Source: Verrucomicrobiia bacterium (GTDB lineage Bacteria > Verrucomicrobiota > Verrucomicrobiia > Opitutales > Cerasicoccaceae). Taken from it: a stretch of 64,000 bases of DNA. The notes beneath the pieces are model-generated. The model was not told where the DNA came from, did not search any database, and was given only the letters and a program-made list of their open reading frames with translations. The stretch covers positions 1 to 64,000 of the forward strand of contig JAUIAM010000022.1 of the NCBI GenBank assembly GCA_030425485.1, given 5' to 3'. The position numbers and the translations under genes are program-made. Of this stretch, positions 1-64,000 are shown in pieces (position 1 is the first letter of the stretch; every line of letters starts with the position of its first letter).

Positions 1-1
1 C

Positions 2-469
2 AACCACCGGAGCGTCCCGTACCGCGATCTGATGGAATACCTGCCCGAGCGCAGCACCCATGAGTACTACTTTAAGCAGGCCGACGGCAGCCAGGCCTCC
101 GCCTCGGACTTTGACGATTCGCTATTTCCGGACGGGTGGACGCTTCACGTCATCTTTTACAAGGGACAAGCCGTCTTCGAAGCCTACCGTCGCAACGGCG
201 AGGGCATGACCCGCTTTGAAGAGGAGGGGCTGCTCAGTGCCCAGCAGGGTAATTCGCACTGGACGCGCAAGCAGCAGGAAGGTGACACGGCCATCGGCTA
301 CAATTTTGTCCGCGAAGACGGCGAAGTCCGCGCCCTGCGCAAGGGCCCCTACCTGATCTTCTACCGCACCGCCTTCGACGCTGGCATCAAGACCCAGGTC
401 GATGAGGTCAAGGCGGAGAAAGACACCGAAGACCAGGACAAGGTCCAGGAAAGCCTCAAGGGGTTTTAG
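2..469 (+). CDS. C-terminal part of an unknown protein (truncated by window edge)
   Basis: The frame is open from base 2 to the TAG at 467-469, so this is the 3' end of a gene that starts outside the window; the ATG at 32 is probably internal. The visible 155 residues are soluble and aromatic-rich (PDGWTLHVIFYKGQAVFEAY, then KGPYLIFYRTAF near the end) and close with a charged tail (DEVKAEKDTEDQDKVQESLKGF region). I see no signal peptide, membrane segment or catalytic motif and do not recognise the family. A 71-bp gap separates it from the lipid cluster, so co-transcription with that cluster is possible but not shown. Confidence 0.6.
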   Translation, partial: NHRSVPYRDLMEYLPERSTHEYYFKQADGSQASASDFDDSLFPDGWTLHVIFYKGQAVFEAYRRNGEGMTRFEEEGLLSAQQGNSHWTRKQQEGDTAIGYNFVREDGEVRALRKGPYLIFYRTAFDAGIKTQVDEVKAEKDTEDQDKVQESLKGF

Positions 470-540
470 GCAACCCAACTTCCGGGGTCATTTGCCCTTG
501 CCCATGGCTCAATCCGCTGTACTGTTCATGGGTTTAGCAT

Positions 541-2031
<1,491 letters not shown>

Positions 2032-2102
2032 CTTTACATTTCCACCTTCCCTCAATCGCTGGCCTGGCGATAAAAAGACCCAGTACTTTCCGACTCATTC
2101 TC

Positions 2103-2540
2103 ATGGACGAACTCGTTAAAACCATTCCCCACCGCCCGCCGTTTCTCTTCGTCGACAAGGTTGTCGAGCTGCGCGAAGACGGTGTCACCGCCCAACGCAC
2201 CCTGCGCGAAGACGAGGCCTACTTTGCCGGACACTACCCCGGCAACCCGATCATGCCCGGCGTGCTTCTGTGCGAGTCCACCTTTCAGGCTTCGGCTATT
2301 TTCCTCAACAAGAAGCTCGAGGCCGACGGCATCGACATCGCCACACGCACGCCCATTCTCTCACGCATCACGGATGCGAAGTTCAAGAACATGGTGCGCC
2401 CCGGGGAGACCTTTACCATCGACGTGACTTACGAAAAGAGCATGGCCGATTTCCACTTCCTGCGCGGCAGCGTTAAGCGCGGCGACGGCAAGACCGCCCT
2501 CGTCCTGAGCTTCGTCCTCGCCCTCGTCGAACAAGCCTGA
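2103..2540 (+). CDS. fabZ: 3-hydroxyacyl-ACP dehydratase FabZ
   Basis: 145-residue single hot-dog protein that dehydrates 3-hydroxyacyl-ACP to trans-2-enoyl-ACP in type II fatty acid synthesis. The N-terminal [14 protein letters not shown] and the active-site helix [16 protein letters not shown] are diagnostic; His44 and Glu58 are the expected catalytic pair. Length matches the family. Its stop is followed after 4 bp by the fabI start, so the two are translationally close. It lies with fabI, an OleA-like thiolase and an OleB-like hydrolase rather than with lpxA/lpxD, where fabZ commonly sits. This may therefore be a dedicated paralogue rather than the housekeeping copy. Confidence 0.93.
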
Positions 2541-2544
2541 GCCC

Positions 2545-3348
2545 ATGAGTTTCCTCAACGTAAGTGGAAAGACCTATCTCGTTACCGGCGTAGCGAACAA
2601 GAAAAGCGTGGCCTGGCACATCGCCAAGACTCTGGAAGAGGGCGGGGCAAAGGTCGTCTTCAGCGTGCGTTCATCTGAGCGGTTGGAATCAGTAAAAAAA
2701 CTGCTCGGAGATCGTCCAGCTTACATCTGTGACGTGGAAAATCCCGAGCAGATTACGCAACTGGCCAAAGATGCAGGCGAGGCCCACGGGCCCTTTGATG
2801 GCCTCGTGCACTCCATCGCCTTTGCCAACTTCAGCGCAGGCCCGCAGCCGTTTCACGCCACGCGCAGGGAGGATTTTCTTCAGGCGACCCAGATCAGTTG
2901 TTTCTCTCTGGTCGAGCTGGCCAACGCCTTCAAGCCCTACCTGCAGCCCGACGCCTCCGTGGTATCCATCGGTATCTCCTCACAGGTCACGGCGGAGAAC
3001 TACGGCTACCTTTCACCGATCAAGGCTGCGCTCGACAGTGCCACGCGCTTTCTGGCCAAAAGCTTCAGCGCAGACAGTGAGGTGCGCTTTAACACCGTCA
3101 ACCCCGGCCCGCTCAAGACCAGTGCCTCGGCAGGCATACCCGGCTACCTCGAGAACTACCTCTTTGCTGAGAAATTAACCCTGCGCAAGCGGGCCATCAG
3201 CACGCAGGAAGTCGCCGACACCGCGGTCTTTTTACTCAGCCCGCGCTCCAGCGGTATCAACGGCCAGTCGCTCGTCGTCAACGCCGGCATGGACATGAAT
3301 TACTTCGACCGCGAAGTCATCGAAGCCACCATGCAGCCCAAGGTATAA
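2545..3348 (+). CDS. fabI: Enoyl-ACP reductase, FabI type, divergent active site
   Basis: 267-residue SDR-fold protein that should reduce trans-2-enoyl-ACP with NAD(P)H. FabI hallmarks are [14 protein letters not shown] at the cofactor site, the CDV turn and VHSIAFA. The catalytic Tyr153 and Lys160 are spaced as in the FabI signature (Tyr, six residues, Lys: YGYLSPIK). The position ten residues before Tyr153, the second tyrosine (Tyr146) in E. coli FabI, is Gly143 here if no gap intervenes. The C-terminal tail ([19 protein letters not shown]) is longer than in minimal SDRs. It is tightly packed between fabZ (4 bp) and the OleA-like gene (3 bp). Enoyl reductase is the best call, but altered chain specificity or another SDR activity is possible. 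Confidence 0.82.
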
Positions 3349-3351
3349 GTC

Positions 3352-4386
3352 ATGCGCTTCGAGAACGTCGCTATCGCCTCGCTCGCCTACGTCGAGCCCC
3401 CGGAAGTTGTCAGCTCAGAAGACATCGAGGAGCAGCTGAGTCCGCTCTACAAGCGTCTGAAGCTTCCCAGCGGGCGCTTGGAGCTCATGACGGGAATCCG
3501 CGAGCGTCGTTTCTGGCCCAGTGGCACGCTGGCGTCGACCATCTCTGCCCAGGCGGGCAAAAAGGCCCTGCAAGGGTGGGGCGATTCGCCCGAGTGTATC
3601 GAACTTCTGATACACTGCGGTGTGTGCCGTGACCGCATGGAGCCCTCGACCGCCTCTTATGTCCACGGCGCGCTGGGCCTGCCTGCGACGACGCAGTTTT
3701 TTGATATTTCCAATGCCTGCCTTGGCTTCCTCAACGGCATGATTACCGCCGCCGGCCTGATCGAATGCGGGCAGATCGAGCGTGCGCTCGTCGTAACCGG
3801 GGAAAATGGAAAACCCCTGCTGGAGCACACGATTTCTCAACTGCTTAACAGCGACCTGACCCGCAAGACGATTAAGCCTTTCTTTGCCAACCTCACCATT
3901 GGCGCAGGAGGCGTGGCAGCAGTTCTCACGCGCAAAGACCTCGCTCCGTCTACCGCTGCCCGCATGCGCTTTGCCGTATCGCGCAGCGACTCCAGTGCGA
4001 ACAAACTCTGCGAAGGAAATGCCGCTGGCGGCGATGGCCTCGAAATGTTGACCGACTCCGAGGCTTTGCTTGAGGCTGGCGTAGCGCTGGCTAAAACCTG
4101 CTGGAGTGCGTTTTGCCACGAAAGCGGATGGAGCGCCGAAAGCCTCGACCGCATCATCTGCCACCAAGTGGGGCGACAGCATCAACGCGCGCTCCTGGAG
4201 GCCATCGGTGTGCCCGTTGAGAAGGACTACAGCACCTACCCGCGCTTCGGTAATGCCGGGTCGGTTTCGTGCCCGATGACCCTTGCCCACGGCATCGAGA
4301 ATGGTGCCGTCATCCCGGGTGACAAAGTCGCCCTGCTCGGCATCGGCAGCGGCCTCTCCACACTCATGCTCGCCCTGGAGTGCTAA
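3352..4386 (+). CDS. oleA: OleA-like thiolase-fold acyl-condensing enzyme (FabH superfamily)
   Basis: 344-residue ketoacyl synthase III relative. OleA carries out head-to-head Claisen condensation of two acyl-CoAs to a beta-keto acid, the first step of long-chain olefin synthesis. The catalytic residues are all visible: Cys123 in ISNACLGFLNGM, His271 in IICHQVGRQ and Asn301 in YPRFGNAGS. Glu97 in RMEPSTASYVHG matches the loop glutamate that distinguishes OleA from FabH. It is the fourth of a tight gene string and is followed after 3 bp by an OleB-like hydrolase, the usual oleAB order. No oleC or oleD lies in this window. A plain FabH is less likely because of the EPSTAS loop and the neighbour. 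Confidence 0.78.
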   Translation: MRFENVAIASLAYVEPPEVVSSEDIEEQLSPLYKRLKLPSGRLELMTGIRERRFWPSGTLASTISAQAGKKALQGWGDSPECIELLIHCGVCRDRMEPSTASYVHGALGLPATTQFFDISNACLGFLNGMITAAGLIECGQIERALVVTGENGKPLLEHTISQLLNSDLTRKTIKPFFANLTIGAGGVAAVLTRKDLAPSTAARMRFAVSRSDSSANKLCEGNAAGGDGLEMLTDSEALLEAGVALAKTCWSAFCHESGWSAESLDRIICHQVGRQHQRALLEAIGVPVEKDYSTYPRFGNAGSVSCPMTLAHGIENGAVIPGDKVALLGIGSGLSTLMLALEC

Positions 4387-4389
4387 ACG

Positions 4390-5259
4390 ATGAGCCTGCC
4401 CAAGCCCATTCGCGAACTCTATCCCTTTGCCTCGAACTGGCTCGAAACGCCAGACGGACGCGTCCACTACGTCGACGAAGGTGAGGGTGACTCGACGATT
4501 GTTTTCGTTCACGGTAACCCGACCTGGTCTTTTTTTTACCGCAACCTCATCCTCGGGCTGCGTGATCGCTTTCGCTGCATTGCCATTGACCACCTCGGGA
4601 TGGGCCTGTCGGATAAGCCGCAGGATTTTTCCTATCAATTAAAAGGCCGTATCGAACATCTCGATACACTTATTGATAGTCTTGGCCTGAAGAAGTTTCA
4701 CCTCGTCGTGCATGACTGGGGTGGAGCGATCGGAACAGGCGCAGCCCTGCGTCATTTGGACAAGTTGGATCGTATCCAGATTATGAATACGGCAGCCTTT
4801 CGCTCGTCTCGTATGCCGTGGCAGATCGGGCTGTGTCGTGTGCCCATCTTGGGCGAGTTTTTCGTTCGCGGATTGAATGGCTTTGCCGGACCAGCAACGC
4901 ATATGGCCGTCGCGAAAAAGCTTCCACCCGCAGTCAAGGCAGGCTACCTGTGGCCGCACCGCAATTGGCATGACCGCGTCGCCGTGGCGCGCTTTGTCCA
5001 AGACATCCCCATGCGTCCCGAACATCCCAGTTACGCAGCGCTACTGGACATCGAGAACCAACTCATTCGCCTGAAAGACAAGCCGATGCAGCTCATCTGG
5101 GGTATGAAAGATTTCTGCTTTAACGACGCTTTTCTGCGCGAGTGGCAGTGTCGCTTTCCTCAGGCAACAACGACCGAGCTAGCCGGGGCAGGGCACTACC
5201 TGCTCGAAGACGAGCCGCTACGCTGCCTTGAGTTGACCCGAAATTTCCTCAGCCAATAA
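4390..5259 (+). CDS. oleB: OleB-like alpha/beta hydrolase (haloalkane-dehalogenase fold)
   Basis: 289-residue alpha/beta hydrolase of the haloalkane-dehalogenase-like group. The features in order are HGNPTWSFFYRN (oxyanion and halide-site Asn/Trp, residues 41-52), nucleophile Asp109 in VVHDWGGAIG, Asp241 in WGMKDFCFN and His269 in GAGHYLLEDEP. OleB proteins of this type decarboxylate beta-lactones to cis-olefins. Placement 3 bp behind an OleA-like gene supports that role over true dehalogenation. In complete pathways OleD (reductase) and OleC (beta-lactone synthetase) act between OleA and OleB; neither is encoded nearby. The TAA sits in a small CAGCC/GGGCTG hairpin (5250-5265) without a T run, so termination is uncertain. 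The next gene is convergent. Confidence 0.75.
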   Translation: MSLPKPIRELYPFASNWLETPDGRVHYVDEGEGDSTIVFVHGNPTWSFFYRNLILGLRDRFRCIAIDHLGMGLSDKPQDFSYQLKGRIEHLDTLIDSLGLKKFHLVVHDWGGAIGTGAALRHLDKLDRIQIMNTAAFRSSRMPWQIGLCRVPILGEFFVRGLNGFAGPATHMAVAKKLPPAVKAGYLWPHRNWHDRVAVARFVQDIPMRPEHPSYAALLDIENQLIRLKDKPMQLIWGMKDFCFNDAFLREWQCRFPQATTTELAGAGHYLLEDEPLRCLELTRNFLSQ

Positions 5260-5295
5260 GGGCTGATCGCATTCGCTAAACCGGACTCGATTGCC

Positions 5296-6819
5296 TTACG
5301 GTCGATAGTAAATCTCTCCCAGGCTGCGAAGGTAAGCCGCGCTCTCTCGCCAGAGCGTATCAAGCTGCTCGCTGCGGTAGCGCCACTGCCAGTTGCCCGC
5401 TGCCTCACCGGGAAAATTCATACGCGCATCGGAGCCGAGATTGAGCATGTCCTGCATCGGTATCACCGCCAGTTTCGAGACAGAGGCATAGGCCGAGCGA
5501 ATCATATCCCACTGCGGCACGCTGCCATCGACGCTATAGTAGCGACGGAAGTGGTCGCGAGCCGTCTCATCCACGCTATTGTACCAGCCGAGTGTCGTAT
5601 CGTTGTCATGCGTACCCGGGTAGATGACACTGTTGGGCGAGACATTATGCGGGAGGTAGAGATTGCTGCTGTCATCGCCAAAGGCAAACTGCAGGATAGC
5701 CATACCGGGCAGTCCGCTGAGCTTGAGCAACTCGCGGACCTCATCGGTGATTTCGCCAAGGTCTTCGGCGATGAGTTTTGCCTCCGGGAACTGCTCCTGA
5801 AGCACCTTGAAAAAGTCTATCCCCGGGCCGGGTTTCCAAGCGCCACCGCGGGCATCTTCGTCTTGGGCCGGGATAGCCCAGTAGGCCTCAAACCCGCGGA
5901 AGTGATCGAGGCGTACAATGTCAAACAGGGCGAAGTTTGCCGCCATCCGGCGCATCCACCATGCGTAGCCATCTTGCTTCATGGCTTTCCAGTCAAAAAT
6001 CGGGTTACCCCAGAACTGGCCAAGCGGCGAGAAGTAATCCGGCGGGCAACCTGCCACAACCTTTGGCGATCCGTTTTTATCCAGTTGAAACAACTCTGCA
6101 TTGGCCCACACGTCCGCACTATCATACGCGACGAAGATCGGAACATCACCGATGATGTTGATGTTCTTCTCCTGTGCGTAGCTGCGCAGAGTAGTCCACT
6201 GCCCAAAGAAGAGGTACTGTACAAAGCGTACGGCATTCATAGCATCCTTCAGCTCGGCATAAAGCGACGATTTTTGAAAAAGCCGATAACTCCGTAACTC
6301 TTTGGGCCAAGTATTCCAGGGCTGACCACCGAAGTGATCCTTGCACGCAGAAAAGGCCGCATAGGCATCAAGCCAATCGGCATGCTTTTGGCAGAACTCG
6401 GCAAAATCGCCGTATCCGGGCAAGCCGGCACTATTCGCATCAAAGGCCGCAAAGGCTTTGGCCATGACTGGCCAGAACCGGACGTAGAGCTCACCGTAGT
6501 CCACACGATCGTGCGGCAGCCGTCGCAAAGGTGCCAAGTCGTCATCGGAGAGCAGACCGAAACCAACCAAGGGATGCAAATCAATCAGGTATGGGTTGCC
6601 CGCAAAGGCGGAAAAGCACTGATAGGGCGAATCACCGTAGCCAGTTGGCCCGAGTGGACACATTTGCCACGATTTGAACCCAGCGACCTGAAGGAAATCG
6701 ATGAAGCGCTTCGCCTCACGGCCAAGCTTGCCGATGCCCAAGTCGCCCGGGAGGGAAGTCGGATGCAGTAGCACTCCGGCGGAGCGTGAATCGAGCCAGG
6801 AAAAAAGCGTATTCAGCAT
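5296..6819 (-). CDS. malQ: 4-alpha-glucanotransferase (amylomaltase, GH77)
   Basis: Cytoplasmic amylomaltase that moves alpha-1,4-glucan segments between maltodextrins in glycogen/maltose metabolism. The N-terminal SAGVLLHPTSLPGDLGIGKLG and GPTGYGDSPYQCFSAFAGNP are GH77 signatures. Catalytic residues are the Asp in VRLDHFRGFEAYW, the Glu in AEDLGEITDEV and the Asp in GTHDNDTTLGWY. Length is about 507 residues, normal for the family. The frame extends to a GTG at 6870, but the ATG at 6819 is preceded by a GAGGGG motif at a suitable distance and begins close to where homologues begin, so I chose it. It is transcribed alone, convergent with the OleB-like gene. Confidence 0.93.
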   Translation of the reverse strand: MLNTLFSWLDSRSAGVLLHPTSLPGDLGIGKLGREAKRFIDFLQVAGFKSWQMCPLGPTGYGDSPYQCFSAFAGNPYLIDLHPLVGFGLLSDDDLAPLRRLPHDRVDYGELYVRFWPVMAKAFAAFDANSAGLPGYGDFAEFCQKHADWLDAYAAFSACKDHFGGQPWNTWPKELRSYRLFQKSSLYAELKDAMNAVRFVQYLFFGQWTTLRSYAQEKNINIIGDVPIFVAYDSADVWANAELFQLDKNGSPKVVAGCPPDYFSPLGQFWGNPIFDWKAMKQDGYAWWMRRMAANFALFDIVRLDHFRGFEAYWAIPAQDEDARGGAWKPGPGIDFFKVLQEQFPEAKLIAEDLGEITDEVRELLKLSGLPGMAILQFAFGDDSSNLYLPHNVSPNSVIYPGTHDNDTTLGWYNSVDETARDHFRRYYSVDGSVPQWDMIRSAYASVSKLAVIPMQDMLNLGSDARMNFPGEAAGNWQWRYRSEQLDTLWRESAAYLRSLGEIYYRP

Positions 6820-6982
6820 GCAACCATTTAGCCCCTCGGGGACCTTTAGGTCAAAACTTAGCTCACACACCGACGAGAATTCCTAGGCAAAAGCCCAAGT
6901 ATAATTATGGCGTTACTCATCTAAGATTGAGCCAGCACGAGTGACCACAAAAACATGGCCGCGAAAGGTAGACCCAGGTGCC

Positions 6983-7063
6983 GTCGAGTCGCCTGATCGC
7001 AATGGGGCACAGCGGTGGCTGTACCGCCGCTCCCATCACCCCGGACCGCAGGCGAGTACCGAC
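6983..7063. repeat. Nested stem-loop structure in the malQ / 7277 intergenic region
   Basis: Three nested helices can be drawn. The outer stem pairs GTCGAGTCGCCTG (6983-6995) with CAGGCGAGTACCGAC (7049-7063), with small bulges. A middle stem pairs ATGGG (7002-7006) with CCCAT (7032-7036). The inner stem pairs AGCGGTGG (7011-7018) with CCGCCGCT (7024-7031) around CTGTA. This is far more pairing than expected in a random gap. It could be a small structured RNA, the 5' leader of the gene at 7277, or a repeat-element remnant. The sequence alone does not fix the strand. Confidence 0.5.
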
Positions 7064-7070
7064 AGTCTCT

Positions 7071-7160
7071 ATTATGTCCGACATCTGCGGGGGAGCCTGC
7101 CGCCGCCGAGCTGGCGGAGCCAGCCGGGGCGGGCGCACCTCCCGGAGAATTGGACATAAT
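7071..7160. repeat. 90-bp inverted-repeat element with ATTATGTCC ends (MITE- or REP-like)
   Basis: A perfect 9-bp inverted repeat, ATTATGTCC (7071-7079) and GGACATAAT (7152-7160), bounds a very GC-rich core. Inside are alternative hairpins: CCGCC-GAGCT-GGCGG (7103-7117) and GCTGG-CGGAG-CCAGC (7110-7124). The two halves are imperfectly complementary over most of their length. AT-rich ends around a GC-rich folded core are typical of short non-autonomous elements. No target-site duplication is evident and I saw no second copy in this window. It lies 8 bp beyond the structure at 6983-7063. Confidence 0.45.
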
Positions 7161-7276
7161 GTATATTGTGCGAAATTCGCTATATGTTGGAAATCACCGT
7201 ATCGGCTCCCGGGATTGGGATGGACATTCATGCTTTAGCGTTGTCATGACGCGTTTTGACGTTACTGGTCCATGAC

Positions 7277-7972
7277 ATGAGCTACTTCATTCGACCAGCA
7301 ATCGCTTTGACTGTTGCGGTGTTCTGGGCATGCTTATCCTGCAGCGCTGCGGACGGTAAATCATCTCTCGACACCCAGATCCAGCCGCGTGCCGAAGATG
7401 CCATCTGGAACTATGCGGCTTACTACAGAGAAGACGGCGTTGACGTTCGAGACGGCATCACGGTCGAAGAAGTTGTCGAGACGAAGGAAATCGAGGGCGT
7501 CACCTGCTATCTGGTTAGGCTGACATTTGATTACCGAACGACGGCTGAGCGGCTCATGGGCATGCCGTTGGATGACGATTCTTACAGCTATTTCTGGGAG
7601 TATGAAAACGACAAAGGCAGTTATAATTATAGTTGCGATGATTTTGCTGGCATGTCGGACATCCCCAGTAGCCTGAAGGAGTTTGATCTCACATTGCCTT
7701 ATCCGGTTAAAGTCGGCTGGAAATCTGTGATCGGTGACTCCGTCTGGAAAGTCATCGATGCCGACGCCGAGGTAAGCACGCCAGCGGGTACGTTTAAGTG
7801 CATTGTTTACGAGGAGGTTACCCTGGATGCACTTTCTCCAGGCGACTCTTCGCGCAGCCTTTTCTATCAATCACCGGGCGTCGGCCTGATCCGCTACGAA
7901 TGGTACGAATACTTCAATGACAAATTCGTCCTCAGCAGCTACGAAGAGCTTTACGATTACGAGATCAAGTAA
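7277..7972 (+). CDS. Secreted protein of unknown function
   Basis: 231 residues from the ATG at 7277; an earlier in-frame start at 7256 would only add residues before the signal peptide. The N-terminus is a signal peptide (MSYFIRPAIALTVAVFWACL, then SCSAADGKS). The mature part is acidic, rich in Tyr and Asp, and beta-rich in character (ITVEEVVETKEIEGVTCYLV; GLIRYEWYEYFNDKFVLSSY). Neither cysteine context is a canonical lipobox, so periplasmic or extracellular location is more likely than lipidation. The pattern loosely resembles small DUF-type proteins with a repeated beta module, but I do not recognise a family. It stands alone after a 450-bp structured gap and is convergent with lepB. Confidence 0.75.
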   Translation: MSYFIRPAIALTVAVFWACLSCSAADGKSSLDTQIQPRAEDAIWNYAAYYREDGVDVRDGITVEEVVETKEIEGVTCYLVRLTFDYRTTAERLMGMPLDDDSYSYFWEYENDKGSYNYSCDDFAGMSDIPSSLKEFDLTLPYPVKVGWKSVIGDSVWKVIDADAEVSTPAGTFKCIVYEEVTLDALSPGDSSRSLFYQSPGVGLIRYEWYEYFNDKFVLSSYEELYDYEIK

Positions 7973-7987
7973 TCACCGGGAAGCACC

Positions 7988-9349
7988 CTACTCTGCCAGC
8001 CCCCAGCGGCTGCTAAACGGGTAAAAGATCAGGACTGCTTTGCCCACGACCTCCTTTTCCGGGACCATGTTTACGGGGACGTCGTTGAGCAGCTTTGCAT
8101 CGTGTGAGGCTTCGTAGACATTCGAGCTGTCGGCATCATAGGCCCATTCCCGGCTATCGTAGCTCTCGTCGGAGTTGTCACCCATGGCAAAGAAGTAGCC
8201 GGGCGGAATCGTTTCGACGATGCCCTCCTGCATCCAGCCGCGGTAAACATAGCCATCGTAGAGGCCCTCTTGGGCGAAGTTCTTCTCGAAGGCATCGGCC
8301 CCCTCGATGGGTGCGCCATTGCGGTACAGAAAGGGCGGCTTAAGTTCGAGCTGGTCACCCGGGAGACCGACAAGTCGCTTGATGTAGTACTTCTCGTCCC
8401 AGCTTCCGCTCTGGTTTCTCAGGCCTTCGATTTTATCCGTGCGAAAGACAAAGGGGTCGCCAACCTCGGGCTGAAAAAAGTTATAGCTGAAACGGTCAAC
8501 AAAAAGCATGTCGCCGGTGAGGATATCGAAGTCCATCACCGGACTGCCCTGCTCAAAACGTTGCTTGGTATCGATGACGACCGGCTGCTGCTGCATCTGG
8601 ATGCGTACGCTCTGCGGCAGCGCGACATAGACGTCTCTCATGCTCTCGTAGCCCGGGAAGAGCAGTTTGGCCACGATGTCGTCCAGGTTGAAGTCGAGCG
8701 GGACGCTGACGCTAAACGATTTCCCGTCGATTGCGAAGGTGTACTTGCGGTTTTTGCTGGGGAAAATCAGAAACTTTTGCGCCTCCTCCAGCTCAAAGGC
8801 CACGAGCCCCATCTTGGCCAGCGGGTTATTGTTGCTGCGCTGAAAAAGCTCCACCTGCACGGTTCCGGTGGCCGGAGCATCCACCTGGTAGTGACTGGCA
8901 CCTAAAGTGAGGAAGCGGAAGAGTTGCTCGGGCTTTGAGGGGGACCCCTCCCCGTCCGGATATACCTGTTCGATCATGCCCGAATAGGTCGGATACATGG
9001 AGTTGGTGGGAATCTTAAAGGGCTGGAGGAAGAAGCTGCGCACACCGATGGCCAGGATGGCCGCGACAAGAATCATCTCGATGTTTTCAGACCAGAAAGT
9101 CACCGGGTAGATGCTTCCGCCGTGTGGCTTGAGCGTTGCGTCCAGCTTTTCCATGCCTTCCTCTAAGGCCTTGGAGGAAGCACTCTTGTCCAGGATGAGC
9201 GCGGCCAGCGCTGTCTGCTGGGACCGGATATCGGCAATAGCGGCCTCGCTCAGGAGGTCTCTGCGGTAGTTGACCACCTTGCTCGCCAATGCATGCAGGT
9301 TCTTAGCCTTCTTGCGCAGCTTGTTTTGCGATTTGCCGAGTAGTCCCAT
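7988..9349 (-). CDS. lepB: Signal peptidase I with long N-terminus and large insertion
   Basis: Membrane serine-lysine protease that removes signal peptides from exported preproteins. From the ATG at 9349 (8 bp after the lepA stop) it is 453 residues, longer than typical LepB. One membrane segment (about residues 90-110) leads into FKIPTNSMYPTYSG with nucleophile Ser117. The general base is Lys324 in YYIKRLVGLPGD, and MGDNSDESYDSREWA follows near the C-terminus. Ser and Lys are 207 residues apart, against about 55 in E. coli, so about 150 extra residues are inserted. The first 90 residues are basic and helical and lie before the membrane anchor. It is the last gene of fabD-lepA-lepB. Confidence 0.9.
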   Translation of the reverse strand: MGLLGKSQNKLRKKAKNLHALASKVVNYRRDLLSEAAIADIRSQQTALAALILDKSASSKALEEGMEKLDATLKPHGGSIYPVTFWSENIEMILVAAILAIGVRSFFLQPFKIPTNSMYPTYSGMIEQVYPDGEGSPSKPEQLFRFLTLGASHYQVDAPATGTVQVELFQRSNNNPLAKMGLVAFELEEAQKFLIFPSKNRKYTFAIDGKSFSVSVPLDFNLDDIVAKLLFPGYESMRDVYVALPQSVRIQMQQQPVVIDTKQRFEQGSPVMDFDILTGDMLFVDRFSYNFFQPEVGDPFVFRTDKIEGLRNQSGSWDEKYYIKRLVGLPGDQLELKPPFLYRNGAPIEGADAFEKNFAQEGLYDGYVYRGWMQEGIVETIPPGYFFAMGDNSDESYDSREWAYDADSSNVYEASHDAKLLNDVPVNMVPEKEVVGKAVLIFYPFSSRWGLAE

Positions 9350-9356
9350 GATGGCG

Positions 9357-11149
<1,793 letters not shown>

Positions 11150-11153
<4 letters not shown>

Positions 11154-12058
11154 AGGGGGAGGTCCTGGTATTCGGAGAGAGAGGTTACCGTGGCGTCACG
11201 GTCAATGCGCTTGGCCAAACCGGCGAGAATCCCGCCGGGCCCGCATTCGTAAAAGTCCTTTATGCCGAGCGCAACAGCGCCGTTGAAGCAATCCGTCCAG
11301 CGCACGGTGGAAGTGACTTGCGCCACCAGCGCGGCCTTGATCTCGGCCGGGTCAGCTATCTGCTTGCCCGTGACGTTGGAAAAAACGGGGATCTGGGGAG
11401 CGTTGAACGCTGGCAGGGAGTCGAGGAAAGCCGCGAACTGATCGGCGGCCGGCTGCATGAGTCGGCTGTGGTAGGCGCCAGCCACTTTGAGCGGGACAGC
11501 CATCTTGAAGCCTGCCGCCTTGGCCTTGCCTACGGCCTCTTTGACCTTGTCCGCTTCACCGGAAAGCACCGTTTGGCCCGGGCAGTTGAGGTTGCCGAGG
11601 TCAACGTCGCACTCAGTGGCCAGTTGTTCCGCGCTGGGAATGTCGCCTCCGATCAGGCTGGCCATGCCGCCCTGGGTAGCTTCGCAGGCTTCCTGCATGA
11701 GACGGCCTCGCTCTGCGACCACGCGCAGTCCTGTTTCGAAATCAAAGACACCGGCCACGGCGTAGGCAGTCAGCTCGCCCAGGCTTAGGCCGCAGGCTGC
11801 GCCGATCTCGGGCAGCTTGCCAGCTTCGCGCAGGGCCTCCACAATACTGTAGCCATGGACGTATAGCGCGGGCTGGCAGACCTTGGTCTCGGTCAGCGCT
11901 GCCTCTGGGCCCTCGAAGCAAATTGCCTGGAGGTCAAAAGGCAGCACCTCTCCGGCGCGTTCAAAGCAGCGGCGTGCCGCGGCTGAATTTTCGACCAGGC
12001 TCTTGCCCATGCCGACCTGTTGCGCGCCTTGTCCTGAAAAAATGAAACCGTAAGCCAT
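11150..12058 (-). CDS. fabD: Malonyl-CoA:ACP transacylase
   Basis: 302-residue enzyme that loads malonyl groups onto acyl carrier protein. The start at the ATG at 12058 puts the conserved FIFSGQGAQQVGMGKSL at the N-terminus. The nucleophile elbow is GLSLGELTAY, and the catalytic His lies in VAGAYHSRLMQPA. An earlier in-frame start at 12085 would add MVSMQCLNF and is less likely. It is the first gene of fabD-lepA-lepB, unlike the more common fabH-fabD-fabG arrangement. It supplies malonyl-ACP for all fatty acid synthesis, including the fabZ/fabI reactions encoded at 2.1-3.3 kb. Confidence 0.95.
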
Positions 12059-12123
12059 AAAGTTCAGGCATTGCATCGAAACCACAGCCGATGGGAAGGA
12101 AAAAATGCAATTCTATGGCCTAA

Positions 12124-13041
12124 CTAGCCCTCGTGCGGGATATTTGTGGAACGCATCGCCTTGTCCAGCGCCAGTTGGAAGTGATGCTGTTCCAGGCGCA
12201 GGTGTGCCGCTATGCCCATGATGTGGTCGAGTTCGCTCTGGGTAAGCACGCCGTCCGAGTTGGCGATTTCGAAGAGAATATCCAGCAATCGCAGGCGTTG
12301 GCTCTCGTTCGTACACTCATAGAGGCAGCGACAGGCACGGATGAGGTCGATATTGCCGAGGTCCTGATCGAGGGAAATTTGGACGACAAACTCGGCTTTT
12401 TCATGCGGCAACTTCCACTCCTCGCCCAAATATTGGATAGCGAGGCGGATTTCTTCGTCGTCGATGCGCTCGTCGGCATGGATGACAATAGAGATTACCA
12501 CGCCCGCAAGGGTCAGACGCTCCATTTCTTCAGGGACGAGTTCGACATCAAACTGGCCCGGCCACTGGCTGGAGATACGCGCGCCGGGCTCGATGTCTTG
12601 CTTGGAAAAGGGATTGTGGGTTTCGCTGATGCGCTTTCGCGTGCGCATCGGCTCCTCAAACAGACTGCGCACCTCGGTCAGCTTATCCTGAGACAACTCG
12701 CGGATGACGTTGCGCATGGTCTCCAGCGCTGCAAGCTGAGCCTCTGAGCTGGGCCCGTCGATCAGAACAATCCGGTCGAGCGCATAATAGGCATAGTCCA
12801 GACTGTTGTCGTGCTTGAGGACGGTCCGGAGCTCCTCAATGAAGGCGGCTGCCGTCTCAGAGCAAACCGGCTCATCGACAAGCAATTTGAGCTCGCCCCA
12901 ATCCTCCTCCGATAAATCGGGTAATTGAAAAATGAGGTCCTTGAGGCAGTCCGCCTCTTCTGGCTGTAGCTTTCCATCTGCCCAACCCGCCGCTATAATG
13001 ACCTTGGCCAGCGACTTATTCAGAGGGTAATCAGCGAGCAT
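12124..13041 (-). CDS. TerB-like (tellurite-resistance fold) two-domain protein
   Basis: 305-residue soluble protein with two copies of a TerB/DjlA-like helical module. The first is at residues 1-100 (VIIAAGWADGKLQPEEADCL) and the second at the C-terminus (LFEIANSDGVLTQSELDHIM), both with the acidic (A/S)DG pattern that starts the module. The middle includes MERLTLAGVVISIVIHADERIDDEE, a possible third, degenerate copy. Such proteins are associated with membrane stress or metal-linked signalling, but the molecular role is unknown. Genes for TerC/TerD partners are not nearby. It lies 60 bp downstream of xerC on the same strand. Confidence 0.65.
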   Translation of the reverse strand: MLADYPLNKSLAKVIIAAGWADGKLQPEEADCLKDLIFQLPDLSEEDWGELKLLVDEPVCSETAAAFIEELRTVLKHDNSLDYAYYALDRIVLIDGPSSEAQLAALETMRNVIRELSQDKLTEVRSLFEEPMRTRKRISETHNPFSKQDIEPGARISSQWPGQFDVELVPEEMERLTLAGVVISIVIHADERIDDEEIRLAIQYLGEEWKLPHEKAEFVVQISLDQDLGNIDLIRACRCLYECTNESQRLRLLDILFEIANSDGVLTQSELDHIMGIAAHLRLEQHHFQLALDKAMRSTNIPHEG

Positions 13042-13101
13042 AAGATAATAGAATCACACTATCGGTTTTTTTCAAAGTATATATGAAAAAATTAGAACAT
13101 A

Positions 13102-14031
13102 TTACGCCCGGGGGTGAGCGAGCTTATGTGCTTCCTTGAGTCGAGCCACGCTAACATGCGTGTAAATCTGTGTGGTGGAGAGGCTTGCGTGGCCAAGGAG
13201 CTCCTGGACCAGCCGTAAATCAGCCCCATTATCCAGCAGATGTGTGGCGTAACTGTGGCGAATCTTGTGCGGTGTGAGGTCGTGCGGGAGCCCGGCCAAA
13301 TCGAGGTAGCGCTTGAGCAACAACTGGATACGACGCACGGAAAACCGATGTCCCTGGTCAGTGATAAGTACGGGATCGCCAGGGCCACTGCTGGGCCTGA
13401 ACTGCTCCCTAAAAGCCCGCATACAGGCCAGCGCGACCTTTCCAGTGGGGCAAAGGCGCTCCTTTTTCCCCTTACCCACGATGCGGGCGACGCCAGATGC
13501 CTCGTCTATCTGGCCATAATTCAGCCCGGAAAGCTCACTGACGCGAAAACCGCCACCGTAGAGCAGCTCCATGACCAGACGGTCGCGCAGTGCGGTAAAC
13601 CGCGTAATCGTCTCGTTTTCGAGAAGTCGGGTCGGCCCAGCCAGCAGGAGCGCGATTTGCTTCTCGGTGAGAAACTTGGGTAGGGATTTCTCCAGCTTGG
13701 GGGCGTTTAGCCCGAGAAAGGGATTACTGGGCACCCTTCCCTGCTTGAGCAGGTAGCGATAAAACGAGCGCAGGGCCGAGAGGTGGTTGTGGACCGTGCG
13801 CCGCTGGAATTCGCCACTCAAGTCGCGCAGGTAGTAGCGGGTGTGTCGCGGCTCGACGTTGAAGATATCTGGGCCGCCCGGCTGTTGTTTTAGCCAGGCG
13901 CTAAAGCGTCGCAGGGCCTGGGTGTAGTTGCGCTCCGTATAGGCCGAATAACGCTTCTGCTCCCGCAACTGATCGAGAAAGGCCACGGCCTCGGGGCAAA
14001 GGGGCTTCGCAGCTTCGGGTGGCTCTGACAT
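13102..14031 (-). CDS. xerC: Tyrosine recombinase XerC/XerD type
   Basis: 309-residue site-specific recombinase with the N-terminal SAM-like DNA-binding domain (about 15-100) and the C-terminal catalytic domain. All catalytic residues are present: Arg163 in GGGFRVSELSGLN, Lys187 in VGKGKKERL, His255 and Arg258 in LTPHKIRHSYATH, His281 in LLGHASLSTTQ and Tyr290 in IYTHV. Length and organisation match housekeeping Xer proteins that resolve chromosome dimers at dif. No dif-like site, integron or phage genes are beside it, so an integrase of a mobile element is unlikely. XerC versus XerD cannot be decided from one sequence. Confidence 0.88.
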   Translation of the reverse strand: MSEPPEAAKPLCPEAVAFLDQLREQKRYSAYTERNYTQALRRFSAWLKQQPGGPDIFNVEPRHTRYYLRDLSGEFQRRTVHNHLSALRSFYRYLLKQGRVPSNPFLGLNAPKLEKSLPKFLTEKQIALLLAGPTRLLENETITRFTALRDRLVMELLYGGGFRVSELSGLNYGQIDEASGVARIVGKGKKERLCPTGKVALACMRAFREQFRPSSGPGDPVLITDQGHRFSVRRIQLLLKRYLDLAGLPHDLTPHKIRHSYATHLLDNGADLRLVQELLGHASLSTTQIYTHVSVARLKEAHKLAHPRA

Positions 14032-14053
14032 GCTTGTGGATTTGGCGGTAATG

Positions 14054-14100
14054 GCAGAAAAACGAGGCTAGGAGCACGCGGGGAAACGTGTTTTTTCTGC
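14054..14100. repeat. Inverted repeat GCAGAAAAAC / GTTTTTTCTGC between divergent genes
   Basis: GCAGAAAAAC at 14054-14063 pairs with GTTTTTTCTGC at 14090-14100, enclosing a short CACG/CGTG hairpin. It lies between the divergent xerC and HAD phosphatase starts. It may be an operator, a transcription barrier or a small repeat. I see no convincing -35/-10 pair. Confidence 0.3.
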
Positions 14101-14168
14101 ATAAACTATCTTGGACAGAAGGCGGCTTTTTTTGTTTCCCCTGTCATGCTGGCGACTAAGGTAGCTGG

Positions 14169-14849
14169 GTGCCCGACCAATCGCAAGAAGCATCCTGTCT
14201 CGTGTTTGATTTCGATGGAACAATCGCAGACACGCTGCGCATAGGCATGGAGATCTACAACGACCTCCACCTCGCCTATGGCTGTCGAAAACTGCTCGAA
14301 AGCGATCTGCCCGCCGTGCGGGAGATGACGCTGCCCGAGTTGATCCGCTTCTCCGGTATATCCAAGGCAAAGATACCGTTCTTTGCCAATGAGGGAAAAC
14401 GGCGGCTGGCCGAGCGCATCCACGAAGTCCGTCCGATCGCCGGTATGATACCGGTCATTTCGCAACTGCGCACGCAGTACGAGACACTCGGCATCCTGAC
14501 CACAAACTCGAAGGCGAACGTCGAGGACTTTCTGGCCATCCATCGACTGGACTGCTTTGATTTCATCAGCTCGGTGTCCAAGTACTCCGGCAAGGCCAAG
14601 GGGCTGAAGGCCATCATGCGCACCTACTCTGTATCGGCCCGGGACATGATCTACGTCGGCGACGAGTCACGGGACATGAAAGCCTCCCGCAAGGCCGGCG
14701 TGCGCGGGGCTGCAGTCCTCTGGGGGCTGAGCACGGCCAAGGCCCTGCGCGTGCAATCCCCGCACTGGGTGGTGGAAAAACCGCACGACCTGCTCAGACT
14801 GGCAGCGCTTACTCCCGCGAGCGAGCTCAGTGAACAGGCGGTCTCCTGA
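14169..14849 (+). CDS. HAD-superfamily phosphatase (phosphoglycolate-phosphatase-like)
   Basis: 226 residues starting at a GTG. HAD motif I is CLVFDFDGTIADTLRIGMEI, motif II is GILTTNSKANVEDF, motif III includes the lysine of SKYSGKAKGLKAIM, and motif IV is MIYVGDESRDMKASRKAGV. The cap inserted after motif I is helical, as in the PGPase/Gph group. The substrate is probably a small phospho-metabolite such as 2-phosphoglycolate. It is convergent with orn (8 bp gap) and divergent from xerC. A more specific name is not justified. Confidence 0.82.
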   Translation: MPDQSQEASCLVFDFDGTIADTLRIGMEIYNDLHLAYGCRKLLESDLPAVREMTLPELIRFSGISKAKIPFFANEGKRRLAERIHEVRPIAGMIPVISQLRTQYETLGILTTNSKANVEDFLAIHRLDCFDFISSVSKYSGKAKGLKAIMRTYSVSARDMIYVGDESRDMKASRKAGVRGAAVLWGLSTAKALRVQSPHWVVEKPHDLLRLAALTPASELSEQAVS

Positions 14850-14857
14850 GGTGCTGC

Positions 14858-15394
14858 TTAGAGCCGGATGAAGCTCATGTAGTGGCGCAACTCGGCGATA
14901 GATTCGCGGATGTCGTCCAGCGCGCGGTGGGTATTTTGCTTTTCGAAGCGCTGCGTGTAGCAGGTTTGGTACACGACCTTGAAGCTGCTGACGTCGAGCA
15001 TGCGATAGTGCAGGCGCGCGGCAAACTTGGGCAAGTACTTGTCCACAAACTTGCGGTCCTGCCCGATCGAATTACCCGCCAGGATGACAGGCTCTTCGCC
15101 AAAGTGCAGGTTGACGACCTCCAGGAGCGCCTCATCGAGCGCGGCCTCAGAGATGCCCCCCGGGACGCGGTCCACGAGTCCGCTTTCGCGGTGTGTCTTC
15201 TGGCACCAGTCATTCATCCCCGCGAGCACCTCCGGCGTCTGGTAGACTGCCGTGTCGCCCATGGTGATCTCCCGCAAGGTCTTGTCGGTGATAATGTAGG
15301 CAGACTCGAGAATGCGGTCGTCGATCGGGTTGAGCCCGGTCATTTCCAGATCCAGCCAAAAGAAGCTGCCGATGGTTTTGCCTATTGCCGTCAT
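14858..15394 (-). CDS. orn: Oligoribonuclease
   Basis: 178-residue 3'-to-5' exonuclease of the DEDDh group that degrades 2-5-nt RNA, including pGpG. Exo I is FFWLDLEMTGLNPIDDRILE, Exo II includes LAGNSIGQDRKFVDKYLPK, and Exo III is HRALDDIRESIAELRHY. Length matches E. coli Orn. Its ATG overlaps the apt stop (ATGA), so the two are translationally coupled. An orn gene is frequent in gamma- and beta-proteobacteria and actinobacteria; its presence fits a lineage that lacks NrnA/B, but that is not shown here. Confidence 0.93.
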   Translation of the reverse strand: MTAIGKTIGSFFWLDLEMTGLNPIDDRILESAYIITDKTLREITMGDTAVYQTPEVLAGMNDWCQKTHRESGLVDRVPGGISEAALDEALLEVVNLHFGEEPVILAGNSIGQDRKFVDKYLPKFAARLHYRMLDVSSFKVVYQTCYTQRFEKQNTHRALDDIRESIAELRHYMSFIRL

Positions 15395-15930
15395 TCCGTT
15401 TCGTTAAATCCGCAAACCGTAAAAGCTTCCACTCCGGCGTTCTTGAGCACTTGCCGACCGGGGAGCTCGACCAGATCGATGATGGCGGCAAAATCCACGC
15501 CGCTCGCCCCCAGCCTGCGCATGAGACGAATCGCGGCAAGGGCCGTGCCGCCCGTGGCCAGCAGGTCGTCCACAACGAGGACTTTATGGTCACGGATCAG
15601 CTCCGTCTCGTGCGTTTCCACCGTCGCAGTGCCGTACTCCAGCTCATAATCCTCGAAAATTGTGGAGTACGGGAGCTTGCCTTTCTTGCGCACCAGTACG
15701 AGCGGAAGTTTGAGCTCGTAGGCCAGCGCTCCAGAGAGGATGAATCCCCGGGCGTCGATGCCGGCAATGCTGTCGTATTCGCGCGACTTGGCCCACTCTG
15801 CCAATTGCTTGATAACGCTGTGGTAGCAGTCCGGGTTTTCAAAAAGTGTGGTCACATCACGGAAATTGATCCCGGCCTTGGGCCAGTCGCGAACCGTGCG
15901 GATGTTTGACTTGATCGCTTCTTCAGTCAT
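15391..15930 (-). CDS. apt: Adenine phosphoribosyltransferase
   Basis: About 179-181 residues; ATGs at 15936 and 15930 are both possible. The enzyme makes AMP from adenine and PRPP for purine salvage. Diagnostic segments are RDWPKAGINFRDVTTLFENP near the N-terminus, AGIDARGFILSGALAYEL and the PRPP loop VLVVDDLLATGGTALAAIRL. The C-terminal ELPGRQVLKNAGVEAF is also typical. It is upstream of and overlapping orn, pairing nucleobase salvage with RNA turnover. Confidence 0.95.
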   Translation of the reverse strand: MTEEAIKSNIRTVRDWPKAGINFRDVTTLFENPDCYHSVIKQLAEWAKSREYDSIAGIDARGFILSGALAYELKLPLVLVRKKGKLPYSTIFEDYELEYGTATVETHETELIRDHKVLVVDDLLATGGTALAAIRLMRRLGASGVDFAAIIDLVELPGRQVLKNAGVEAFTVCGFNETE

Positions 15931-15982
15931 AAACATCTGAGCAAATCGTATCTATCCGCCAAGACAAACATTAAAGCGTACC

Positions 15983-16549
15983 GTGCCTACCCCGAAAGCC
16001 CAGCTCAGACAAAACAGCGTAAATCGGCGCAATGCCATGACCTACGATGAGGTCAGGGCAGGCAGTCAAATCATCACCGAGCAAATCGTTGCCCTCCCCC
16101 AGTGGCAGACTGCGGAAACGGTCTGCGTGTACCTTTCTTTTGGCAAAGAGGTTGCTACGCACGCGCTCATACGCACTGCCCTGTCCGAGAAAATCCTGCT
16201 CGCGCCCCGCATCGAAGGCATGGGCCTGGCCTGGCACCACATCAAGCGCTGGGAGGATCTCGAAGCGGGACCGTTGGGGATTCTCGAACCCAACCCCGAC
16301 GAGGCCGAGCAAGTCTACTCTCCCAGGCCGGACCTGATACTCGTGCCCGGGCTGGCCTTTGACCGGGCGGGACACCGCATCGGCTTTGGCCGTGGGTACT
16401 ACGATCGATTTTTGGTCACAGCTAGGGGCTATAAGCTGGGGCTGGCCCACGACTGGCAGGTCAACACGACGCTGCCCAGCGAGCCGCACGACATCGCGGT
16501 CGATGCCATCCTCACGGAAAAGCAGCTGCTGAGTTGTTCGGCTGGCTGA
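15983..16549 (+). CDS. 5-formyltetrahydrofolate cyclo-ligase
   Basis: 188 residues from a GTG start. The enzyme converts 5-formyl-THF to 5,10-methenyl-THF using ATP. Recognisable segments are VCVYLSFGKEVATHALI, LAPRIEGMGLAWHHI, DLILVPGLAFDRAGHRIGFG and GRGYYDRFL, the phosphate- and folate-binding core. Length fits the family (about 190). It stands alone, divergent from apt and convergent with ovoA, whose stop lies 7 bp away. A short AGGG/CCCT hairpin followed by GTTTTT (16549-16568) may serve as a terminator. Confidence 0.9.
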   Translation: MPTPKAQLRQNSVNRRNAMTYDEVRAGSQIITEQIVALPQWQTAETVCVYLSFGKEVATHALIRTALSEKILLAPRIEGMGLAWHHIKRWEDLEAGPLGILEPNPDEAEQVYSPRPDLILVPGLAFDRAGHRIGFGRGYYDRFLVTARGYKLGLAHDWQVNTTLPSEPHDIAVDAILTEKQLLSCSAG

Positions 16550-16555
16550 GGGTAA

Positions 16556-18700
16556 TTAGCCCTGTTTTTCCCAGAAGCTGACCTGTGAGACGTAGGCATC
16601 GAAAGCGCGTCCCTGTCGGCGCAGGGCAAAGGGCAGATCGAGCGGCTCACGGACTTGCTTAAACGCGCTGAGGTGCTGCCCCAACCCATCCAGCGTGATG
16701 ACGTTCTCGCCTGTGGCGTCCTTATGCCCGCCGATCCAATTGGCCTTGGCCGTGATGTCCTCGCGCCATTCGTTGGTGCAGGCGATGACCAGCAGACCAC
16801 CGTCATTCAGACGCTCGTGGACTTTGGCCAGGAATTTGGCCGGATCATAGGTGCGCTCGAGCAGGTTGTTGACCACGATCAGATCAAACCCCTTGTAGAG
16901 GTCCTTCATGTTGGAAAGGTCGGCCTGCATAAACTCGACCTTGCCGCGTGAGGCATCCAGGCCGAGGTTCTTCAAGTGGCACTGGCGGAAATCCACCAGC
17001 TCGCCTTCGCGGGGAATCTCCCACTGGGTGTAGCCCTTGTCAGTCATCTCCACGCCGATGCGAATCGTGCGCGCCGTCGGGTCGAGCCCAAGAACGTAGT
17101 CGAAGCCAACGGCGAGCTCGAAAGTCGTGCGTCCGACCTTGCAGCCAAGCTCCATGGCGCGTCCGCGCTTGCGGTCATGCATGGCATCGAGGCAAACCTG
17201 GGCCAGCTTTTCGGCATAGTTCTCCATGCCGAGCGCGTCAGGGCCATAGTGCAGTTCACAGTGCGGCACCACATCCGGGTCCGTCTCGTAGCGGTCATCC
17301 GGGATAACGATCTCCGCCTCGGACTCGATATAGCGGAAGCCCGCATGCTGGTAAAAGTGGCGGCGGAAGGCGTAGCGCGAATTGCGGATGGCCTCGTTAC
17401 CGGTAGAAATCCAGGAGCCGCCCTTGATAAGGTTGTGCTTGGTGTCAAACGTGGGCGTGGAAAAGTCATCGTAGAGCGGATGGACCTCGAAGCCCTGAAA
17501 GCCTGCGATGGGTGTCTCGGTGTGTTGCCAGACGTTGCCCATGACATCGTAAAAACCCTGCCCGAAGGCGTGGCGATTCACAGGAACGGAGGACGAAGCG
17601 ACTTCGAGGTTGAGGTTGCCCGGGGCGCGTTGCCAGTCTTCTACGTCCGGCGTCCCGGAGTGGTCCCAAAGGCGGTACCATTCCTCCTCGGAGGGCAGGC
17701 GAATCGGCTTGCCTGTCTTGGCCGCCTTCCAGTTGCAAAAAGCTTTTGCTTCGAGGTAATTAACCTCCACGGGCCAGGCCCAGGGCATGTCGATCTCCTC
17801 CAGCATACAGCGGAGCCGGTAGCTGCCATCGTCGGATTTACGCCAAAAGCGTGGCATGCCGTGCCCATCGTAGGAGGCCCAGTTCCACCCCTCCTCTGTC
17901 CAGAAGGCTTCATTCTGGTAGCCACCATCGTCGACAAAAGCCTTAAACTCGCCGTTGCTGACGAGGTATTGGGAGGCCTTGAATGCGCTGACATCGCTTT
18001 CGTGGTGACCAAACTCATTGTCCCAACCGTAAAATCGGCTGCCCTTTTGCTTCCCCTGAACAACGGTCCCGGCAGGGACATCGAGTAGGGCGTTTGCGGG
18101 CGGCTCCTCGCTGCGGTCGTCGGACACACTCCAGGCCGGGTGCGGCTGCACCCTATCGAGCGGGAGCTGGCGGATGAGCACGGACGAGGTTTCCAGGTGG
18201 ATGCGCTCGTGCTCGATTCCCATCATGATGATCCAGAACGGGCTGTCCCAGCTAATGGGCAAAGCGATCGGCAAATCGGTGATGAGTTGATCAATCGCGG
18301 CCCGGGCGCGGTCACGGTAAGCCTTGACCTCCTCCGGCTTGGGCCAGGCGTAGTGGGCCTCGTTGAGGTCGTCCCAGCTCATCTCATCGACCCCGACAGC
18401 GCAAAGCGACTCCAAGTGTGCGTCCAGGCGCTGAGGCAGGATTTTGCCCAGCACGAGCTTGTTGATGAAGAAGACCGCCGTGTGGCCGTAGTAAAAAATC
18501 AGGGGGTGACGTAGCGGGTCGGCGCGCGTGGTGTAAGCCTCGGGCTTGGCCAGCGTCTCAAAGAGCGTTTCGTAGGCGTCAAAGGTCTGGTGGAAATACT
18601 GGCGTATTTCTTCGCGCTTGGCCTCGGGATCGCCGTGGACGAGGTCGGGCGTAAGCGGCGTGGCAAAGGTCGGCGTGTCGGCAGAGTACAGACTGGGCAT
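16556..18700 (-). CDS. ovoA: Ovothiol synthase OvoA (sulfoxide synthase plus N-methyltransferase)
   Basis: 714-residue three-part enzyme: N-terminal DinB-like helical domain, central FGE/sulfatase-modifying-factor fold and C-terminal SAM methyltransferase. This is the OvoA architecture. The first two domains join cysteine to C5 of histidine as a sulfoxide; the last methylates the ring to give ovothiol A. Iron-binding histidines are expected in LIFYYGHTAVFF and the HxxxH of GIEHERIHLETS. The FGE fold ends with NLIKGGSWISTGNEAIRNS. The methyltransferase has AMELGCKVGRTTFELAV as its SAM loop. No separate lyase gene adjoins. It is 115 bp downstream of ftsH on the same strand. Confidence 0.9.
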   Translation of the reverse strand: MPSLYSADTPTFATPLTPDLVHGDPEAKREEIRQYFHQTFDAYETLFETLAKPEAYTTRADPLRHPLIFYYGHTAVFFINKLVLGKILPQRLDAHLESLCAVGVDEMSWDDLNEAHYAWPKPEEVKAYRDRARAAIDQLITDLPIALPISWDSPFWIIMMGIEHERIHLETSSVLIRQLPLDRVQPHPAWSVSDDRSEEPPANALLDVPAGTVVQGKQKGSRFYGWDNEFGHHESDVSAFKASQYLVSNGEFKAFVDDGGYQNEAFWTEEGWNWASYDGHGMPRFWRKSDDGSYRLRCMLEEIDMPWAWPVEVNYLEAKAFCNWKAAKTGKPIRLPSEEEWYRLWDHSGTPDVEDWQRAPGNLNLEVASSSVPVNRHAFGQGFYDVMGNVWQHTETPIAGFQGFEVHPLYDDFSTPTFDTKHNLIKGGSWISTGNEAIRNSRYAFRRHFYQHAGFRYIESEAEIVIPDDRYETDPDVVPHCELHYGPDALGMENYAEKLAQVCLDAMHDRKRGRAMELGCKVGRTTFELAVGFDYVLGLDPTARTIRIGVEMTDKGYTQWEIPREGELVDFRQCHLKNLGLDASRGKVEFMQADLSNMKDLYKGFDLIVVNNLLERTYDPAKFLAKVHERLNDGGLLVIACTNEWREDITAKANWIGGHKDATGENVITLDGLGQHLSAFKQVREPLDLPFALRRQGRAFDAYVSQVSFWEKQG

Positions 18701-18814
18701 AACGAACAGATTTATAGGTGAGGATGTATTAGACTACATCTCCCCCAAAACCTGACAACCCCGGAGGCATTTTTTTACCAACGGAGCACGCCTTGCCTAC
18801 CTTGCGCAGAAAAC

Positions 18815-20944
18815 CTAGGCGGGCATGCCCGCTGGTGAGGCATCCGGGCCGAGTTCCTCGCCCTTGTCCTTGTCGGAGGCAGGCTTCTTCTCGGAGGAGT
18901 CGTCCTTGTCCTCAGTAACGCTCTGGGTATTGCTGATGACGGGCGAACGGATTTCACCGAACTCGAGAATCTCGTTTACGTGCTTACCTTCGACGGTTTC
19001 GTGCTCAAGCAGCGCAGCGGCCAGAATTTCCAGCTCTTTTTTGTACTGCTTAATCATTTCGTAGGCGCGCTGGTACTGCTCGTCGATGATGCGGCGGATT
19101 TCCCGGTCGATCATCTTGGCGGTTTCCTCGCTGTAGTTCTGGTTGCGCGTGATCTCCTTGGCCAGGAAGATGTGCTCCTGATTTTCACCAAGCGCCACGG
19201 GGCCGAGTTCGCTCATACCCCAGTCGCAAACCATCTGGCGGGCGATGTTGGTCGCCTGCTTGATGTCGCTGGAAGCACCGTTGGAGAAGTCACCCGTCTC
19301 GATTTCCTCACCGATGCGGCCTGCCATCGCCATGCAAATGACGTTGAGCAGCTCCTGTTTGGAGTAACCAAAAATTTCCTTTGTCGGGGTGGTCATAGCC
19401 ATGCCCAGCGCGCGCCCGCGTGGCAGGATGGTGACCTTGTGCAGCTCGCGCTTGCGGTCCTTGAGCAGGGCCTGCACCAGGGCGTGACCTGCCTCGTGGA
19501 AGGCCGTTGCGCGCTTGTCCTCCTCGTCCATGAGCTTGCGGCGCTCACGCCCGTAGGCGATCTTGTCACGGGCCTCTTCGATGTCGGCCATCTGGACTTC
19601 GGACTTGTTGTAACGCGCGGCTACGAGGGCGGCTTCGTTGAGCAGGTTGGCCAGATCGGCACCGGAGAAACCGGCCGCGCTGCGCGCAACACGCTCCAAG
19701 TCGATGTCGGCCCCCATCTTGATCTTCTTGGCGTGGACTTTTAAAATCTCTTCGCGGCCCTTCAAGTCCGGTAAGTCGATGATGACCTGGCGGTCGAAGC
19801 GACCCGGACGCAGGAGTGCGCCGTCGAGCACGTCGGGGCGGTTGGTCGCCGCGATGATGATGACCCCTTCGTGGCCGTCAAAGCCATCCATCTCGACGAG
19901 GAGCGAGTTCAGGGTCTGTTCGCGTTCGTCGTTGCCACCACCGAGACCTGCGCCACGCTGGCGGCCAACGGCGTCGATTTCGTCGATAAACATGAGGCAG
20001 GGAGCATTCTTGCGGCCTTGCTCGAACATGTCACGCACACGGGCCGCACCCACGCCGACGAACATTTCGACGAAGTCCGAACCGCTGATGCTGAAAAAGG
20101 GCACATCGGCCTCCCCTGCTACGGCCTTGGCCAGCAGGGTCTTACCCGTCCCGGGAGGCCCCACCATGAGGACGCCCTTGGGAACGCGACCACCGATTTT
20201 CTGAAACTTCTTCGGGTCCTTGAGAAAATCGACAATTTCGGCCACTTCTTCCTTCGCTTCGTCGCAACCGGCCACGTCTTTAAAGACGATACGGTCCTTT
20301 TCGCGAGTGAGCAGCTTGGCGCGGCTCTTGCCAAAACTCATGGCGCCCTTGCCTGCCATGCGCAGCTGGCGAACAAACAGGATGTAGAGCAGGCCGATGA
20401 TGAGGAGGAACGGCAGCAGGCTGACGAGGATATCCGTCAGGACGGTGCTGGCCGGCTTTTCGACAATCTCGTAACTGACGTTGGGGGCGGTCAGTTGGTT
20501 GTAGCGCTCCTCGGTCAAACGCCCCTGCGCGGTAAAGGGCACGTATTCGGAAAGTTTCTTTGTCTGGGCCGCGGCAGCGGTAGGAGACGGCTTGGTTGCC
20601 TCCTTGCTGTCAGCCTTCGCGCCTTCGGTGGTCGGCTTGAGCGCGGTGCCCGCAGCTGCGGCCAAGTCCGGGTTCTTCATTTCGCCCCAGAGGTTGTACC
20701 ACTCATTGCCCCCACTGGGGTCGGACTTGATGCTGAGGGTCTTCAGTTCCCCCTGCTCTGCCTTACTCAAGACTTGAGTGATCTCCAGTCGCGTAGCACC
20801 GGTGTGCTCGCCCGGATAGAGCATGAATAACACGATAATAGAAAATACAACCGCCAGCCAAATCAGGTAGACCTTGGGTTGAAATCCTTGGGGCGACGGC
20901 GGCTTTTGCGGCCCACCGTTATTACTGTTTTGATTATCACTCAT
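18815..20944 (-). CDS. ftsH: ATP-dependent zinc metalloprotease FtsH
   Basis: 709-residue membrane AAA+ protease. The start is set at the ATG at 20944 ([11 protein letters not shown]), 23 bp after the tilS stop; the frame runs further upstream but overlaps tilS. Two membrane segments flank a periplasmic domain (about 30-50 and about 180-200). The AAA domain shows [34 protein letters not shown] and the second region of homology [18 protein letters not shown]. The zinc site is [13 protein letters not shown]. The periplasmic domain contains an Ala/Lys/Thr-rich low-complexity insert (about residues 100-135), and the C-terminal tail is highly charged ([16 protein letters not shown]). Confidence 0.97.
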
Positions 20945-20967
20945 TAAACAAAGCTGTTCATTATCGG

Positions 20968-22365
20968 CTAGTGTCGGCGGTAAGTCAACCGAAGAGCCTG
21001 CGGTGTATCCAGGCCGATTTTGGCTGCATCCGCGGGCAGAAGGCCGGGGCACCAGAGGATGTCACCGTTACCTGACTGGACAACCGGGCGCGATCTTCGT
21101 TCCACGGGGGGGATTTTAACATCGGTAAAGCAGTCCTGGAGCTTGCGCGTGCCGGGGGATCCGAGCGGACGGTACCGGTCGCCCTCCTCCCAGTGGCGAA
21201 TCGTCAGCGGGAGCGTGATTGCCGCCATGTCCAGGTAAACACAGCGGGTATGTGAGAAGCCCCCGGCGCAGATCTTATTCCTAATGAGCGCATCAAGCTT
21301 AACTACGTCCACCATCAAGGTACGCCCGCCGGGCAGCTCCAGCTCACTCCCGGGCTCGAGCTGAGTCGTCTCCCAGCGAACGGAAGGCAGCGTCTCCTGC
21401 TGATAAAAAAAGCCACCGCGAAAGGCGATTTCGCGCTTCTCGCCCGCGCTGACCTGGACTTCGTGCCCCCGGTGCGCCTCGTGCAGGAGCTTGTCCACTG
21501 CCGCGGCACTGAGGTGCTCATCGTGATTTTGCACTAGCAGCCAGCGCTGTAGGGCACGTCGCCAGAGCGCGATGGGGAAATCCTGCAACGGGCGGCAGTC
21601 GAAGACCTCGCCCGAGTCGTAATGCAACCCGAAGCGGCTCAGCCAGACGTCGAGCGCGGTTTCGTCCTCCTCCAATAATTGTCGGGCACGCGAGAATCCG
21701 GCCAGGGCGTTACCGGGGGCGGATTCGAGGAGGTTCGGCACCACGTTTGCCCGCATGCGATTGCGGAAGTAGGCCTCGGAGCCATTGCTGGCATCCTCCC
21801 GCCACGGTACCCCGCAGTCGCGCAACGCCTGCTCAATCTCCTCCCTGCCCAGGCTCAGCAATGGGCGGTGGAGCACAAGCGACTCACCAAGGCGCTGCTG
21901 CGGGCGTGGCGCACAGAGCCCGGCCGTGCCGCTGCCCCGCGTCAGGCGCATGAGCATGGTTTCGGCGACATCGTTAGCGTGGTGGCCGAGAAAGATATGA
22001 CCCAATCCCGATTGGTGATAAAAGGCCAGGCGTTTTTCCCGCAGCCAGGCTTCAGAGGCCTTAGCGGGTGCTTCCGTCAGGGTGTCGTAAACAAACTCCA
22101 GTCCCAGCGTAGAGGCAATGTCGGCTACAAAGGCGGCGTCAGCCTCCGCGGCATCTCCACGTTGCCCGTGGTTCAAATGCAGGACACTGAGCGGTGTCCC
22201 CGTCTCGCGTGTGCGGGCGTAGACCAGTAGCAACAGGCAAAGTGAATCCGCCCCGCCGGAGCAAGCCACGCCGAGGTTTTCCACACGCGAAATCGCAGGC
22301 CAACTAATGCGGGCCTTCTCCAGAGCCTCGCTCAGCTCAAGTGATTTCGCATGCCACGGGAACAT
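20968..22365 (-). CDS. tilS: tRNA(Ile)-lysidine synthase
   Basis: 465-residue N-type ATP pyrophosphatase that makes lysidine at C34 of tRNA-Ile(CAU). The PP-loop is GVACSGGADSLCLLLLVYAR. Further conserved parts are HLNHGQRGDAAEADAAFV, HIFLGHHANDVAETMLMRL and RPLLSLGREEIEQAL. The C-terminal domain contains the RPLGSPGTRKLQDCFTD segment typical of full-length TilS. tilS next to ftsH is a widely conserved arrangement, seen for instance in Bacillus. serS lies 40 bp upstream, so serS-tilS-ftsH-ovoA may be one transcription unit. Confidence 0.94.
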   Translation of the reverse strand: MFPWHAKSLELSEALEKARISWPAISRVENLGVACSGGADSLCLLLLVYARTRETGTPLSVLHLNHGQRGDAAEADAAFVADIASTLGLEFVYDTLTEAPAKASEAWLREKRLAFYHQSGLGHIFLGHHANDVAETMLMRLTRGSGTAGLCAPRPQQRLGESLVLHRPLLSLGREEIEQALRDCGVPWREDASNGSEAYFRNRMRANVVPNLLESAPGNALAGFSRARQLLEEDETALDVWLSRFGLHYDSGEVFDCRPLQDFPIALWRRALQRWLLVQNHDEHLSAAAVDKLLHEAHRGHEVQVSAGEKREIAFRGGFFYQQETLPSVRWETTQLEPGSELELPGGRTLMVDVVKLDALIRNKICAGGFSHTRCVYLDMAAITLPLTIRHWEEGDRYRPLGSPGTRKLQDCFTDVKIPPVERRSRPVVQSGNGDILWCPGLLPADAAKIGLDTPQALRLTYRRH

Positions 22366-22404
22366 AGGGCATACGTTCCAGCAAATTCCTTGCCTGGCAA
22401 TCCC

Positions 22405-23682
22405 CTACTTAACGGGTTTGAGCTCAGTCAGGCCCGTGTAGCTGTGCAGGGCAGCGGGTAGCTTGACCGAACCGTCCTCCTGGAGGTTGTTCTCCAACAG
22501 CGCGGCGAGGACGCGTGGCACGGCCAGACCAGAGCCATTGAGCGTGTGGACCACTTCGGCTTTGCCACCACCCTGCGGGCGGTAGCGGATGCCAGCGCGC
22601 CGGGCCTGGAAGTCGGTAAAGTTCGAGCAACTGGACACCTCCAGCCAGCGCTGCTGGCCACCGGCGAAGACTTCGAGGTCGTACTGCTTGGCGTGCGGAA
22701 AGCCGATGTCGCCCGCGCACATGAGCAGCACACGGTATGGGAGCTCAAGCTTTTGCAGGAGCGTTTCGGCATTGCCGCGCAGCTTTTCCAGTTCGTCGAA
22801 GCTCTTCTCGGGGTGAACCCACTTGACCAGCTCGACCTTGTCAAACTGGTGGAGACGGTTCAGGCCACGCACGTGCTTGCCCCAGCTCCCGGCCTCACGG
22901 CGGAAACAGGGCGTATAGCCACAGCGGTAAACGGGCAGTTCCGCCTCGTCAAAGGTCTCGTCGCGGAAGAAATTCGTCACCGGAACCTCAGCCGTGGGAA
23001 TCATGTAAAAATCCTCGTTCGGCATGTGGTACATCTGCCCTTCCTTGTCGGGCAACTGACCGGTGGCGGTCGCGCTGGCGGCGTTGACCATCAGCGGCGC
23101 AAGGACTTCCTCGTAGCCCGCCAGGCGTGCTTCTTCCAGAAAGAAAGCGATCAGGCCGCGCACAGCGCGGGCCATGTCACCCACGTAAAAAGGAAAGCCT
23201 GCCCCGGTGGCCTTCACGCCGCGCTCGAAATCAATCGCCTTGGCAAACCATGGGATGTCCCAGTGCGGGATCGCGTGCTGTGAAATGGTGCCCAGGTCGC
23301 CCCACTCGGCCGCCACGACGTTGTCGTCTTCGGTGTTGCCGCTGGGTACGCTGGCATCAGGCAAGTTGGGTACGGACAGGACGAGTTCCTTCCACTTGCT
23401 ATCGACTTCCGCAGCGGAGGCTTCGAGGGCTTTGACCTCCTCGGACAGGGCCTTCATCGCGGCGAGCTTTTGCTGAAACTCGGGCGTGGACTTGTCCTTG
23501 GTCTGGCCGACTTCCTTGCTGGCAGCCTTCTGCTCGGCGCGCTTGGCTTCGGCCTGGGTGATGGCCTGACGGCGCTCGTCATCGAGGCGGAAAATCTCGT
23601 CCCACTCCACGGCGAACTTCTTGCGCGCAATGGCTTGCTTGAGGGCTTCGGGGTTTTCGCGTAGCTGCTTGATATCGATCAT
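22405..23682 (-). CDS. serS: Seryl-tRNA synthetase
   Basis: 425-residue class II synthetase. The N-terminal 110 residues form the long coiled-coil arm (KRAEQKAASKEVGQTKDKS region) that binds tRNA-Ser. The catalytic core shows motif 2 in YTPCFRREAGSWGKHVRGLN, preceded by MIPTAEVPVTNFFRDE, and motif 3 in LNGSGLAVPRVLAALLENN. EVSSCSNFTDFQARR is the serine-binding signature. Length matches E. coli SerRS (430). Housekeeping gene, first in its minus-strand group and divergent from the thioredoxin-like gene. Confidence 0.98.
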   Translation of the reverse strand: MIDIKQLRENPEALKQAIARKKFAVEWDEIFRLDDERRQAITQAEAKRAEQKAASKEVGQTKDKSTPEFQQKLAAMKALSEEVKALEASAAEVDSKWKELVLSVPNLPDASVPSGNTEDDNVVAAEWGDLGTISQHAIPHWDIPWFAKAIDFERGVKATGAGFPFYVGDMARAVRGLIAFFLEEARLAGYEEVLAPLMVNAASATATGQLPDKEGQMYHMPNEDFYMIPTAEVPVTNFFRDETFDEAELPVYRCGYTPCFRREAGSWGKHVRGLNRLHQFDKVELVKWVHPEKSFDELEKLRGNAETLLQKLELPYRVLLMCAGDIGFPHAKQYDLEVFAGGQQRWLEVSSCSNFTDFQARRAGIRYRPQGGGKAEVVHTLNGSGLAVPRVLAALLENNLQEDGSVKLPAALHSYTGLTELKPVK

Positions 23683-23813
23683 GACGTTCCAAAAAAGCGC
23701 GTAGAATAGAACAGCTCACAAGCCACTGGCAAACCCTAAGCGGACACATTGCAAAACCAGCCTGTGCGGGATTTTCATTGCAGAATTTCCCCCGGCACCC
23801 ATAGTCTGCCGCC

Positions 23814-24398
23814 ATGGTCGCTGTTAACTCCACCATGCTCGCACTGGGCACAACCGCCCCCTCGTTTCAACTCCCCGATACCAACGGGGGAATGACATCG
23901 CTGGAGGGCTTCGACGGGGCCAAGGCCTATGTGGTCATGTTTATCTGCAACCACTGCCCCTACGTGAAGATGCTCCGCCGCGAGATCGCCCACATGGCCG
24001 GAGAATACCAGGATCGCGGCGTTGTCTTTGTCGCTATTAACAGCAATGACACGGACAACTACCCCGACGACAGCATGGAGAACATGGTGCGCGAAGTCGC
24101 CGACCAGCAGTACTCTTTCCCCTACTGCCTCGATGAGACTCAGGAAGTGGCCAAGGCATACCGTGCCTCGTGCACACCGGACTTTTACGTATTCGACCAT
24201 GAACGTCGCCTGGCCTATCGCGGGCAGTTTGACGACGCCCGACCGGGCAACGGCGCCACCGTCACCGGCGCTGACCTGCGCACCGCGCTGGACGCTGTTC
24301 TCGACGGCGAGGAAATTCCCGACGATGTGCAGAAGCCTTCCGTTGGCTGTAACATCAAGTGGAAGCCCGGCAACGAGCCCGACTACTTCCGCCGCTAA
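23814..24398 (+). CDS. Thioredoxin-fold protein (AhpC/TSA-like, CNHC motif)
   Basis: 194 residues, cytoplasmic (no signal peptide). AhpC/TSA-type start: LGTTAPSFQLPDTNGGMTSL. The redox motif is FICNHCPYVKMLRREIA, a CxxC with Asn-His between the cysteines. A cis-proline loop follows as ASCTPDFYVFDHERRLAYRG. This belongs to the peroxiredoxin-like/TlpA-like group widespread in Gram-negative bacteria. The usual role is thiol-disulfide exchange or peroxide handling, with no specific substrate known. It is transcribed alone, divergent from serS and convergent with the cyclase gene. Confidence 0.85.
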   Translation: MVAVNSTMLALGTTAPSFQLPDTNGGMTSLEGFDGAKAYVVMFICNHCPYVKMLRREIAHMAGEYQDRGVVFVAINSNDTDNYPDDSMENMVREVADQQYSFPYCLDETQEVAKAYRASCTPDFYVFDHERRLAYRGQFDDARPGNGATVTGADLRTALDAVLDGEEIPDDVQKPSVGCNIKWKPGNEPDYFRR

Positions 24399-24439
24399 GG
24401 GGATTTGCTCGCAGGCGCTATCGTTGAGGCGCGATCCGC

Positions 24440-26899
24440 TTATTTGGTCTGCATGACGTAGACGCCGTCCCAGCCTTCCGGCGGGGGGAACTCCTGCATG
24501 TGCTGGCAGCGTTGGATCATAATGAGGCTCGGGTTAAGTTTGATGCCCAGTTCCTCATCCGGCTGAAAAAGCTCCAGTTTGGCCGCCTTTTCAAATTCTT
24601 CTATCGCGCCGGAGAAATCGCGCTCGAAGTACTTGCTCAGGCCACGCTCGTAGATGCGCACCGCATCGATGGCATTGGCATCGAGCTCGTCCCGAAACCC
24701 GAGCAGCTCATACATGTTGGCCGGCTTGCTGCGTCCCTTGACCTGCCACTTGTCCACGTAGCGGAAGACGAGGTCGGAGCCCGAGGCCACGGCCTCGTTG
24801 CGCGTCTGTTCTGTGACCAGCGTAAAGACACCGACGGACTTTGCCCCACTCTCACAACGGGCAGCCAGGTTGACCGTGTCCCCCATCATGGTGTAGTTAA
24901 AGCGGGTCAGCGACCCCATGTTTCCCACAATAGCCGAACCGGTATTCAGGCCGATGCGGGTACGCATCTTAGGCACGATAGAAGGCCATTTGTCGCCCTC
25001 ATCTGCCCACTTTTTACGCAGCTCAGCCTGGCGTTTCTGGATGAGTGCTGCCGCTCGGCAAGCCTTGTAGGCATGGTGCTCGATAGGGATCGGCGCATTA
25101 TACATCGCCACCATCGCATCGCCGATGTACTTGTCCAGCGTGCCGCCCTCCTCCTGCAGGATGTCCGTCATGGAGGTGAGGTACTCATTCATCAGCTCGA
25201 CCAGTTGCTTTGGTTCAAGCAGTTCGGAAAAGCTGGAAAAGCTCTGAATATCACTAAAGAAGGCCGTGATGTGCTCTTCCACGCCGCCGAGCTGAGGCTC
25301 GTTGCCCGACTCCACCATCTGGTCGACTAACTCCGGCGAAATGTAGGTCCCGAACATGCCCTTGATGCGCCCCTTCTGGCGCTCCTCGACAAAGAGCTGA
25401 TAAACCGCTCCGGCCGTGGTCGTCGTCACCGCGCACATGACTGGCGCGATCAGCGGTATAACCAGGTGATAGGTGCTGAAGGCGATGAAGACAGCAGCGA
25501 TGTAGGCCAGCAGGATGATAAAGCTGGCGGCCTTGGCCGCGGAGCTGTAGCGCCCCGTATAGGTGCCGAGGAAGGCCACGAGCAGCGTGAGCCCGATGAG
25601 GAAAAACAAACTGGAGCCCTGGGGAAGCCGCGTAATGTACAAGCCCGTCATGAGCGTCTTGTACAGGTTTCCGTGGACGCCTACTTTGGGTACGGGGTGC
25701 GAGTCAAACGGCGAAGGCGCAAGGTCTTGCAGGAGCGGGTCAGTCGGCCCGACAAGGACAACTGCATCACGGAAGTGCTCAAAGAACCTCACTGCGTCCG
25801 CCTGGAGCTCCGGGCTGCCGTTTTCGAGGTTGTTGGCGTGCTCGAAGATCAGCTTCACGCTGGTGTGCGTGTTGATGTCCGGATTCCCCCAATGCGAGAA
25901 CCAGTTCGTCTCCACGACTTGCCCATCCGTCAGGGGGACTTCGATTACGGTGTTGCCGTCATTGTCGTTGACCAGCAGCGCATCCTCCTCGATGACCACG
26001 TTTTCATCGCTAAGGCCGTGCTCCATCAGGGCGAGCTCCAGTGCCATGGTGTAAAAGGTGCGCTCCGTCTCGAAGGGCAACAGTCCCAGTTGATTGTAGT
26101 CGCGATCGAATACCGTGATGCCAGAGTCCACCTCGACCACGTAATCGGGCAATTCCTCCTTGCTCAGGTTCAGTGCGTAAGTCAGGCCATCGAGAAAGTT
26201 GATCGTTTCATAGGGGCCTTTGCTGTGGGAAAACATGGGCACCCAGCGCTGGACGTGGCCCGCGTTTTTCTCCACGTCCATGTCGATGAGGCCGAGGTTC
26301 CCCCCGCCGACACCTGGGACAAGCGGGTATGTCGGCATTTCCGGAAAGCTGGCGTCAGGTTGTACATTCGCCGCATTGCGCAGGTAGGGCAGCACCCGCG
26401 TTTTTTCATCGATGGCCTGCACGTTGCGGTCGATCTTTCGCTCCTCCATCGTGAGCGGCATGAGGCTGCCACTGTAGAATGTGCCCAGCACGATGTTGGG
26501 GTAGTTACGTATGGTCTCGGCCAACTCCTCGTCATGCGCACGCACCTGATTCCAGGGCACCATATCCGAGTGGATTTGCCTGGAAAAAACGAAGTCGAAG
26601 CCGACCGCCTTGGCGTGTCCGTAGTCGAAGAGGATCTCTGCCAGTTTGCCGTAGTAGGCGCGGGGGTACGGGCGTTCGCCCCACAGGTCGGACGTCGGGC
26701 TGTCAACGTTGGCGTAGACCAGTTTGACGTCGGGAGTTTCGAGCTCTCCGCGCACCTGAAAGCGCCAGTTCATGGCCATGTTCTCCAGCGGTTTGTGCAG
26801 GAAGTTTAACGCATCCCAGCGGATGACCAGTATCCAGAAAAGCATGACAGGCATCATCACGAGGATGAGCTTGAGCTGGCTGGCGTGCTTTTTGGCCAT
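24440..26899 (-). CDS. CHASE2-domain adenylate cyclase (class III)
   Basis: 819-residue membrane receptor cyclase making cAMP in response to an extracytoplasmic signal. An N-terminal membrane segment (10-28) is followed by a CHASE2 sensor (about 30-400; AKAVGFDFVFSRQIHSDM and VVLVGPTDPLLQDL are characteristic). Three membrane helices follow (about 425-510), then the catalytic domain (about 550-720). Metal-binding aspartates lie in TAFFSDIQSFSSFSE and DKYIGDAMVAMYNAP; YTMMGDTVNLAARCE closes the substrate pocket. The Lys of DKYIGDA favours ATP over GTP. A C-terminal tail follows a short linker. It is the last gene of a three-gene unit with 26914-27198 and 27202-29190. A cNMP-binding protein is encoded at 30.8 kb. 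Confidence 0.9.
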   Translation of the reverse strand: MAKKHASQLKLILVMMPVMLFWILVIRWDALNFLHKPLENMAMNWRFQVRGELETPDVKLVYANVDSPTSDLWGERPYPRAYYGKLAEILFDYGHAKAVGFDFVFSRQIHSDMVPWNQVRAHDEELAETIRNYPNIVLGTFYSGSLMPLTMEERKIDRNVQAIDEKTRVLPYLRNAANVQPDASFPEMPTYPLVPGVGGGNLGLIDMDVEKNAGHVQRWVPMFSHSKGPYETINFLDGLTYALNLSKEELPDYVVEVDSGITVFDRDYNQLGLLPFETERTFYTMALELALMEHGLSDENVVIEEDALLVNDNDGNTVIEVPLTDGQVVETNWFSHWGNPDINTHTSVKLIFEHANNLENGSPELQADAVRFFEHFRDAVVLVGPTDPLLQDLAPSPFDSHPVPKVGVHGNLYKTLMTGLYITRLPQGSSLFFLIGLTLLVAFLGTYTGRYSSAAKAASFIILLAYIAAVFIAFSTYHLVIPLIAPVMCAVTTTTAGAVYQLFVEERQKGRIKGMFGTYISPELVDQMVESGNEPQLGGVEEHITAFFSDIQSFSSFSELLEPKQLVELMNEYLTSMTDILQEEGGTLDKYIGDAMVAMYNAPIPIEHHAYKACRAAALIQKRQAELRKKWADEGDKWPSIVPKMRTRIGLNTGSAIVGNMGSLTRFNYTMMGDTVNLAARCESGAKSVGVFTLVTEQTRNEAVASGSDLVFRYVDKWQVKGRSKPANMYELLGFRDELDANAIDAVRIYERGLSKYFERDFSGAIEEFEKAAKLELFQPDEELGIKLNPSLIMIQRCQHMQEFPPPEGWDGVYVMQTK

Positions 26900-26913
26900 C
26901 GGTGTAAAAAAGA

Positions 26914-27198
26914 CTATTCCTCCGTAGAGGTCAATTCCTCACGGTAGTAGTACATGGTCATGCCGACGCCCTGATCGGCCGTGAAGCGCGGGTAGCGCGG
27001 CAGCGGCATGGGTGGCGGCTGGTAATACTTGGGCGCGATGACCGTGCGCTGACGGGGCTTGGCCTCGCCAGTTTCCGCAGTCTTGGCTTGGGCAGCAGGT
27101 GCGGGCTCCTGTTTGGTCGCAGGCTGCTCGTCCGCCACCAACAGCGAAGGGGTAAGGGCGAGGACGATGCAGGGAACAAAGGCTTTGAGGGCTTTCAT
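26914..27198 (-). CDS. Small secreted Pro-rich protein of unknown function
   Basis: 94 residues with a signal peptide (MKALKAFVPCIVLALTPSLLVADE). The mature part has an Ala/Pro/Glu-rich linker, then KYYQPPPMPLPRYPRFTADQ and an aromatic end (GMTMYYYREELTSTEE). No enzyme motif. It sits between the O-antigen-ligase/TPR gene (3 bp) and the adenylate cyclase (14 bp), so the three are almost certainly co-expressed. A periplasmic ligand or accessory of the CHASE2 sensor, or a small wall-associated protein, are both possible; this is inference only. Confidence 0.7.
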   Translation of the reverse strand: MKALKAFVPCIVLALTPSLLVADEQPATKQEPAPAAQAKTAETGEAKPRQRTVIAPKYYQPPPMPLPRYPRFTADQGVGMTMYYYREELTSTEE

Positions 27199-27201
27199 GG
27201 C

Positions 27202-29190
27202 TTAGCGAGGGATATCGATTTTGGTTTTGAGGGCCTGGGCCTGCTCACTGTCTGGATCAAGGCTTAGTGAACGTACGATTGCCGCTCTGGCCTCTTCATG
27301 GGTGTGCTGACTCAGGTTGAGGTAGGCCGCCAGGTAGTACCAGGCCTGGGCGTTGTTCGGTGCGATTTCCGTGGCACGGTAATAAGCTTTGCCGCAAGCA
27401 TCGAAGTCCTGCTGCAGCCAGTCCGCCGTGCCGAGAGTGATCCAGGCCTGCGGGTCATTCTCGTATAAAGCAATCGCCTTGTCGGCATACTCGGCTGCTG
27501 CTTTGCCGTGGGCCTTGTCCTGCGAGGGCGTGATGTAATGAAAATCGAGATGCGCCTGCGCCATGGCCAACCATATAGCGGGGTTGTTCTGCTGGTGCTC
27601 CAGGGCAAAATCCAAAATTGTGACCGTGTCCTCCAGGCTCTCCAGTTCGAGACCGGTGCGGTTGTTGATGGCGTCCACCTGGGCGGCCAGGCGACGCTCC
27701 CCTTCGCTCAGGTAAACCTGCGCGGCAAGTGGCCCTTGGGAGAAGACAATCAGCGCGATGCCGGCGACCCCACACGTAGCGAGCAGCAGGATGCAGCTTA
27801 ATTTGCTACGGTGCAGTGGCAGGTACTGAGCCGGCAGGCACTTTAGCCCGATTCCAAGGAAGACAGCTGCAATGTACAGCAGCGCCGGAACGTGCAGGTT
27901 GTATTCAAAAGCCGCATTGATCCCCAGCCCCAGGAAGGCCAACAGCACGCCAGCCAGAAACATGCGCTTCGTTGGGGTCATTTTCATGCGCTTGGGATGC
28001 TCCAGAAGCACATACTGTTGTTGGCTGCGCCAGGCTTTAAAGCAACTGAGCACAGCATAAGCAGCCGGAAATCCGAGTACAATCAGGCCCAGCAACCCGA
28101 AGTCGGACAGGAACTGCAAATACTCCGAGTGCACGTACTTGGGTTCGAGATTGAAGCCCTCAGGCCGGATGGATTCGAAAGTCTCCTGAAAGCTCGCCAT
28201 CCCCTGCCCCATGATCGGGTGCTGCAGGGTATTGCTCAGCGCGGCTTTCCATATTACAGGCCGCTTGTCTATCATTTTTCCCGAGAGCAAGGTGTCCACT
28301 GTTTGACCAAAATCATCCCGGGTGATGTAATTTGCACCCACGACAATGATCGCCGCCAAAACAGCCAGAAACACCCCGAGGGTCCGCAGACGCGGCTTGA
28401 TGGTCAAGACAAAGGGCGAGACGAGCAGCACTACGGTTAGGGCGAGAGAGGCGTAGAGGCTTTGCGTGAGGGTTATACCTGCGATGCACAGCCCCAGGAG
28501 TATCGCACACAGAATTCTGATAACGACAGAGAAGCGCTTGCTGAAAGCGGAGACCGCCAGTGGCCCAATCACCAGCAACATCAGGCCAGCAAAGTTCGCA
28601 GGCGTCCCCATGCTGCCGACCCCCTTCCCCGCCAGGGTCGGATCAACTTTCAGGCGGAAAGATGAAGCGTCAAGCGGGTTAATCAACTTGGGCAGCCAGT
28701 CCGGACGCCGCAGTACCTGATTGAAGGCAATCAGGGTGGTCAAACTAACCACGACACAGATGAAACCAAAAAGGAACCAGACTTGCTGCCGGGTGCGCAT
28801 GTTATTCAGCGCAATCCAAAAGAGTATAAATGCCTGCAACAGCACGATCAGCTCCATTCTTGCGGCCCAGGGCGTGGGGCTGAGCACCAGCCATTGCAAT
28901 AGCCCGTAGGCCAGAAAAGGGACAAACCACAAGGCCCTTGTCCTCAGTGCAAAGCCTTTGCGCTCCGGCGTAGCGATCGCCCACAACCCATGCAATACCA
29001 ACAGCAGAGCGACCAGCCAAGTGCTGATGAGCTGCGTTTCCGCCCGTACGCCGCCCATTTGTACAATATTCAAGGCCAGGATGCATGACAGTAGCCAGGT
29101 CACCATCCAATCGAGCACATTGCTCAGGGTGATCTCCCCAATCAGGGAGATGCTCATATGGAAGCTTCTTTTATTCTTTCTTTTAGGCAT
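27202..29190 (-). CDS. O-antigen-ligase-like polytopic membrane protein with C-terminal TPRs
   Basis: About 662 residues from the ATG at 29190 (MPKRKNKRSFHM); the ATG at 29157 (MSISLIGE) is an alternative. There are about 12 hydrophobic helices. The Wzy_C/WaaL-type periplasmic loop is recognisable in KMIDKRPVIWKAALSNTLQHPIMGQGMASFQ and HSEYLQFLSDFGLLGL. The last 150 residues hold tetratricopeptide repeats (AIALYENDPQAWITLGTADW; EIAPNNAQAWYYLAAYLNLS). Such proteins polymerise or ligate surface polysaccharides, but no glycosyltransferase cluster is nearby. It is the promoter-proximal gene of the unit ending in the adenylate cyclase, which may link envelope glycan state to cAMP. Confidence 0.82.
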   Translation of the reverse strand: MPKRKNKRSFHMSISLIGEITLSNVLDWMVTWLLSCILALNIVQMGGVRAETQLISTWLVALLLVLHGLWAIATPERKGFALRTRALWFVPFLAYGLLQWLVLSPTPWAARMELIVLLQAFILFWIALNNMRTRQQVWFLFGFICVVVSLTTLIAFNQVLRRPDWLPKLINPLDASSFRLKVDPTLAGKGVGSMGTPANFAGLMLLVIGPLAVSAFSKRFSVVIRILCAILLGLCIAGITLTQSLYASLALTVVLLVSPFVLTIKPRLRTLGVFLAVLAAIIVVGANYITRDDFGQTVDTLLSGKMIDKRPVIWKAALSNTLQHPIMGQGMASFQETFESIRPEGFNLEPKYVHSEYLQFLSDFGLLGLIVLGFPAAYAVLSCFKAWRSQQQYVLLEHPKRMKMTPTKRMFLAGVLLAFLGLGINAAFEYNLHVPALLYIAAVFLGIGLKCLPAQYLPLHRSKLSCILLLATCGVAGIALIVFSQGPLAAQVYLSEGERRLAAQVDAINNRTGLELESLEDTVTILDFALEHQQNNPAIWLAMAQAHLDFHYITPSQDKAHGKAAAEYADKAIALYENDPQAWITLGTADWLQQDFDACGKAYYRATEIAPNNAQAWYYLAAYLNLSQHTHEEARAAIVRSLSLDPDSEQAQALKTKIDIPR

Positions 29191-29345
29191 GACGCAGCGG
29201 CAGTAGCATAATCCCAAGACGGTTAAGTCTATCTTGCGTGATTTTCCAAACTAGGTCAGGTTCAAGCTTGTAAAGCAGTCTCAGTAACGGGAAATTCATC
29301 ACGCCCGCAAACCTAAAACGGAGTCCAACCCGAAGTCCCTTTGTT

Positions 29346-30755
29346 ATGACACCGAAAGAAGTTCTCGCTCTCTCCAAGGCCAAAGACGTCAAAATCGTAG
29401 ATCTGAAGTTTTGCGACATTCACGGCGCATGGCAGCATTTCTCCATCCCGTTCAGCGAGCTGCGCGAGTCGCTCTTTGAGCATGGGCTGGGCTTCGACGG
29501 CTCGTCCATCCGTGGCTGGCAGGGCGTGGCCGCCTCGGACATGCTGGTCGTCCCCGACCCAAAGACCGCCATCATCGATCCCTTTGTCGAGGTCTCCACC
29601 CTGAGCATGATCTGCGACATCGAGGACCCCATCACCAAAGAGCCCTACACCCGGTCCCCGCGCGGCGTCGCCCGCAAGGCTCAGGAGTACCTCGTCTCAA
29701 CCGGTATCGCCGACACCGCCTATTTCGGCCCAGAGGCCGAGTTCTTTATCTTTGATGACGTGCGCTACGGCACCGGTATGAACGAGATGTTCTATGCGGT
29801 TGACTCCACCGAGGGACACTGGAACACCGGCAAGGAAGAGTTCCCCAACCAGGGTTACAAGATACGCCCCCGCGAGGGCCACCTGCCCACTCCGCCACTG
29901 GACAAGCACATGGACCTGCGCAACGAGATGATGCTCACGATGCAGGAACTCGGGATCAACGTCGAAGCGCAGCACCACGAAGTCGCCACCGGCGGCCAGG
30001 CCGAGATCGATCTGCGCTACGACACCCTGCTCAAGATGGGCGACCAGATGTGCCTGTATAAGTACGTGGTCAAAAACGTCGCTTACCGCGCCGGTAAAAC
30101 CGCTACCTTTATGCCCAAGCCCATCTTTGGCGACAGCGGCTCGGGCATGCACGTCCACCAGTCGCTTTGGAAGAAGGGCAAGCCCCTTATGGCGGGCGAC
30201 GGCTACGCCAATCTTTCGCAGGAAGGCCTCTGGTACATCGGCGGGCTACTCAAGCACGCTGCGGCCTTGTGCGCATTCTGTAATCCGACCAACAATTCCT
30301 ACAAGCGACTGGTGCCCGGCTACGAAGCCCCCGTCACCCTCGCCTACTCGGCCCGCAACCGCTCGGCCATCTGCCGCATCCCCATGTACAGCAGCGACCC
30401 GAAGTCCATTCGGGTGGAATTCCGCTGCCCTGACCCCTCAGCCAACCCCTACCTCGCCTTTTCCGCGCTCATGATGGCGGGCCTCGACGGCATCGAAAAC
30501 CAGATCGACCCAGGCGAGCCCATCGACAAAAACCTCTACGAGCTCCCGCCCGAGGAAGCCGCCGGCCTGAGCTTTGTTCCGGACAGTTTACGCAATTCCC
30601 TCGAAGCCCTCGACGCTGACCGCGAATTTCTCCTTAAGGGCGATGTCTTTACCAAGGGCTTTATCGACAACTACATTAAGCTAAAAATGCACGAGTACGA
30701 CGAGGTGCGCCTGCGCCCCCATCCGCAGGAATACGTCATGTACTACGACGTCTAG
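29346..30755 (+). CDS. glnA: Glutamine synthetase type I
   Basis: 469-residue GlnA, the ammonia-assimilating enzyme. Signatures are GFDGSSIRGWQGVAASDM near the N-terminus, the GPEAEFFIFD metal site, MPKPIFGDSGSGMHVHQSLW and the ATP/glutamate site NPTNNSYKRLVPGYEAPV. Tyr398 lies in KNLYELPPEE, the adenylylation site of proteobacterial-type (GSI-beta) enzymes, so control by an adenylyltransferase is likely. Length matches E. coli GlnA exactly. The 128 bp upstream lack an obvious sigma-54 promoter or NtrC site. A strong hairpin (30766-30795) follows the stop. Confidence 0.98.
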   Translation: MTPKEVLALSKAKDVKIVDLKFCDIHGAWQHFSIPFSELRESLFEHGLGFDGSSIRGWQGVAASDMLVVPDPKTAIIDPFVEVSTLSMICDIEDPITKEPYTRSPRGVARKAQEYLVSTGIADTAYFGPEAEFFIFDDVRYGTGMNEMFYAVDSTEGHWNTGKEEFPNQGYKIRPREGHLPTPPLDKHMDLRNEMMLTMQELGINVEAQHHEVATGGQAEIDLRYDTLLKMGDQMCLYKYVVKNVAYRAGKTATFMPKPIFGDSGSGMHVHQSLWKKGKPLMAGDGYANLSQEGLWYIGGLLKHAAALCAFCNPTNNSYKRLVPGYEAPVTLAYSARNRSAICRIPMYSSDPKSIRVEFRCPDPSANPYLAFSALMMAGLDGIENQIDPGEPIDKNLYELPPEEAAGLSFVPDSLRNSLEALDADREFLLKGDVFTKGFIDNYIKLKMHEYDEVRLRPHPQEYVMYYDV

Positions 30756-30765
30756 GCGCGCGCCC

Positions 30766-30795
30766 CACCGCCAAGCCTTGGCTTGACCCCCGGTG
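30766..30795. terminator. Hairpin after glnA, no T run
   Basis: CACCG (30766-30770) pairs with CGGTG (30791-30795) outside a perfect inner stem CAAGCC (30772-30777) / GGCTTG (30780-30785). There is no following T tract, so it may be an attenuating or RNA-stability hairpin rather than a true terminator. It lies between glnA and the cNMP-binding gene. Confidence 0.4.
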
Positions 30796-30833
30796 CGGAC
30801 TGGGCTATCCCATGTAGTCATTACTATTGCCGC

Positions 30834-31349
30834 ATGAGTGATTCGAACCCTACCCCGGATTGGCTTGAAGCCCTCCAGTCCCACAAACTTTTCGCTGGCA
30901 TCGAGCTCCCCATGCTGGAGCACTTCACCCAGCGCATGAAAGAGGCCCGCTATGAGGCCGGAGATGTCATCCTGCGTGAAGGCGAAAGCGGAAACCGCCT
31001 CTACCTCATCATCGAGGGCAACGTCGACATTGTCAAAAAGGTGCTGGGCAAGGAAACCGTCGACCAGCAGGTCATTGCCACCCTTGGCGCAGGCGAAACG
31101 TTTGGTGAGATGGAACTCGTCGATATGCAGCCGCGCTCTGCCACGGTTCGGGCCCGGCAGCGCGTTACCGTCCTGTCTATGTCCGGTATGGACTTGCATG
31201 CGATTTCCGATACCGACATCAAGGTCTTCTCCCTCATCCTGATGAATCTCGCTCGCGAAATGAGCCTGCGTTTGCGCAAGACGGATACCTGGCTGGCGGG
31301 CTCGCTGTTTTCCATTCAGCGCTACGAAGGCCCTGAGCAGAGAGGCTAG
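30834..31349 (+). CDS. Cyclic-nucleotide-binding domain protein
   Basis: 171 residues from the ATG at 30834. Almost the whole protein is one CAP/PKA-type cNMP-binding domain: YEAGDVILREGESGNRLYLI for the first strands, then the phosphate-binding cassette TFGEMELVDMQPRSATVRA with the conserved Glu and Arg. There is no helix-turn-helix after it, so it is not a CRP-type regulator. It ends with a helix (MNLAREMSLRLRKTDTWL). It is a stand-alone sensor or adaptor of cAMP. Its distance to the adenylate cyclase (24.4-26.9 kb) makes a local cAMP circuit plausible. It follows glnA by 78 bp. Confidence 0.87.
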   Translation: MSDSNPTPDWLEALQSHKLFAGIELPMLEHFTQRMKEARYEAGDVILREGESGNRLYLIIEGNVDIVKKVLGKETVDQQVIATLGAGETFGEMELVDMQPRSATVRARQRVTVLSMSGMDLHAISDTDIKVFSLILMNLAREMSLRLRKTDTWLAGSLFSIQRYEGPEQRG

Positions 31350-31501
31350 TTTTAGGCTTTATCCTTGTGACTGGGAATATTTTCCAGAACAACTGCCTCA
31401 GAGCAACTATACGCCGGAGGTTCATGATTTTTTCTCAATTTTGACGAAACCTCTTCGCCCATTTCCGGTCATCACTTTTTACCACACCAAGCACATATAT
31501 T

Positions 31502-32491
31502 ATGACTGCGACGCTTCCCGAAATAAACGAACAAGTCAAAGAAGCCGCAAGCTGGGTACCCCGGCTGCGGGAAGAAATCGCCAAGGTCATCATCGGGCAG
31601 GACTACCTCGTTGACCGGCTGTTGGTTGGCCTGCTGGCTAACGGCCACGTCCTGCTGGAGGGTGTCCCCGGCCTGGCCAAAACGCTCTCCGTACGCACGC
31701 TGGCCACGGCGCTCGATGCGGACTTCTCCCGCCTGCAGTTCACGCCCGACCTGCTTCCGGCTGACATCATTGGTACGATGATCTACAACCCGCAGACGGC
31801 AGAGTTTTACACCAAAAAGGGCCCAGTTTTTGCCAACCTCGTGCTGGCGGACGAGATCAACCGCGCCCCGGCCAAGGTCCAGTCTGCCCTGCTCGAAGCC
31901 ATGCAGGAGCGACAAGTCACCCTCGGCGACGAGACGTGGCCCCTGCCCAAGCCTTTCCTCGTCCTGGCCACGGAGAACCCCATCGACCAGGAAGGCACCT
32001 ACCCGCTTCCCGAGGCACAGGTCGACCGCTTCATGCTCAAGCTGAAAGTCGGCTATCCCTCACGCGAGGAGGAGCGCACCATCCTCGACCGCATGGCCTC
32101 GACTGCGCCCAACATCGACGTTTCCCCCGTCATCACGCCCGACGATATTCTCAAGGCCCGTCAGGTCGTGGACAGCATTTACGTCGATGACAAGGTCAAG
32201 GACTACATCGTGGACATCGTCTTTGCCACGCGCACGCCCAGCCAGTACGGACTCGAGATCGACCACTTTGTCCAGTTCGGCGGAAGTCCGCGGGCGACCA
32301 TCGCCCTGACGCTCGCCGCCAAAGCCTGGGCTTTCCTTCAGGGGCGCGGCTACGTCACCCCGCAGGACATCAAGACCATCGGCATGGACGTGCTGCGCCA
32401 CCGCGTCATCCCGACCTATGAGGCCGAAGCCGAAGACCTCACCAGCGAAGACTTGGTCACGCGCATTTTCGAGACGGTGCCGGTTCCGTAA
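31502..32491 (+). CDS. MoxR-family AAA+ ATPase
   Basis: 329 residues. Walker A appears as LLEGVPGLAKTLSVRTLA, Walker B as LVLADEINRAPAKVQSALLEAM and sensor 1 as VLATENPIDQEGTYPLPEAQVDRF, all MoxR hallmarks. The winged-helix-like lid includes GYVTPQDIKTIGMDVLRHRV. MoxR proteins act with VWA proteins as chaperone-like machines in envelope maturation and stress tolerance. It is the first gene of moxR-DUF58-small-batA-batBC-batD-batE on the plus strand. A 151-bp AT-richer gap precedes it and probably holds the operon promoter; TTGACG at 31441 is a possible -35 without a clear -10. Confidence 0.95.
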   Translation: MTATLPEINEQVKEAASWVPRLREEIAKVIIGQDYLVDRLLVGLLANGHVLLEGVPGLAKTLSVRTLATALDADFSRLQFTPDLLPADIIGTMIYNPQTAEFYTKKGPVFANLVLADEINRAPAKVQSALLEAMQERQVTLGDETWPLPKPFLVLATENPIDQEGTYPLPEAQVDRFMLKLKVGYPSREEERTILDRMASTAPNIDVSPVITPDDILKARQVVDSIYVDDKVKDYIVDIVFATRTPSQYGLEIDHFVQFGGSPRATIALTLAAKAWAFLQGRGYVTPQDIKTIGMDVLRHRVIPTYEAEAEDLTSEDLVTRIFETVPVP

Positions 32492-32510
32492 GTGAATGCC
32501 AAGTGATGCG

Positions 32511-32576
32511 TAATGAGCACTGAGCAATGCTGGCGGGGGGCGAACCCTTGGCCATCGGATGCTAGGCCGCTCATTA
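32511..32576. repeat. Inverted repeat TAATGAGC / GCTCATTA between moxR and the DUF58 gene
   Basis: TAATGAGC (32511-32518) and GCTCATTA (32569-32576) are perfect inverted repeats, and the flanks (GTGATGCG on the left; TTCACCAT on the right) continue an imperfect match. The core is GC-rich (GGCGGGGGGCG). The 121-bp gap is unusual inside an operon whose other junctions overlap. It is probably a small mobile or structured repeat inserted between the first two genes. Confidence 0.4.
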
Positions 32577-32612
32577 TTCACCATTCATAACGCAGAATTA
32601 TCACTCCCACTC

Positions 32613-33542
32613 ATGCTCAAGGCAGACAAGACACGCGAAATCCTGAAAAAAGTCCGGCAGGTCGAAATACGTACGAACCGGCTCGTGACGGATGCGCTGG
32701 CCGGTGCCTACCATAGTACATTTAAAGGCCAGGGCATGGACTTTGAGGAGGTGCGCGAGTATGCCCCTGGCGACGACGTGCGTTCGATCGACTGGAACGT
32801 CACCGCGAAGATGGACAAGCCGTTCATCAAAAAATTTCGCGAAGAGCGTGAGCTGACCCTTATGCTGCTGGTAGACCTTTCCGCCTCCGGCGGCTTCGGC
32901 TCACAGGAGGAGTCCAAGCGCGAACGCGCTGCCGAGATCGCCAGCGTACTCGCCTTTTCCGCCGTGAAGAACAACGACAAGGTCGGGCTCATCCTCTTTA
33001 CCGATCAAGTCGAGGCCGTCATCCTCCCGAAAAAGGGGCGACAACACGTCCTGCGGGTTATCCGTGAAATCCTCTTTTTCGAACCGCAGCACAGCGGCAC
33101 GGATATCGTCAACGCGCTCGATACGATGAACCGCATGCTCAAGCGGCGCGCAGTCGCCTTTCTGGTCAGCGATTTTCTCCAAGGACCGGATGGCCGTCTG
33201 CCCGACCCCACGAACAAGCACGGTGACGCGCTCTTTCGCAAGCTCGCCCTGACAAACAAGCGGCACGACCTGACCGCTATCGCCATATCTGACCCGCGCG
33301 AGGCCGCACTGCCCGACGTCGGTGTATTGACCCTTGAAGACGCCGAGACGGGCGAAATCGTGGAAATAGACACATCGAGCCCCCAACTGCGCCAGCGTTA
33401 TAAAGATGAAAACATTCGCCGTATAGACAGCCTGCAGCGCGGCTTGCGCCAGTCAGGCGTGGGGGTCATCTCCGCCAGCACGACCGAGCCCTACATCACT
33501 GCCCTGCGCCAATACTTCTCATCCCGAAGCCACCGACGATGA
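32613..33542 (+). CDS. DUF58-domain protein of the Bat operon
   Basis: 309 residues from the ATG at 32613 (MLKADKTREIL); the earlier ATG at 32559 lies inside the inverted repeat region. The DUF58 signature is GQGMDFEEVREYAPGDDVRS followed by DWNVTAKMDKPFIKKF. The C-terminal half has a VWA-like fold (LMLLVDLSASGGFG), with the MIDAS-type DxSxS present. There are no membrane segments. The usual partner is the MoxR ATPase upstream. The stop overlaps the next start by 4 nt. Confidence 0.92.
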   Translation: MLKADKTREILKKVRQVEIRTNRLVTDALAGAYHSTFKGQGMDFEEVREYAPGDDVRSIDWNVTAKMDKPFIKKFREERELTLMLLVDLSASGGFGSQEESKRERAAEIASVLAFSAVKNNDKVGLILFTDQVEAVILPKKGRQHVLRVIREILFFEPQHSGTDIVNALDTMNRMLKRRAVAFLVSDFLQGPDGRLPDPTNKHGDALFRKLALTNKRHDLTAIAISDPREAALPDVGVLTLEDAETGEIVEIDTSSPQLRQRYKDENIRRIDSLQRGLRQSGVGVISASTTEPYITALRQYFSSRSHRR

Positions 33543-34126
33543 ACCTTCGCTGTATCCAGATTTTCGTGACAATGCTGACTCTGGGTCAGCATGTCGCGCT
33601 TGCCCAGGATGATGAGTTGCGCGGCATACGCGGCTTGGCTGTAGACTCCTTCTGGGAGGCGAACTGGCAGTGGGCCGCTCCCCTGTGCGTTCTGGTTGCC
33701 GCTATCGTGATCGCCCTGTGTGTTGTGCTTTATAAAAGGCTTCGGCGTCCGGCTACCGTTTCTGCGCGAGAGCAGGCCATGCGCCAGTTGGCCGAGGCGC
33801 GGGCATTACTCGAAGAGGAATCCCCTGAAGCGAACAAAGCCTTTGCCGTTTCTGTTTCGCAAGCCTTGCGCGGTTACCTGGAGCGTGCCGTGGGTCTGCG
33901 CGCGCCCGAGCAAACCACGGAGGAGTTTCTGCAGGCTGCGCAATCCAGTCAAAAAATCGAGAGCGAAGCCCTGAAGTCCCTGGAAGCGTTCCTCAAGCTC
34001 TGCGACCTGGCCAAGTTCGCCCGTCACGCCTTTGGGCAGCATGAGCGCGAGCAGCTCTACTCAACCGCCAAAGCCTTTGTCGAAGAACAGGACAGAAAGC
34101 CCAACCTGCCTGAAACCGCCCAATGA
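33539..34126 (+). CDS. Bat-operon membrane protein (DUF4381-like)
   Basis: 195 residues: signal peptide (MNLRCIQIFVTMLTLGQHVALAQD), a short periplasmic part, one membrane helix (about 43-65; LCVLVAAIVIALCVVLY) and a cytoplasmic helical domain. The latter contains QALRGYLERAVGLRAPEQTTEEF and LCDLAKFARHAFG, the pattern seen in small proteins between DUF58 and BatA genes. A related segment occurs at the C-terminus of BatD here. It overlaps both neighbours by 4 nt. It probably couples the VWA proteins to the membrane; this is inferred from context. Confidence 0.75.
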   Translation: MNLRCIQIFVTMLTLGQHVALAQDDELRGIRGLAVDSFWEANWQWAAPLCVLVAAIVIALCVVLYKRLRRPATVSAREQAMRQLAEARALLEEESPEANKAFAVSVSQALRGYLERAVGLRAPEQTTEEFLQAAQSSQKIESEALKSLEAFLKLCDLAKFARHAFGQHEREQLYSTAKAFVEEQDRKPNLPETAQ

Positions 34127-35160
34127 ACACCGGACTGCAATTCAATAACCCCGAACTGCTCTGGCTACTGGCTCTGTTGCCCGTACTGGCCTTGCTGCGT
34201 GGTCGGCGCGGGAAGCAGGCCGCGGTGGTGTTCTCCAGTGTGGAACTGGCCAAGCATGTCAGCGGAAAGGCCCGCATCCGTGCGGGCGCGTTCCTCTACT
34301 TTCTGCGCCTGCTTGCCCTGGCCGCATTGATCGTCGCTCTGGCCCGCCCCCAGATGGGCAAGGGCCATGCCGAAGTCGAATCAAGCGGTATCGACATCAT
34401 GCTCGCCGTGGATGTATCGGGCTCTATGATGGCGATGGACTTTGCCGAAAAGGACGACCTCGTAACGCGCCTCGATATCGTCAAGCGAACGATCAGCGAA
34501 TTTATTCAGCAGCGCCCGAACGACCGGATCGGCCTTATCGCCTTCGCCAAGGAGCCCTTTCTCGTCAGCCCCTTGACCCTGAATCACGAGTGGCTACTCA
34601 AACTGGTGGATGACCTCTCCATCGGACGCATTGACGAGTCCGCCACCGCCATCGGCCCTGCCATTGGTATGGCCAGCAACCGCATGCGTGACCTCAAGGC
34701 CAAGAGCCGCATCGTCATTTTGCTGACCGATGGCGAGGACACCGTGGGTAAGATACCCCCCGTTGCCGCCGCCGAGGCAGCCAAGGCTTTTAACATCAAA
34801 TTCTACACCATTGCCGCAGGCAAAAGCGGCAACGTCCCCATGCCGCAACTCAATCCCTATACACGCGAGTTTGAGCGCAACCGCGCCGGTGACATCATTG
34901 TGCGCTATACGCAAAGTAGCATTGATGAGGAAACCCTGAGCGAAGTGGCTGAAATCACGGGCGGCAAGTTTTACCGCGCCACTAATCAGGATGAATTGCG
35001 CGGCATCTACGACGAAATTGACAAGCAGGAAAAAACCGAAGTGAAGCTCAAACACTACGCCACCTACGATGAACTTTTTCTTTGGCCCGCCCTCTGCGGC
35101 CTCGGGCTGATCGCCCTGGAACAACTGCTCGGCAACACCCGCTTTAAACGACTCCCATGA
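34123..35160 (+). CDS. batA: BatA, VWA-domain membrane protein
   Basis: 345 residues. Two N-terminal membrane helices (8-25 and 55-75) carry the conserved LALARPQMGKG turn. The VWA domain (about 85-290) has the MIDAS motif LAVDVSGSMMAMDF, followed by KDDLVTRLDIVK and VILLTDGEDTVGKIPP. A last membrane helix (about 318-335) closes the protein. This is the classic BatA/BatB layout; the VWA domain is expected to face the periplasm. It overlaps both neighbours by 4 nt. Bat operons are linked to aerotolerance and stress survival in Bacteroides and pathogenicity in Francisella. Confidence 0.93.
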   Translation: MNTGLQFNNPELLWLLALLPVLALLRGRRGKQAAVVFSSVELAKHVSGKARIRAGAFLYFLRLLALAALIVALARPQMGKGHAEVESSGIDIMLAVDVSGSMMAMDFAEKDDLVTRLDIVKRTISEFIQQRPNDRIGLIAFAKEPFLVSPLTLNHEWLLKLVDDLSIGRIDESATAIGPAIGMASNRMRDLKAKSRIVILLTDGEDTVGKIPPVAAAEAAKAFNIKFYTIAAGKSGNVPMPQLNPYTREFERNRAGDIIVRYTQSSIDEETLSEVAEITGGKFYRATNQDELRGIYDEIDKQEKTEVKLKHYATYDELFLWPALCGLGLIALEQLLGNTRFKRLP

Positions 35161-37700
35161 ATTTCGCCGCTCCCATCTGGCTCTACCTCATACCCGTCGT
35201 GCTGCTCGTGCTGTGGGGCGGTTTTCACCTGGCGGGTGCGGCTCGCAGGAAGCAACTCTCCAGCTTTGCCGCCGACCGGCTCCTGGGCGGTTTGCTGCGC
35301 TCCTACAGCCCGACCCGACGCCGTTTTAAGCATATCCTGATCGCCCTCGGGCTAACCCTGCTCCTGCTAGCCCTGGCCCGTCCGCAGTTTGGCTACACCT
35401 GGCGCGATACCACCGCACGCGGTATCGATGTGCTGTTCGTGCTCGACACCTCCAAGAGCATGCTGGCCGAGGACATACGGCCCAACCGCATGGAGCGCGC
35501 CAAGTACGCCATCATGGACTTTACCCGCAAGCTTCAGGGGGACCGCGTCGGGCTGGTGGCCTTTGCCGGTAATGCCTTTCTGCAGTGTCCGCTCACGCTG
35601 GATTATGGAGCATTCGAGTTGTCACTCGAAGCGATCAATACGGACATCATCCAACACGGCGGGACTGACATCGCCCGCGCATTGCAAGAGGCTGAAAATG
35701 CCTTTCGGGAAAACAGCAACCACAAGATTATTATCCTCATGACCGATGGTGAGGACCTAGAGGAAAACGCCCTGGAACAAGCCCGCATTGCAGCCGAAAA
35801 CGGCGTCACCATCTACAGCGTTGGCGTCGGCACCCCGGACGGGCAGTTGATCCCGATCAACAACCGCTTCGGGCAAAGGGAATTTCTCCGCGACAGTTCG
35901 GGTAAGCTTGTAACGACCAAACTCGACGAAGCCACCCTGAGCGACATTGCAGAAATCACCAATGGGTTTTACGTCCGCCTCGGCGCCAGTGGCTTCGGCA
36001 TGGAGCAGGTGTACGAAGCCGGCATCGAGTCCATCCCGGAAGAAGAGCTCGGCGTGCAGCGCCAGCGCATCTGGCTGGAGCGCTTCCAGTGGCCGCTGGC
36101 CATCGCCCTTTTCTTGCTGGCATGGGAACCGCTCGTTGGCACGCGACGCTTCCGCCTGCGTAGTAGCGCGAGCGCGTTAGGTCTCATCGCTGTCATGCTT
36201 TTTTTGATACACGCTACCCCGCTGCAGGCTGCCGCATCCAGCCCGGAAAACCTCTACGGCTCCGGCAAATACGATGAAGCCGCCAGCGCCTACCGCACCA
36301 TGATCGAGCAAGGAGCCGGGGACAACAAAGCCCACTATAACCTCGGGAACAGCCTCTACGCGCAGGGTGTCTACGGGGAAGCCATCGCGGCTTACGAAGA
36401 CGCCCTGGTCGGGCTCGATCTGGAGCTCCAGGCCGATGCGTTTTACAACCTTGGCAATGCCCGCTATTACCTCGGCAAGCAGAGTCGTGCCGAGACGCCC
36501 GATCCGCACGCGGTGCAGCAGACGAGCCAACAGGCCATCGCTGGGGCGCGCAGTGCCATCGGTGCGGCGCAAGACATCCTCTGGTGGGCCCATGGTAGCG
36601 ACGATCTGGGCATTTCCTCTGACAGCAGCCAGAAGCCCAAGGTTTCCCAAGACGAAATCCGCCAGGGCATTCAATCCGCGGAGCAAGCCAAGGAAGCGGC
36701 CTCAAGCGCAATCACTGAGGGCTCTACGCTCGCGGAAGCAGACGGTGAAACTCTCACCTATTGGGAAAGCGCGGCCAATGATTTTCGCAGTTCGCTCGAG
36801 CTCGATCCAAACGGTGAGGATGCCCGCTACAACCTCGATTTTGTCCAGGCAAAGGTTGAGGAACTGCGGAAGCGTAAAGCTGCACTGGAAGAAAATATCG
36901 CCCAGCATGAGCAGGATGTGTCCGAGCTAGAGCGACTTATTGAGGAGCTGAAGAAGCTCCTTGAAGAAGAGCAGAACGATCAGAATCAAGATCAGCAAGA
37001 CCAACCGCAAAATCAGAACCAACAGCAGGAAGACCAGCAGCAACAAGAGCAGCAGGATCAGAATTCCGACTCCAGCCAGTCGCAGGACAGCAGCGACTCC
37101 CAACAGGGTGACAGCGGCGAGCAATCGCAAAGCGACCAGCAATCTCAGAGTGATTCATCCTCCGAGCAGGAACAGTCAAAGCAGCGAAACTCAGAATCAG
37201 AGCAGCGTGAAAGCACGGAGAACTCCGATTCGGCTGACGAACAAACGCCGCAGGAAAACGCCCAGCAGCAAGGCGAGCAAGAATCCACCGGTGAGAATCA
37301 GCAGGACGACAACGCACAAGAGCCTCAGCAACAGTCGGGACAAGACCAAGCTGGCAGCCAAAGCGAGGAGCAAAGCCCGCAGGCAGAATCGGGACAGGAC
37401 GAGTCTGGCCCGGAGCAGCAGCCTACAGGCGCCGACAGTGAAGCCGGATTAAGCGAAGAGCAGCAGCGCGAGCTCAGTGAGCAGCTTGCCCAGCAAGGCG
37501 GAGAAGACGACGAGAAGGAGGCCAAGGCGGCCAGCTTGTCAAACACGGGAGAGCCGCTGCCGCGCATTCCCGGCGCTATGTCACGCGAAGAAGCCCGTCG
37601 CCTGCTGGACTCCCTCAAGTCCGATGAGAAGAAACTGTCTTCCATTTCTCCCCAGCCCCAGTACAACAGAGATGATAATGGACAACGCAAGGACTGGTAA
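35157..37700 (+). CDS. BatB-BatC fusion: VWA, TPR and Gln/Asp-rich tail
   Basis: 847 residues. Residues 1-330 are BatB-like: two membrane helices, LALARPQFGY, the MIDAS motif FVLDTSKSMLAED and a third helix. A fourth hydrophobic stretch (about 340-360, LGLIAVMLFLIHATPLQA) starts a BatC-like part with TPRs (KAHYNLGNSLYAQGVYGEAI; DAFYNLGNARYYLGK). A coiled coil (about 565-605) leads into about 200 residues dominated by Gln, Asp, Glu, Ser and Asn. BatB and BatC are often separate genes; here one frame joins them without a stop. The tail is probably disordered. It overlaps batA by 4 nt. Confidence 0.9.
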   Translation: MNFAAPIWLYLIPVVLLVLWGGFHLAGAARRKQLSSFAADRLLGGLLRSYSPTRRRFKHILIALGLTLLLLALARPQFGYTWRDTTARGIDVLFVLDTSKSMLAEDIRPNRMERAKYAIMDFTRKLQGDRVGLVAFAGNAFLQCPLTLDYGAFELSLEAINTDIIQHGGTDIARALQEAENAFRENSNHKIIILMTDGEDLEENALEQARIAAENGVTIYSVGVGTPDGQLIPINNRFGQREFLRDSSGKLVTTKLDEATLSDIAEITNGFYVRLGASGFGMEQVYEAGIESIPEEELGVQRQRIWLERFQWPLAIALFLLAWEPLVGTRRFRLRSSASALGLIAVMLFLIHATPLQAAASSPENLYGSGKYDEAASAYRTMIEQGAGDNKAHYNLGNSLYAQGVYGEAIAAYEDALVGLDLELQADAFYNLGNARYYLGKQSRAETPDPHAVQQTSQQAIAGARSAIGAAQDILWWAHGSDDLGISSDSSQKPKVSQDEIRQGIQSAEQAKEAASSAITEGSTLAEADGETLTYWESAANDFRSSLELDPNGEDARYNLDFVQAKVEELRKRKAALEENIAQHEQDVSELERLIEELKKLLEEEQNDQNQDQQDQPQNQNQQQEDQQQQEQQDQNSDSSQSQDSSDSQQGDSGEQSQSDQQSQSDSSSEQEQSKQRNSESEQRESTENSDSADEQTPQENAQQQGEQESTGENQQDDNAQEPQQQSGQDQAGSQSEEQSPQAESGQDESGPEQQPTGADSEAGLSEEQQRELSEQLAQQGGEDDEKEAKAASLSNTGEPLPRIPGAMSREEARRLLDSLKSDEKKLSSISPQPQYNRDDNGQRKDW

Positions 37701-37704
37701 AAAC

Positions 37705-39519
37705 ATGAAGCTCATATTGACATGCTTTTTCCTCTTCGCGCTCGCGAGCCAACTCGTGGGGAAGGAGGTCACGGTCAGCAGTGCCTTCAATCCGCAACAG
37801 GTTTTCGCCAACGAAACGGCTTCGCTGCAAATCAGTGTCGAGACGGTTCACGGCAACACGGGATTTTTCGGCTCGAGCGGCAGCGATATCGAATTCGAGA
37901 GTATGCCCGCCATTCAGGGGCTGGAGGTACACTACCAAGGCCCCATGCGCAGAACAAGTATCACCAACGGGCACGCCGTTTCTTCGGTTGTATTTCAGTT
38001 CGCTGCCCGCGCCGCTGAGCCCGGCAGCTACACCCTGCCCGCCTTCACGATCAAGGTGGACGGCCGCACCGAGCAGGTGCCCGAGGCGACACTGGAGGTC
38101 ATGGAGCAAGGCACAACAACGGACACCGATGGCGACGAGGCACGCATTGGCTGGATGGACATCGTCTTTCCCCGCGAGCACATTTACGCTTACGAGAGCA
38201 TCCCCTTTCAGGTACGCTTGTATTTACGCGAAGACCAAAATGGACGTCGTATGCAGGACTTTCCAGCCAAAGAAGGCGACGGGTTCACCGTCTCGCCCTT
38301 CTCCTCCCCGGTGATGCGGATGGCCAATATTGATGGCGTGAACTACTACGTCATGATTTGGCAGGCGGTACTGACGCCGCTCAAGGCAGGCGAGAACAAG
38401 CTCGAATTCACCTACGACATGCTGCTTGTCGATCGCAACGCACGCCGCTCGACAGGCATTTCGGATCCCTTTTTCAACAGCCTCTTTGGCGGGAGCATGA
38501 TGGTGCATCAGGGCAATACGCGACAACTGAGCTTTACCACTGGCGAGGACACGCTTGATATCCTCGAACTGCCGACAGAGGGAAAACCGGGCACGTTCTC
38601 TGGCGCGATCGGCGCCTTCGCCTCAAGTGGTATTTCTGTTGATCCCAAGACTGCTCAGGTGGGTGAGCCCGTCGAGCTGGAGTTTACTTTTGCAGGCGAG
38701 GGAAATTTCCAGTATATGGACGCCCCCGCCCTTGCGGCGACCGATGGCTGGCGCCTGCGCGGAACGGACAAGGACTTCGAGCCAGCAGACCGCTACGAGT
38801 ACCGCGGCAAGATGACTTACCGCTACATCCTTTCCGCCGAGAGCGATGAGGTCACCGAAACGCCTGGCATCACCTTTAGCTACTTTGACCCGAAGACAGA
38901 AAGTTACGTCACGGATGAAATCGCGCCTGTGCCGATCGCGATCACACCAGCGCCGCCGGGGATGCGTCGCACTGCGGCGGATGAGCATTCTCCTCAGGCC
39001 GACCAGCGCGGGCTAATCGGCCTGCGCGATACTCCAGGCCGCTGGGTGGGCAGCATGCAGCCCATTTTTACGTCACCGCTTTTCCTTGGGGCACAGGTCA
39101 TTCCACTCACCGCCCTGCTGTGCCTGTTTTTTACTCGCCGGCATCAAAATCGCTTACTTACGGATAAACAGTATGCCCGCGTGCGCGCTTCGCGCCGTGC
39201 ACTCAAGGTCTGGCTGGAAAAAGCAAACGCAGCCTCGGGCCGTCAAGACGCCGTGGCCTTCTACGCCGCAGCGCAAAGGGCGGTACAGGAGTCACTCGGT
39301 CACTTGGTCGAACAAGAGCCCGCCTCGCTCTCCGCCGACGAGATCGAGCGTCTGCTCGGCCAGCATGGTGCCGATGCTGAATCACTGGCCCTGACGCGAG
39401 ATTTCTTGAATGCAGGAGACGCGCTCAAGTTCGGCGGGCTTTTCCAGGGCGGTCTCGATTTAAAGCGGGAGCAGCAGCAACTCGAAAGCCTCTGTAACGC
39501 CAACCTCAAGCTATCATGA
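37705..39519 (+). CDS. batD: BatD, secreted/membrane protein with Ig-like domains
   Basis: 604 residues from the ATG at 37705, 4 bp after the batB-C stop; the frame extends upstream inside batB-C but the signal peptide MKLILTCFFLFALASQLVGK fixes the start. BatD features are AFNPQQVFANETASLQISVE, GSYTLPAFTIKVDGRTEQVP and the later beta domains (EPVELEFTFAGEGNFQYMDAP-like). One membrane helix (about 455-475) precedes a cytoplasmic helical domain similar to the DUF4381-like protein of the same operon. The periplasmic part is expected to bind VWA partners. It overlaps batE by 4 nt. Confidence 0.9.
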   Translation: MKLILTCFFLFALASQLVGKEVTVSSAFNPQQVFANETASLQISVETVHGNTGFFGSSGSDIEFESMPAIQGLEVHYQGPMRRTSITNGHAVSSVVFQFAARAAEPGSYTLPAFTIKVDGRTEQVPEATLEVMEQGTTTDTDGDEARIGWMDIVFPREHIYAYESIPFQVRLYLREDQNGRRMQDFPAKEGDGFTVSPFSSPVMRMANIDGVNYYVMIWQAVLTPLKAGENKLEFTYDMLLVDRNARRSTGISDPFFNSLFGGSMMVHQGNTRQLSFTTGEDTLDILELPTEGKPGTFSGAIGAFASSGISVDPKTAQVGEPVELEFTFAGEGNFQYMDAPALAATDGWRLRGTDKDFEPADRYEYRGKMTYRYILSAESDEVTETPGITFSYFDPKTESYVTDEIAPVPIAITPAPPGMRRTAADEHSPQADQRGLIGLRDTPGRWVGSMQPIFTSPLFLGAQVIPLTALLCLFFTRRHQNRLLTDKQYARVRASRRALKVWLEKANAASGRQDAVAFYAAAQRAVQESLGHLVEQEPASLSADEIERLLGQHGADAESLALTRDFLNAGDALKFGGLFQGGLDLKREQQQLESLCNANLKLS

Positions 39520-40244
39520 AACGCATTGTTTTTTTCTGTAGTGCGCTGCTCATAGCCATGCATACGGGCTGGGCAGATGCGGACGCGGATTTCACCGCAG
39601 CCAACGAAGCTGTTGCGGCGGGTGATTTCTCCCGCGCGGTTGAGTTGTACGAAACCATCCTGCAGGATGCGCAATCCGCGAACACTTACTACAATCTCGG
39701 TAACGCCTATTACGCGAGGGGCGAGTACGGGCAGGCCATCCTCCAGTATGCGCGCTCACTGGTGCTCGACCCGGGTAATCCTGACACCTTGGCTAACCTG
39801 CGTCTGGCTCGCGAAGCTGCTCAAGCAGAAGCGCCGGAGCGGGTCTGGAGCGAGCGTTTTGCGCAGTCCCTGGGCGTAAATACCTGGACCTGGCTGGCCG
39901 TGGTCGCATTTTGGGGCGCGTTCGGCTTAGTTCTTTTGCCCCCGGTTTACGGATGGCGCAGCCCCTTGCGTCCCCTTCTGCTTGTGGCGTGTATCATCAC
40001 ACTTCTGGCGGGTGGGCTCGGCCTGTTTGGCTACCATCAACTCAGTCGCGAAGGCATTGTTACCGCCAGCGACACCCCGCTCCAAGTGGCTCCAACCGCA
40101 AACAGCCCAGCGGCATCTTTTCTGCAAGCAGGTCAGGCGGCGGACATACTGAGCGTGCACGGCAACTTTGCCCGGATAGCAACCCCCTCTGGAGATGAAG
40201 GCTGGGTGAGCCTCGACCGCTTTGGTCCGATCTGGCGTCGCTAG
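39516..40244 (+). CDS. batE: BatE, TPR and SH3-like protein
   Basis: 242 residues: signal peptide (MKRIVFFCSALLIAMHTGWAD), two TPRs (ANEAVAAGDFSRAVELYETI; TYYNLGNAYYARGEYGQAI), two membrane helices (about 120-145 and 150-172) and a C-terminal bacterial SH3 domain (ADILSVHGNFARIATPSGDEGWVS region). This matches BatE. It is the last gene of the operon. Its TAG stop (40242-40244) is formed inside the left terminal repeat of the element at 40241-40395, so the natural C-terminus may have been altered by insertion. Confidence 0.88.
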   Translation: MKRIVFFCSALLIAMHTGWADADADFTAANEAVAAGDFSRAVELYETILQDAQSANTYYNLGNAYYARGEYGQAILQYARSLVLDPGNPDTLANLRLAREAAQAEAPERVWSERFAQSLGVNTWTWLAVVAFWGAFGLVLLPPVYGWRSPLRPLLLVACIITLLAGGLGLFGYHQLSREGIVTASDTPLQVAPTANSPAASFLQAGQAADILSVHGNFARIATPSGDEGWVSLDRFGPIWRR

Positions 40245-40395
40245 TGTGATGTTAGCTTAGGGCGTGTCTGAAATTGTTTCACCGCAAAGGCGCAAAGACG
40301 CAGAGAGCTTCAGCTTCAATCTTACCCCCTGGCAATGCCCTCTGCCTTTTGTGGCCCTCTGCATTTTATAAAGAACTTGGCTAACGGCACACTAG
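40241..40395. mobile_element. 155-bp element with 20-bp terminal inverted repeats (MITE-like)
   Basis: The left end, CTAGTGTGATGTTAGCTTAG (40241-40260), matches the reverse complement of the right end, CTTGGCTAACGGCACACTAG (40376-40395), at 16 of 20 positions. Both ends finish in CTAG. The interior carries an ACCGCAAAGGCGCAAAGACG motif and an inverted CTCTGC/TTTTGTGG arm. Both flanking genes, batE (plus) and yqgE (minus), end with a TAG supplied by the element's end. The same terminal motif recurs at 50854-51021. No coding capacity; no clear target duplication. Confidence 0.6.
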
Positions 40396-40955
40396 TTAAC
40401 TTCCGGGTCCTCGGGGGCGTCCGCAAGCAAGGTCAACTCCGGGCTGACGGTGGCGATTATCTCACGCCACATGGCCGCGCCTTCTAGCCCTTCCATCATG
40501 TGCCCGTTGACCGAAGTCACGATCCAGGCCTTTTCCTCACGCTCGGCCTCTAACTGGCCTTTTGTCCAGCCGGCATAGCCCAGAAAAGCACGCACCTCGA
40601 CGCCCTTGATCGAAGCCATGAGCTCCTGCGCCTTTTGCGTGGTGATACCAAAGTAAAAGCGAAAAGAAAACTGCTCGGGAATCCAGTACCATGCCGCCAG
40701 CAGCATTTGGTCTGTTTGCACAGGCCCACCCTCGTAGATGGGGACGCTGGCCAGGGTGCAGGCGGCGAATTCGCTATCGATATCACCCAGCGTTTTGCCA
40801 ATCGGGCGGTTGATGATGATCCCCATTGAGCCGTCCTCGGCATCGTGCGCACTGATGAGGACGACGGTTTTGCTGAAATGAGCATCGCGCATTGCGGGGT
40901 GCGCGATCAGGACGGAGCCTGACTGGGTTTCGGGGCTGGAAGAATCAAAAGACAT
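40392..40955 (-). CDS. YqgE/AlgH family protein
   Basis: 187-residue soluble protein of the UPF0301/DUF179 family. Conserved segments are GSVLIAHPAMRDAHFSKTVV, DGSMGIIINRPIGKTLGDI, PIYEGGPVQTDQMLLAAW and FLGYAGWTKGQLEAE. The molecular function of the family is not settled; links to alginate regulation and ribosome or stress processes have been suggested elsewhere. It ends in the right terminal repeat of the element at 40241-40395, and its start is 16 bp downstream of the dCMP deaminase stop, so the two probably form an operon. Confidence 0.9.
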   Translation of the reverse strand: MSFDSSSPETQSGSVLIAHPAMRDAHFSKTVVLISAHDAEDGSMGIIINRPIGKTLGDIDSEFAACTLASVPIYEGGPVQTDQMLLAAWYWIPEQFSFRFYFGITTQKAQELMASIKGVEVRAFLGYAGWTKGQLEAEREEKAWIVTSVNGHMMEGLEGAAMWREIIATVSPELTLLADAPEDPEVN

Positions 40956-40971
40956 GAGGCAGGTTCTCCCT

Positions 40972-41451
40972 CTAGAGTTTGACCAGCTTCAGGCCGGCCT
41001 CGTCCAGGAGTTCCTTGGATATGGGGTCGTTGCGGTAATCGTCTAAGTACTTTATCGTCCGAATTCCGGCGGAGCAAAGGATTTTGGCGCAATTTATACA
41101 GGGAAAATGTGTAATGTAGGCTGTGGCACCGCTCAGGCTGACCCCGCGCCGGGCAGCGTCAGCGACAGCGTTCTGCTCAGCATGGACGGTTCCCTGCTCG
41201 TGATCGTCGCGCATGCGCGAGGTATGGGGTGAGCCGGGTAAAAAACCGTTGTAACCCGCTGCGATGACGCGGTTTTTATGCTCTCCGGCCGAAACGATGA
41301 CGCACCCGACGTGGAGGCGCTCACACGGCGAACGCGAGGCCATCAGGATTGACATGGCCATAAAATATTCATCCCAGGACGGGCGCTCCTGCCATTGCCC
41401 GACCATGTGCTTGAGTTGGTCCAAGCGACTGGTTTCATCGGCGACTTGCAT
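40972..41451 (-). CDS. dCMP/cytidine deaminase-like zinc enzyme (ComEB type)
   Basis: 159 residues from the ATG at 41451; the frame opens at 41490, but the first residues there are poor. The zinc site is VHAEQNAVADAARRG (His and catalytic Glu) plus FPCINCAKILCSAGI (two Cys). AMSILMASRSPCERLHVGCVIV, with a further Cys near it, is typical of deoxycytidylate deaminases. The product, dUMP, feeds thymidylate synthesis. The GYNGFLPGSPH segment contacts the nucleotide. It is followed by yqgE. A role in DNA uptake (ComEB) is only nominal. Confidence 0.88.
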   Translation of the reverse strand: MQVADETSRLDQLKHMVGQWQERPSWDEYFMAMSILMASRSPCERLHVGCVIVSAGEHKNRVIAAGYNGFLPGSPHTSRMRDDHEQGTVHAEQNAVADAARRGVSLSGATAYITHFPCINCAKILCSAGIRTIKYLDDYRNDPISKELLDEAGLKLVKL

Positions 41452-41558
41452 GCCCTGAGTGTTACACAGTCGAGCTGCCGAGCAATACAAAAGCCGACCG
41501 CATACCCACAGACAAGGGCTTGATTTTTCCCACAGGCTGCCGATAACTAGACCATACA

Positions 41559-41915
41559 GTGAACGGAATGAAGCTAATCATGGGCATTTTGTTGATCGTC
41601 GCCGGATGGATGCCCGCGGCATCGGCCAGTATGCCTATGCCCCAAGTGAATTCCGAGGAATGCTGTTGCTGCTATGAGATGGGCATGGATATGGCCGCTC
41701 ACGAGTGCTGCAACTCCCCCACAGATGCACCCACAGACTGTGGCGACTGTACTGACACACCCTGCCCTTGCCTGACTGTTTGCCACCTGTGGCTCAATGT
41801 CCCGCCGGCAGCGGCTCCGGCTTTTATCCGCGAATCAGAATCCGCCTGGCACATGTCAGACGATGATTTTCGCTCACGTGTGAGCCACGATATCTTTCAT
41901 CCACCGCGTTGCTAG
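41559..41915 (+). CDS. Exported Cys/Met/His-rich small protein (CCCC cluster)
   Basis: 118 residues; ATG at 41559 or 41568. Signal peptide MKLIMGILLIVAGWMPAASAS. The mature part has twelve cysteines: a run of four (SEECCCCYEMGMDMAAHECC), then DCGDCTDTPCPCLTVC and a final PPRC. Met and His are interspersed (MPMP, EMGMDM, AAHE, HDIF). This composition suggests extracytoplasmic soft-metal (Cu/Ag/Zn) binding. Small proteins of metal-resistance loci often end in a similar basic Pro-Pro-Arg tail, but I cannot name a family. It lies 50 bp before the metallothionein-like gene on the same strand. Confidence 0.7.
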   Translation: MNGMKLIMGILLIVAGWMPAASASMPMPQVNSEECCCCYEMGMDMAAHECCNSPTDAPTDCGDCTDTPCPCLTVCHLWLNVPPAAAPAFIRESESAWHMSDDDFRSRVSHDIFHPPRC

Positions 41916-41965
41916 TCCAGATCCGTACCCACAACATCTGACTAACAACAACGTATATCAAAGAT

Positions 41966-42130
41966 ATGAAAGCACTTCTTAAATCCTTCGTCATCACATC
42001 CCTCTTTGCTGCCAGCGCGTTCGCAGGCAACGGTGCAGCACCGACTGCCAATTGCTCGTGCTGCAAATGCGAGCAGTGCGCATGCGAGTCATGCAGCTGC
42101 TGCACCTGCAATGGATGTGACTGCCAGTAA
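41966..42130 (+). CDS. Exported metallothionein-like peptide, 54 residues, 12 Cys
   Basis: ATG at 41966-41968, TAA at 42128-42130. Signal peptide MKALLKSFVITSLFAASAFA, then a mature 34-residue peptide, GNGAAPTAN followed by CSCCKCEQCACESCSCC and TCNGCDCQ. Twelve of the last 25 residues are Cys, in CxC, CC and CxxC spacings and no aromatic residues, as in metallothioneins. Unlike known bacterial metallothioneins (SmtA type) it carries a secretion signal. It is followed by a strong terminator (42156-42187), which supports a real transcript. Metal binding is inferred; a Cys-rich precursor of a modified peptide is the main alternative, although no maturase is adjacent. Confidence 0.75.
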   Translation: MKALLKSFVITSLFAASAFAGNGAAPTANCSCCKCEQCACESCSCCTCNGCDCQ

Positions 42131-42155
42131 CCGCTAGCAGTAATCAGCTTAACGA

Positions 42156-42187
42156 CAGCCAACGCCCCGCGTGTTGGCTGTTTTTTT
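42156..42187 (+). terminator. Rho-independent terminator after the Cys-rich peptide gene
   Basis: CAGCCAAC (42156-42163) pairs perfectly with GTTGGCTG (42173-42180) around a 9-nt loop and is followed by seven T (42181-42187). It ends the transcript of the two cysteine-rich genes. Confidence 0.88.
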
Positions 42188-42265
42188 GCGTCTCAGCCGT
42201 GAGCATTCGACCCTTGCTTGTTTCACTGTGAGACACATACTTTTACCTAAACCCACTTAAACGCT

Positions 42266-43066
42266 ATGATTAAAAAAATCCTTCTCGGTCTCGTCTGTCT
42301 TTTTGTTATCGCCCTCGTCGTGCTCTACTTCTTCCTCGACTCCATTGTCAGCGGCGTCGTGAAGCAGGCCATCAACACCTACGGGCCACAAGTCACGCAG
42401 ACTCACGTGGCAGTGGAGAACGTCAACATTTCGCCCCTCGGCGGCTTTGGCTCCATCGAAAACCTCGTGGTGGGCAACCCCAAGTCTTTCCAGCCCCCCG
42501 AAAACGCTATCTCTCTGGGCGAGGTCAGTATCTCACTGGAGCCAGCGTCCCTGCTTTCGGACACGGTTGTCATTAAGGAGATCAAGATTCTCGACGCTGA
42601 GTTTAACTACAGCACGGACTTCGCCAGCAGCAACCTGCAGGAGATTCTCAACAACGTGAAGGACTTCTCTGGCTCGTCAACGACACCTGCTCCTGACACC
42701 ACACCAGAAGTCGACACCCCCACCGAGGAAGCCAAGGAGGCCGGGGCGAAGAAGAAATATGTCGTTAAGAGCGTCATTATTGAAGGTGCTGTGGCCAACG
42801 CCAGCGTGCTCGGCCAGTCGGTCAAGATCGAGCTCCCTCCCATTTCGCTCCAGAACGAGGCTGAAACCGGCATTACACCTCAACAGGTGACTGAGAAAGT
42901 CCTGACCGATGTCATGGAGCAACTCATCCCGGCCATCCAAAAGCAGATTGAAGCAATGGCCAAGGACCCGGTCGGCGCAGGTTTGAACATCATCAAGGGC
43001 GCAGGCGATACGGGCGACGAAGGTCTCGATAAGGCCGCGGACGCCATCAAGGGTCTCTTCGACTAA
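42266..43066 (+). CDS. Membrane-anchored AsmA-like protein
   Basis: 266 residues. One N-terminal membrane anchor (MIKKILLGLVCLFVIALVVLYFFLD), then an AsmA/DUF748-like beta region: GFGSIENLVVGNPKSFQPPE, ISLGEVSISLEPASLLSDTV and VVIKEIKILDAEFNY, a pattern of strand pairs found at the N-terminus of AsmA-family proteins. A Thr/Pro/Glu linker (about 135-160) separates a second similar strand set (VVKSVIIEGAVANASVLGQS). The C-terminus is helical. AsmA-like proteins act in envelope lipid transport; this short form is probably a periplasmic single-pass version. No operon partner; terminators or gaps on both sides. Confidence 0.72.
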   Translation: MIKKILLGLVCLFVIALVVLYFFLDSIVSGVVKQAINTYGPQVTQTHVAVENVNISPLGGFGSIENLVVGNPKSFQPPENAISLGEVSISLEPASLLSDTVVIKEIKILDAEFNYSTDFASSNLQEILNNVKDFSGSSTTPAPDTTPEVDTPTEEAKEAGAKKKYVVKSVIIEGAVANASVLGQSVKIELPPISLQNEAETGITPQQVTEKVLTDVMEQLIPAIQKQIEAMAKDPVGAGLNIIKGAGDTGDEGLDKAADAIKGLFD

Positions 43067-43125
43067 GCAGAATCCAAGAGGAACATTGGGCTCTCTCCCC
43101 TCACTGGAGTAGGCACGTATTTGGC

Positions 43126-43809
43126 TCAAGCCACCGTCACCGGCTGGCCGTTATCCGATGCACTGAGCTTAAGGATGAAGGCTGCGGCATCGTCTGCCCA
43201 CTCGTTGGCCAACGGGTAGGCTGAGGCAGCCTCACCCGAGCACTGCTGGAGCATCTCGGTATTGATGATGCCGGGATTCAGCGGCACGCAGAACATGCCC
43301 GCGGGTAACTCTTGGGCCAGTCCTTGACTGAGCCCTTCGATGGCCCACTTGCTCGTGCAATAAGGTACGACATCAGGAGAGCTTGAGCGCCCCCACCCTG
43401 AGCTGAAATTGACGATGCCGCCACTGCCTCGCTCCACCATCGCCGGGACAAAGTGCCGGATCATGTGGTGTACGCCCTTGATGTTGACATCTACCAGGCG
43501 CGAGAAAGCGGCTGCGGGCACGTCCCAGAGCTTGGCCGGATCGTTCATCAGCGCGGCGTTGTTAATGAGCAGGTCGGGCGGGCCGAGCTCCTCCAGGACG
43601 ATGTGGGCAAACCGGCTTACGTCCTCACTGTCGGAGACATCCACTGGATAAAAGCTGTGCTCAGGAGCGTACTGCTCATTTAATTCCTCGACCTGGCGCA
43701 GGTTGCGACCGCAGCCGACCACCGTGATGCCCTCGCGGATAAAACGTTCAACCAACGCACGCCCGAGACCGCGCGTGCAACCCGTAATCAATGCCAAACG
43801 TTGGGACAT
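43126..43809 (-). CDS. Short-chain dehydrogenase/reductase
   Basis: 227-residue classical SDR. Cofactor motif ITGCTRGLGRALVERFIREG (TGxxxGxG), NNAALMNDPAKL (NNAG-like), the catalytic Ser in NFSSGWGRSSSPD and YCTSKWAIEGL (Tyr and Lys). The Arg in GCGRNLRQVEEL after strand 2 suggests preference for NADPH. Substrate unknown. It is 46 bp downstream of dnaX on the same strand and functionally unrelated to it. Confidence 0.85.
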   Translation of the reverse strand: MSQRLALITGCTRGLGRALVERFIREGITVVGCGRNLRQVEELNEQYAPEHSFYPVDVSDSEDVSRFAHIVLEELGPPDLLINNAALMNDPAKLWDVPAAAFSRLVDVNIKGVHHMIRHFVPAMVERGSGGIVNFSSGWGRSSSPDVVPYCTSKWAIEGLSQGLAQELPAGMFCVPLNPGIINTEMLQQCSGEAASAYPLANEWADDAAAFILKLSASDNGQPVTVA

Positions 43810-43855
43810 GACCGCAGCATAGTTAATGCGGACGCGCTGCCCAGCCGAAAAGAGA

Positions 43856-45478
43856 TCAATCCTGCTCCTCTTCTACTTCGAGTTCAGGCACTTCCTCCTT
43901 CTCCTCAGCCTTGACGGCCACGGCGGGCTTGGGCAGCACTTTGACAAACTTGGGGACGGCGCGAAGCTTCTCCTCCAGCACGACCCAAGTCTGCTCTTGC
44001 AAGGTGTCGCGCGCGCGATCAAAGGCAGCGCTCCCCTCGAATGAGAGCTCACCTACGTCTTCAGCGGAGCGGCGTGAGCGCGGCGCATCCGGCTCGTCAT
44101 CACGGGCCTCAGAGGCGGCAGCTTCGGCCGCGGCCAGGGTGACTTCGAGCGGCACATCATCGTCGCCCTGCTCAGCCTCAGGCACGGGCGAGAATTTTTC
44201 CTTTGGCGGCATGGCCGGGCTTGATGGCGGCGGTGTTGATGCCCTGGCTGGCTCGGTTTGGAATTCAGTCGCCGCCTTTGTTGCTTCCGCTGGCTTTGGG
44301 GCCTTGGGAGCAGCGCGTTCAGGCGCGGGCGATATCCCTATTTTTTTTTGGCCGGCATCCTCGGGGAGGCCGGCTGCAAGCTGAGATAGCTCTTTGATGA
44401 CAGTGTCGATGGCGCGCGAGCGGCTCTGGTCAATGGCCCGCAGGAGTGCGACTTCGAAATTCACCCGCTGGGAAAGCCCCTGCCGGACGGAGTGCTCCGC
44501 GGCCTGAAGCGCATCAAGCATCCGGGTAATTGACTCCGCGCTGAGCGGCGCACCAAGGGCATCTGTCTGCCCGCCCTGTGCGATGGCCTTGAGTAAGGCT
44601 TCGCGGATGACCCGCTGGATGTCGCTCAGGAGGCGGTAAAGGTCGCGCCCCTCGCTGGCCAGTTTATCAATCGTAGCAAAGAGGGTTTTGTGCTCCGCCG
44701 TCGCCATGGCCTTGGTTAAAGCGGCGAGGTCGTCCTCTGAGGCCAAACCGTAAACGTCGAGAACGTTCGCTGCGGTGATGCTGCTCCCGCAAAAGGAAAT
44801 GAGTTGGTCGAGGATGGACTGGGCGTCGCGCATGCCGCCATCGGCCATACGGGCAATGGTAACAAGGGCTTCGGGCTCGATATTGATCGACTCGGCCTGG
44901 GCGATGTCCCCGAGCTTGGCCGCGATTTTGTCGTCCGCAATGGGGCGGAACTCAAAGCGCTGGCAGCGCGAGACAACCGTGGCGAGAACCTTGTGCGCCT
45001 CCGTCGTCGCGAAGATGAACTTCACGTGCGGGGGTGGCTCTTCGAGGGTTTTCAGCAGCGCATTCCACGCTGCGTTGGACAGCATGTGCACCTCGTCGAT
45101 GATGTATATCTTAAAGGTGCCCTGAGCAGGGGCGTACTGGCACTCCTGACGCAAGTCGCGGATCTGGTCGACACCATTGTTCGAGGCACCGTCGATCTCG
45201 ATTACGTCCATGCAGGAGCCATCCATGATGGCCCGGCTGATATCCGACGTGTCGTCCGGGGTGGCATTGGGGCCGCCTTCGGCGTTGAGGGCTTTGGCAA
45301 AGATGCGCGCGGTGGTAGTCTTGCCCGTTCCACGCGGTCCCACAAAGAGGTAGGCATGGGCGATGCGCTGCGTCTCGATCGCGTTTTTGAGCGTGCGGAC
45401 GATGTGTTCCTGTCCGACAAGTTCGTCGAACTGCTTGGGGCGCCAGCGTCGGGCGATTACCTGATAGGCCTCTGCCAT
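43856..45478 (-). CDS. dnaX: DNA polymerase III subunit tau (gamma by slippage)
   Basis: 540 residues from the ATG at 45478. Clamp-loader ATPase: Walker [17 protein letters not shown], Walker [21 protein letters not shown], and sensor 1 [19 protein letters not shown]. The four zinc cysteines of most DnaX proteins are replaced: Ala66, Asp75, Ser78 and Ser81 in an ungapped match to E. coli. A run of nine A (minus strand, 44349-44341) at codons 377-380 would give a short gamma-like product (379 or 386 residues) if polymerase or ribosome slips. The C-terminal tau part is short, acidic and Pro/Ala-rich (E. coli tau is 643). The SRP RNA gene is just upstream. Confidence 0.95.
44341..44349 (-). promoter_or_regulatory. 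A9 slippery run in dnaX (candidate tau/gamma switch)
   Basis: On the coding strand the reading is CAA AAA AAA ATA. Loss of one A places TAG directly after two Lys (379-residue product). Gain of one A gives AAT AGG GAT ATC GCC CGC GCC TGA (386-residue product). Both end just after clamp-loader domain III. The Thermus thermophilus dnaX gene uses an A9 run in the same way. Confidence 0.6.
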
Positions 45479-45622
45479 GCCAAAGAGGTTGTCGATGCCC
45501 TGCCCCACTTCAACGAAGAAAACTCAACCGGGCGAAAATATCTCACTGGCGATCCGTAAGTCTATTGTAGTCAATAATCAGCAGCTTTTTGCCAGGCGAC
45601 CCAGATGTCTGGGCACAAAAAA

Positions 45623-45718
45623 GGCCAGGCACCCCACGGCACACGCGAATCCTGGCTACCGTTGCTTCCTTCCGGATCTGGCGGGATTCGCCGGTTCGTC
45701 GTTGCATGGGACCCGGCC
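45623..45718 (-). ncRNA. ffs: Signal recognition particle RNA (bacterial small type, 4.5S)
   Basis: The minus strand contains the SRP core: CCAGATCCGGAAGGAAGCAA, then a conserved 3' arm including GGATTCGCGTGTGCCGTGG. The 5' and 3' ends pair (GGCCGGGTCCCA with TGGGGTGCCTGGCC), giving the single long hairpin of about 96 nt. A T-rich run (six T, complement of 45617-45622) follows as terminator. Location next to dnaX is common for this gene. Ends are estimated within a few bases. It guides Ffh-dependent membrane targeting. Confidence 0.92.
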
Positions 45719-45739
45719 AAGCGTAAACTATCCCTCATT

Positions 45740-45928
45740 ATGGTATCTGCATCAACGAAAAAGTTACTTTTCCTCGCGCAAATTCTGGTCGGCTGCTCGG
45801 TCGGCCTGCTCTACACGGGGTGCGAAACCGAAACCACGACAACGGTCAACGACGGTTTTGGCATGACCTTCCAGGATCAGAGTGACGATGATGGCAACCG
45901 CCGAAATCGTGTCCAGATCGACGACTAG
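45740..45928 (+). CDS. Small lipoprotein, 62 residues
   Basis: Starts at the ATG at 45740; the longer frame from 45605 runs antisense through the SRP RNA gene and is rejected. N-terminus MVSASTKKLLFLAQILVGCS has a good lipobox LVGC; a second possible one is LYTGC. The rest is short, hydrophilic and acidic (TTTTVNDGFGMTFQDQSDDD and RRNRVQIDD). Function unknown. A bidirectional terminator (45951-45979) follows at 23 bp, supporting a real gene. Confidence 0.6.
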   Translation: MVSASTKKLLFLAQILVGCSVGLLYTGCETETTTTVNDGFGMTFQDQSDDDGNRRNRVQIDD

Positions 45929-45950
45929 TCATTTTTCAAATCCACACATC

Positions 45951-45979
45951 AAAAGGGCCCCCTTGGGGAGCCCTTTTTT
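45951..45979. terminator. Bidirectional terminator
   Basis: AAAAGGGC (45951-45958) pairs with GCCCTTTT (45970-45977), with inner CCCC/GGGG pairs, and ends in a T run. The A run on the left lets it also terminate the minus-strand gene ending at 46018. Confidence 0.85.
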
Positions 45980-46017
45980 GTGCGCCTGCTCGACGCAAAA
46001 TCGTTTGCAGCAAAGTT

Positions 46018-46467
46018 CTAGAACTTGCCCTCTGCATCCATGGGCAGCTTGTTGTCTGTCGTAATGAGCAAGATAGGCTCCTTGGTCTTGATCCAGACGT
46101 TGTTTTCTTTGGTAAACTTGGAGGTCACCACTTCGCAGATTTCGCCAATGGTCTTGACCGGGATGCGGCGACCGCGGGGTGAGGCGTTGTAGGCGTAGCC
46201 AGACTTAATCAGCCGCTCGTTGGTCACGTAGGGGCTGTCTTCCTCGGGGATTTGGAGCACCCAGCCGGTCATGTTTTGCCCGGCCAGCTTGCCCTCGGGG
46301 TCAGACACCATCATGACAAACTGCTTTTTGACAGGTGGCGGCTTTTCCTCATCTGCCATGGCAGCCATCTCCACATTGATGTCTTCAATGATCTGGGAGA
46401 CTTGCTTCACATCAAGTTCGTTGCGCTGGAGCACCAGCTTGACTAGTTCCATGTCGACTTTGGCCAT
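46018..46467 (-). CDS. Conserved-looking soluble protein of unknown function
   Basis: 149 residues from the ATG at 46467 (MAKVDMELVKLVLQRNELD). The first 40 residues are predicted helical (QVSQIIEDINVEMAAMADEE), then a KPPPVKK linker and an alpha/beta region (KKQFVMMVSDPEGKLAGQNM; TGWVLQIPEEDSPYVTNERL). It ends with VWIKTKEPILLITTDNKLPMD. No enzyme motif or signal peptide. I do not recognise it. The C-terminal part could be a small nucleic-acid- or protein-binding fold. It lies 83 bp downstream of the Gfo/Idh/MocA gene. Confidence 0.7.
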   Translation of the reverse strand: MAKVDMELVKLVLQRNELDVKQVSQIIEDINVEMAAMADEEKPPPVKKQFVMMVSDPEGKLAGQNMTGWVLQIPEEDSPYVTNERLIKSGYAYNASPRGRRIPVKTIGEICEVVTSKFTKENNVWIKTKEPILLITTDNKLPMDAEGKF

Positions 46468-46550
46468 AAGGAATGAGCGAAACGGATTAGCTGCTGCTTG
46501 CCAAAGGTTTTTTCGAGCCAGTAGAGGGATTTCCGCAAAATGCGGGCGTA

Positions 46551-47594
46551 CTACCACTTCACGCGCTTGCCCTCGTGTGTCCAGGACTCCCAGACACGCT
46601 CGGTAAAGCGCATGTAGCGGACGCCGTCGGCGAAGCTGGTCAGCGAGACAGGCTTACCCTCGCGGATCGAGTCCACGAAGTCCTTCTCCACCTGCCACGC
46701 ACCCTGCTCTTTGGCCGGAGCCTTCACTGCTGTGCGGTCAGCCTTGCCTACCTTGGAGGCAAAGAGCTGGTTCTGGCTCAAGTCGTACTGCAGGCTGGCC
46801 CGGGAGCCGTCGATGCGAACGCTCAGGTAGTTCGAGCCTGTGGCGATAGAGGAAAGTGTCATGCGCAGTTGTGAGCCGTCAGGGTAACCCGCAGTAAGGC
46901 TGATCGTGTCGGGGATTTCCACCTTGGCCACCTTGCCCGTTTCGGGGTCCTCACGCTCGGGGGTAAAGACATTGCCCAGGGCCTGCACCCACGCGATATT
47001 GGCCTCACCGAACCAACGCTGCACCGTCTCGTAGAGGATACCCATGGTCATGATGTTGTGGCCGCTGAACCTGCTATCCTGACGCCAGATGAGTGGCGCG
47101 GAGGGATCGGCGTTGGCCCCCACGAGGTGGGCAACCCGGATTTCGCGGATATCCCCCAGCTCGCCTTTACCCAGCATGCGCTGGATGGTGGCGTCATATT
47201 TTAGGGAAAAAGGTGCCGGGACGATCTGCGCGACCAGTTCCGGGTGAGCCTCACTGGCTTCGAGCATTTGCTCGGCCTCCTTGAGGTTCATGGCCATGCG
47301 CGCCTCGGTCAGGACGTGCTTGCCCGCCTTGAGCGCAGCCAGCGTGATCTCGCAGTGCATGTAGGGCCAGGTGCCGATGCAGACCGCGTCCACATCCGGG
47401 TCGTTGACGACTTCCTGCCAGCTCTTGGCAATCCGCGGGATGCCAAACTCATTCGCCACCTGCTGCGAGGAGGCCTCGGAGCGGTTGCAGACCACGGCGA
47501 TCTCAACGTTTTTCAGGGCCAGAAAGCCAGGGATGTGCATTTTGCGGGTGTTGCCTCCCGCGCCAATGATGCCGATGCGTAGCGTGTCAGCCAT
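46551..47594 (-). CDS. Gfo/Idh/MocA family oxidoreductase
   Basis: 347 residues from the ATG at 47594. N-terminal Rossmann fold: RIGIIGAGGNTRKMHIPGFL, then VCNRSEASSQQVANEFGIPR and VDAVCIGTWPYMHCEI. The conserved Lys-containing EKP-type motif appears as GKHVLTEARMAMNLKEAEQM, where the usual Lys-Pro is replaced by Ala-Arg. The C-terminal alpha/beta domain follows, ending RYMRFTERVWESWTHEGK. The family oxidises or reduces sugars and inositols with NAD(P). Verrucomicrobiota encode many. The altered EKP motif leaves catalytic activity open. Confidence 0.85.
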   Translation of the reverse strand: MADTLRIGIIGAGGNTRKMHIPGFLALKNVEIAVVCNRSEASSQQVANEFGIPRIAKSWQEVVNDPDVDAVCIGTWPYMHCEITLAALKAGKHVLTEARMAMNLKEAEQMLEASEAHPELVAQIVPAPFSLKYDATIQRMLGKGELGDIREIRVAHLVGANADPSAPLIWRQDSRFSGHNIMTMGILYETVQRWFGEANIAWVQALGNVFTPEREDPETGKVAKVEIPDTISLTAGYPDGSQLRMTLSSIATGSNYLSVRIDGSRASLQYDLSQNQLFASKVGKADRTAVKAPAKEQGAWQVEKDFVDSIREGKPVSLTSFADGVRYMRFTERVWESWTHEGKRVKW

Positions 47595-47654
47595 AATGCC
47601 CTTATCATGCAAACTGCGCCGTCTGCACGGAAGCAAAAACGCTTATGAATTTGG

Positions 47655-48146
47655 CTAAAGCGGGTATAAGATGCGCTTACCCCCGGCGTCCCGAAACTGC
47701 CCAAAGCAGAGCAGGATAAAGTCGATGTACATGCCGATGATGCAGCCGCCCAGGGTGAAGATGTATATCGTGCCACTGACGGGTTTTCCGGCCAGAAAGC
47801 GGTGCGCCCCGATACTGCCGAGAAAGAAGCAGCACAGCGCGGCTTTGGTAAAGCCCTTCTCGCTGACCGCCTCCGGGTCTGCTGCCATGGCCCCCGCGCG
47901 ACGGGCCAGGATGTGACCGGGAAACATCAGCCCAAGGCCCAGTAGCCAAGCCAGCGTTGACCAGCCGCTGAGGGCGGAAATCTTCTCCAGCTCAACCTGA
48001 AGCGCCTGCACCTTCATGTTACTGGCAAAGTCGATGATGCGCGGATAGGCATCTACAAAAGCCAACGTACTCATAACCAGCCCATAGATGGAGGCCAGGA
48101 AGACGACGGCTCCGAGGGTGAGCAAGCTGTAAGCTACGGCTTTCAT
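47655..48146 (-). CDS. TM2-domain membrane protein
   Basis: 163 residues. Two N-terminal membrane helices (5-28 and 62-82) flank a helical periplasmic loop, followed by a TM2 domain: KAALCCFFLGSIGAHRFLAG, then TIYIFTLGGCIIGMYIDFIL with the DF(I/L) ending and FGQFRDAGG. TM2 pairs are membrane hairpins of unknown function. Four helices total. It is 60 bp upstream of the Gfo/Idh/MocA gene and 53 bp downstream of pheA. Confidence 0.8.
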   Translation of the reverse strand: MKAVAYSLLTLGAVVFLASIYGLVMSTLAFVDAYPRIIDFASNMKVQALQVELEKISALSGWSTLAWLLGLGLMFPGHILARRAGAMAADPEAVSEKGFTKAALCCFFLGSIGAHRFLAGKPVSGTIYIFTLGGCIIGMYIDFILLCFGQFRDAGGKRILYPL

Positions 48147-48199
48147 GGGGAGTGATGGTTATACGCTGGCGGCGTAAAGGCGTCGATCGGCCAAGGCCC

Positions 48200-49267
48200 T
48201 TACTTCACATTCGGGTAGCTACCGAGCCATTTGACCAGATTGCAGGCTTGTTTGAGGTCGGCGATGGCAGCCTGCACGGGCTCGTCGTCCCAGTGGCCGA
48301 GGATATCGGCGAAAAAGAGGTAGTCCCAGGCCTTCTTGCGGCTGGGGCGAGACTCGATCTTGGTCAGGTTAATTCCGCGCGAACTGAAAGCCTTGAGCAC
48401 CCGTTCCAGCGCACCGACCTCGTCATTGATAGAGAACACGAGGCTGGTCTTGTCAGCGCCCTCCCCTGTGCGTCCGCAGGGCTGGGCGGCAATAACGAGA
48501 AAGCGGGTAACGTTGTCGCTGCGGTCCTGGATACCCTTGGCCACCACCGGCACACCGTATTTCGTCGCTGCCAGCTCGGAGGCGATGGCGGACACGCCAT
48601 CCTTGTCGCCAGACTGCTTCACGGCCAGCGCGGTGCTCTCGCAGTCCACTTGTTTGGCCTTGGGGAGGTGGCGCCCCAGCCAATCGCGACACTGGATAAG
48701 CGCCTGGTCCTTAGAATGAACTTCGGTGATCTCCTCCAGTGGCGAGCGCGAGATGAGGCAGTGCTCGATGGGCAGGTAAACCTGCGACACGATTTTCAGC
48801 TCAGTTTCGGCCAGCATATCGAGCGAGTGCAGCACGGCCCCACCGGTCGAGTTCTCGATCGGGATGACGCCGTAGTCGGCCTCGTCCTTGTCTACCGAGG
48901 TAAAAACATCCGGAATGGTGGCCAACGGCCTGGTCTCGATGGCCTCGCCAAAGGTTTTCAGGGCAGCCTGCTCGGTGTAGGTGGCCTCGGGCCCGAGGTA
49001 GGCGATGCGCAACTTACGCTGACGGGCGCGGGTCACGGAGATGATCTCTTTATAAATACTACGCAGGGTCGATTCGTCCAGCGGCCCTTGATTGAGCTTG
49101 GCCAGTTTGAGATAAATCTGCTCCTCGCGCTCGGGCATAAAGATGGGTAACCCGGCTTCGGCCTTGGCCGCAGCGACATCACCCGCCAGGGTGAGCCGCT
49201 CGTTCAGTTTGGCCACGATCTCGTGGTCAATGGCATCAATGCGGGCGCGTACGTCGTCGAGGTTCAT
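48200..49267 (-). CDS. pheA: Bifunctional chorismate mutase/prephenate dehydratase
   Basis: 355 residues making phenylpyruvate from chorismate. Chorismate mutase (AroQ) is at 1-90 (RARIDAIDHEIVAKLNERLT). Prephenate dehydratase is at 95-275 (IAYLGPEATYTEQAALKTFG; VIPIENSTGGAVLHSLDML; SDNVTRFLVIAA with the catalytic Thr-Arg-Phe). The ACT regulatory domain follows with GALERVLKAFSSRGINLTKI and ESRPSRKKAWDYLFF, which together imply feedback inhibition by phenylalanine. Length fits the P-protein. Confidence 0.96.
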   Translation of the reverse strand: MNLDDVRARIDAIDHEIVAKLNERLTLAGDVAAAKAEAGLPIFMPEREEQIYLKLAKLNQGPLDESTLRSIYKEIISVTRARQRKLRIAYLGPEATYTEQAALKTFGEAIETRPLATIPDVFTSVDKDEADYGVIPIENSTGGAVLHSLDMLAETELKIVSQVYLPIEHCLISRSPLEEITEVHSKDQALIQCRDWLGRHLPKAKQVDCESTALAVKQSGDKDGVSAIASELAATKYGVPVVAKGIQDRSDNVTRFLVIAAQPCGRTGEGADKTSLVFSINDEVGALERVLKAFSSRGINLTKIESRPSRKKAWDYLFFADILGHWDDEPVQAAIADLKQACNLVKWLGSYPNVK

Positions 49268-49281
49268 TGGCAGAAAGAGTT

Positions 49282-49307
49282 ACCACAAAGGCACTAAGAA
49301 CACAAAG
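49282..49307. repeat. Short cag/aaag-type intergenic repeat fragment
   Basis: ACCACAAAGGCACTAAGAAC continuing to ACAAAG between scpB and pheA. It is the same degenerate word family as at 40280, 50895 and 55910. Truncated; no inverted repeats. Confidence 0.4.
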
Positions 49308-49386
49308 CTGGGTATTATTTGAATAAATTCGGTTTAAAACGGGCTGACGATTCAGTTTGTCTGCGGAAAAATTCGACGCGAGCACA

Positions 49387-50181
49387 TCATTGTTCATCCC
49401 GCTGGTCTGCTTCATCAGATTCGGGCTCATCTGCGGGATCTTCCCCCTCGGCGAACTCCACCTCTTCCTGGCGGGGTTCTTCGGGCAGGCCGACGTCCTT
49501 GTCGGTAATGTCTTCCTGCTGGGTGGATTGGCGGAACCACTCCGTGATCTGGCTGGGTGAAAGCACGTCCGAGGCAGGCAGCTCCTCGATCGAGCGCACG
49601 CCGATGAATTCGAGGAACTTGTCCGTGGTGCCGTACTGGATGGGGCGACCCGGCAGATCGGCGCGCCCGGTAACGAGGATCAGCTCCAACTCCAGCAGCT
49701 TGCTCACCGCGCTGTCAACCGACACCCCGCGGATGGCCTCCATCTCGGCCCGGGTGACGGGTTGTCGGTAGGCCACGATGGATAGCGTTTCCAAGGCAGG
49801 CTGGGAAAGTTTCATCGGCTTGGCCTCGTTGCGGAGCAAGCGCACCCAATCGGCGAACTCCGGCGAGGTGGCGATACGGTAGCCTGCGGGTCCCTGCAAT
49901 ACGCGGTACACCTCGCGCTGGTCGATGAGCTCCTGGGCAATCTCGTCCATGGCGTCGCGGATCTGCGTCGCGGTCAGGAGCGAAGGCACCTGCTCCATGA
50001 TGGGCTCGATGACGCCCTGCTCGTCACCCTCGGGTTCAGGCTCGTCCATGGGTGGCTCGGGGGGCTCGCTATCAGCCTGCTGGTGGTAGCGGGTGATAAC
50101 GGCCTGGATGTCGCGAATGCTGAGCGGCTCGGAGTTGGACAGCAGCAGCGCCTTGAGAATCTTTTTGAGGTTGAATTCCAT
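49387..50181 (-). CDS. scpB: Segregation and condensation protein B
   Basis: 264 residues from the ATG at 50181 (MEFNLKKILKALLLSNSEPL). The two winged-helix domains are typical: LTATQIRDAMDEIAQELIDQ, VYRVLQGPAGYRIATSPEF, LSQPALETLSIVAYRQPVTR and MEAIRGVSVDSAVSKLLELE, ending ILVTGRADLPGRPIQYGTTD. ScpB binds ScpA and the SMC hinge-head complex in chromosome condensation. The C-terminal 50 residues are highly acidic (DKDVGLPEEPRQEEVEFAEG). scpA is not adjacent, which is less common. Confidence 0.94.
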   Translation of the reverse strand: MEFNLKKILKALLLSNSEPLSIRDIQAVITRYHQQADSEPPEPPMDEPEPEGDEQGVIEPIMEQVPSLLTATQIRDAMDEIAQELIDQREVYRVLQGPAGYRIATSPEFADWVRLLRNEAKPMKLSQPALETLSIVAYRQPVTRAEMEAIRGVSVDSAVSKLLELELILVTGRADLPGRPIQYGTTDKFLEFIGVRSIEELPASDVLSPSQITEWFRQSTQQEDITDKDVGLPEEPRQEEVEFAEGEDPADEPESDEADQRDEQ

Positions 50182-50276
50182 CGTGTGCGGAAAGCGTGCA
50201 TTTGAAGAAGCCGCCGCGAGAAAGGCAAGGCGTAAGGGGCACTTGCACACAGAGGATTCATGATTAGGCTTGCGGA

Positions 50277-50846
50277 ATGAGTCTTTCCGAACGTGAAAAA
50301 ATGGTCCGGGGCAAGCCGTACAAGGCCTTCGGGCCGGAACTGGTCGCCGAGCGTCTGCGGGCCGAAACGCTTTGCCACCGCTACAATCAGTCCGCTCCTG
50401 ATGACCTCGGCCTGCGCCAGTCCCTTCTCAATGAGCTCCTCGGTAGCATGGGCAAAAACGCCGTCATCATGCCGACTTTTCGCTGCGACTACGGGTGGAA
50501 CATCCACGTCGGGGACAATTTTTACGCCAACTACGACCTGATCGTGCTCGATGTGTGCGAGGTCCGCATCGGTAAAAACTGCATGATTGCTCCGCGGGTG
50601 GTCATCAGTACGGCCGGCCACCCGCTTGATCGGAGAGAGCGCTGCGAGGAAGGACTGGAATTTGGCCAGCCCATTACCATCGGGGACGATGTCTGGCTCG
50701 GGGCTGGAGCAATCATCAACCCCGGCGTCACGATCGGCGACAACGTCGTCATCGGCGCGGGTGCGGTGGTGACAAGGGACATCCCCAGCAACAGCGTGGC
50801 GGTCGGCGTCCCGGCCAAAGTCAGTCGCTCGCTGGAGTCCGTTTAG
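50277..50846 (+). CDS. Maltose O-acetyltransferase-like hexapeptide transferase
   Basis: 189-residue left-handed beta-helix acetyltransferase. N-terminal helices (MSLSEREKMVRGKPYKAF) are typical of Maa/NodL. Hexapeptide repeats run from about 65 to 170 (NIHVGDNFYANYDLIVLDVC; ITIGDDVWLGAGAIINPGV; VVIGAGAVVTRDIPSNSVA). The catalytic His is in ISTAGHPLDRRERCEEG. The acceptor sugar is unknown. It stands alone, divergent from scpB, and its stop lies 7 bp before the repeat at 50854-51021. Confidence 0.88.
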   Translation: MSLSEREKMVRGKPYKAFGPELVAERLRAETLCHRYNQSAPDDLGLRQSLLNELLGSMGKNAVIMPTFRCDYGWNIHVGDNFYANYDLIVLDVCEVRIGKNCMIAPRVVISTAGHPLDRRERCEEGLEFGQPITIGDDVWLGAGAIINPGVTIGDNVVIGAGAVVTRDIPSNSVAVGVPAKVSRSLESV

Positions 50847-50853
50847 ACAAGAA

Positions 50854-51021
50854 CTAAGCTAACAGGACACTAGCATAATATTGAAGCGATTTTTCATTAG
50901 CTCTCGCAGAGCGCGCAAAGCGTTTAAGGCAGAGCATAGCGGCTTGCGGGATTACTTTGCGCTCTTTGTGTGCTTTGCGTGAAATAATTCAGACAGGAAC
51001 TAAGCTAACGGCACGGCCTAG
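50854..51021. repeat. Repeat element with two direct CTAAGCTAAC motifs
   Basis: CTAAGCTAACAGGACACTAG (50854-50873) and CTAAGCTAACGGCACGGCCTAG (51000-51021) are direct copies of the terminal motif of the 40241-40395 element. Upstream of each is AGACAAGAA or AGACAGGAA. Between them CGCAGAGCGCGCAAAGCG faces an inverted CTTTGCGCTCTTTGTGTGC, giving a long hairpin. The minus-strand gene at 51018 takes its TAG from the right end. Confidence 0.55.
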
Positions 51022-52607
51022 GGTTTGGCCTCGGCTGGCCCATTGGGGAAGGCAAATTCCTCCACGTAGCCGTCAAGCAGGTATACCTTGGCCACGGCGC
51101 GGTCCGTCTCTTCCGTGATGGTCGCATGGCCAAGTTTGGGCTTCGCGGTGATGTACTCGCCAACCTTGCGGAATTCCGCCTCCACTTTCTGGCGCAAATC
51201 CTGCCCGCTCACCCCGTCAAACTGCATCTGCTGGAAGATGGAAAGCAGGTAGTTCTCCCGTGAGCGCTGGACGTATTCCGGGTCGCCAAACTCAACACTG
51301 ACGTTCTCCATCTGCGGCATGGCCAACCAAGTGCCCACACCGCAGGCGATGCCCCCGAGCAGCGCAGGGACGTAGACGCGCTTGAGTGATTTGCGGCGGA
51401 GTTGACTCTGTTTTAAACGTTTGCGGCTGGCCAGGGTCAGCACAAAGAGCAACCCGCTCACGGTGAAGAGTCCGTAGGCAACAGCGAAATTCACCGCGCT
51501 GTCCTCATTATAATAGGTCTTACGCCAGTTGCTGGTGACAGCGGGGTCGAAATCGAGCAGAATATCCTGATCGAATTCATGGCCGATGAAGGTGCCTGTG
51601 AGCCGAGTCAGCATCGTCTCCTCTGCCGTGTGCTCCAACAGGTACTTGGCCCCGATCTCGGCCAATTGCTCGTAATCCCCTTTGCTGGTGAGGATTTCGC
51701 GGCTGGGGCCATTCTCTACACTGGATTCGACGTGGATCTTCTCCAGGGCAAGGTGGGACTCGCGATCCATGTACTGGGCTGATGCTGCCCCCTGGCCGAA
51801 AACGAAAAGCTGCAGGTACAGGTCTTCCGCATTGAGCTTGGTCAAGCGCATAGGGTACACCGCCTGCCTGGTGGGAAAGGTAAAGCCGATGGGGTGCGGC
51901 TGGCTCAGGCCCTTGCCCACCTTGCGGTAAAGCTTGGCCGTGGAGAAGCGCCAGCCCTTCGCGATATAGTCTTCGAGGATGGGGTCTGCCTCGTCTGGAA
52001 AGTCGCGGAAACCATTTTCGGAGAGCCAGCGATTGAGGTCGTTGGGCGACTCGGCCTTGAGGATGTTGACCTTGTAATTCCCGATACTGGCAGACTGCTC
52101 GACCACGATTCCAAGTGAGGTCAATGGCTCCAGGGAACGCAAATTGTTACAGGAGGGAATCGAGATCATTAGTGCAAATAGCAGGATTACGTTCGCGATG
52201 ATCATGCCCCTAAAATAGCGCTTCGACTTGCCGGTATAGAAATTGATAAGGTTTAGGCATATGAGCAGTGCAAAGATCAGCGTAAATATTGAAACATTCA
52301 GCCAGTTTCTGCCCCCAGACTCGAATTCTGGCTGTGTTTCTGCGTCAAGGAGCTGGAAGGTCAGGGCATCGACGTGCTCGATACGGGTCGGGTTGGCCGG
52401 AAGCGGGATGACCCAGCCAAAACTTTCGCCCTCGCCTTCGATGCTGGACTGGATAACGAGCGTCTGTTGCTCGTTGCCAAAGATGATAATCCCCTGTTGG
52501 CTGGGAATGTCCGGCATGGTGTTGACCAGATTGCTCGGCAACTTGGCCCCGTCTGCCCACAGCAAGGCCGGGAAACAAATGAGCAATAAGCAGAAGAGGG
52601 CTTTCAT
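51018..52607 (-). CDS. DUF2330-like secreted/membrane protein
   Basis: About 529 residues from the ATG at 52607. Signal peptide MKALFCLLLICFPALLWADG. The next part resembles DUF2330 proteins: GIIIFGNEQQTLVIQSSIEG and SFGWVIPLPANPTRIEHVDA. Two membrane helices follow (about 110-130 and 138-155), then a long extracytoplasmic stretch (about 160-380) with PHPIGFTFPTRQAVYPMRLT, typical of this family. Two further helices lie near 390-410 and 430-450, and a final domain closes the protein. The function of the family is not known. Stop codon comes from the repeat at 50854-51021. Confidence 0.72.
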   Translation of the reverse strand: MKALFCLLLICFPALLWADGAKLPSNLVNTMPDIPSQQGIIIFGNEQQTLVIQSSIEGEGESFGWVIPLPANPTRIEHVDALTFQLLDAETQPEFESGGRNWLNVSIFTLIFALLICLNLINFYTGKSKRYFRGMIIANVILLFALMISIPSCNNLRSLEPLTSLGIVVEQSASIGNYKVNILKAESPNDLNRWLSENGFRDFPDEADPILEDYIAKGWRFSTAKLYRKVGKGLSQPHPIGFTFPTRQAVYPMRLTKLNAEDLYLQLFVFGQGAASAQYMDRESHLALEKIHVESSVENGPSREILTSKGDYEQLAEIGAKYLLEHTAEETMLTRLTGTFIGHEFDQDILLDFDPAVTSNWRKTYYNEDSAVNFAVAYGLFTVSGLLFVLTLASRKRLKQSQLRRKSLKRVYVPALLGGIACGVGTWLAMPQMENVSVEFGDPEYVQRSRENYLLSIFQQMQFDGVSGQDLRQKVEAEFRKVGEYITAKPKLGHATITEETDRAVAKVYLLDGYVEEFAFPNGPAEAKP

Positions 52608-52666
52608 AATCAAATCTTAACCCTTAGTTTCCAAAGCAATCGCCATCTAACACAAGCAGAAAGCAA

Positions 52667-53482
52667 ATGACTCGCATTTACGCCATTCACGGAAACCTGC
52701 AAACCCCTGCGGCATGGGAGGGGTTACAGGCTGCGTTGGGACTGGAGCTCGTGACGATAAATCTATGGGAGACCGAGGCGCCAGACTTCTGGAGCTGGGC
52801 GGATGTACTCTGTGCGCGTGTCGAAATGGAAATGCGGGGCGAGCCCGTCTGGCTGCTCGGCTATTCCCTGGGTGGTCGGCTGGCCCTCCACGCCTTGCTC
52901 CGCCAGCCCAAACGTTGGCGTGGCGCGCTCGTCGTCGGGGCGCACCCCGGACTGCGCAGCAAGAGCGAAAAAGCCGCCCGCCTGTCGCACGATCAAGCCT
53001 GGGGCCAACGCTTCCAGGAAAAAAACTCCTGTAGTGGAGCTTATGCGCAAGACTGGGATACACTCTTGGACGCATGGAGTAAACAGGCTGTTTTCGCCGG
53101 ACGGCCCAACCCCTGCCCTCCGCGTGAAGTCGATTTCTCCCGCGGTGCCGTTGCCCGGCTATTCGATCAGTTTTCCCTTGGGCGCCAGGACGACCTGCGT
53201 CCGTTTCTGAGGGAATGCTACACTGAGGCCAGCACCGTGTATCCCGAAACCGAGAAGCACCGACTCCCGCGCCCGGCCCTCCACTATTTTTCCGGGCAAG
53301 ATGACGCGAAGTTCCGCACGCTGGGCGATGAGTTGGCCGCAATCGGCCCGGGCATCACGCACCATGTTATCCCCGGTGCCGGGCACCGCGTCCCCTGGGA
53401 GCAACCGGAAGCCTTTGCTCATGCCGTGCGCAGCATTATAACATCAAATTGGACTGACGATTTCGGCACAATCAGGGGTTAG
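52667..53482 (+). CDS. Alpha/beta hydrolase
   Basis: 271-residue hydrolase. N-terminal YAIHGNLQTPAAWEGLQAAL provides the oxyanion HGN; the nucleophile elbow is LLGYSLGGRLALHALLRQPK with Ser; His is in VIPGAGHRVPWEQPEAF. The pattern GYSLGGRL resembles MenH-like (SHCHC synthase) enzymes, but no menaquinone genes are nearby. Substrate unknown. It is 126 bp before ilvD. Confidence 0.8.
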   Translation: MTRIYAIHGNLQTPAAWEGLQAALGLELVTINLWETEAPDFWSWADVLCARVEMEMRGEPVWLLGYSLGGRLALHALLRQPKRWRGALVVGAHPGLRSKSEKAARLSHDQAWGQRFQEKNSCSGAYAQDWDTLLDAWSKQAVFAGRPNPCPPREVDFSRGAVARLFDQFSLGRQDDLRPFLRECYTEASTVYPETEKHRLPRPALHYFSGQDDAKFRTLGDELAAIGPGITHHVIPGAGHRVPWEQPEAFAHAVRSIITSNWTDDFGTIRG

Positions 53483-53607
53483 CCGTACCATCAATGACTC
53501 AATAAAAGGCCTCTCCATTTACGGCTTCGATTAAGCCGCCATACATCGCAGTAAAGTGTAGCTTTTTCCTTTCCACCTGCGCGCTAGAGCGTTTGAATGA
53601 TCGTTCT

Positions 53608-55311
53608 ATGACTGATATCAGCCGCGAGCACTCCTCCATCGTCGTTGACGGAACCGACCGGGCTCCGAATCGCTCCATGCTGCGGGCGACGGGCTTCACG
53701 GACGCAGATTTCAAGAAGCCGCAGGTGGGTATTGCTTCGACCTGGAGCAACCTCACCCCGTGCAACATGCACATCAACGAACTGGCCGATGAGGCTGCTG
53801 CCGGGGCCGAAGCCGCCGGGGGCAAGCCCATCACCTTTGGCACGATCACCATCGCCGACGGCATAAGCATGGGCACACTGGGCATGCGCTACAGCCTCGT
53901 CTCACGCGAAGTCATCGCCGACTCCATCGAAACGGTTTGCGCAGGCCAGGGCTTTGACGGGCTGGTGGCCTTTGGCGGCTGCGACAAAAACATGCCAGGC
54001 TGCATGATCGGCATCGCCCGCCTGAACCGCCCCGCGGTTTTTGTTTATGGCGGCACCATCATGCCTGGCTTTCTCCCCGAGGACAAGGAGGAGGAAAAGC
54101 CGCTCGACATCGTGTCTGTTTTCGAAGCTGTCGGCGCCGAAGCCGGTGGCAAGATCAGCAAGGACGAGTTGAAGAAGGTCGAGGAGTGTGCCATTCCCGG
54201 CCCCGGCTCCTGCGGCGGTATGTACACGGCCAACACGATGGCCAGCGCCATCGAAGCCATGGGTATGAGCTTACCCAACAGTTCCCAGCAACTGGCTATT
54301 TCCAAGGCCAAAAAGGAAGACTCGCGCAAGGCGGCCGAAGCCGTGGTCAACCTGCTCAAGCTCGGTATACGTCCCTCGGACATCATGACGCGCAAGGCCT
54401 TTGAAAACGCGATCACCGTAGTCATCGCACTGGGCGGCTCGACCAATGCCGTGCTCCACCTCCTGGCTATCGCCCACTCCATGGGGGTCAAACTCGACCT
54501 CGACGACTTTACCGAAATCGGCAAGCGCGTGCCCGTCCTGGGCGACCTCAAGCCGAGCGGCAAGTACAACATGGTCCACCTCGTTCGCATCGGTGGGCTG
54601 GCCCCGCTTATGCGCATGCTGCTCGACGCCGGGCTGCTGCACGGTGACTGCATGACCGTCACGGGCAAGACCATCGCCGAAAATCTTGAAGGCGTGGCCC
54701 CCTGCTCCCCGGATCAGGATGTTATCCGCCAACTCGACAACCCGATCAAGCCGGACAGCCACCTGCGCATCCTCTATGGCAACTTGGCCAAGGAAGGCTC
54801 TGTGGCAAAAATCTCCGGCAAGGAAGGGCTCAAATTTTCCGGTACCGCCGTGGTTTACGAAAGCGAAGAAGACAGCCTGCGGGGTATCCTTTCGGGCGAA
54901 GTCAAGGCGGGCAACGTCGTCGTTGTGCGTAACGAGGGCCCCGTAGGCGGCCCGGGCATGCGCGAAATGCTCGCCCCCACCGCTGCCATCATGGGCAAGG
55001 GCCTGGGTAAGGAAGTCGCTCTCATCACCGACGGACGATTCTCAGGCGGCAGCCATGGTTTCGTCGTTGGCCACATCACCCCTGAGGCAGCCCTGGGTGG
55101 ACTCATCGGCCTGATCCAGCCCGGCGACACGATCACCATCGACGCCGAAAATAACGAGATCAATCTCGAGATCAGCGACGAGGAACTTGCTCAACGCCTG
55201 GAAAACCACGAGCCCGCCGAACCCACCGAAACGCGCGGTGTGTTGGCCAAGTACGCCGCCCTGGTCAGCTCAGCCAGCAAGGGCGCCGTCACGGACCTCA
55301 ACCTGGGTTAA
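53608..55311 (+). CDS. ilvD: Dihydroxy-acid dehydratase
   Basis: 567 residues from the ATG at 53608 ([10 protein letters not shown]); an in-frame TTG at 53593 is less likely. It dehydrates 2,3-dihydroxy-isovalerate and -methylvalerate in valine and isoleucine synthesis. Iron-sulfur ligands are in [18 protein letters not shown] and [20 protein letters not shown]. Other signatures are [19 protein letters not shown] and [20 protein letters not shown]. Length fits the IlvD family. No other ilv genes are in this window. Confidence 0.97.
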
Positions 55312-55329
55312 TTTCGCAACGTTGGCCGT

Positions 55330-55713
55330 ATGATTAAGCAATTCAGCGACCATGCGGCCAATGAGCGTACCTACCTGGCTTGGCTGCGCACCGGCATTGC
55401 CATCATCGCCTTCGGGTTCCTGATTGAGCGTTTCGACCTCTTTCTCAACGTCGTTTCACATCAGTTGACGGACCACGATGTAGCTGCGCGCCTCCAGCAC
55501 TCCGGCTCGGGCATTGTGCTTGGGTTGGTGCTGGTATTCGTCGGGATCGTTGTGATCGGCACGGCCACGCTGCGCTTTCTCAAGCTGCGCAAGAAAATCG
55601 CCAGTGAGAGCGAGGAAGCCTTTGGCCCCGGCACCGACCTCTACCTCGGCCTGCTCATGACCCTGATGGGCTTGTTCATCTTTGTCTACCTGCTGCACCT
55701 CGTGCTGGGCTAG
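55330..55713 (+). CDS. DUF202 family membrane protein
   Basis: 127 residues. The family signature is NERTYLAWLRTGIAIIAFGF near the N-terminus, followed by three membrane helices (about 20-38, 58-80 and 102-125; the last two LGLVLVFVGIVVIGTATLR and LYLGLLMTLMGLFIFVYLLH). YidH-like; function unknown. It starts 18 bp after ilvD, so it is likely to be transcribed with it. Confidence 0.88.
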   Translation: MIKQFSDHAANERTYLAWLRTGIAIIAFGFLIERFDLFLNVVSHQLTDHDVAARLQHSGSGIVLGLVLVFVGIVVIGTATLRFLKLRKKIASESEEAFGPGTDLYLGLLMTLMGLFIFVYLLHLVLG

Positions 55714-55740
55714 GCTGTGTTTTAGAGCAAGCAGTTCAAG

Positions 55741-55945
55741 CAATGTTATGTCCGCAGATTCACACCGATTATTCCGAGGCTCTCTGTGAGCATCTGTGTG
55801 ATCCGTGATTAAAATGTAGAGGCATCTCCGGCTACGGTTTTATTTAAACACCTCTAGCCAAGCGCACCTTTTGCTCTCGTAAAAGCACTGAGCTTACGGA
55901 GACACCTTGCGCTCTGCGTCTCTGCGGTTAAAGCCCCTCAGGCTA
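55741..55945. repeat. Repeat-rich gap before the DUF4886-like gene
   Basis: Three patterns are mixed here. One is CGCAGATTCACACCGATTA facing ATCTGTGTGATCCGTG, an inverted pair. The second is TAGAGGCATC facing CACCTCTAG (about 55816-55857), another inverted pair. The third is CTGAGCTTACGGAGACAC (about 55889-55906), resembling the terminal motif of the 40241 element, followed by CTTGCGCTCTGCGTCTCTGC. No gene seen in this 286-bp gap. Confidence 0.4.
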
Positions 55946-55999
55946 ATTCGTCTGCTCGTTTTGAGGTTTGAAAACACAGCCTGGCAGACAGTCGTGAGC

Positions 56000-56986
56000 T
56001 TATTTCACTCCTCGCCCGCGCTCGGCTTTTACCACCTGCTCGGCAACCGTGCGCAGTTGAGCGGCTTGCTCGGCGGTGAGTTTCTTCGGGACGAAATCCG
56101 CAGGCACCGTGTCAGCGTCGAAAAGCACGAGATACCAAACGCACCCAGCCAGGTAGTCGCCCGCGCTGTTGGCGTGCTTGAAGTCCAGTATCATCTTGCG
56201 CGATCCGTCGTCTTGCCTGCGGTTAAAATAGCCCACAATCAAGCTGCCGCTTTGATCGGGCAAGGCGCCATCGGGGCGGTTGTCGAAGTCAAAGGTTTCA
56301 TCAACCGTGTATTGCCAATCCGGTGTCGCGCGCGCCGCCTGGAAGGCTGTTCCCACGGGGATAATACGGAAGCCATTGGTTTTAGCCAGGTGCTGGTAAT
56401 TTGCATGCAGGCGATCGTACATGATCTGTTGGTCCAGGTCGTCGGCTTTTTGAAAAGCGGGCGCGTCCCAGCGCCAGGCCCATGTCTCGTGGACGACGAT
56501 CTCGGCCTGCGGGGCATACTTGCCGATGGCAGCGATGAGGGTGCTGGCATAAGGCTCAAAGCTCTCAGCGCGGAAGCTCTCATTGCTAAGCTGCTGGATC
56601 GTCACCACATCCCAGGCTTCGGCCTGCAACATTTGGATGAGGTTGGCCTTTTCCTTTTTGCGGGTCTGCGGGTCCATGTACTGGTAGGCATCGCCCGCGG
56701 CATCACCGGCTTCGGCCTGGGTCAAATGCCGCACATGTCGCTCCAGTGAACATCCCCCGATAATGCCGTTTCTAAAGATAAACTCTTTTCCGCCCGCCGC
56801 AGCGATCTCGGGCAAATAAGTCATCGCATCGTGCGAAAAGCTATTCCCGATAGCCAAGACCTTGATGCTATCGCGCTCGGCGGCTTCGGCGAGCTGAGTC
56901 AGGCAGAGAACTGCCATGAGACAGAGCGCAATGTGCTTCACGCTAAGCGCGAAATTGCTGTGCGGGTGTTTGGTTTCGCAAAACAT
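56000..56986 (-). CDS. Secreted SGNH-like protein (DUF4886)
   Basis: About 328 residues from the ATG at 56986; a GTG at 56941 (KHIALCLMAVLCLTQLAEA as signal peptide) is an attractive alternative. After the signal comes KVLAIGNSFSHDAMTYLPEI, the GNS block I of an SGNH-type fold and typical of DUF4886, and VVTIQQLSNESFRAESF. Near the C-terminus DFKHANSAGDYLAGCVWY carries the catalytic-type His. These proteins are common in polysaccharide-degrading Bacteroidota and Verrucomicrobiota and are thought to be carbohydrate esterases or hydrolases. Substrate unknown. Confidence 0.75.
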   Translation of the reverse strand: MFCETKHPHSNFALSVKHIALCLMAVLCLTQLAEAAERDSIKVLAIGNSFSHDAMTYLPEIAAAGGKEFIFRNGIIGGCSLERHVRHLTQAEAGDAAGDAYQYMDPQTRKKEKANLIQMLQAEAWDVVTIQQLSNESFRAESFEPYASTLIAAIGKYAPQAEIVVHETWAWRWDAPAFQKADDLDQQIMYDRLHANYQHLAKTNGFRIIPVGTAFQAARATPDWQYTVDETFDFDNRPDGALPDQSGSLIVGYFNRRQDDGSRKMILDFKHANSAGDYLAGCVWYLVLFDADTVPADFVPKKLTAEQAAQLRTVAEQVVKAERGRGVK

Positions 56987-57059
56987 GCAAGCTATCTTGC
57001 CCTGACAACTCAAGGGCTGTCAATGCAGCCGGCATATCTCTTTTCATTTAAAGCATGAA

Positions 57060-57953
57060 CTATTCGATACGGAGCTCGAAGGGGTAAAAGCGCTCCACGC
57101 CCGCGAGCTTAACCTGCGCCCAGAGGCGGTAGGTGCCGGGCTTGTCGGTGAGCATGGTAAAGGCCAGCTCAGGCTGGGCGTCTTTCTCTTTGCCGGTGTA
57201 CTTTGGGTGCAGGTGGGCGTAGCCATCGCGGTCTTCATCGAAAGCGACCATGTGGGCGTAAGCCCCCATGACGGGCTCCAGCTCCACGGGTTGTCCATCG
57301 TCCCCTTGCATCGAAAGAATAAATTTGCACTCGCGCGAAACGCCCGGCTGCTCGGGCTGGATGTCCAGCCTGGCCGTGTAACCGCTCACGGATACCGCGT
57401 CTGTCCGGGGTTGAACCAACGCGACCTGAGCCTGCTCCGAGGGCGCTACGTTGATTTCGCCGACCGCGACAAGCTGTTGCTGGGTCCGGGCCAGGACAAA
57501 CTCGGCAAAGAGCGTGTAGGTGCCACTGCGCTGGGGGGTAAAGCTAAAGTTCCATTGCCCGCTGGTCGCATCGGGCACGGGGTGCAGGTGGTGGTAGTCG
57601 TCAAGTGTCGGGTCGATGACGAGCAGGTGTAGCTTTTCGGTGTGCGAGACCGCCATCTCGTGGGGAAAAATATCCGTACCGCTGCTGCTGGCAAAACTGA
57701 GCGAGACGGCGAGCGGCTGCCCCTGGGTCGGCGTGCCATCCAGCTTGACCTCCATATCCAGGGGGAAGCGCAGGCGGCTCAGGTTCAGAAAAGTCGGCGT
57801 CTCATCCTCGCCACAATACTGGATGCCGTCAGCGTCGATCTGTGGGGCATCGTAATGCAGGAACGCGCACTCGGTATCGGGCATGCTGCGCAGTCCGATG
57901 AATGCCGCCACGGCAGCGGCAGAAATAAGCGTGATCGATGCGGTGGGTTTCAT
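57060..57953 (-). CDS. Secreted His-rich two-domain protein beside sco1
   Basis: 297 residues with N-terminal signal/anchor (MKPTASITLISAAAVAAFIG). Two beta-sandwich-like units each carry a similar loop: DDYHHLHPVP at about residue 118 and DGYAHLHPKYTG at about 246, both within VIDP/FDED contexts and both followed by a GTYTLF/GTYRLWA strand. Histidine-rich paired sites of this kind suggest copper binding. It begins 5 bp after the sco1 stop, so the two are co-transcribed. YtkA-like or FixH-like folds are the closest match I can suggest. Metal delivery to cytochrome oxidase is inferred from context. Confidence 0.7.
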   Translation of the reverse strand: MKPTASITLISAAAVAAFIGLRSMPDTECAFLHYDAPQIDADGIQYCGEDETPTFLNLSRLRFPLDMEVKLDGTPTQGQPLAVSLSFASSSGTDIFPHEMAVSHTEKLHLLVIDPTLDDYHHLHPVPDATSGQWNFSFTPQRSGTYTLFAEFVLARTQQQLVAVGEINVAPSEQAQVALVQPRTDAVSVSGYTARLDIQPEQPGVSRECKFILSMQGDDGQPVELEPVMGAYAHMVAFDEDRDGYAHLHPKYTGKEKDAQPELAFTMLTDKPGTYRLWAQVKLAGVERFYPFELRIE

Positions 57954-57958
57954 GATGC

Positions 57959-58621
57959 CTACTGCATGGACTTGAGTCGCTCAAGGAAGGGCGCGGGGTC
58001 CCAACCGCTTCCGGTCTGACGGTAAAGTATCTTGCCCTTGTCGTCGATGAGCAGCGTTGATGCGGTGTGGTTGATGGTATCGTCCTCGTCGATCATGAGG
58101 ATGCCAAACTGCCGCATGAGGTCATCGATAGCCTGCGGGTCACCCGTAAGGAGCATGGCGTTGTCTTCGTCAAAACCGCGCTGCTGCCCGTAGGTTTTCA
58201 GAATTTCCGGCGTATCATACTCAGGATCGAAACTGATCAGGATAAAATGCGCGTCGTCGATGCCGGCTTCGGCGGCTTCGCGCTGGAGACGCTCCATCTT
58301 GGCCGTAGTGGCCGGGCACATGTTGGCGACCATGCAGCGGGTAAAGATGAAGCTCATGACGATCGGCTTGCCCTTGAGGCTCTCGCGGGTCACAAGCTCG
58401 CCGTCCTGATTCCACAGGGCCAGGTCGGGCATGTACTCGCCATCGGCCCGGTAGGCCTTACGGCCGCGCTGGAGGGTGTCGCGGTGGAGTTGGCTGTTGA
58501 TCGTCTCCATGACCGTGATGTCAACCGGGTCAGCATCGGACGGCCCCTGATAGGCAGGCGCAGTGGCTGTGCCCAGGCAAAGAAATATAAGGGATAGGTG
58601 TTTCAGAGGATTGCAATTCAT
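57959..58621 (-). CDS. Sco1/SenC copper chaperone for cytochrome oxidase
   Basis: 220 residues with signal peptide (MNCNPLKHLSLIFLCLGTATA). Thioredoxin fold: LKGKPIVMSFIFTRCMVANM with the two copper cysteines spaced CMVANMC (a variant with five residues between, seen in part of the SenC family), CPATTAKMERLQREA, HFILISFDPEYDTPEILKTY and the copper His in DTINHTASTLLIDDKG. It delivers Cu to the CuA site of CoxB, whose gene starts at 63564. First gene of a two-gene minus unit, divergent from ctaA. Confidence 0.92.
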   Translation of the reverse strand: MNCNPLKHLSLIFLCLGTATAPAYQGPSDADPVDITVMETINSQLHRDTLQRGRKAYRADGEYMPDLALWNQDGELVTRESLKGKPIVMSFIFTRCMVANMCPATTAKMERLQREAAEAGIDDAHFILISFDPEYDTPEILKTYGQQRGFDEDNAMLLTGDPQAIDDLMRQFGILMIDEDDTINHTASTLLIDDKGKILYRQTGSGWDPAPFLERLKSMQ

Positions 58622-58679
58622 GAATATGGCACGCTAGTGTACGGGTTTTCGTGGACTCATCAACCACACGTTTACGGTT

Positions 58680-59741
58680 TTGCGCGCTTCTCCCCACCAC
58701 CCTACCCGTACCGCCCACTACAAACCCGGCCTTTTTTGGTTCGCGGTTTTTGCCATGTGCTGGGCCACACTCCTGCTCTACGCGGGGGCGTATACGACCA
58801 GTATCCAGGCGGGCATGGCCTTTCTGGACTGGCCCCTGTCCAACTCATCCATAAACCCCGATGGCTGGCTGACCAACGAGGACATGCGCGCCGAGCACAG
58901 CCACCGTTTGCTTGGCATGAAGCTCGGATTACTGGCCATCGTGCTGGCGGTTTGGACCTACTTGCGCGAAGCCCGACGAGGCGTCCGCTGGCTGGGCATC
59001 GGCCTGCTGGGCATGGTCATCTTTCAAGGACTACTGGGCGGCATGCGGGTACTCTTTGACCGCCTCAACATCGGCACCGACCACAACCTCATCGCGCAGA
59101 CTTTTGCCGTGCTGCACGCGATGGGGGCAGAGCTGACCGTCTGCCTGCTGGTGGCGCTGGCCGTCGTGTGCTCCCGGCTCTGGATCGAACGCAATGCCGG
59201 GCTGGTTGGCCCCGTACCAAGCGGCCTGCTCCGCTGGGGCAAGATCGCCGTCGGTGTGCTGGCTGTGCAGATTCTCCTCGGAGCGATCATGCGCCACGCC
59301 GGAGCGGGCCTGGCCATTCAGACTTTTCCGCTGACGGAGACCGGGGGCTTACTCCCACGTGCGTGGACATTTCCCATCACCATAAACTGGCTGCACCGTT
59401 TGGGGGCCGCCGTCGCCACGATCACGCTGCTGGTTTTTGTCAGTAAAGTCTACGGCAGCGCATGCACACGGCGTCTGCGTGGTCTGGGCGGGTTGATCCT
59501 TTTCTTGCTCGCGGTGCAAATCGGACTTGGGGCGGCCACCATATGGACCCACAAGAACCCCGTCATGGCATCTAACCATATGGTCGTAGGCGCATTTCTT
59601 CTTGCCTCGACGTGGATGCTCGCTTTGCTCACGCATAAGACTGTGTACGTCGCGCCCCCGGGCGCGGCAAAAAATCCCCAATCCCCGACTCCGATTCATC
59701 GCCCCAACTCACCCCAGGGCGAACCCTCGTTGAATTCATGA
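58680..59741 (+). CDS. ctaA: Heme A synthase (CtaA/Cox15)
   Basis: 353 residues, probably from the TTG at 58680; the only in-frame upstream stop is at 58635 and no ATG lies between. Eight membrane helices. Heme-ligand histidines are visible in RAEHSHRLLGMKLGLL, HLIAQT-type helix 4 (DHNLIAQTFAVLHAMGAELT), NWLHRLGAAVATITLL and SNHMVVGAFLLAS. The TSIQAGMAFLDWPLS segment near the N-terminus is the conserved Cox15 glycine-proline loop. It oxidises heme O to heme A for aa3 oxidases. ATGA overlap with ctaB. Confidence 0.93.
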   Translation: MRASPHHPTRTAHYKPGLFWFAVFAMCWATLLLYAGAYTTSIQAGMAFLDWPLSNSSINPDGWLTNEDMRAEHSHRLLGMKLGLLAIVLAVWTYLREARRGVRWLGIGLLGMVIFQGLLGGMRVLFDRLNIGTDHNLIAQTFAVLHAMGAELTVCLLVALAVVCSRLWIERNAGLVGPVPSGLLRWGKIAVGVLAVQILLGAIMRHAGAGLAIQTFPLTETGGLLPRAWTFPITINWLHRLGAAVATITLLVFVSKVYGSACTRRLRGLGGLILFLLAVQIGLGAATIWTHKNPVMASNHMVVGAFLLASTWMLALLTHKTVYVAPPGAAKNPQSPTPIHRPNSPQGEPSLNS

Positions 59742-60679
59742 GCATCAAATCTCAGGTCAGCCTAAGAGCCGACGCCTCGTGCGCGGAAACGTCTTCGCAG
59801 GCGTCCTCCCTTCCCATTAGCGAATACTGGGAGCTGACCAAGCCTCGCCTGAGCTTCCTGTCCGTCATCACGGCCCTGGTCGGCTACCTGGCAGCCAACC
59901 CCGCCCGCGACCTGGGGAGCCTCTTCGCCCTCGTGCTGGGGACATCCCTTGCCGCCGGGTCTGCCGGTGCGCTCAATCAGTGGCTGGAGCGTGACATCGA
60001 TGCCCGCATGGCCCGTACGCGTGGTCGCCCCCTGCCCTCGGGCGCGATCAAGCCCGCCCACGCGCTGATTTTTGGGCTCGTACTGGGAGCCACCGGGACG
60101 CTGGTTCTTGCCCTTGGAACAAACCTGCTGGCAACGGCCTTGACGGTTGCGATCATCCTTTCCTACGTCCTCGTTTACACCCCGCTCAAACCGCGCAGCA
60201 CCTGGAACACCCTTGTCGGTGCCGTACCGGGAGCACTGCCCCCGCTGGTCGGTTGGTCTGCGGCCACGGGCGGCGTCAGCCAGCTTGGCTGGATTTTGTT
60301 CGGGCTACTCTTTTGCTGGCAAATTCCACACTTCATGGCCATCGCCTGGACTTACCGCAAAGACTACCGTCAGGGTGGCCTCATGATGAGCCCCGTGGTG
60401 GACCCGAGCGGACGCGATGCTGCCCGCCAGTCGTTGCTCTTCACGGTGCTGCTTCTTGGCCTTAGCCTGATGCCTGCCATGCTCGGCATGGTCAGTTGGT
60501 GGCTCTTCACCCCCGTGGCCTGTGGCCTGGGTGTCTGGTACTTTGCTTGTTCGCTCAAATTTGCCCGGACACAGCAGCGCGATAGTGCGGCTCGTCGGCT
60601 GTTTGTCGCATCCATCATTTACCTGCCCGTGATGCTCATCGTGCTCGTGATTGATCGCCTTCTGCTGCCGTGGTCATAG
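59738..60679 (+). CDS. ctaB: Protoheme IX farnesyltransferase
   Basis: 313 residues, nine hydrophobic helices. UbiA-family motifs are NQWLERDIDARMARTRGRPLPSG (NxxxD type) and YTPLKPRSTWNTLVGAVPGA, the CyoE signature. It makes heme O from heme B and farnesyl-PP, the substrate of CtaA. Overlaps ctaA by 4 nt and is followed at 2 bp by the DUF420 gene, forming a tight assembly operon. Confidence 0.96.
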   Translation: MSIKSQVSLRADASCAETSSQASSLPISEYWELTKPRLSFLSVITALVGYLAANPARDLGSLFALVLGTSLAAGSAGALNQWLERDIDARMARTRGRPLPSGAIKPAHALIFGLVLGATGTLVLALGTNLLATALTVAIILSYVLVYTPLKPRSTWNTLVGAVPGALPPLVGWSAATGGVSQLGWILFGLLFCWQIPHFMAIAWTYRKDYRQGGLMMSPVVDPSGRDAARQSLLFTVLLLGLSLMPAMLGMVSWWLFTPVACGLGVWYFACSLKFARTQQRDSAARRLFVASIIYLPVMLIVLVIDRLLLPWS

Positions 60680-60681
60680 AG

Positions 60682-61143
60682 ATGAGTACCGAGAGCATTG
60701 TCCACCTGTTGCCCACGGTAAACGCGTGCCTTAATCTGCTCGCGACCATCTTGCTGACGGCGGGATTCATCGCTATCCGCAAGGACCGTGAGGCGAATCA
60801 GCGCCTCCACCGTGGCCTCATGCTGGCCGCCTTTGGGGTAAGCTGTCTCTTCCTGGCCCTCTACCTCACGCACAAGGGCCTCAAGGCGAACCTCGGGGAC
60901 GAGATCAACACCACGTTTACCGGCGAAGGCATCTGGCGCATGGTTTACTACCCCATGCTGCTTACTCACGTTTTGCTGGCCATGGTCATCGTCCCCCTGA
61001 TCCTCATCACGTTCACCTTTGCCCTGAAGGGAAAATTTTCGAAACATCAGGCTTGGGCCAAGTGGACCTTCCCTCTCTGGTATTATGTGAGCGTGACGGG
61101 CGTGCTGGTATATCTTTTTCTTTACCAATGGTTTCCGAGTTGA
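60682..61143 (+). CDS. DUF420 membrane protein (oxidase assembly, CtaM-like)
   Basis: 153 residues from the ATG at 60682; a GTG at 60670 overlaps ctaB. Four membrane helices. DUF420 features: LLPTVNACLNLLATILLTAG, RLHRGLMLAAFGVSCLFLAL with conserved His, YPMLLTHVLLAMVIVPLILI and AKWTFPLWYYVSVTGVLVYL. In Gram-positive bacteria the related CtaM is required for heme-A oxidase activity. Context with ctaA and ctaB supports the same role. Confidence 0.88.
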   Translation: MSTESIVHLLPTVNACLNLLATILLTAGFIAIRKDREANQRLHRGLMLAAFGVSCLFLALYLTHKGLKANLGDEINTTFTGEGIWRMVYYPMLLTHVLLAMVIVPLILITFTFALKGKFSKHQAWAKWTFPLWYYVSVTGVLVYLFLYQWFPS

Positions 61144-61199
61144 GATAACGCTTCGAGCCTGGATCAATAATAAGGGTATTGCATCTTCAAGGATGCGTC

Positions 61200-61218
61200 G
61201 AAAAACTTGAGGTTTTTC
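61200..61218 (+). terminator. Possible terminator hairpin after the ctaAB operon
   Basis: GAAAAAC (61200-61206) pairs with GTTTTTC (61212-61218) around TTGAG. AT-rich and weak as an intrinsic terminator, but placed 57 bp after the DUF420 stop and 43 bp before the next gene. Confidence 0.35.
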
Positions 61219-61260
61219 CTTTAGCTAGGTGGGGTTGTTCCGATAAATAAGCAAATCCTG

Positions 61261-62484
61261 ATGTACCTAAGCCTACAGAGAACTCTCCTGACGTCGCTGC
61301 TGGCCGCATGTGTTTTGCCCGCATACGGTGTTACGCCCATTGACTCCATCGTCTGGACTTCGACCAATACGCCGGAGGGCTTATACAACTATACCACCGA
61401 CCCGGCGCCGGGCGGCAGCATTTCCGCCAGCGGCGCTCCCGGCGGCCAGTATACCTTTAATTTTGGCCACGGCACACAGAACGACAAGACCCTGGTCAGC
61501 TTCTCATCGGGCGGTAAAACCAACCAGATCATCAATCTGGCCGACCGCGTGAACTTCATCCGCGAGGACAACCCGAATGTCTCCGGCGTGCGCGAGTTGA
61601 TCTGGTATGATGCCGACTACAACCAGAGCACGGGGATCATCGACGTGACGGCCAGTCGCATCAATGACATGGAGGCCACCCTGCTTGGACCCAAAATCAG
61701 TCATGGCACGGACAACGCCTTTGCCAATGTGGCCGGAGCTAATCCCAACAACACCGAGCGCATCGACTACGTATTTTCCACGGAAATGGTGGCTCAGGAT
61801 CTTTCCATCCTCGAGCCCTCCTACGGGGGTAATTTCGACGACCAACTGGACTTTGGCTTTACCATCATTGAGCGCGGGGGCAATGACACCTTCCAGATAG
61901 CACCCATCCTCGAAGTGGGCGATGTTGGCACACCGCAGCAGGGGCTGCCCACCAAGTTCGGTGAGCTCATCACCGTAACGCCCGGTGACTGGGGTGCTGG
62001 CCTCCTGGCCACGGACACCATCGTCGTCCGTGGTGAGCCCGAAGTCGTCGGCACCGAGCTCCAGCCTTCGGCCTGGGTAACCGGGCAATCCCTGGCCGGT
62101 GTTTTCGTCTCCCTCCGTGACCTTGGGCTGGAAGTCGGCGATGCCTTCCGGGGCTACGCACTCTTTGGCGGCGATGTGGACCCGGGGGTTGATTATTCAA
62201 CAGACCCGGTACTCTACAGTAACCGACTTCTGGACACCGCCAACGACTCAGTCTTTCCCAAGAATACCGACGAAGGGGCCGGAGGCGGCCTCGACCTGGT
62301 CTCCGGGGGTGTTGTCTTTGATAGCGAAGGCGTACCGACCACAGGCTTTATCACCGAGACGGTTATCCCCTCCCCGGTCATTCCCTTTGGCGTGAATCCG
62401 CTGTGGGGGCTCATGCTGGGCGGTGTCTACTTCTGGCGTCGTTTGAAGAAACGCACCGCCGAAGCTGAAAATGCTGCCGCCTAG
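61261..62484 (+). CDS. Secreted beta-rich protein with sorting-signal-like C-terminus
   Basis: 407 residues: signal peptide MYLSLQRTLLTSLLAACVLPAYG, then a Gly/Asp/Thr-rich beta domain (GGQYTFNFGHGTQNDKTLVS; ILEVGDVGTPQQGLPTKFGE; RGYALFGGDVDPGVDYSTDP). The end is IPFGVNPLWGLMLGGVYFWR followed by RLKKRTAEAENAAA: a short motif, one hydrophobic helix and a basic cluster, the layout of PEP-CTERM-type sorting tails. The motif itself is not VPEP. It lies between the heme-A assembly genes and coxB but does not look like an oxidase part. Function unknown. Confidence 0.75.
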   Translation: MYLSLQRTLLTSLLAACVLPAYGVTPIDSIVWTSTNTPEGLYNYTTDPAPGGSISASGAPGGQYTFNFGHGTQNDKTLVSFSSGGKTNQIINLADRVNFIREDNPNVSGVRELIWYDADYNQSTGIIDVTASRINDMEATLLGPKISHGTDNAFANVAGANPNNTERIDYVFSTEMVAQDLSILEPSYGGNFDDQLDFGFTIIERGGNDTFQIAPILEVGDVGTPQQGLPTKFGELITVTPGDWGAGLLATDTIVVRGEPEVVGTELQPSAWVTGQSLAGVFVSLRDLGLEVGDAFRGYALFGGDVDPGVDYSTDPVLYSNRLLDTANDSVFPKNTDEGAGGGLDLVSGGVVFDSEGVPTTGFITETVIPSPVIPFGVNPLWGLMLGGVYFWRRLKKRTAEAENAAA

Positions 62485-62549
62485 GCGGAGAAAATCACTG
62501 TTACTCTCAAAGCACTGTAGTCTTGATTACCCCCGATCAAGCCTGCTGA

Positions 62550-63395
62550 ATGAGCCCCATGGTTAAAGGCAAACAGGATGACGAAAAGCCCGTTGAGGAT
62601 TTGCAACCAAGCTTGGGTGCGCGCATCCGGCAAAAAACCGGCCGCACCATCGAGCTAAAAGACGACGACCCCTACCTTTCACTCCTGAGCCTCTTGCCCC
62701 TGGCCGGGGTTGGCCTGCTGGTGTATTCCCTCATCCAGTACGGCAATGCCCTCATTCCGCCCCGACTGACCGATCCCGCCTGGGAGATGCTGACGCTTTA
62801 CGCCATCGGCGAGACGTCCATCAACACCCTTATCGCGTTCGTCCTGATTTTCTCGTTCAAGTGGGGCCCGGTCAATGTCTGGCGCCTGCTCATCATGTAC
62901 CGCATGAGTTGGTCGTGCATTTTTATCGGTATCTTTCTGCTCGGACTTATCCCGCTGGGGGTGTTCGATACGGTGCGGTTATACTCCGTGCTGGACGAAG
63001 GCTACAAGCAAGCCGTGACCGTACAGGACCGCGACTGGGTACGCACCAAGCGCTACATCGAGAATGCGCGGGACGAGGAGCGCATCGAAACGATTTCTAC
63101 CCACTTGCGTCTGGGCGGAGTTTATGACGCGCGGGTCAGGGACAACCCCACGGACAGCCTGCTCGATCGCAAGAACTGGCTCATCGCAGCCTCGCGTCAC
63201 GAGTTCGACAAGCTGCGCGACCAGCTCAATCTCAACCACAAGGGGGAAGTCACACAGCTGTACAAGCGCAGCCTGCGGACCAGCCTGGTCCTGCTGCTTG
63301 ACGGCATCCTGTTCATCATTCTCTGGTCAAAAACTGCCTGGCTGCGCCACCTGTATATTTCACGCGGTGAGATCGCTCCGCACTTGAATGAATAG
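62550..63395 (+). CDS. Membrane protein of unknown function (two or more helices)
   Basis: 281 residues. Cytoplasmic N-terminus, then membrane helices at about 48-68 (LSLLPLAGVGLLVYSLIQYG), 90-110 (TLIAFVLIFSFKWGPVNVW), 118-140 (MSWSCIFIGIFLLGLIPLGV) and a last one near 247-262 (LVLLLDGILFIILWSKTAWL). Between the last two lies a long basic helical loop (RDWVRTKRYIENARDEERIE). No enzyme motif. I do not recognise it. It is 66 bp after the secreted protein and 169 bp before coxB. Confidence 0.75.
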   Translation: MSPMVKGKQDDEKPVEDLQPSLGARIRQKTGRTIELKDDDPYLSLLSLLPLAGVGLLVYSLIQYGNALIPPRLTDPAWEMLTLYAIGETSINTLIAFVLIFSFKWGPVNVWRLLIMYRMSWSCIFIGIFLLGLIPLGVFDTVRLYSVLDEGYKQAVTVQDRDWVRTKRYIENARDEERIETISTHLRLGGVYDARVRDNPTDSLLDRKNWLIAASRHEFDKLRDQLNLNHKGEVTQLYKRSLRTSLVLLLDGILFIILWSKTAWLRHLYISRGEIAPHLNE

Positions 63396-63563
63396 GGCGA
63401 CGCCGTCCATGCGCAGGGGAAATGTTCCACCCGGACAAGCAATAGTAGCAGCCCCAATAGAGGCAATTAGTGTTCCTGCGACATTCCGCTTGCCATGTTC
63501 GGCAAAGCCCACACAGTTAGGCACTATCATCATTAGCGCTATGTTTACCCCCCTTGCTGCCTG

Positions 63564-64000
63564 ATGCTACTAAGCCGAATTCAACAGACACTTTTCCGTT
63601 TATTCCCCCTTCTGCTCAGCCTGTTCGTAACGGGATGCAGCTTTACGGGACGCCAGTCCACCCTGGACCCCAAGGGCCCCGTTGCCCAGATGCAAACCGA
63701 TCTTTTCTGGATCACCGTTTGGGTCTGTTCGGGCATCTTTATCGTGGTCGGAGGCATCCTCGTGTGGGTGGTGATTCGCTTTCGTGAAAAACCCGGCGAT
63801 GCGGACAAACCTTACCCGAAGCACGGTCACGGCAACCCCCTGATCGAGATCGGCCTCATAGCCGCATCCGTCCTGTTGCTGGTCATTATTGCCGTGCCCA
63901 CCCTGAAGGCGATTTGGGCCACGCACGAGTTGCCCGTCGACGAGCCATACTACGAGCCGTCCAAGCTCGGCACATGGTTTAAGGGCGACATGGCCGAGGG
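63564..64000 (+). CDS. coxB: Cytochrome c oxidase subunit II (5' part, cut by window edge)
   Basis: Start ATG at 63564-63566; open to the window end (about 145 codons). The protein begins MLLSRIQQTLFRLFPLLLSL and then FVTGCSFTGRQ, a lipoprotein-type signal with lipobox VTGC. Two membrane helices follow (about 50-70, FWITVWVCSGIFIVVGGILV; about 92-115, LIEIGLIAASVLLLVIIAVP) separated by RFREKPGDADKPYPKHGHGN, exactly the CoxB hairpin. The CuA domain lies outside the window. Upstream heme-A and Sco1 genes fit an aa3-type oxidase. Confidence 0.92.
   Translation, partial: MLLSRIQQTLFRLFPLLLSLFVTGCSFTGRQSTLDPKGPVAQMQTDLFWITVWVCSGIFIVVGGILVWVVIRFREKPGDADKPYPKHGHGNPLIEIGLIAASVLLLVIIAVPTLKAIWATHELPVDEPYYEPSKLGTWFKGDMAE

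Follow-up and report, generated by a model that had tools for sequence, protein, structure and literature searches.

The window, a 64,000-nucleotide stretch of DNA from a Verrucomicrobiia bacterium, probably carries a two-gene copper operon, which consists of a Sec-exported Cu(I) thionein and an upstream leader that would act as a nascent-chain sensor of the CutF/CruR type. On balance, the data also favor a scattered family of Sec-exported CxCCxCxxCxC Cu(I) metallothioneins that are placed under a CutF-like sensor, with the same module, in cytosolic form, wired to CueR. We infer Cu(I) binding, the periplasmic location and regulation by the leader from sequence.

The probable thionein gene and its locus

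The thionein gene is located at 41966–42130 on the plus strand and runs from an ATG at 41966 to a stop codon at 42128–42130. The 54-aa product combines a predicted Sec/SPI-type signal peptide, MKALLKSFVITSLFAASAFA (41966–42025), with the mature chain GNGAAPTANCSCCKCEQCACESCSCCTCNGCDCQ. The signal peptide, which was called by rule from sequence features, has 20 residues with a Lys in the n-region, a hydrophobic core and an A-F-A cleavage site, and it lacks a lipobox Cys. The mature chain contains 12 Cys in 34 residues (35%), all of which are in CxC, CC or CxxC spacing; at a background of 1.2% Cys, the probability of at least 12 Cys in 34 residues is ~4e-15. The Cys part is composed of two tandem copies of a 13-residue module, CxCCxCxxCxCxx: module 1 (CSCCKCEQCACES, 42053–42091) and module 2 (CSCCTCNGCDCQ, 42092–42127), both on the plus strand. 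Across the 3.8 Mb genome, the exact six-Cys module is found only twice, and both copies lie inside this gene; with two mismatches allowed, the expected number of matches in the window is 0.16. The two modules share 24 of 39 bases at the DNA level, which indicates that the repeat is not recent. A 12-pair stem followed by T's (42154–42182, plus strand) forms an intrinsic terminator that closes the two-gene unit.

The short gene, the signal peptide, the Cys-dense tail in CxC, CC and CxxC spacing and the strong terminator of the original prediction are thus all borne out; the module repeat and the upstream partner gene had not been part of it. At the sequence level there is good support for its central claim, that of an exported metallothionein-like peptide, as homologues share the same signal-plus-Cys architecture. 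The product matches no Pfam or NCBIfam model, and a PDB search returned no meaningful match and no relative of solved structure. It has the composition of a metallothionein in the general sense, being small, very rich in Cys in CxC/CC/CxxC spacing and devoid of a hydrophobic core. Five exported copies have two full modules; across them every one of the 12 Cys columns is conserved, and eight of the 12 mix TGC and TGT codons. The retention of Cys despite this codon switching argues for selection on the protein and supports the coding status of the gene.

The unit is flanked on its 5´ side by a ComEB-like deaminase gene on the minus strand and on its 3´ side by a DUF748/AsmA-like gene. A rhomboid-type protein (recognized by eye) is encoded between these two genes in the congeners G001 and G003. 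Of the nine relatives from the genus and family whose syntenic interval was inspected, none has a Cys-rich ORF, which marks the two-gene unit as a lineage-specific acquisition or replacement. The thionein gene is rare, occurring in three of 388 genomes drawn from the phylum. The GC content of the unit is slightly below the window mean (8th percentile). No direct evidence of a mobile-element origin was found, no plasmid was matched by tblastn (low-complexity filtering may hide such matches), and no Rfam family lies within the operon. The genome also encodes a CopA-type ATPase (copA).

Relatives of the thionein and the metal they point to

Protein searches with the peptide against its own genome, 132 relatives and the genome contig collection returned either the peptide itself or weak, mostly stop-containing matches, because the peptide is short and compositionally biased; a codon pattern was needed instead. 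The homologues that the original prediction had proposed to seek by signal and Cys pattern were recovered by a codon (DNA-pattern) scan for the module. The double-module scan of the genome contig collection yielded 18 loci, and L069 and L070 were added through phylum and order searches. Loose six-Cys matches in the order search were rejected, most of them being TGC/TGT microsatellites or Ala-rich antisense stretches that contain no ORF.

Sec-exported relatives, with signals assigned by sequence, are found in Verrucomicrobiota, Lentisphaerae, Planctomycetota and Zixiibacteriota, and cytosolic relatives in Lysobacteraceae, Brevibacillus and Berkelbacteria. The small exported forms number eight: the window copy, L059, L052, L069, L070, L049 (Lentisphaerae), L065 (Zixiibacteriota) and L062 (Thermoguttaceae). 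The seven signal-less forms comprise five of the Lysobacteraceae type (L051, L054, L058, L060 and L061), one from Brevibacillus (L057) and one from Berkelbacteria (L056). The copy in Verrucomicrobia bacterium H12SWF_bin.4 (G142; L041/L059), from another family of the same order, shares 47% identity with the window peptide, and its two modules, signal peptide and terminator are all as in the window. L052, L069 and L070, from one genus (family f39) of another class, have the same architecture. Pfam searches with six relatives gave no family in five, and in the sixth only DUF5320, outside the Cys module.

Several further loci were observed. Two are outside the exported/cytosolic tally: L055, a longer Cys-rich protein without a signal, and L053, a module ORF without a clear signal in a Lentisphaerae bin (~7597–7812, minus strand), which is possibly truncated or frameshifted and lies beside a divergent gene that, by eye, resembles mntP. 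In Riflebacteria, L050, L063 and L066 are larger exported His-/Cys-rich proteins in which the CxCCxCxxCxC double module is embedded once or twice, and L064 is a fragment; L050, L063 and L066 all lack the leader. On the Thermoguttaceae contig (L062, 2114–3334), two genes lie 5´ of the thionein pair, one for a membrane protein that looks PepSY-like by eye and one for an EF-hand-like Cys/His repeat protein. The genome of the nearest relative encodes a further small exported Cys/Ser/Lys-rich peptide (MKKYIAISIISIFAAAIANAHCGSCGNGDAKSADCSKSACSS...; L068, G142:C70, 1414–1635, minus strand).

The cytosolic relatives bear on the identity of the metal. All five Lysobacteraceae copies carry a CueR-type operator, TTGACCTT plus a dyad half, 65–76 nt before the start codon, and this is the best or near-best site of each locus. 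A CueR gene is divergent from the module gene at four of the five copies. At L054, L060 and L061 a MerR-family gene stands in divergent orientation to the module gene, and at L051 a MerR-family gene above the CueR cut-off lies 4.4 kb away; these four regulators score above the NCBIfam CueR cut-off (TIGR02044) and below those of ZntR, MerR and CadR. At L058, a cueR-like N-terminus can be read in antisense upstream of the gene (this copy is unscored). CueR responds to Cu(I) and also to Ag and Au. The CueR-type control of the cytosolic relatives indicates that the module is best read as a Cu(I) thionein. Together with the CutF-like leader of the exported forms, it narrows the metal most likely to copper; no CueR-like operator was found upstream of the exported pairs. 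The small cytosolic Cys-rich peptides of the Lysobacteraceae type would represent an unnamed copper-thionein family, since the three that were scanned match neither a Pfam nor an NCBIfam model.

The putative exported leader and its possible coupling to the thionein

The leader gene is located at 41559–41915 on the plus strand, ends in ...FRSRVSHDIFHPPRC and encodes 118 aa from a GTG at 41559 or 115 aa from an ATG at 41568. It has its own signal peptide and 12 Cys in the motifs ECCCC, CC, CGDC and CPC, and matches no Pfam or NCBIfam family. The C-terminus SRVSHDIFHPPRC (...HDIFHPPRC) contains a Pro-Pro pair, three to four residues before the end (codons 41901–41906, plus strand), which is a putative stalling motif. 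The published filters for CutF-like genes select ORFs of <150 aa with a signal, a PP within the last 15 residues and a next gene <1000 nt away on the same strand (PMC9973294). The 115-aa leader, with ...DIFHPPRC at its end, a 50 nt gap to the thionein gene and a Cys motif in its mature part, passes them.

This arrangement recurs at all eight small exported loci. Each has a same-strand, exported, Cys-rich leader with a C-terminal Pro-Pro, 28–111 nt upstream of the thionein; the leaders start with a signal-like sequence, that of L049 being cut by the contig end. The seven other C-termini are ...SRTDRPAVPPPIAEG, ...SRTERPPVPPPIPTV, ...NRNEPPQTPPPIR, ...GRSEAPPTPPPIGPLV, ...SRKDAPPVPPPKQPAHQLTGTCLACA, ...SASAPPGVHCCISSTILLI and ...PRSPPSIRLHLLLNVLLN. 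In contrast, none of the seven cytosolic module genes is preceded by a leader (Fisher p 1.6e-4; 0.012 by lineage). Across the 368 kb scanned, ten of 1516 ORFs are leader-like, and seven of these ten are leaders of exported thioneins; such counts are supportive and are not a blind test, because the filter was shaped after the first cases had been seen. The leaders are too divergent for confident alignment (26% identity between the window and L059), no Pfam or NCBIfam family covers them, and their homology rests on the architecture of signal, Cys and C-terminal Pro-Pro and not on E-values.

The genome of the window contains another ORF of this kind (L085, G000:C52:3000-12000, 4–519). It is exported, contains Cys and looks CutF-like, ends in ...SIPPERGPPSCAPVVEQIVRSTVIRR, with PPERGPPSCAPV at the C-terminus, and has no Pfam family. 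It lies directly 5´ of an OEP/HlyD/HME-RND operon, the kind of neighbor that CutF-like genes are most frequently reported to have.

The leader and CutF of Rhodobacter capsulatus (cutFOG) are both short exported proteins with Cys and a Pro-rich C-terminus, encoded directly 5´ of a gene for an exported copper protein (a predicted one in the window). They differ in that CutF precedes a multicopper oxidase, and they share no detectable sequence family. In R. capsulatus, CutF binds copper while it is still a nascent chain; export is delayed by its Pro-rich end, and the stem-loop that covers the ribosome-binding site of cutO opens (PMC9973294). CruR of Bordetella pertussis is likewise an exported upstream ORF, which senses copper as a nascent chain and lowers expression through Rho (PMC9426467). 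The leader resembles CruR in its export, Cys motif and C-terminal PP, but it has no DUF2946 match and ends in FHPPRC, without RAPP, which places it outside the CruR/DUF2946 family. Thionein synthesis is probably gated by a nascent-chain copper sensor of this CutF/CruR-like kind. Copper would bind the emerging Cys motif of the leader, alter its export or its translation at the C-terminal Pro-Pro, and thereby set the expression of the thionein.

Folding predicts that the leader codons ATATCTTT (41890–41897) pair with AAAGATAT (41960–41967) over the thionein start site (41890–41967, plus strand). The MFE is -19.1 kcal/mol (z -3.22), and two of 200 dinucleotide shuffles are as stable. A ribosome held at the Pro-Pro codons would cover the first pairing arm. 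In the model, blocking the leader end opens the start region modestly, from 0.38 to 0.53, and moves the ATG from 0.28 to 0.29; only partial release is predicted, with the start codon re-pairing locally. No start-site shielding is seen in L059 or L049, where the start region looks open. Opening of the pairing by a stalled ribosome is only a hypothetical step. The partial release and the absence of shielding in these two relatives leave the sensor role likely and the stem-loop detail uncertain. Coupling may also run through other routes, such as Rho or mRNA stability.

Known metal-binding proteins and alternative readings

Like BmtA/SmtA (PF02069) and MymT, the thionein is small, Cys-dense and without any other domain. 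Unlike these proteins, which are cytosolic and have other Cys patterns, it combines a Sec signal with a 13-residue module in tandem, and it gives no PF02069 match, which places it outside the BmtA/SmtA family. MymT of Mycobacterium tuberculosis binds Cu(I) and is required for copper resistance (PMC7558416). The original prediction held that known bacterial metallothioneins are cytoplasmic, which is broadly right; however, PmtA has been observed at the surface of P. aeruginosa cells although it has no signal peptide (PMC11237414), and Csp1 of Methylosinus is an exported copper store that is not a metallothionein (PMC5171941). The thionein is predicted to be exported and is Cys-rich, as are the exported Cu(I) stores Csp1/Csp2 (PMC5171941) and the gonococcal periplasmic Csp (PMC12510493). 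The Csps, however, are Tat-exported four-helix bundles that form tetramers, with inward Cys and ~110 or more residues, whereas the Sec-type thionein has a mature chain of 34 residues, too short and Cys-dense to form a helix bundle. Within the open-licence papers searched, no natural secreted or periplasmic bacterial metallothionein was found beyond surface PmtA, and no description of the leader-thionein pairing. The reported downstream neighbors of CutF-like genes include OEP, RND, TonB and PCuAC, among others, and a metallothionein is not mentioned anywhere in the main text of that survey (PMC9973294).

In the favored reading, the 34-residue chain of two CxCCxCxxCxC modules would, after signal cleavage, fold around a Cu(I)-thiolate cluster and, in the periplasm or outside the cell, buffer or detoxify copper, for example that pumped out by CopA. 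It is possible, though unlikely, that the upstream gene encodes not a regulator but a second structural partner of the exported metallothionein, such as an exported copper chaperone or scaffold. In favor of this reading, the leader has a signal peptide and is rich in Cys, including a CCCC motif, and CutF was first taken for a chaperone, according to the CruR paper (PMC9426467). Poor conservation beyond the signal, the Cys and the C-terminal Pro-Pro, as expected of a cis-acting leader, the constant 5´ position with a short gap, and the similar ORF at the head of an RND operon in this genome all point instead to the leader as a sensor.

A peptide that binds Zn, Cd, Hg or several metals and not Cu(I) is quite unlikely: the CxC, CC and CxxC spacing fits many soft metals, but cytosolic relatives with the same module stand behind CueR-type operators, the nearby regulators pass the cut-off of CueR and not those of ZntR, MerR or CadR, and the thionein has no His ligands. 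BmtA/SmtA proteins bind Zn with His ligands. A thiolate peptide in the oxidising periplasm could form disulfides instead, which is a point against a Cu(I) thionein. We nevertheless consider a disulfide-rich peptide with a redox, antimicrobial or structural role improbable; an even Cys number, export and small size would suit it, yet adjacent CC and CxC pairs at 35% Cys are poor disulfide scaffolds, and the module is common to cytosolic, copper-regulated relatives. That the ORF arose by chance and has no product is barely credible, given the Cys columns kept through synonymous changes across lineages and the recurrence of signal peptide, leader and terminator, even though the gene is absent from congeners and from most of the phylum.

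Chaperones, multicopper oxidases, RND efflux and Csp proteins are usually credited with the handling of periplasmic copper, and a genetically encoded periplasmic metallothionein would add a class to these. If the reading of the locus as a leader-controlled copper operon is true, a metallothionein would be a new output for exported upstream-ORF sensors, and CutF-like control would extend to phyla that are minor in the published survey. The recurring leader-thionein pair would provide a small two-gene system for testing copper sensing by a nascent exported chain, and the module may serve as a usable sequence signature for genes that are missed by ordinary homology searches.
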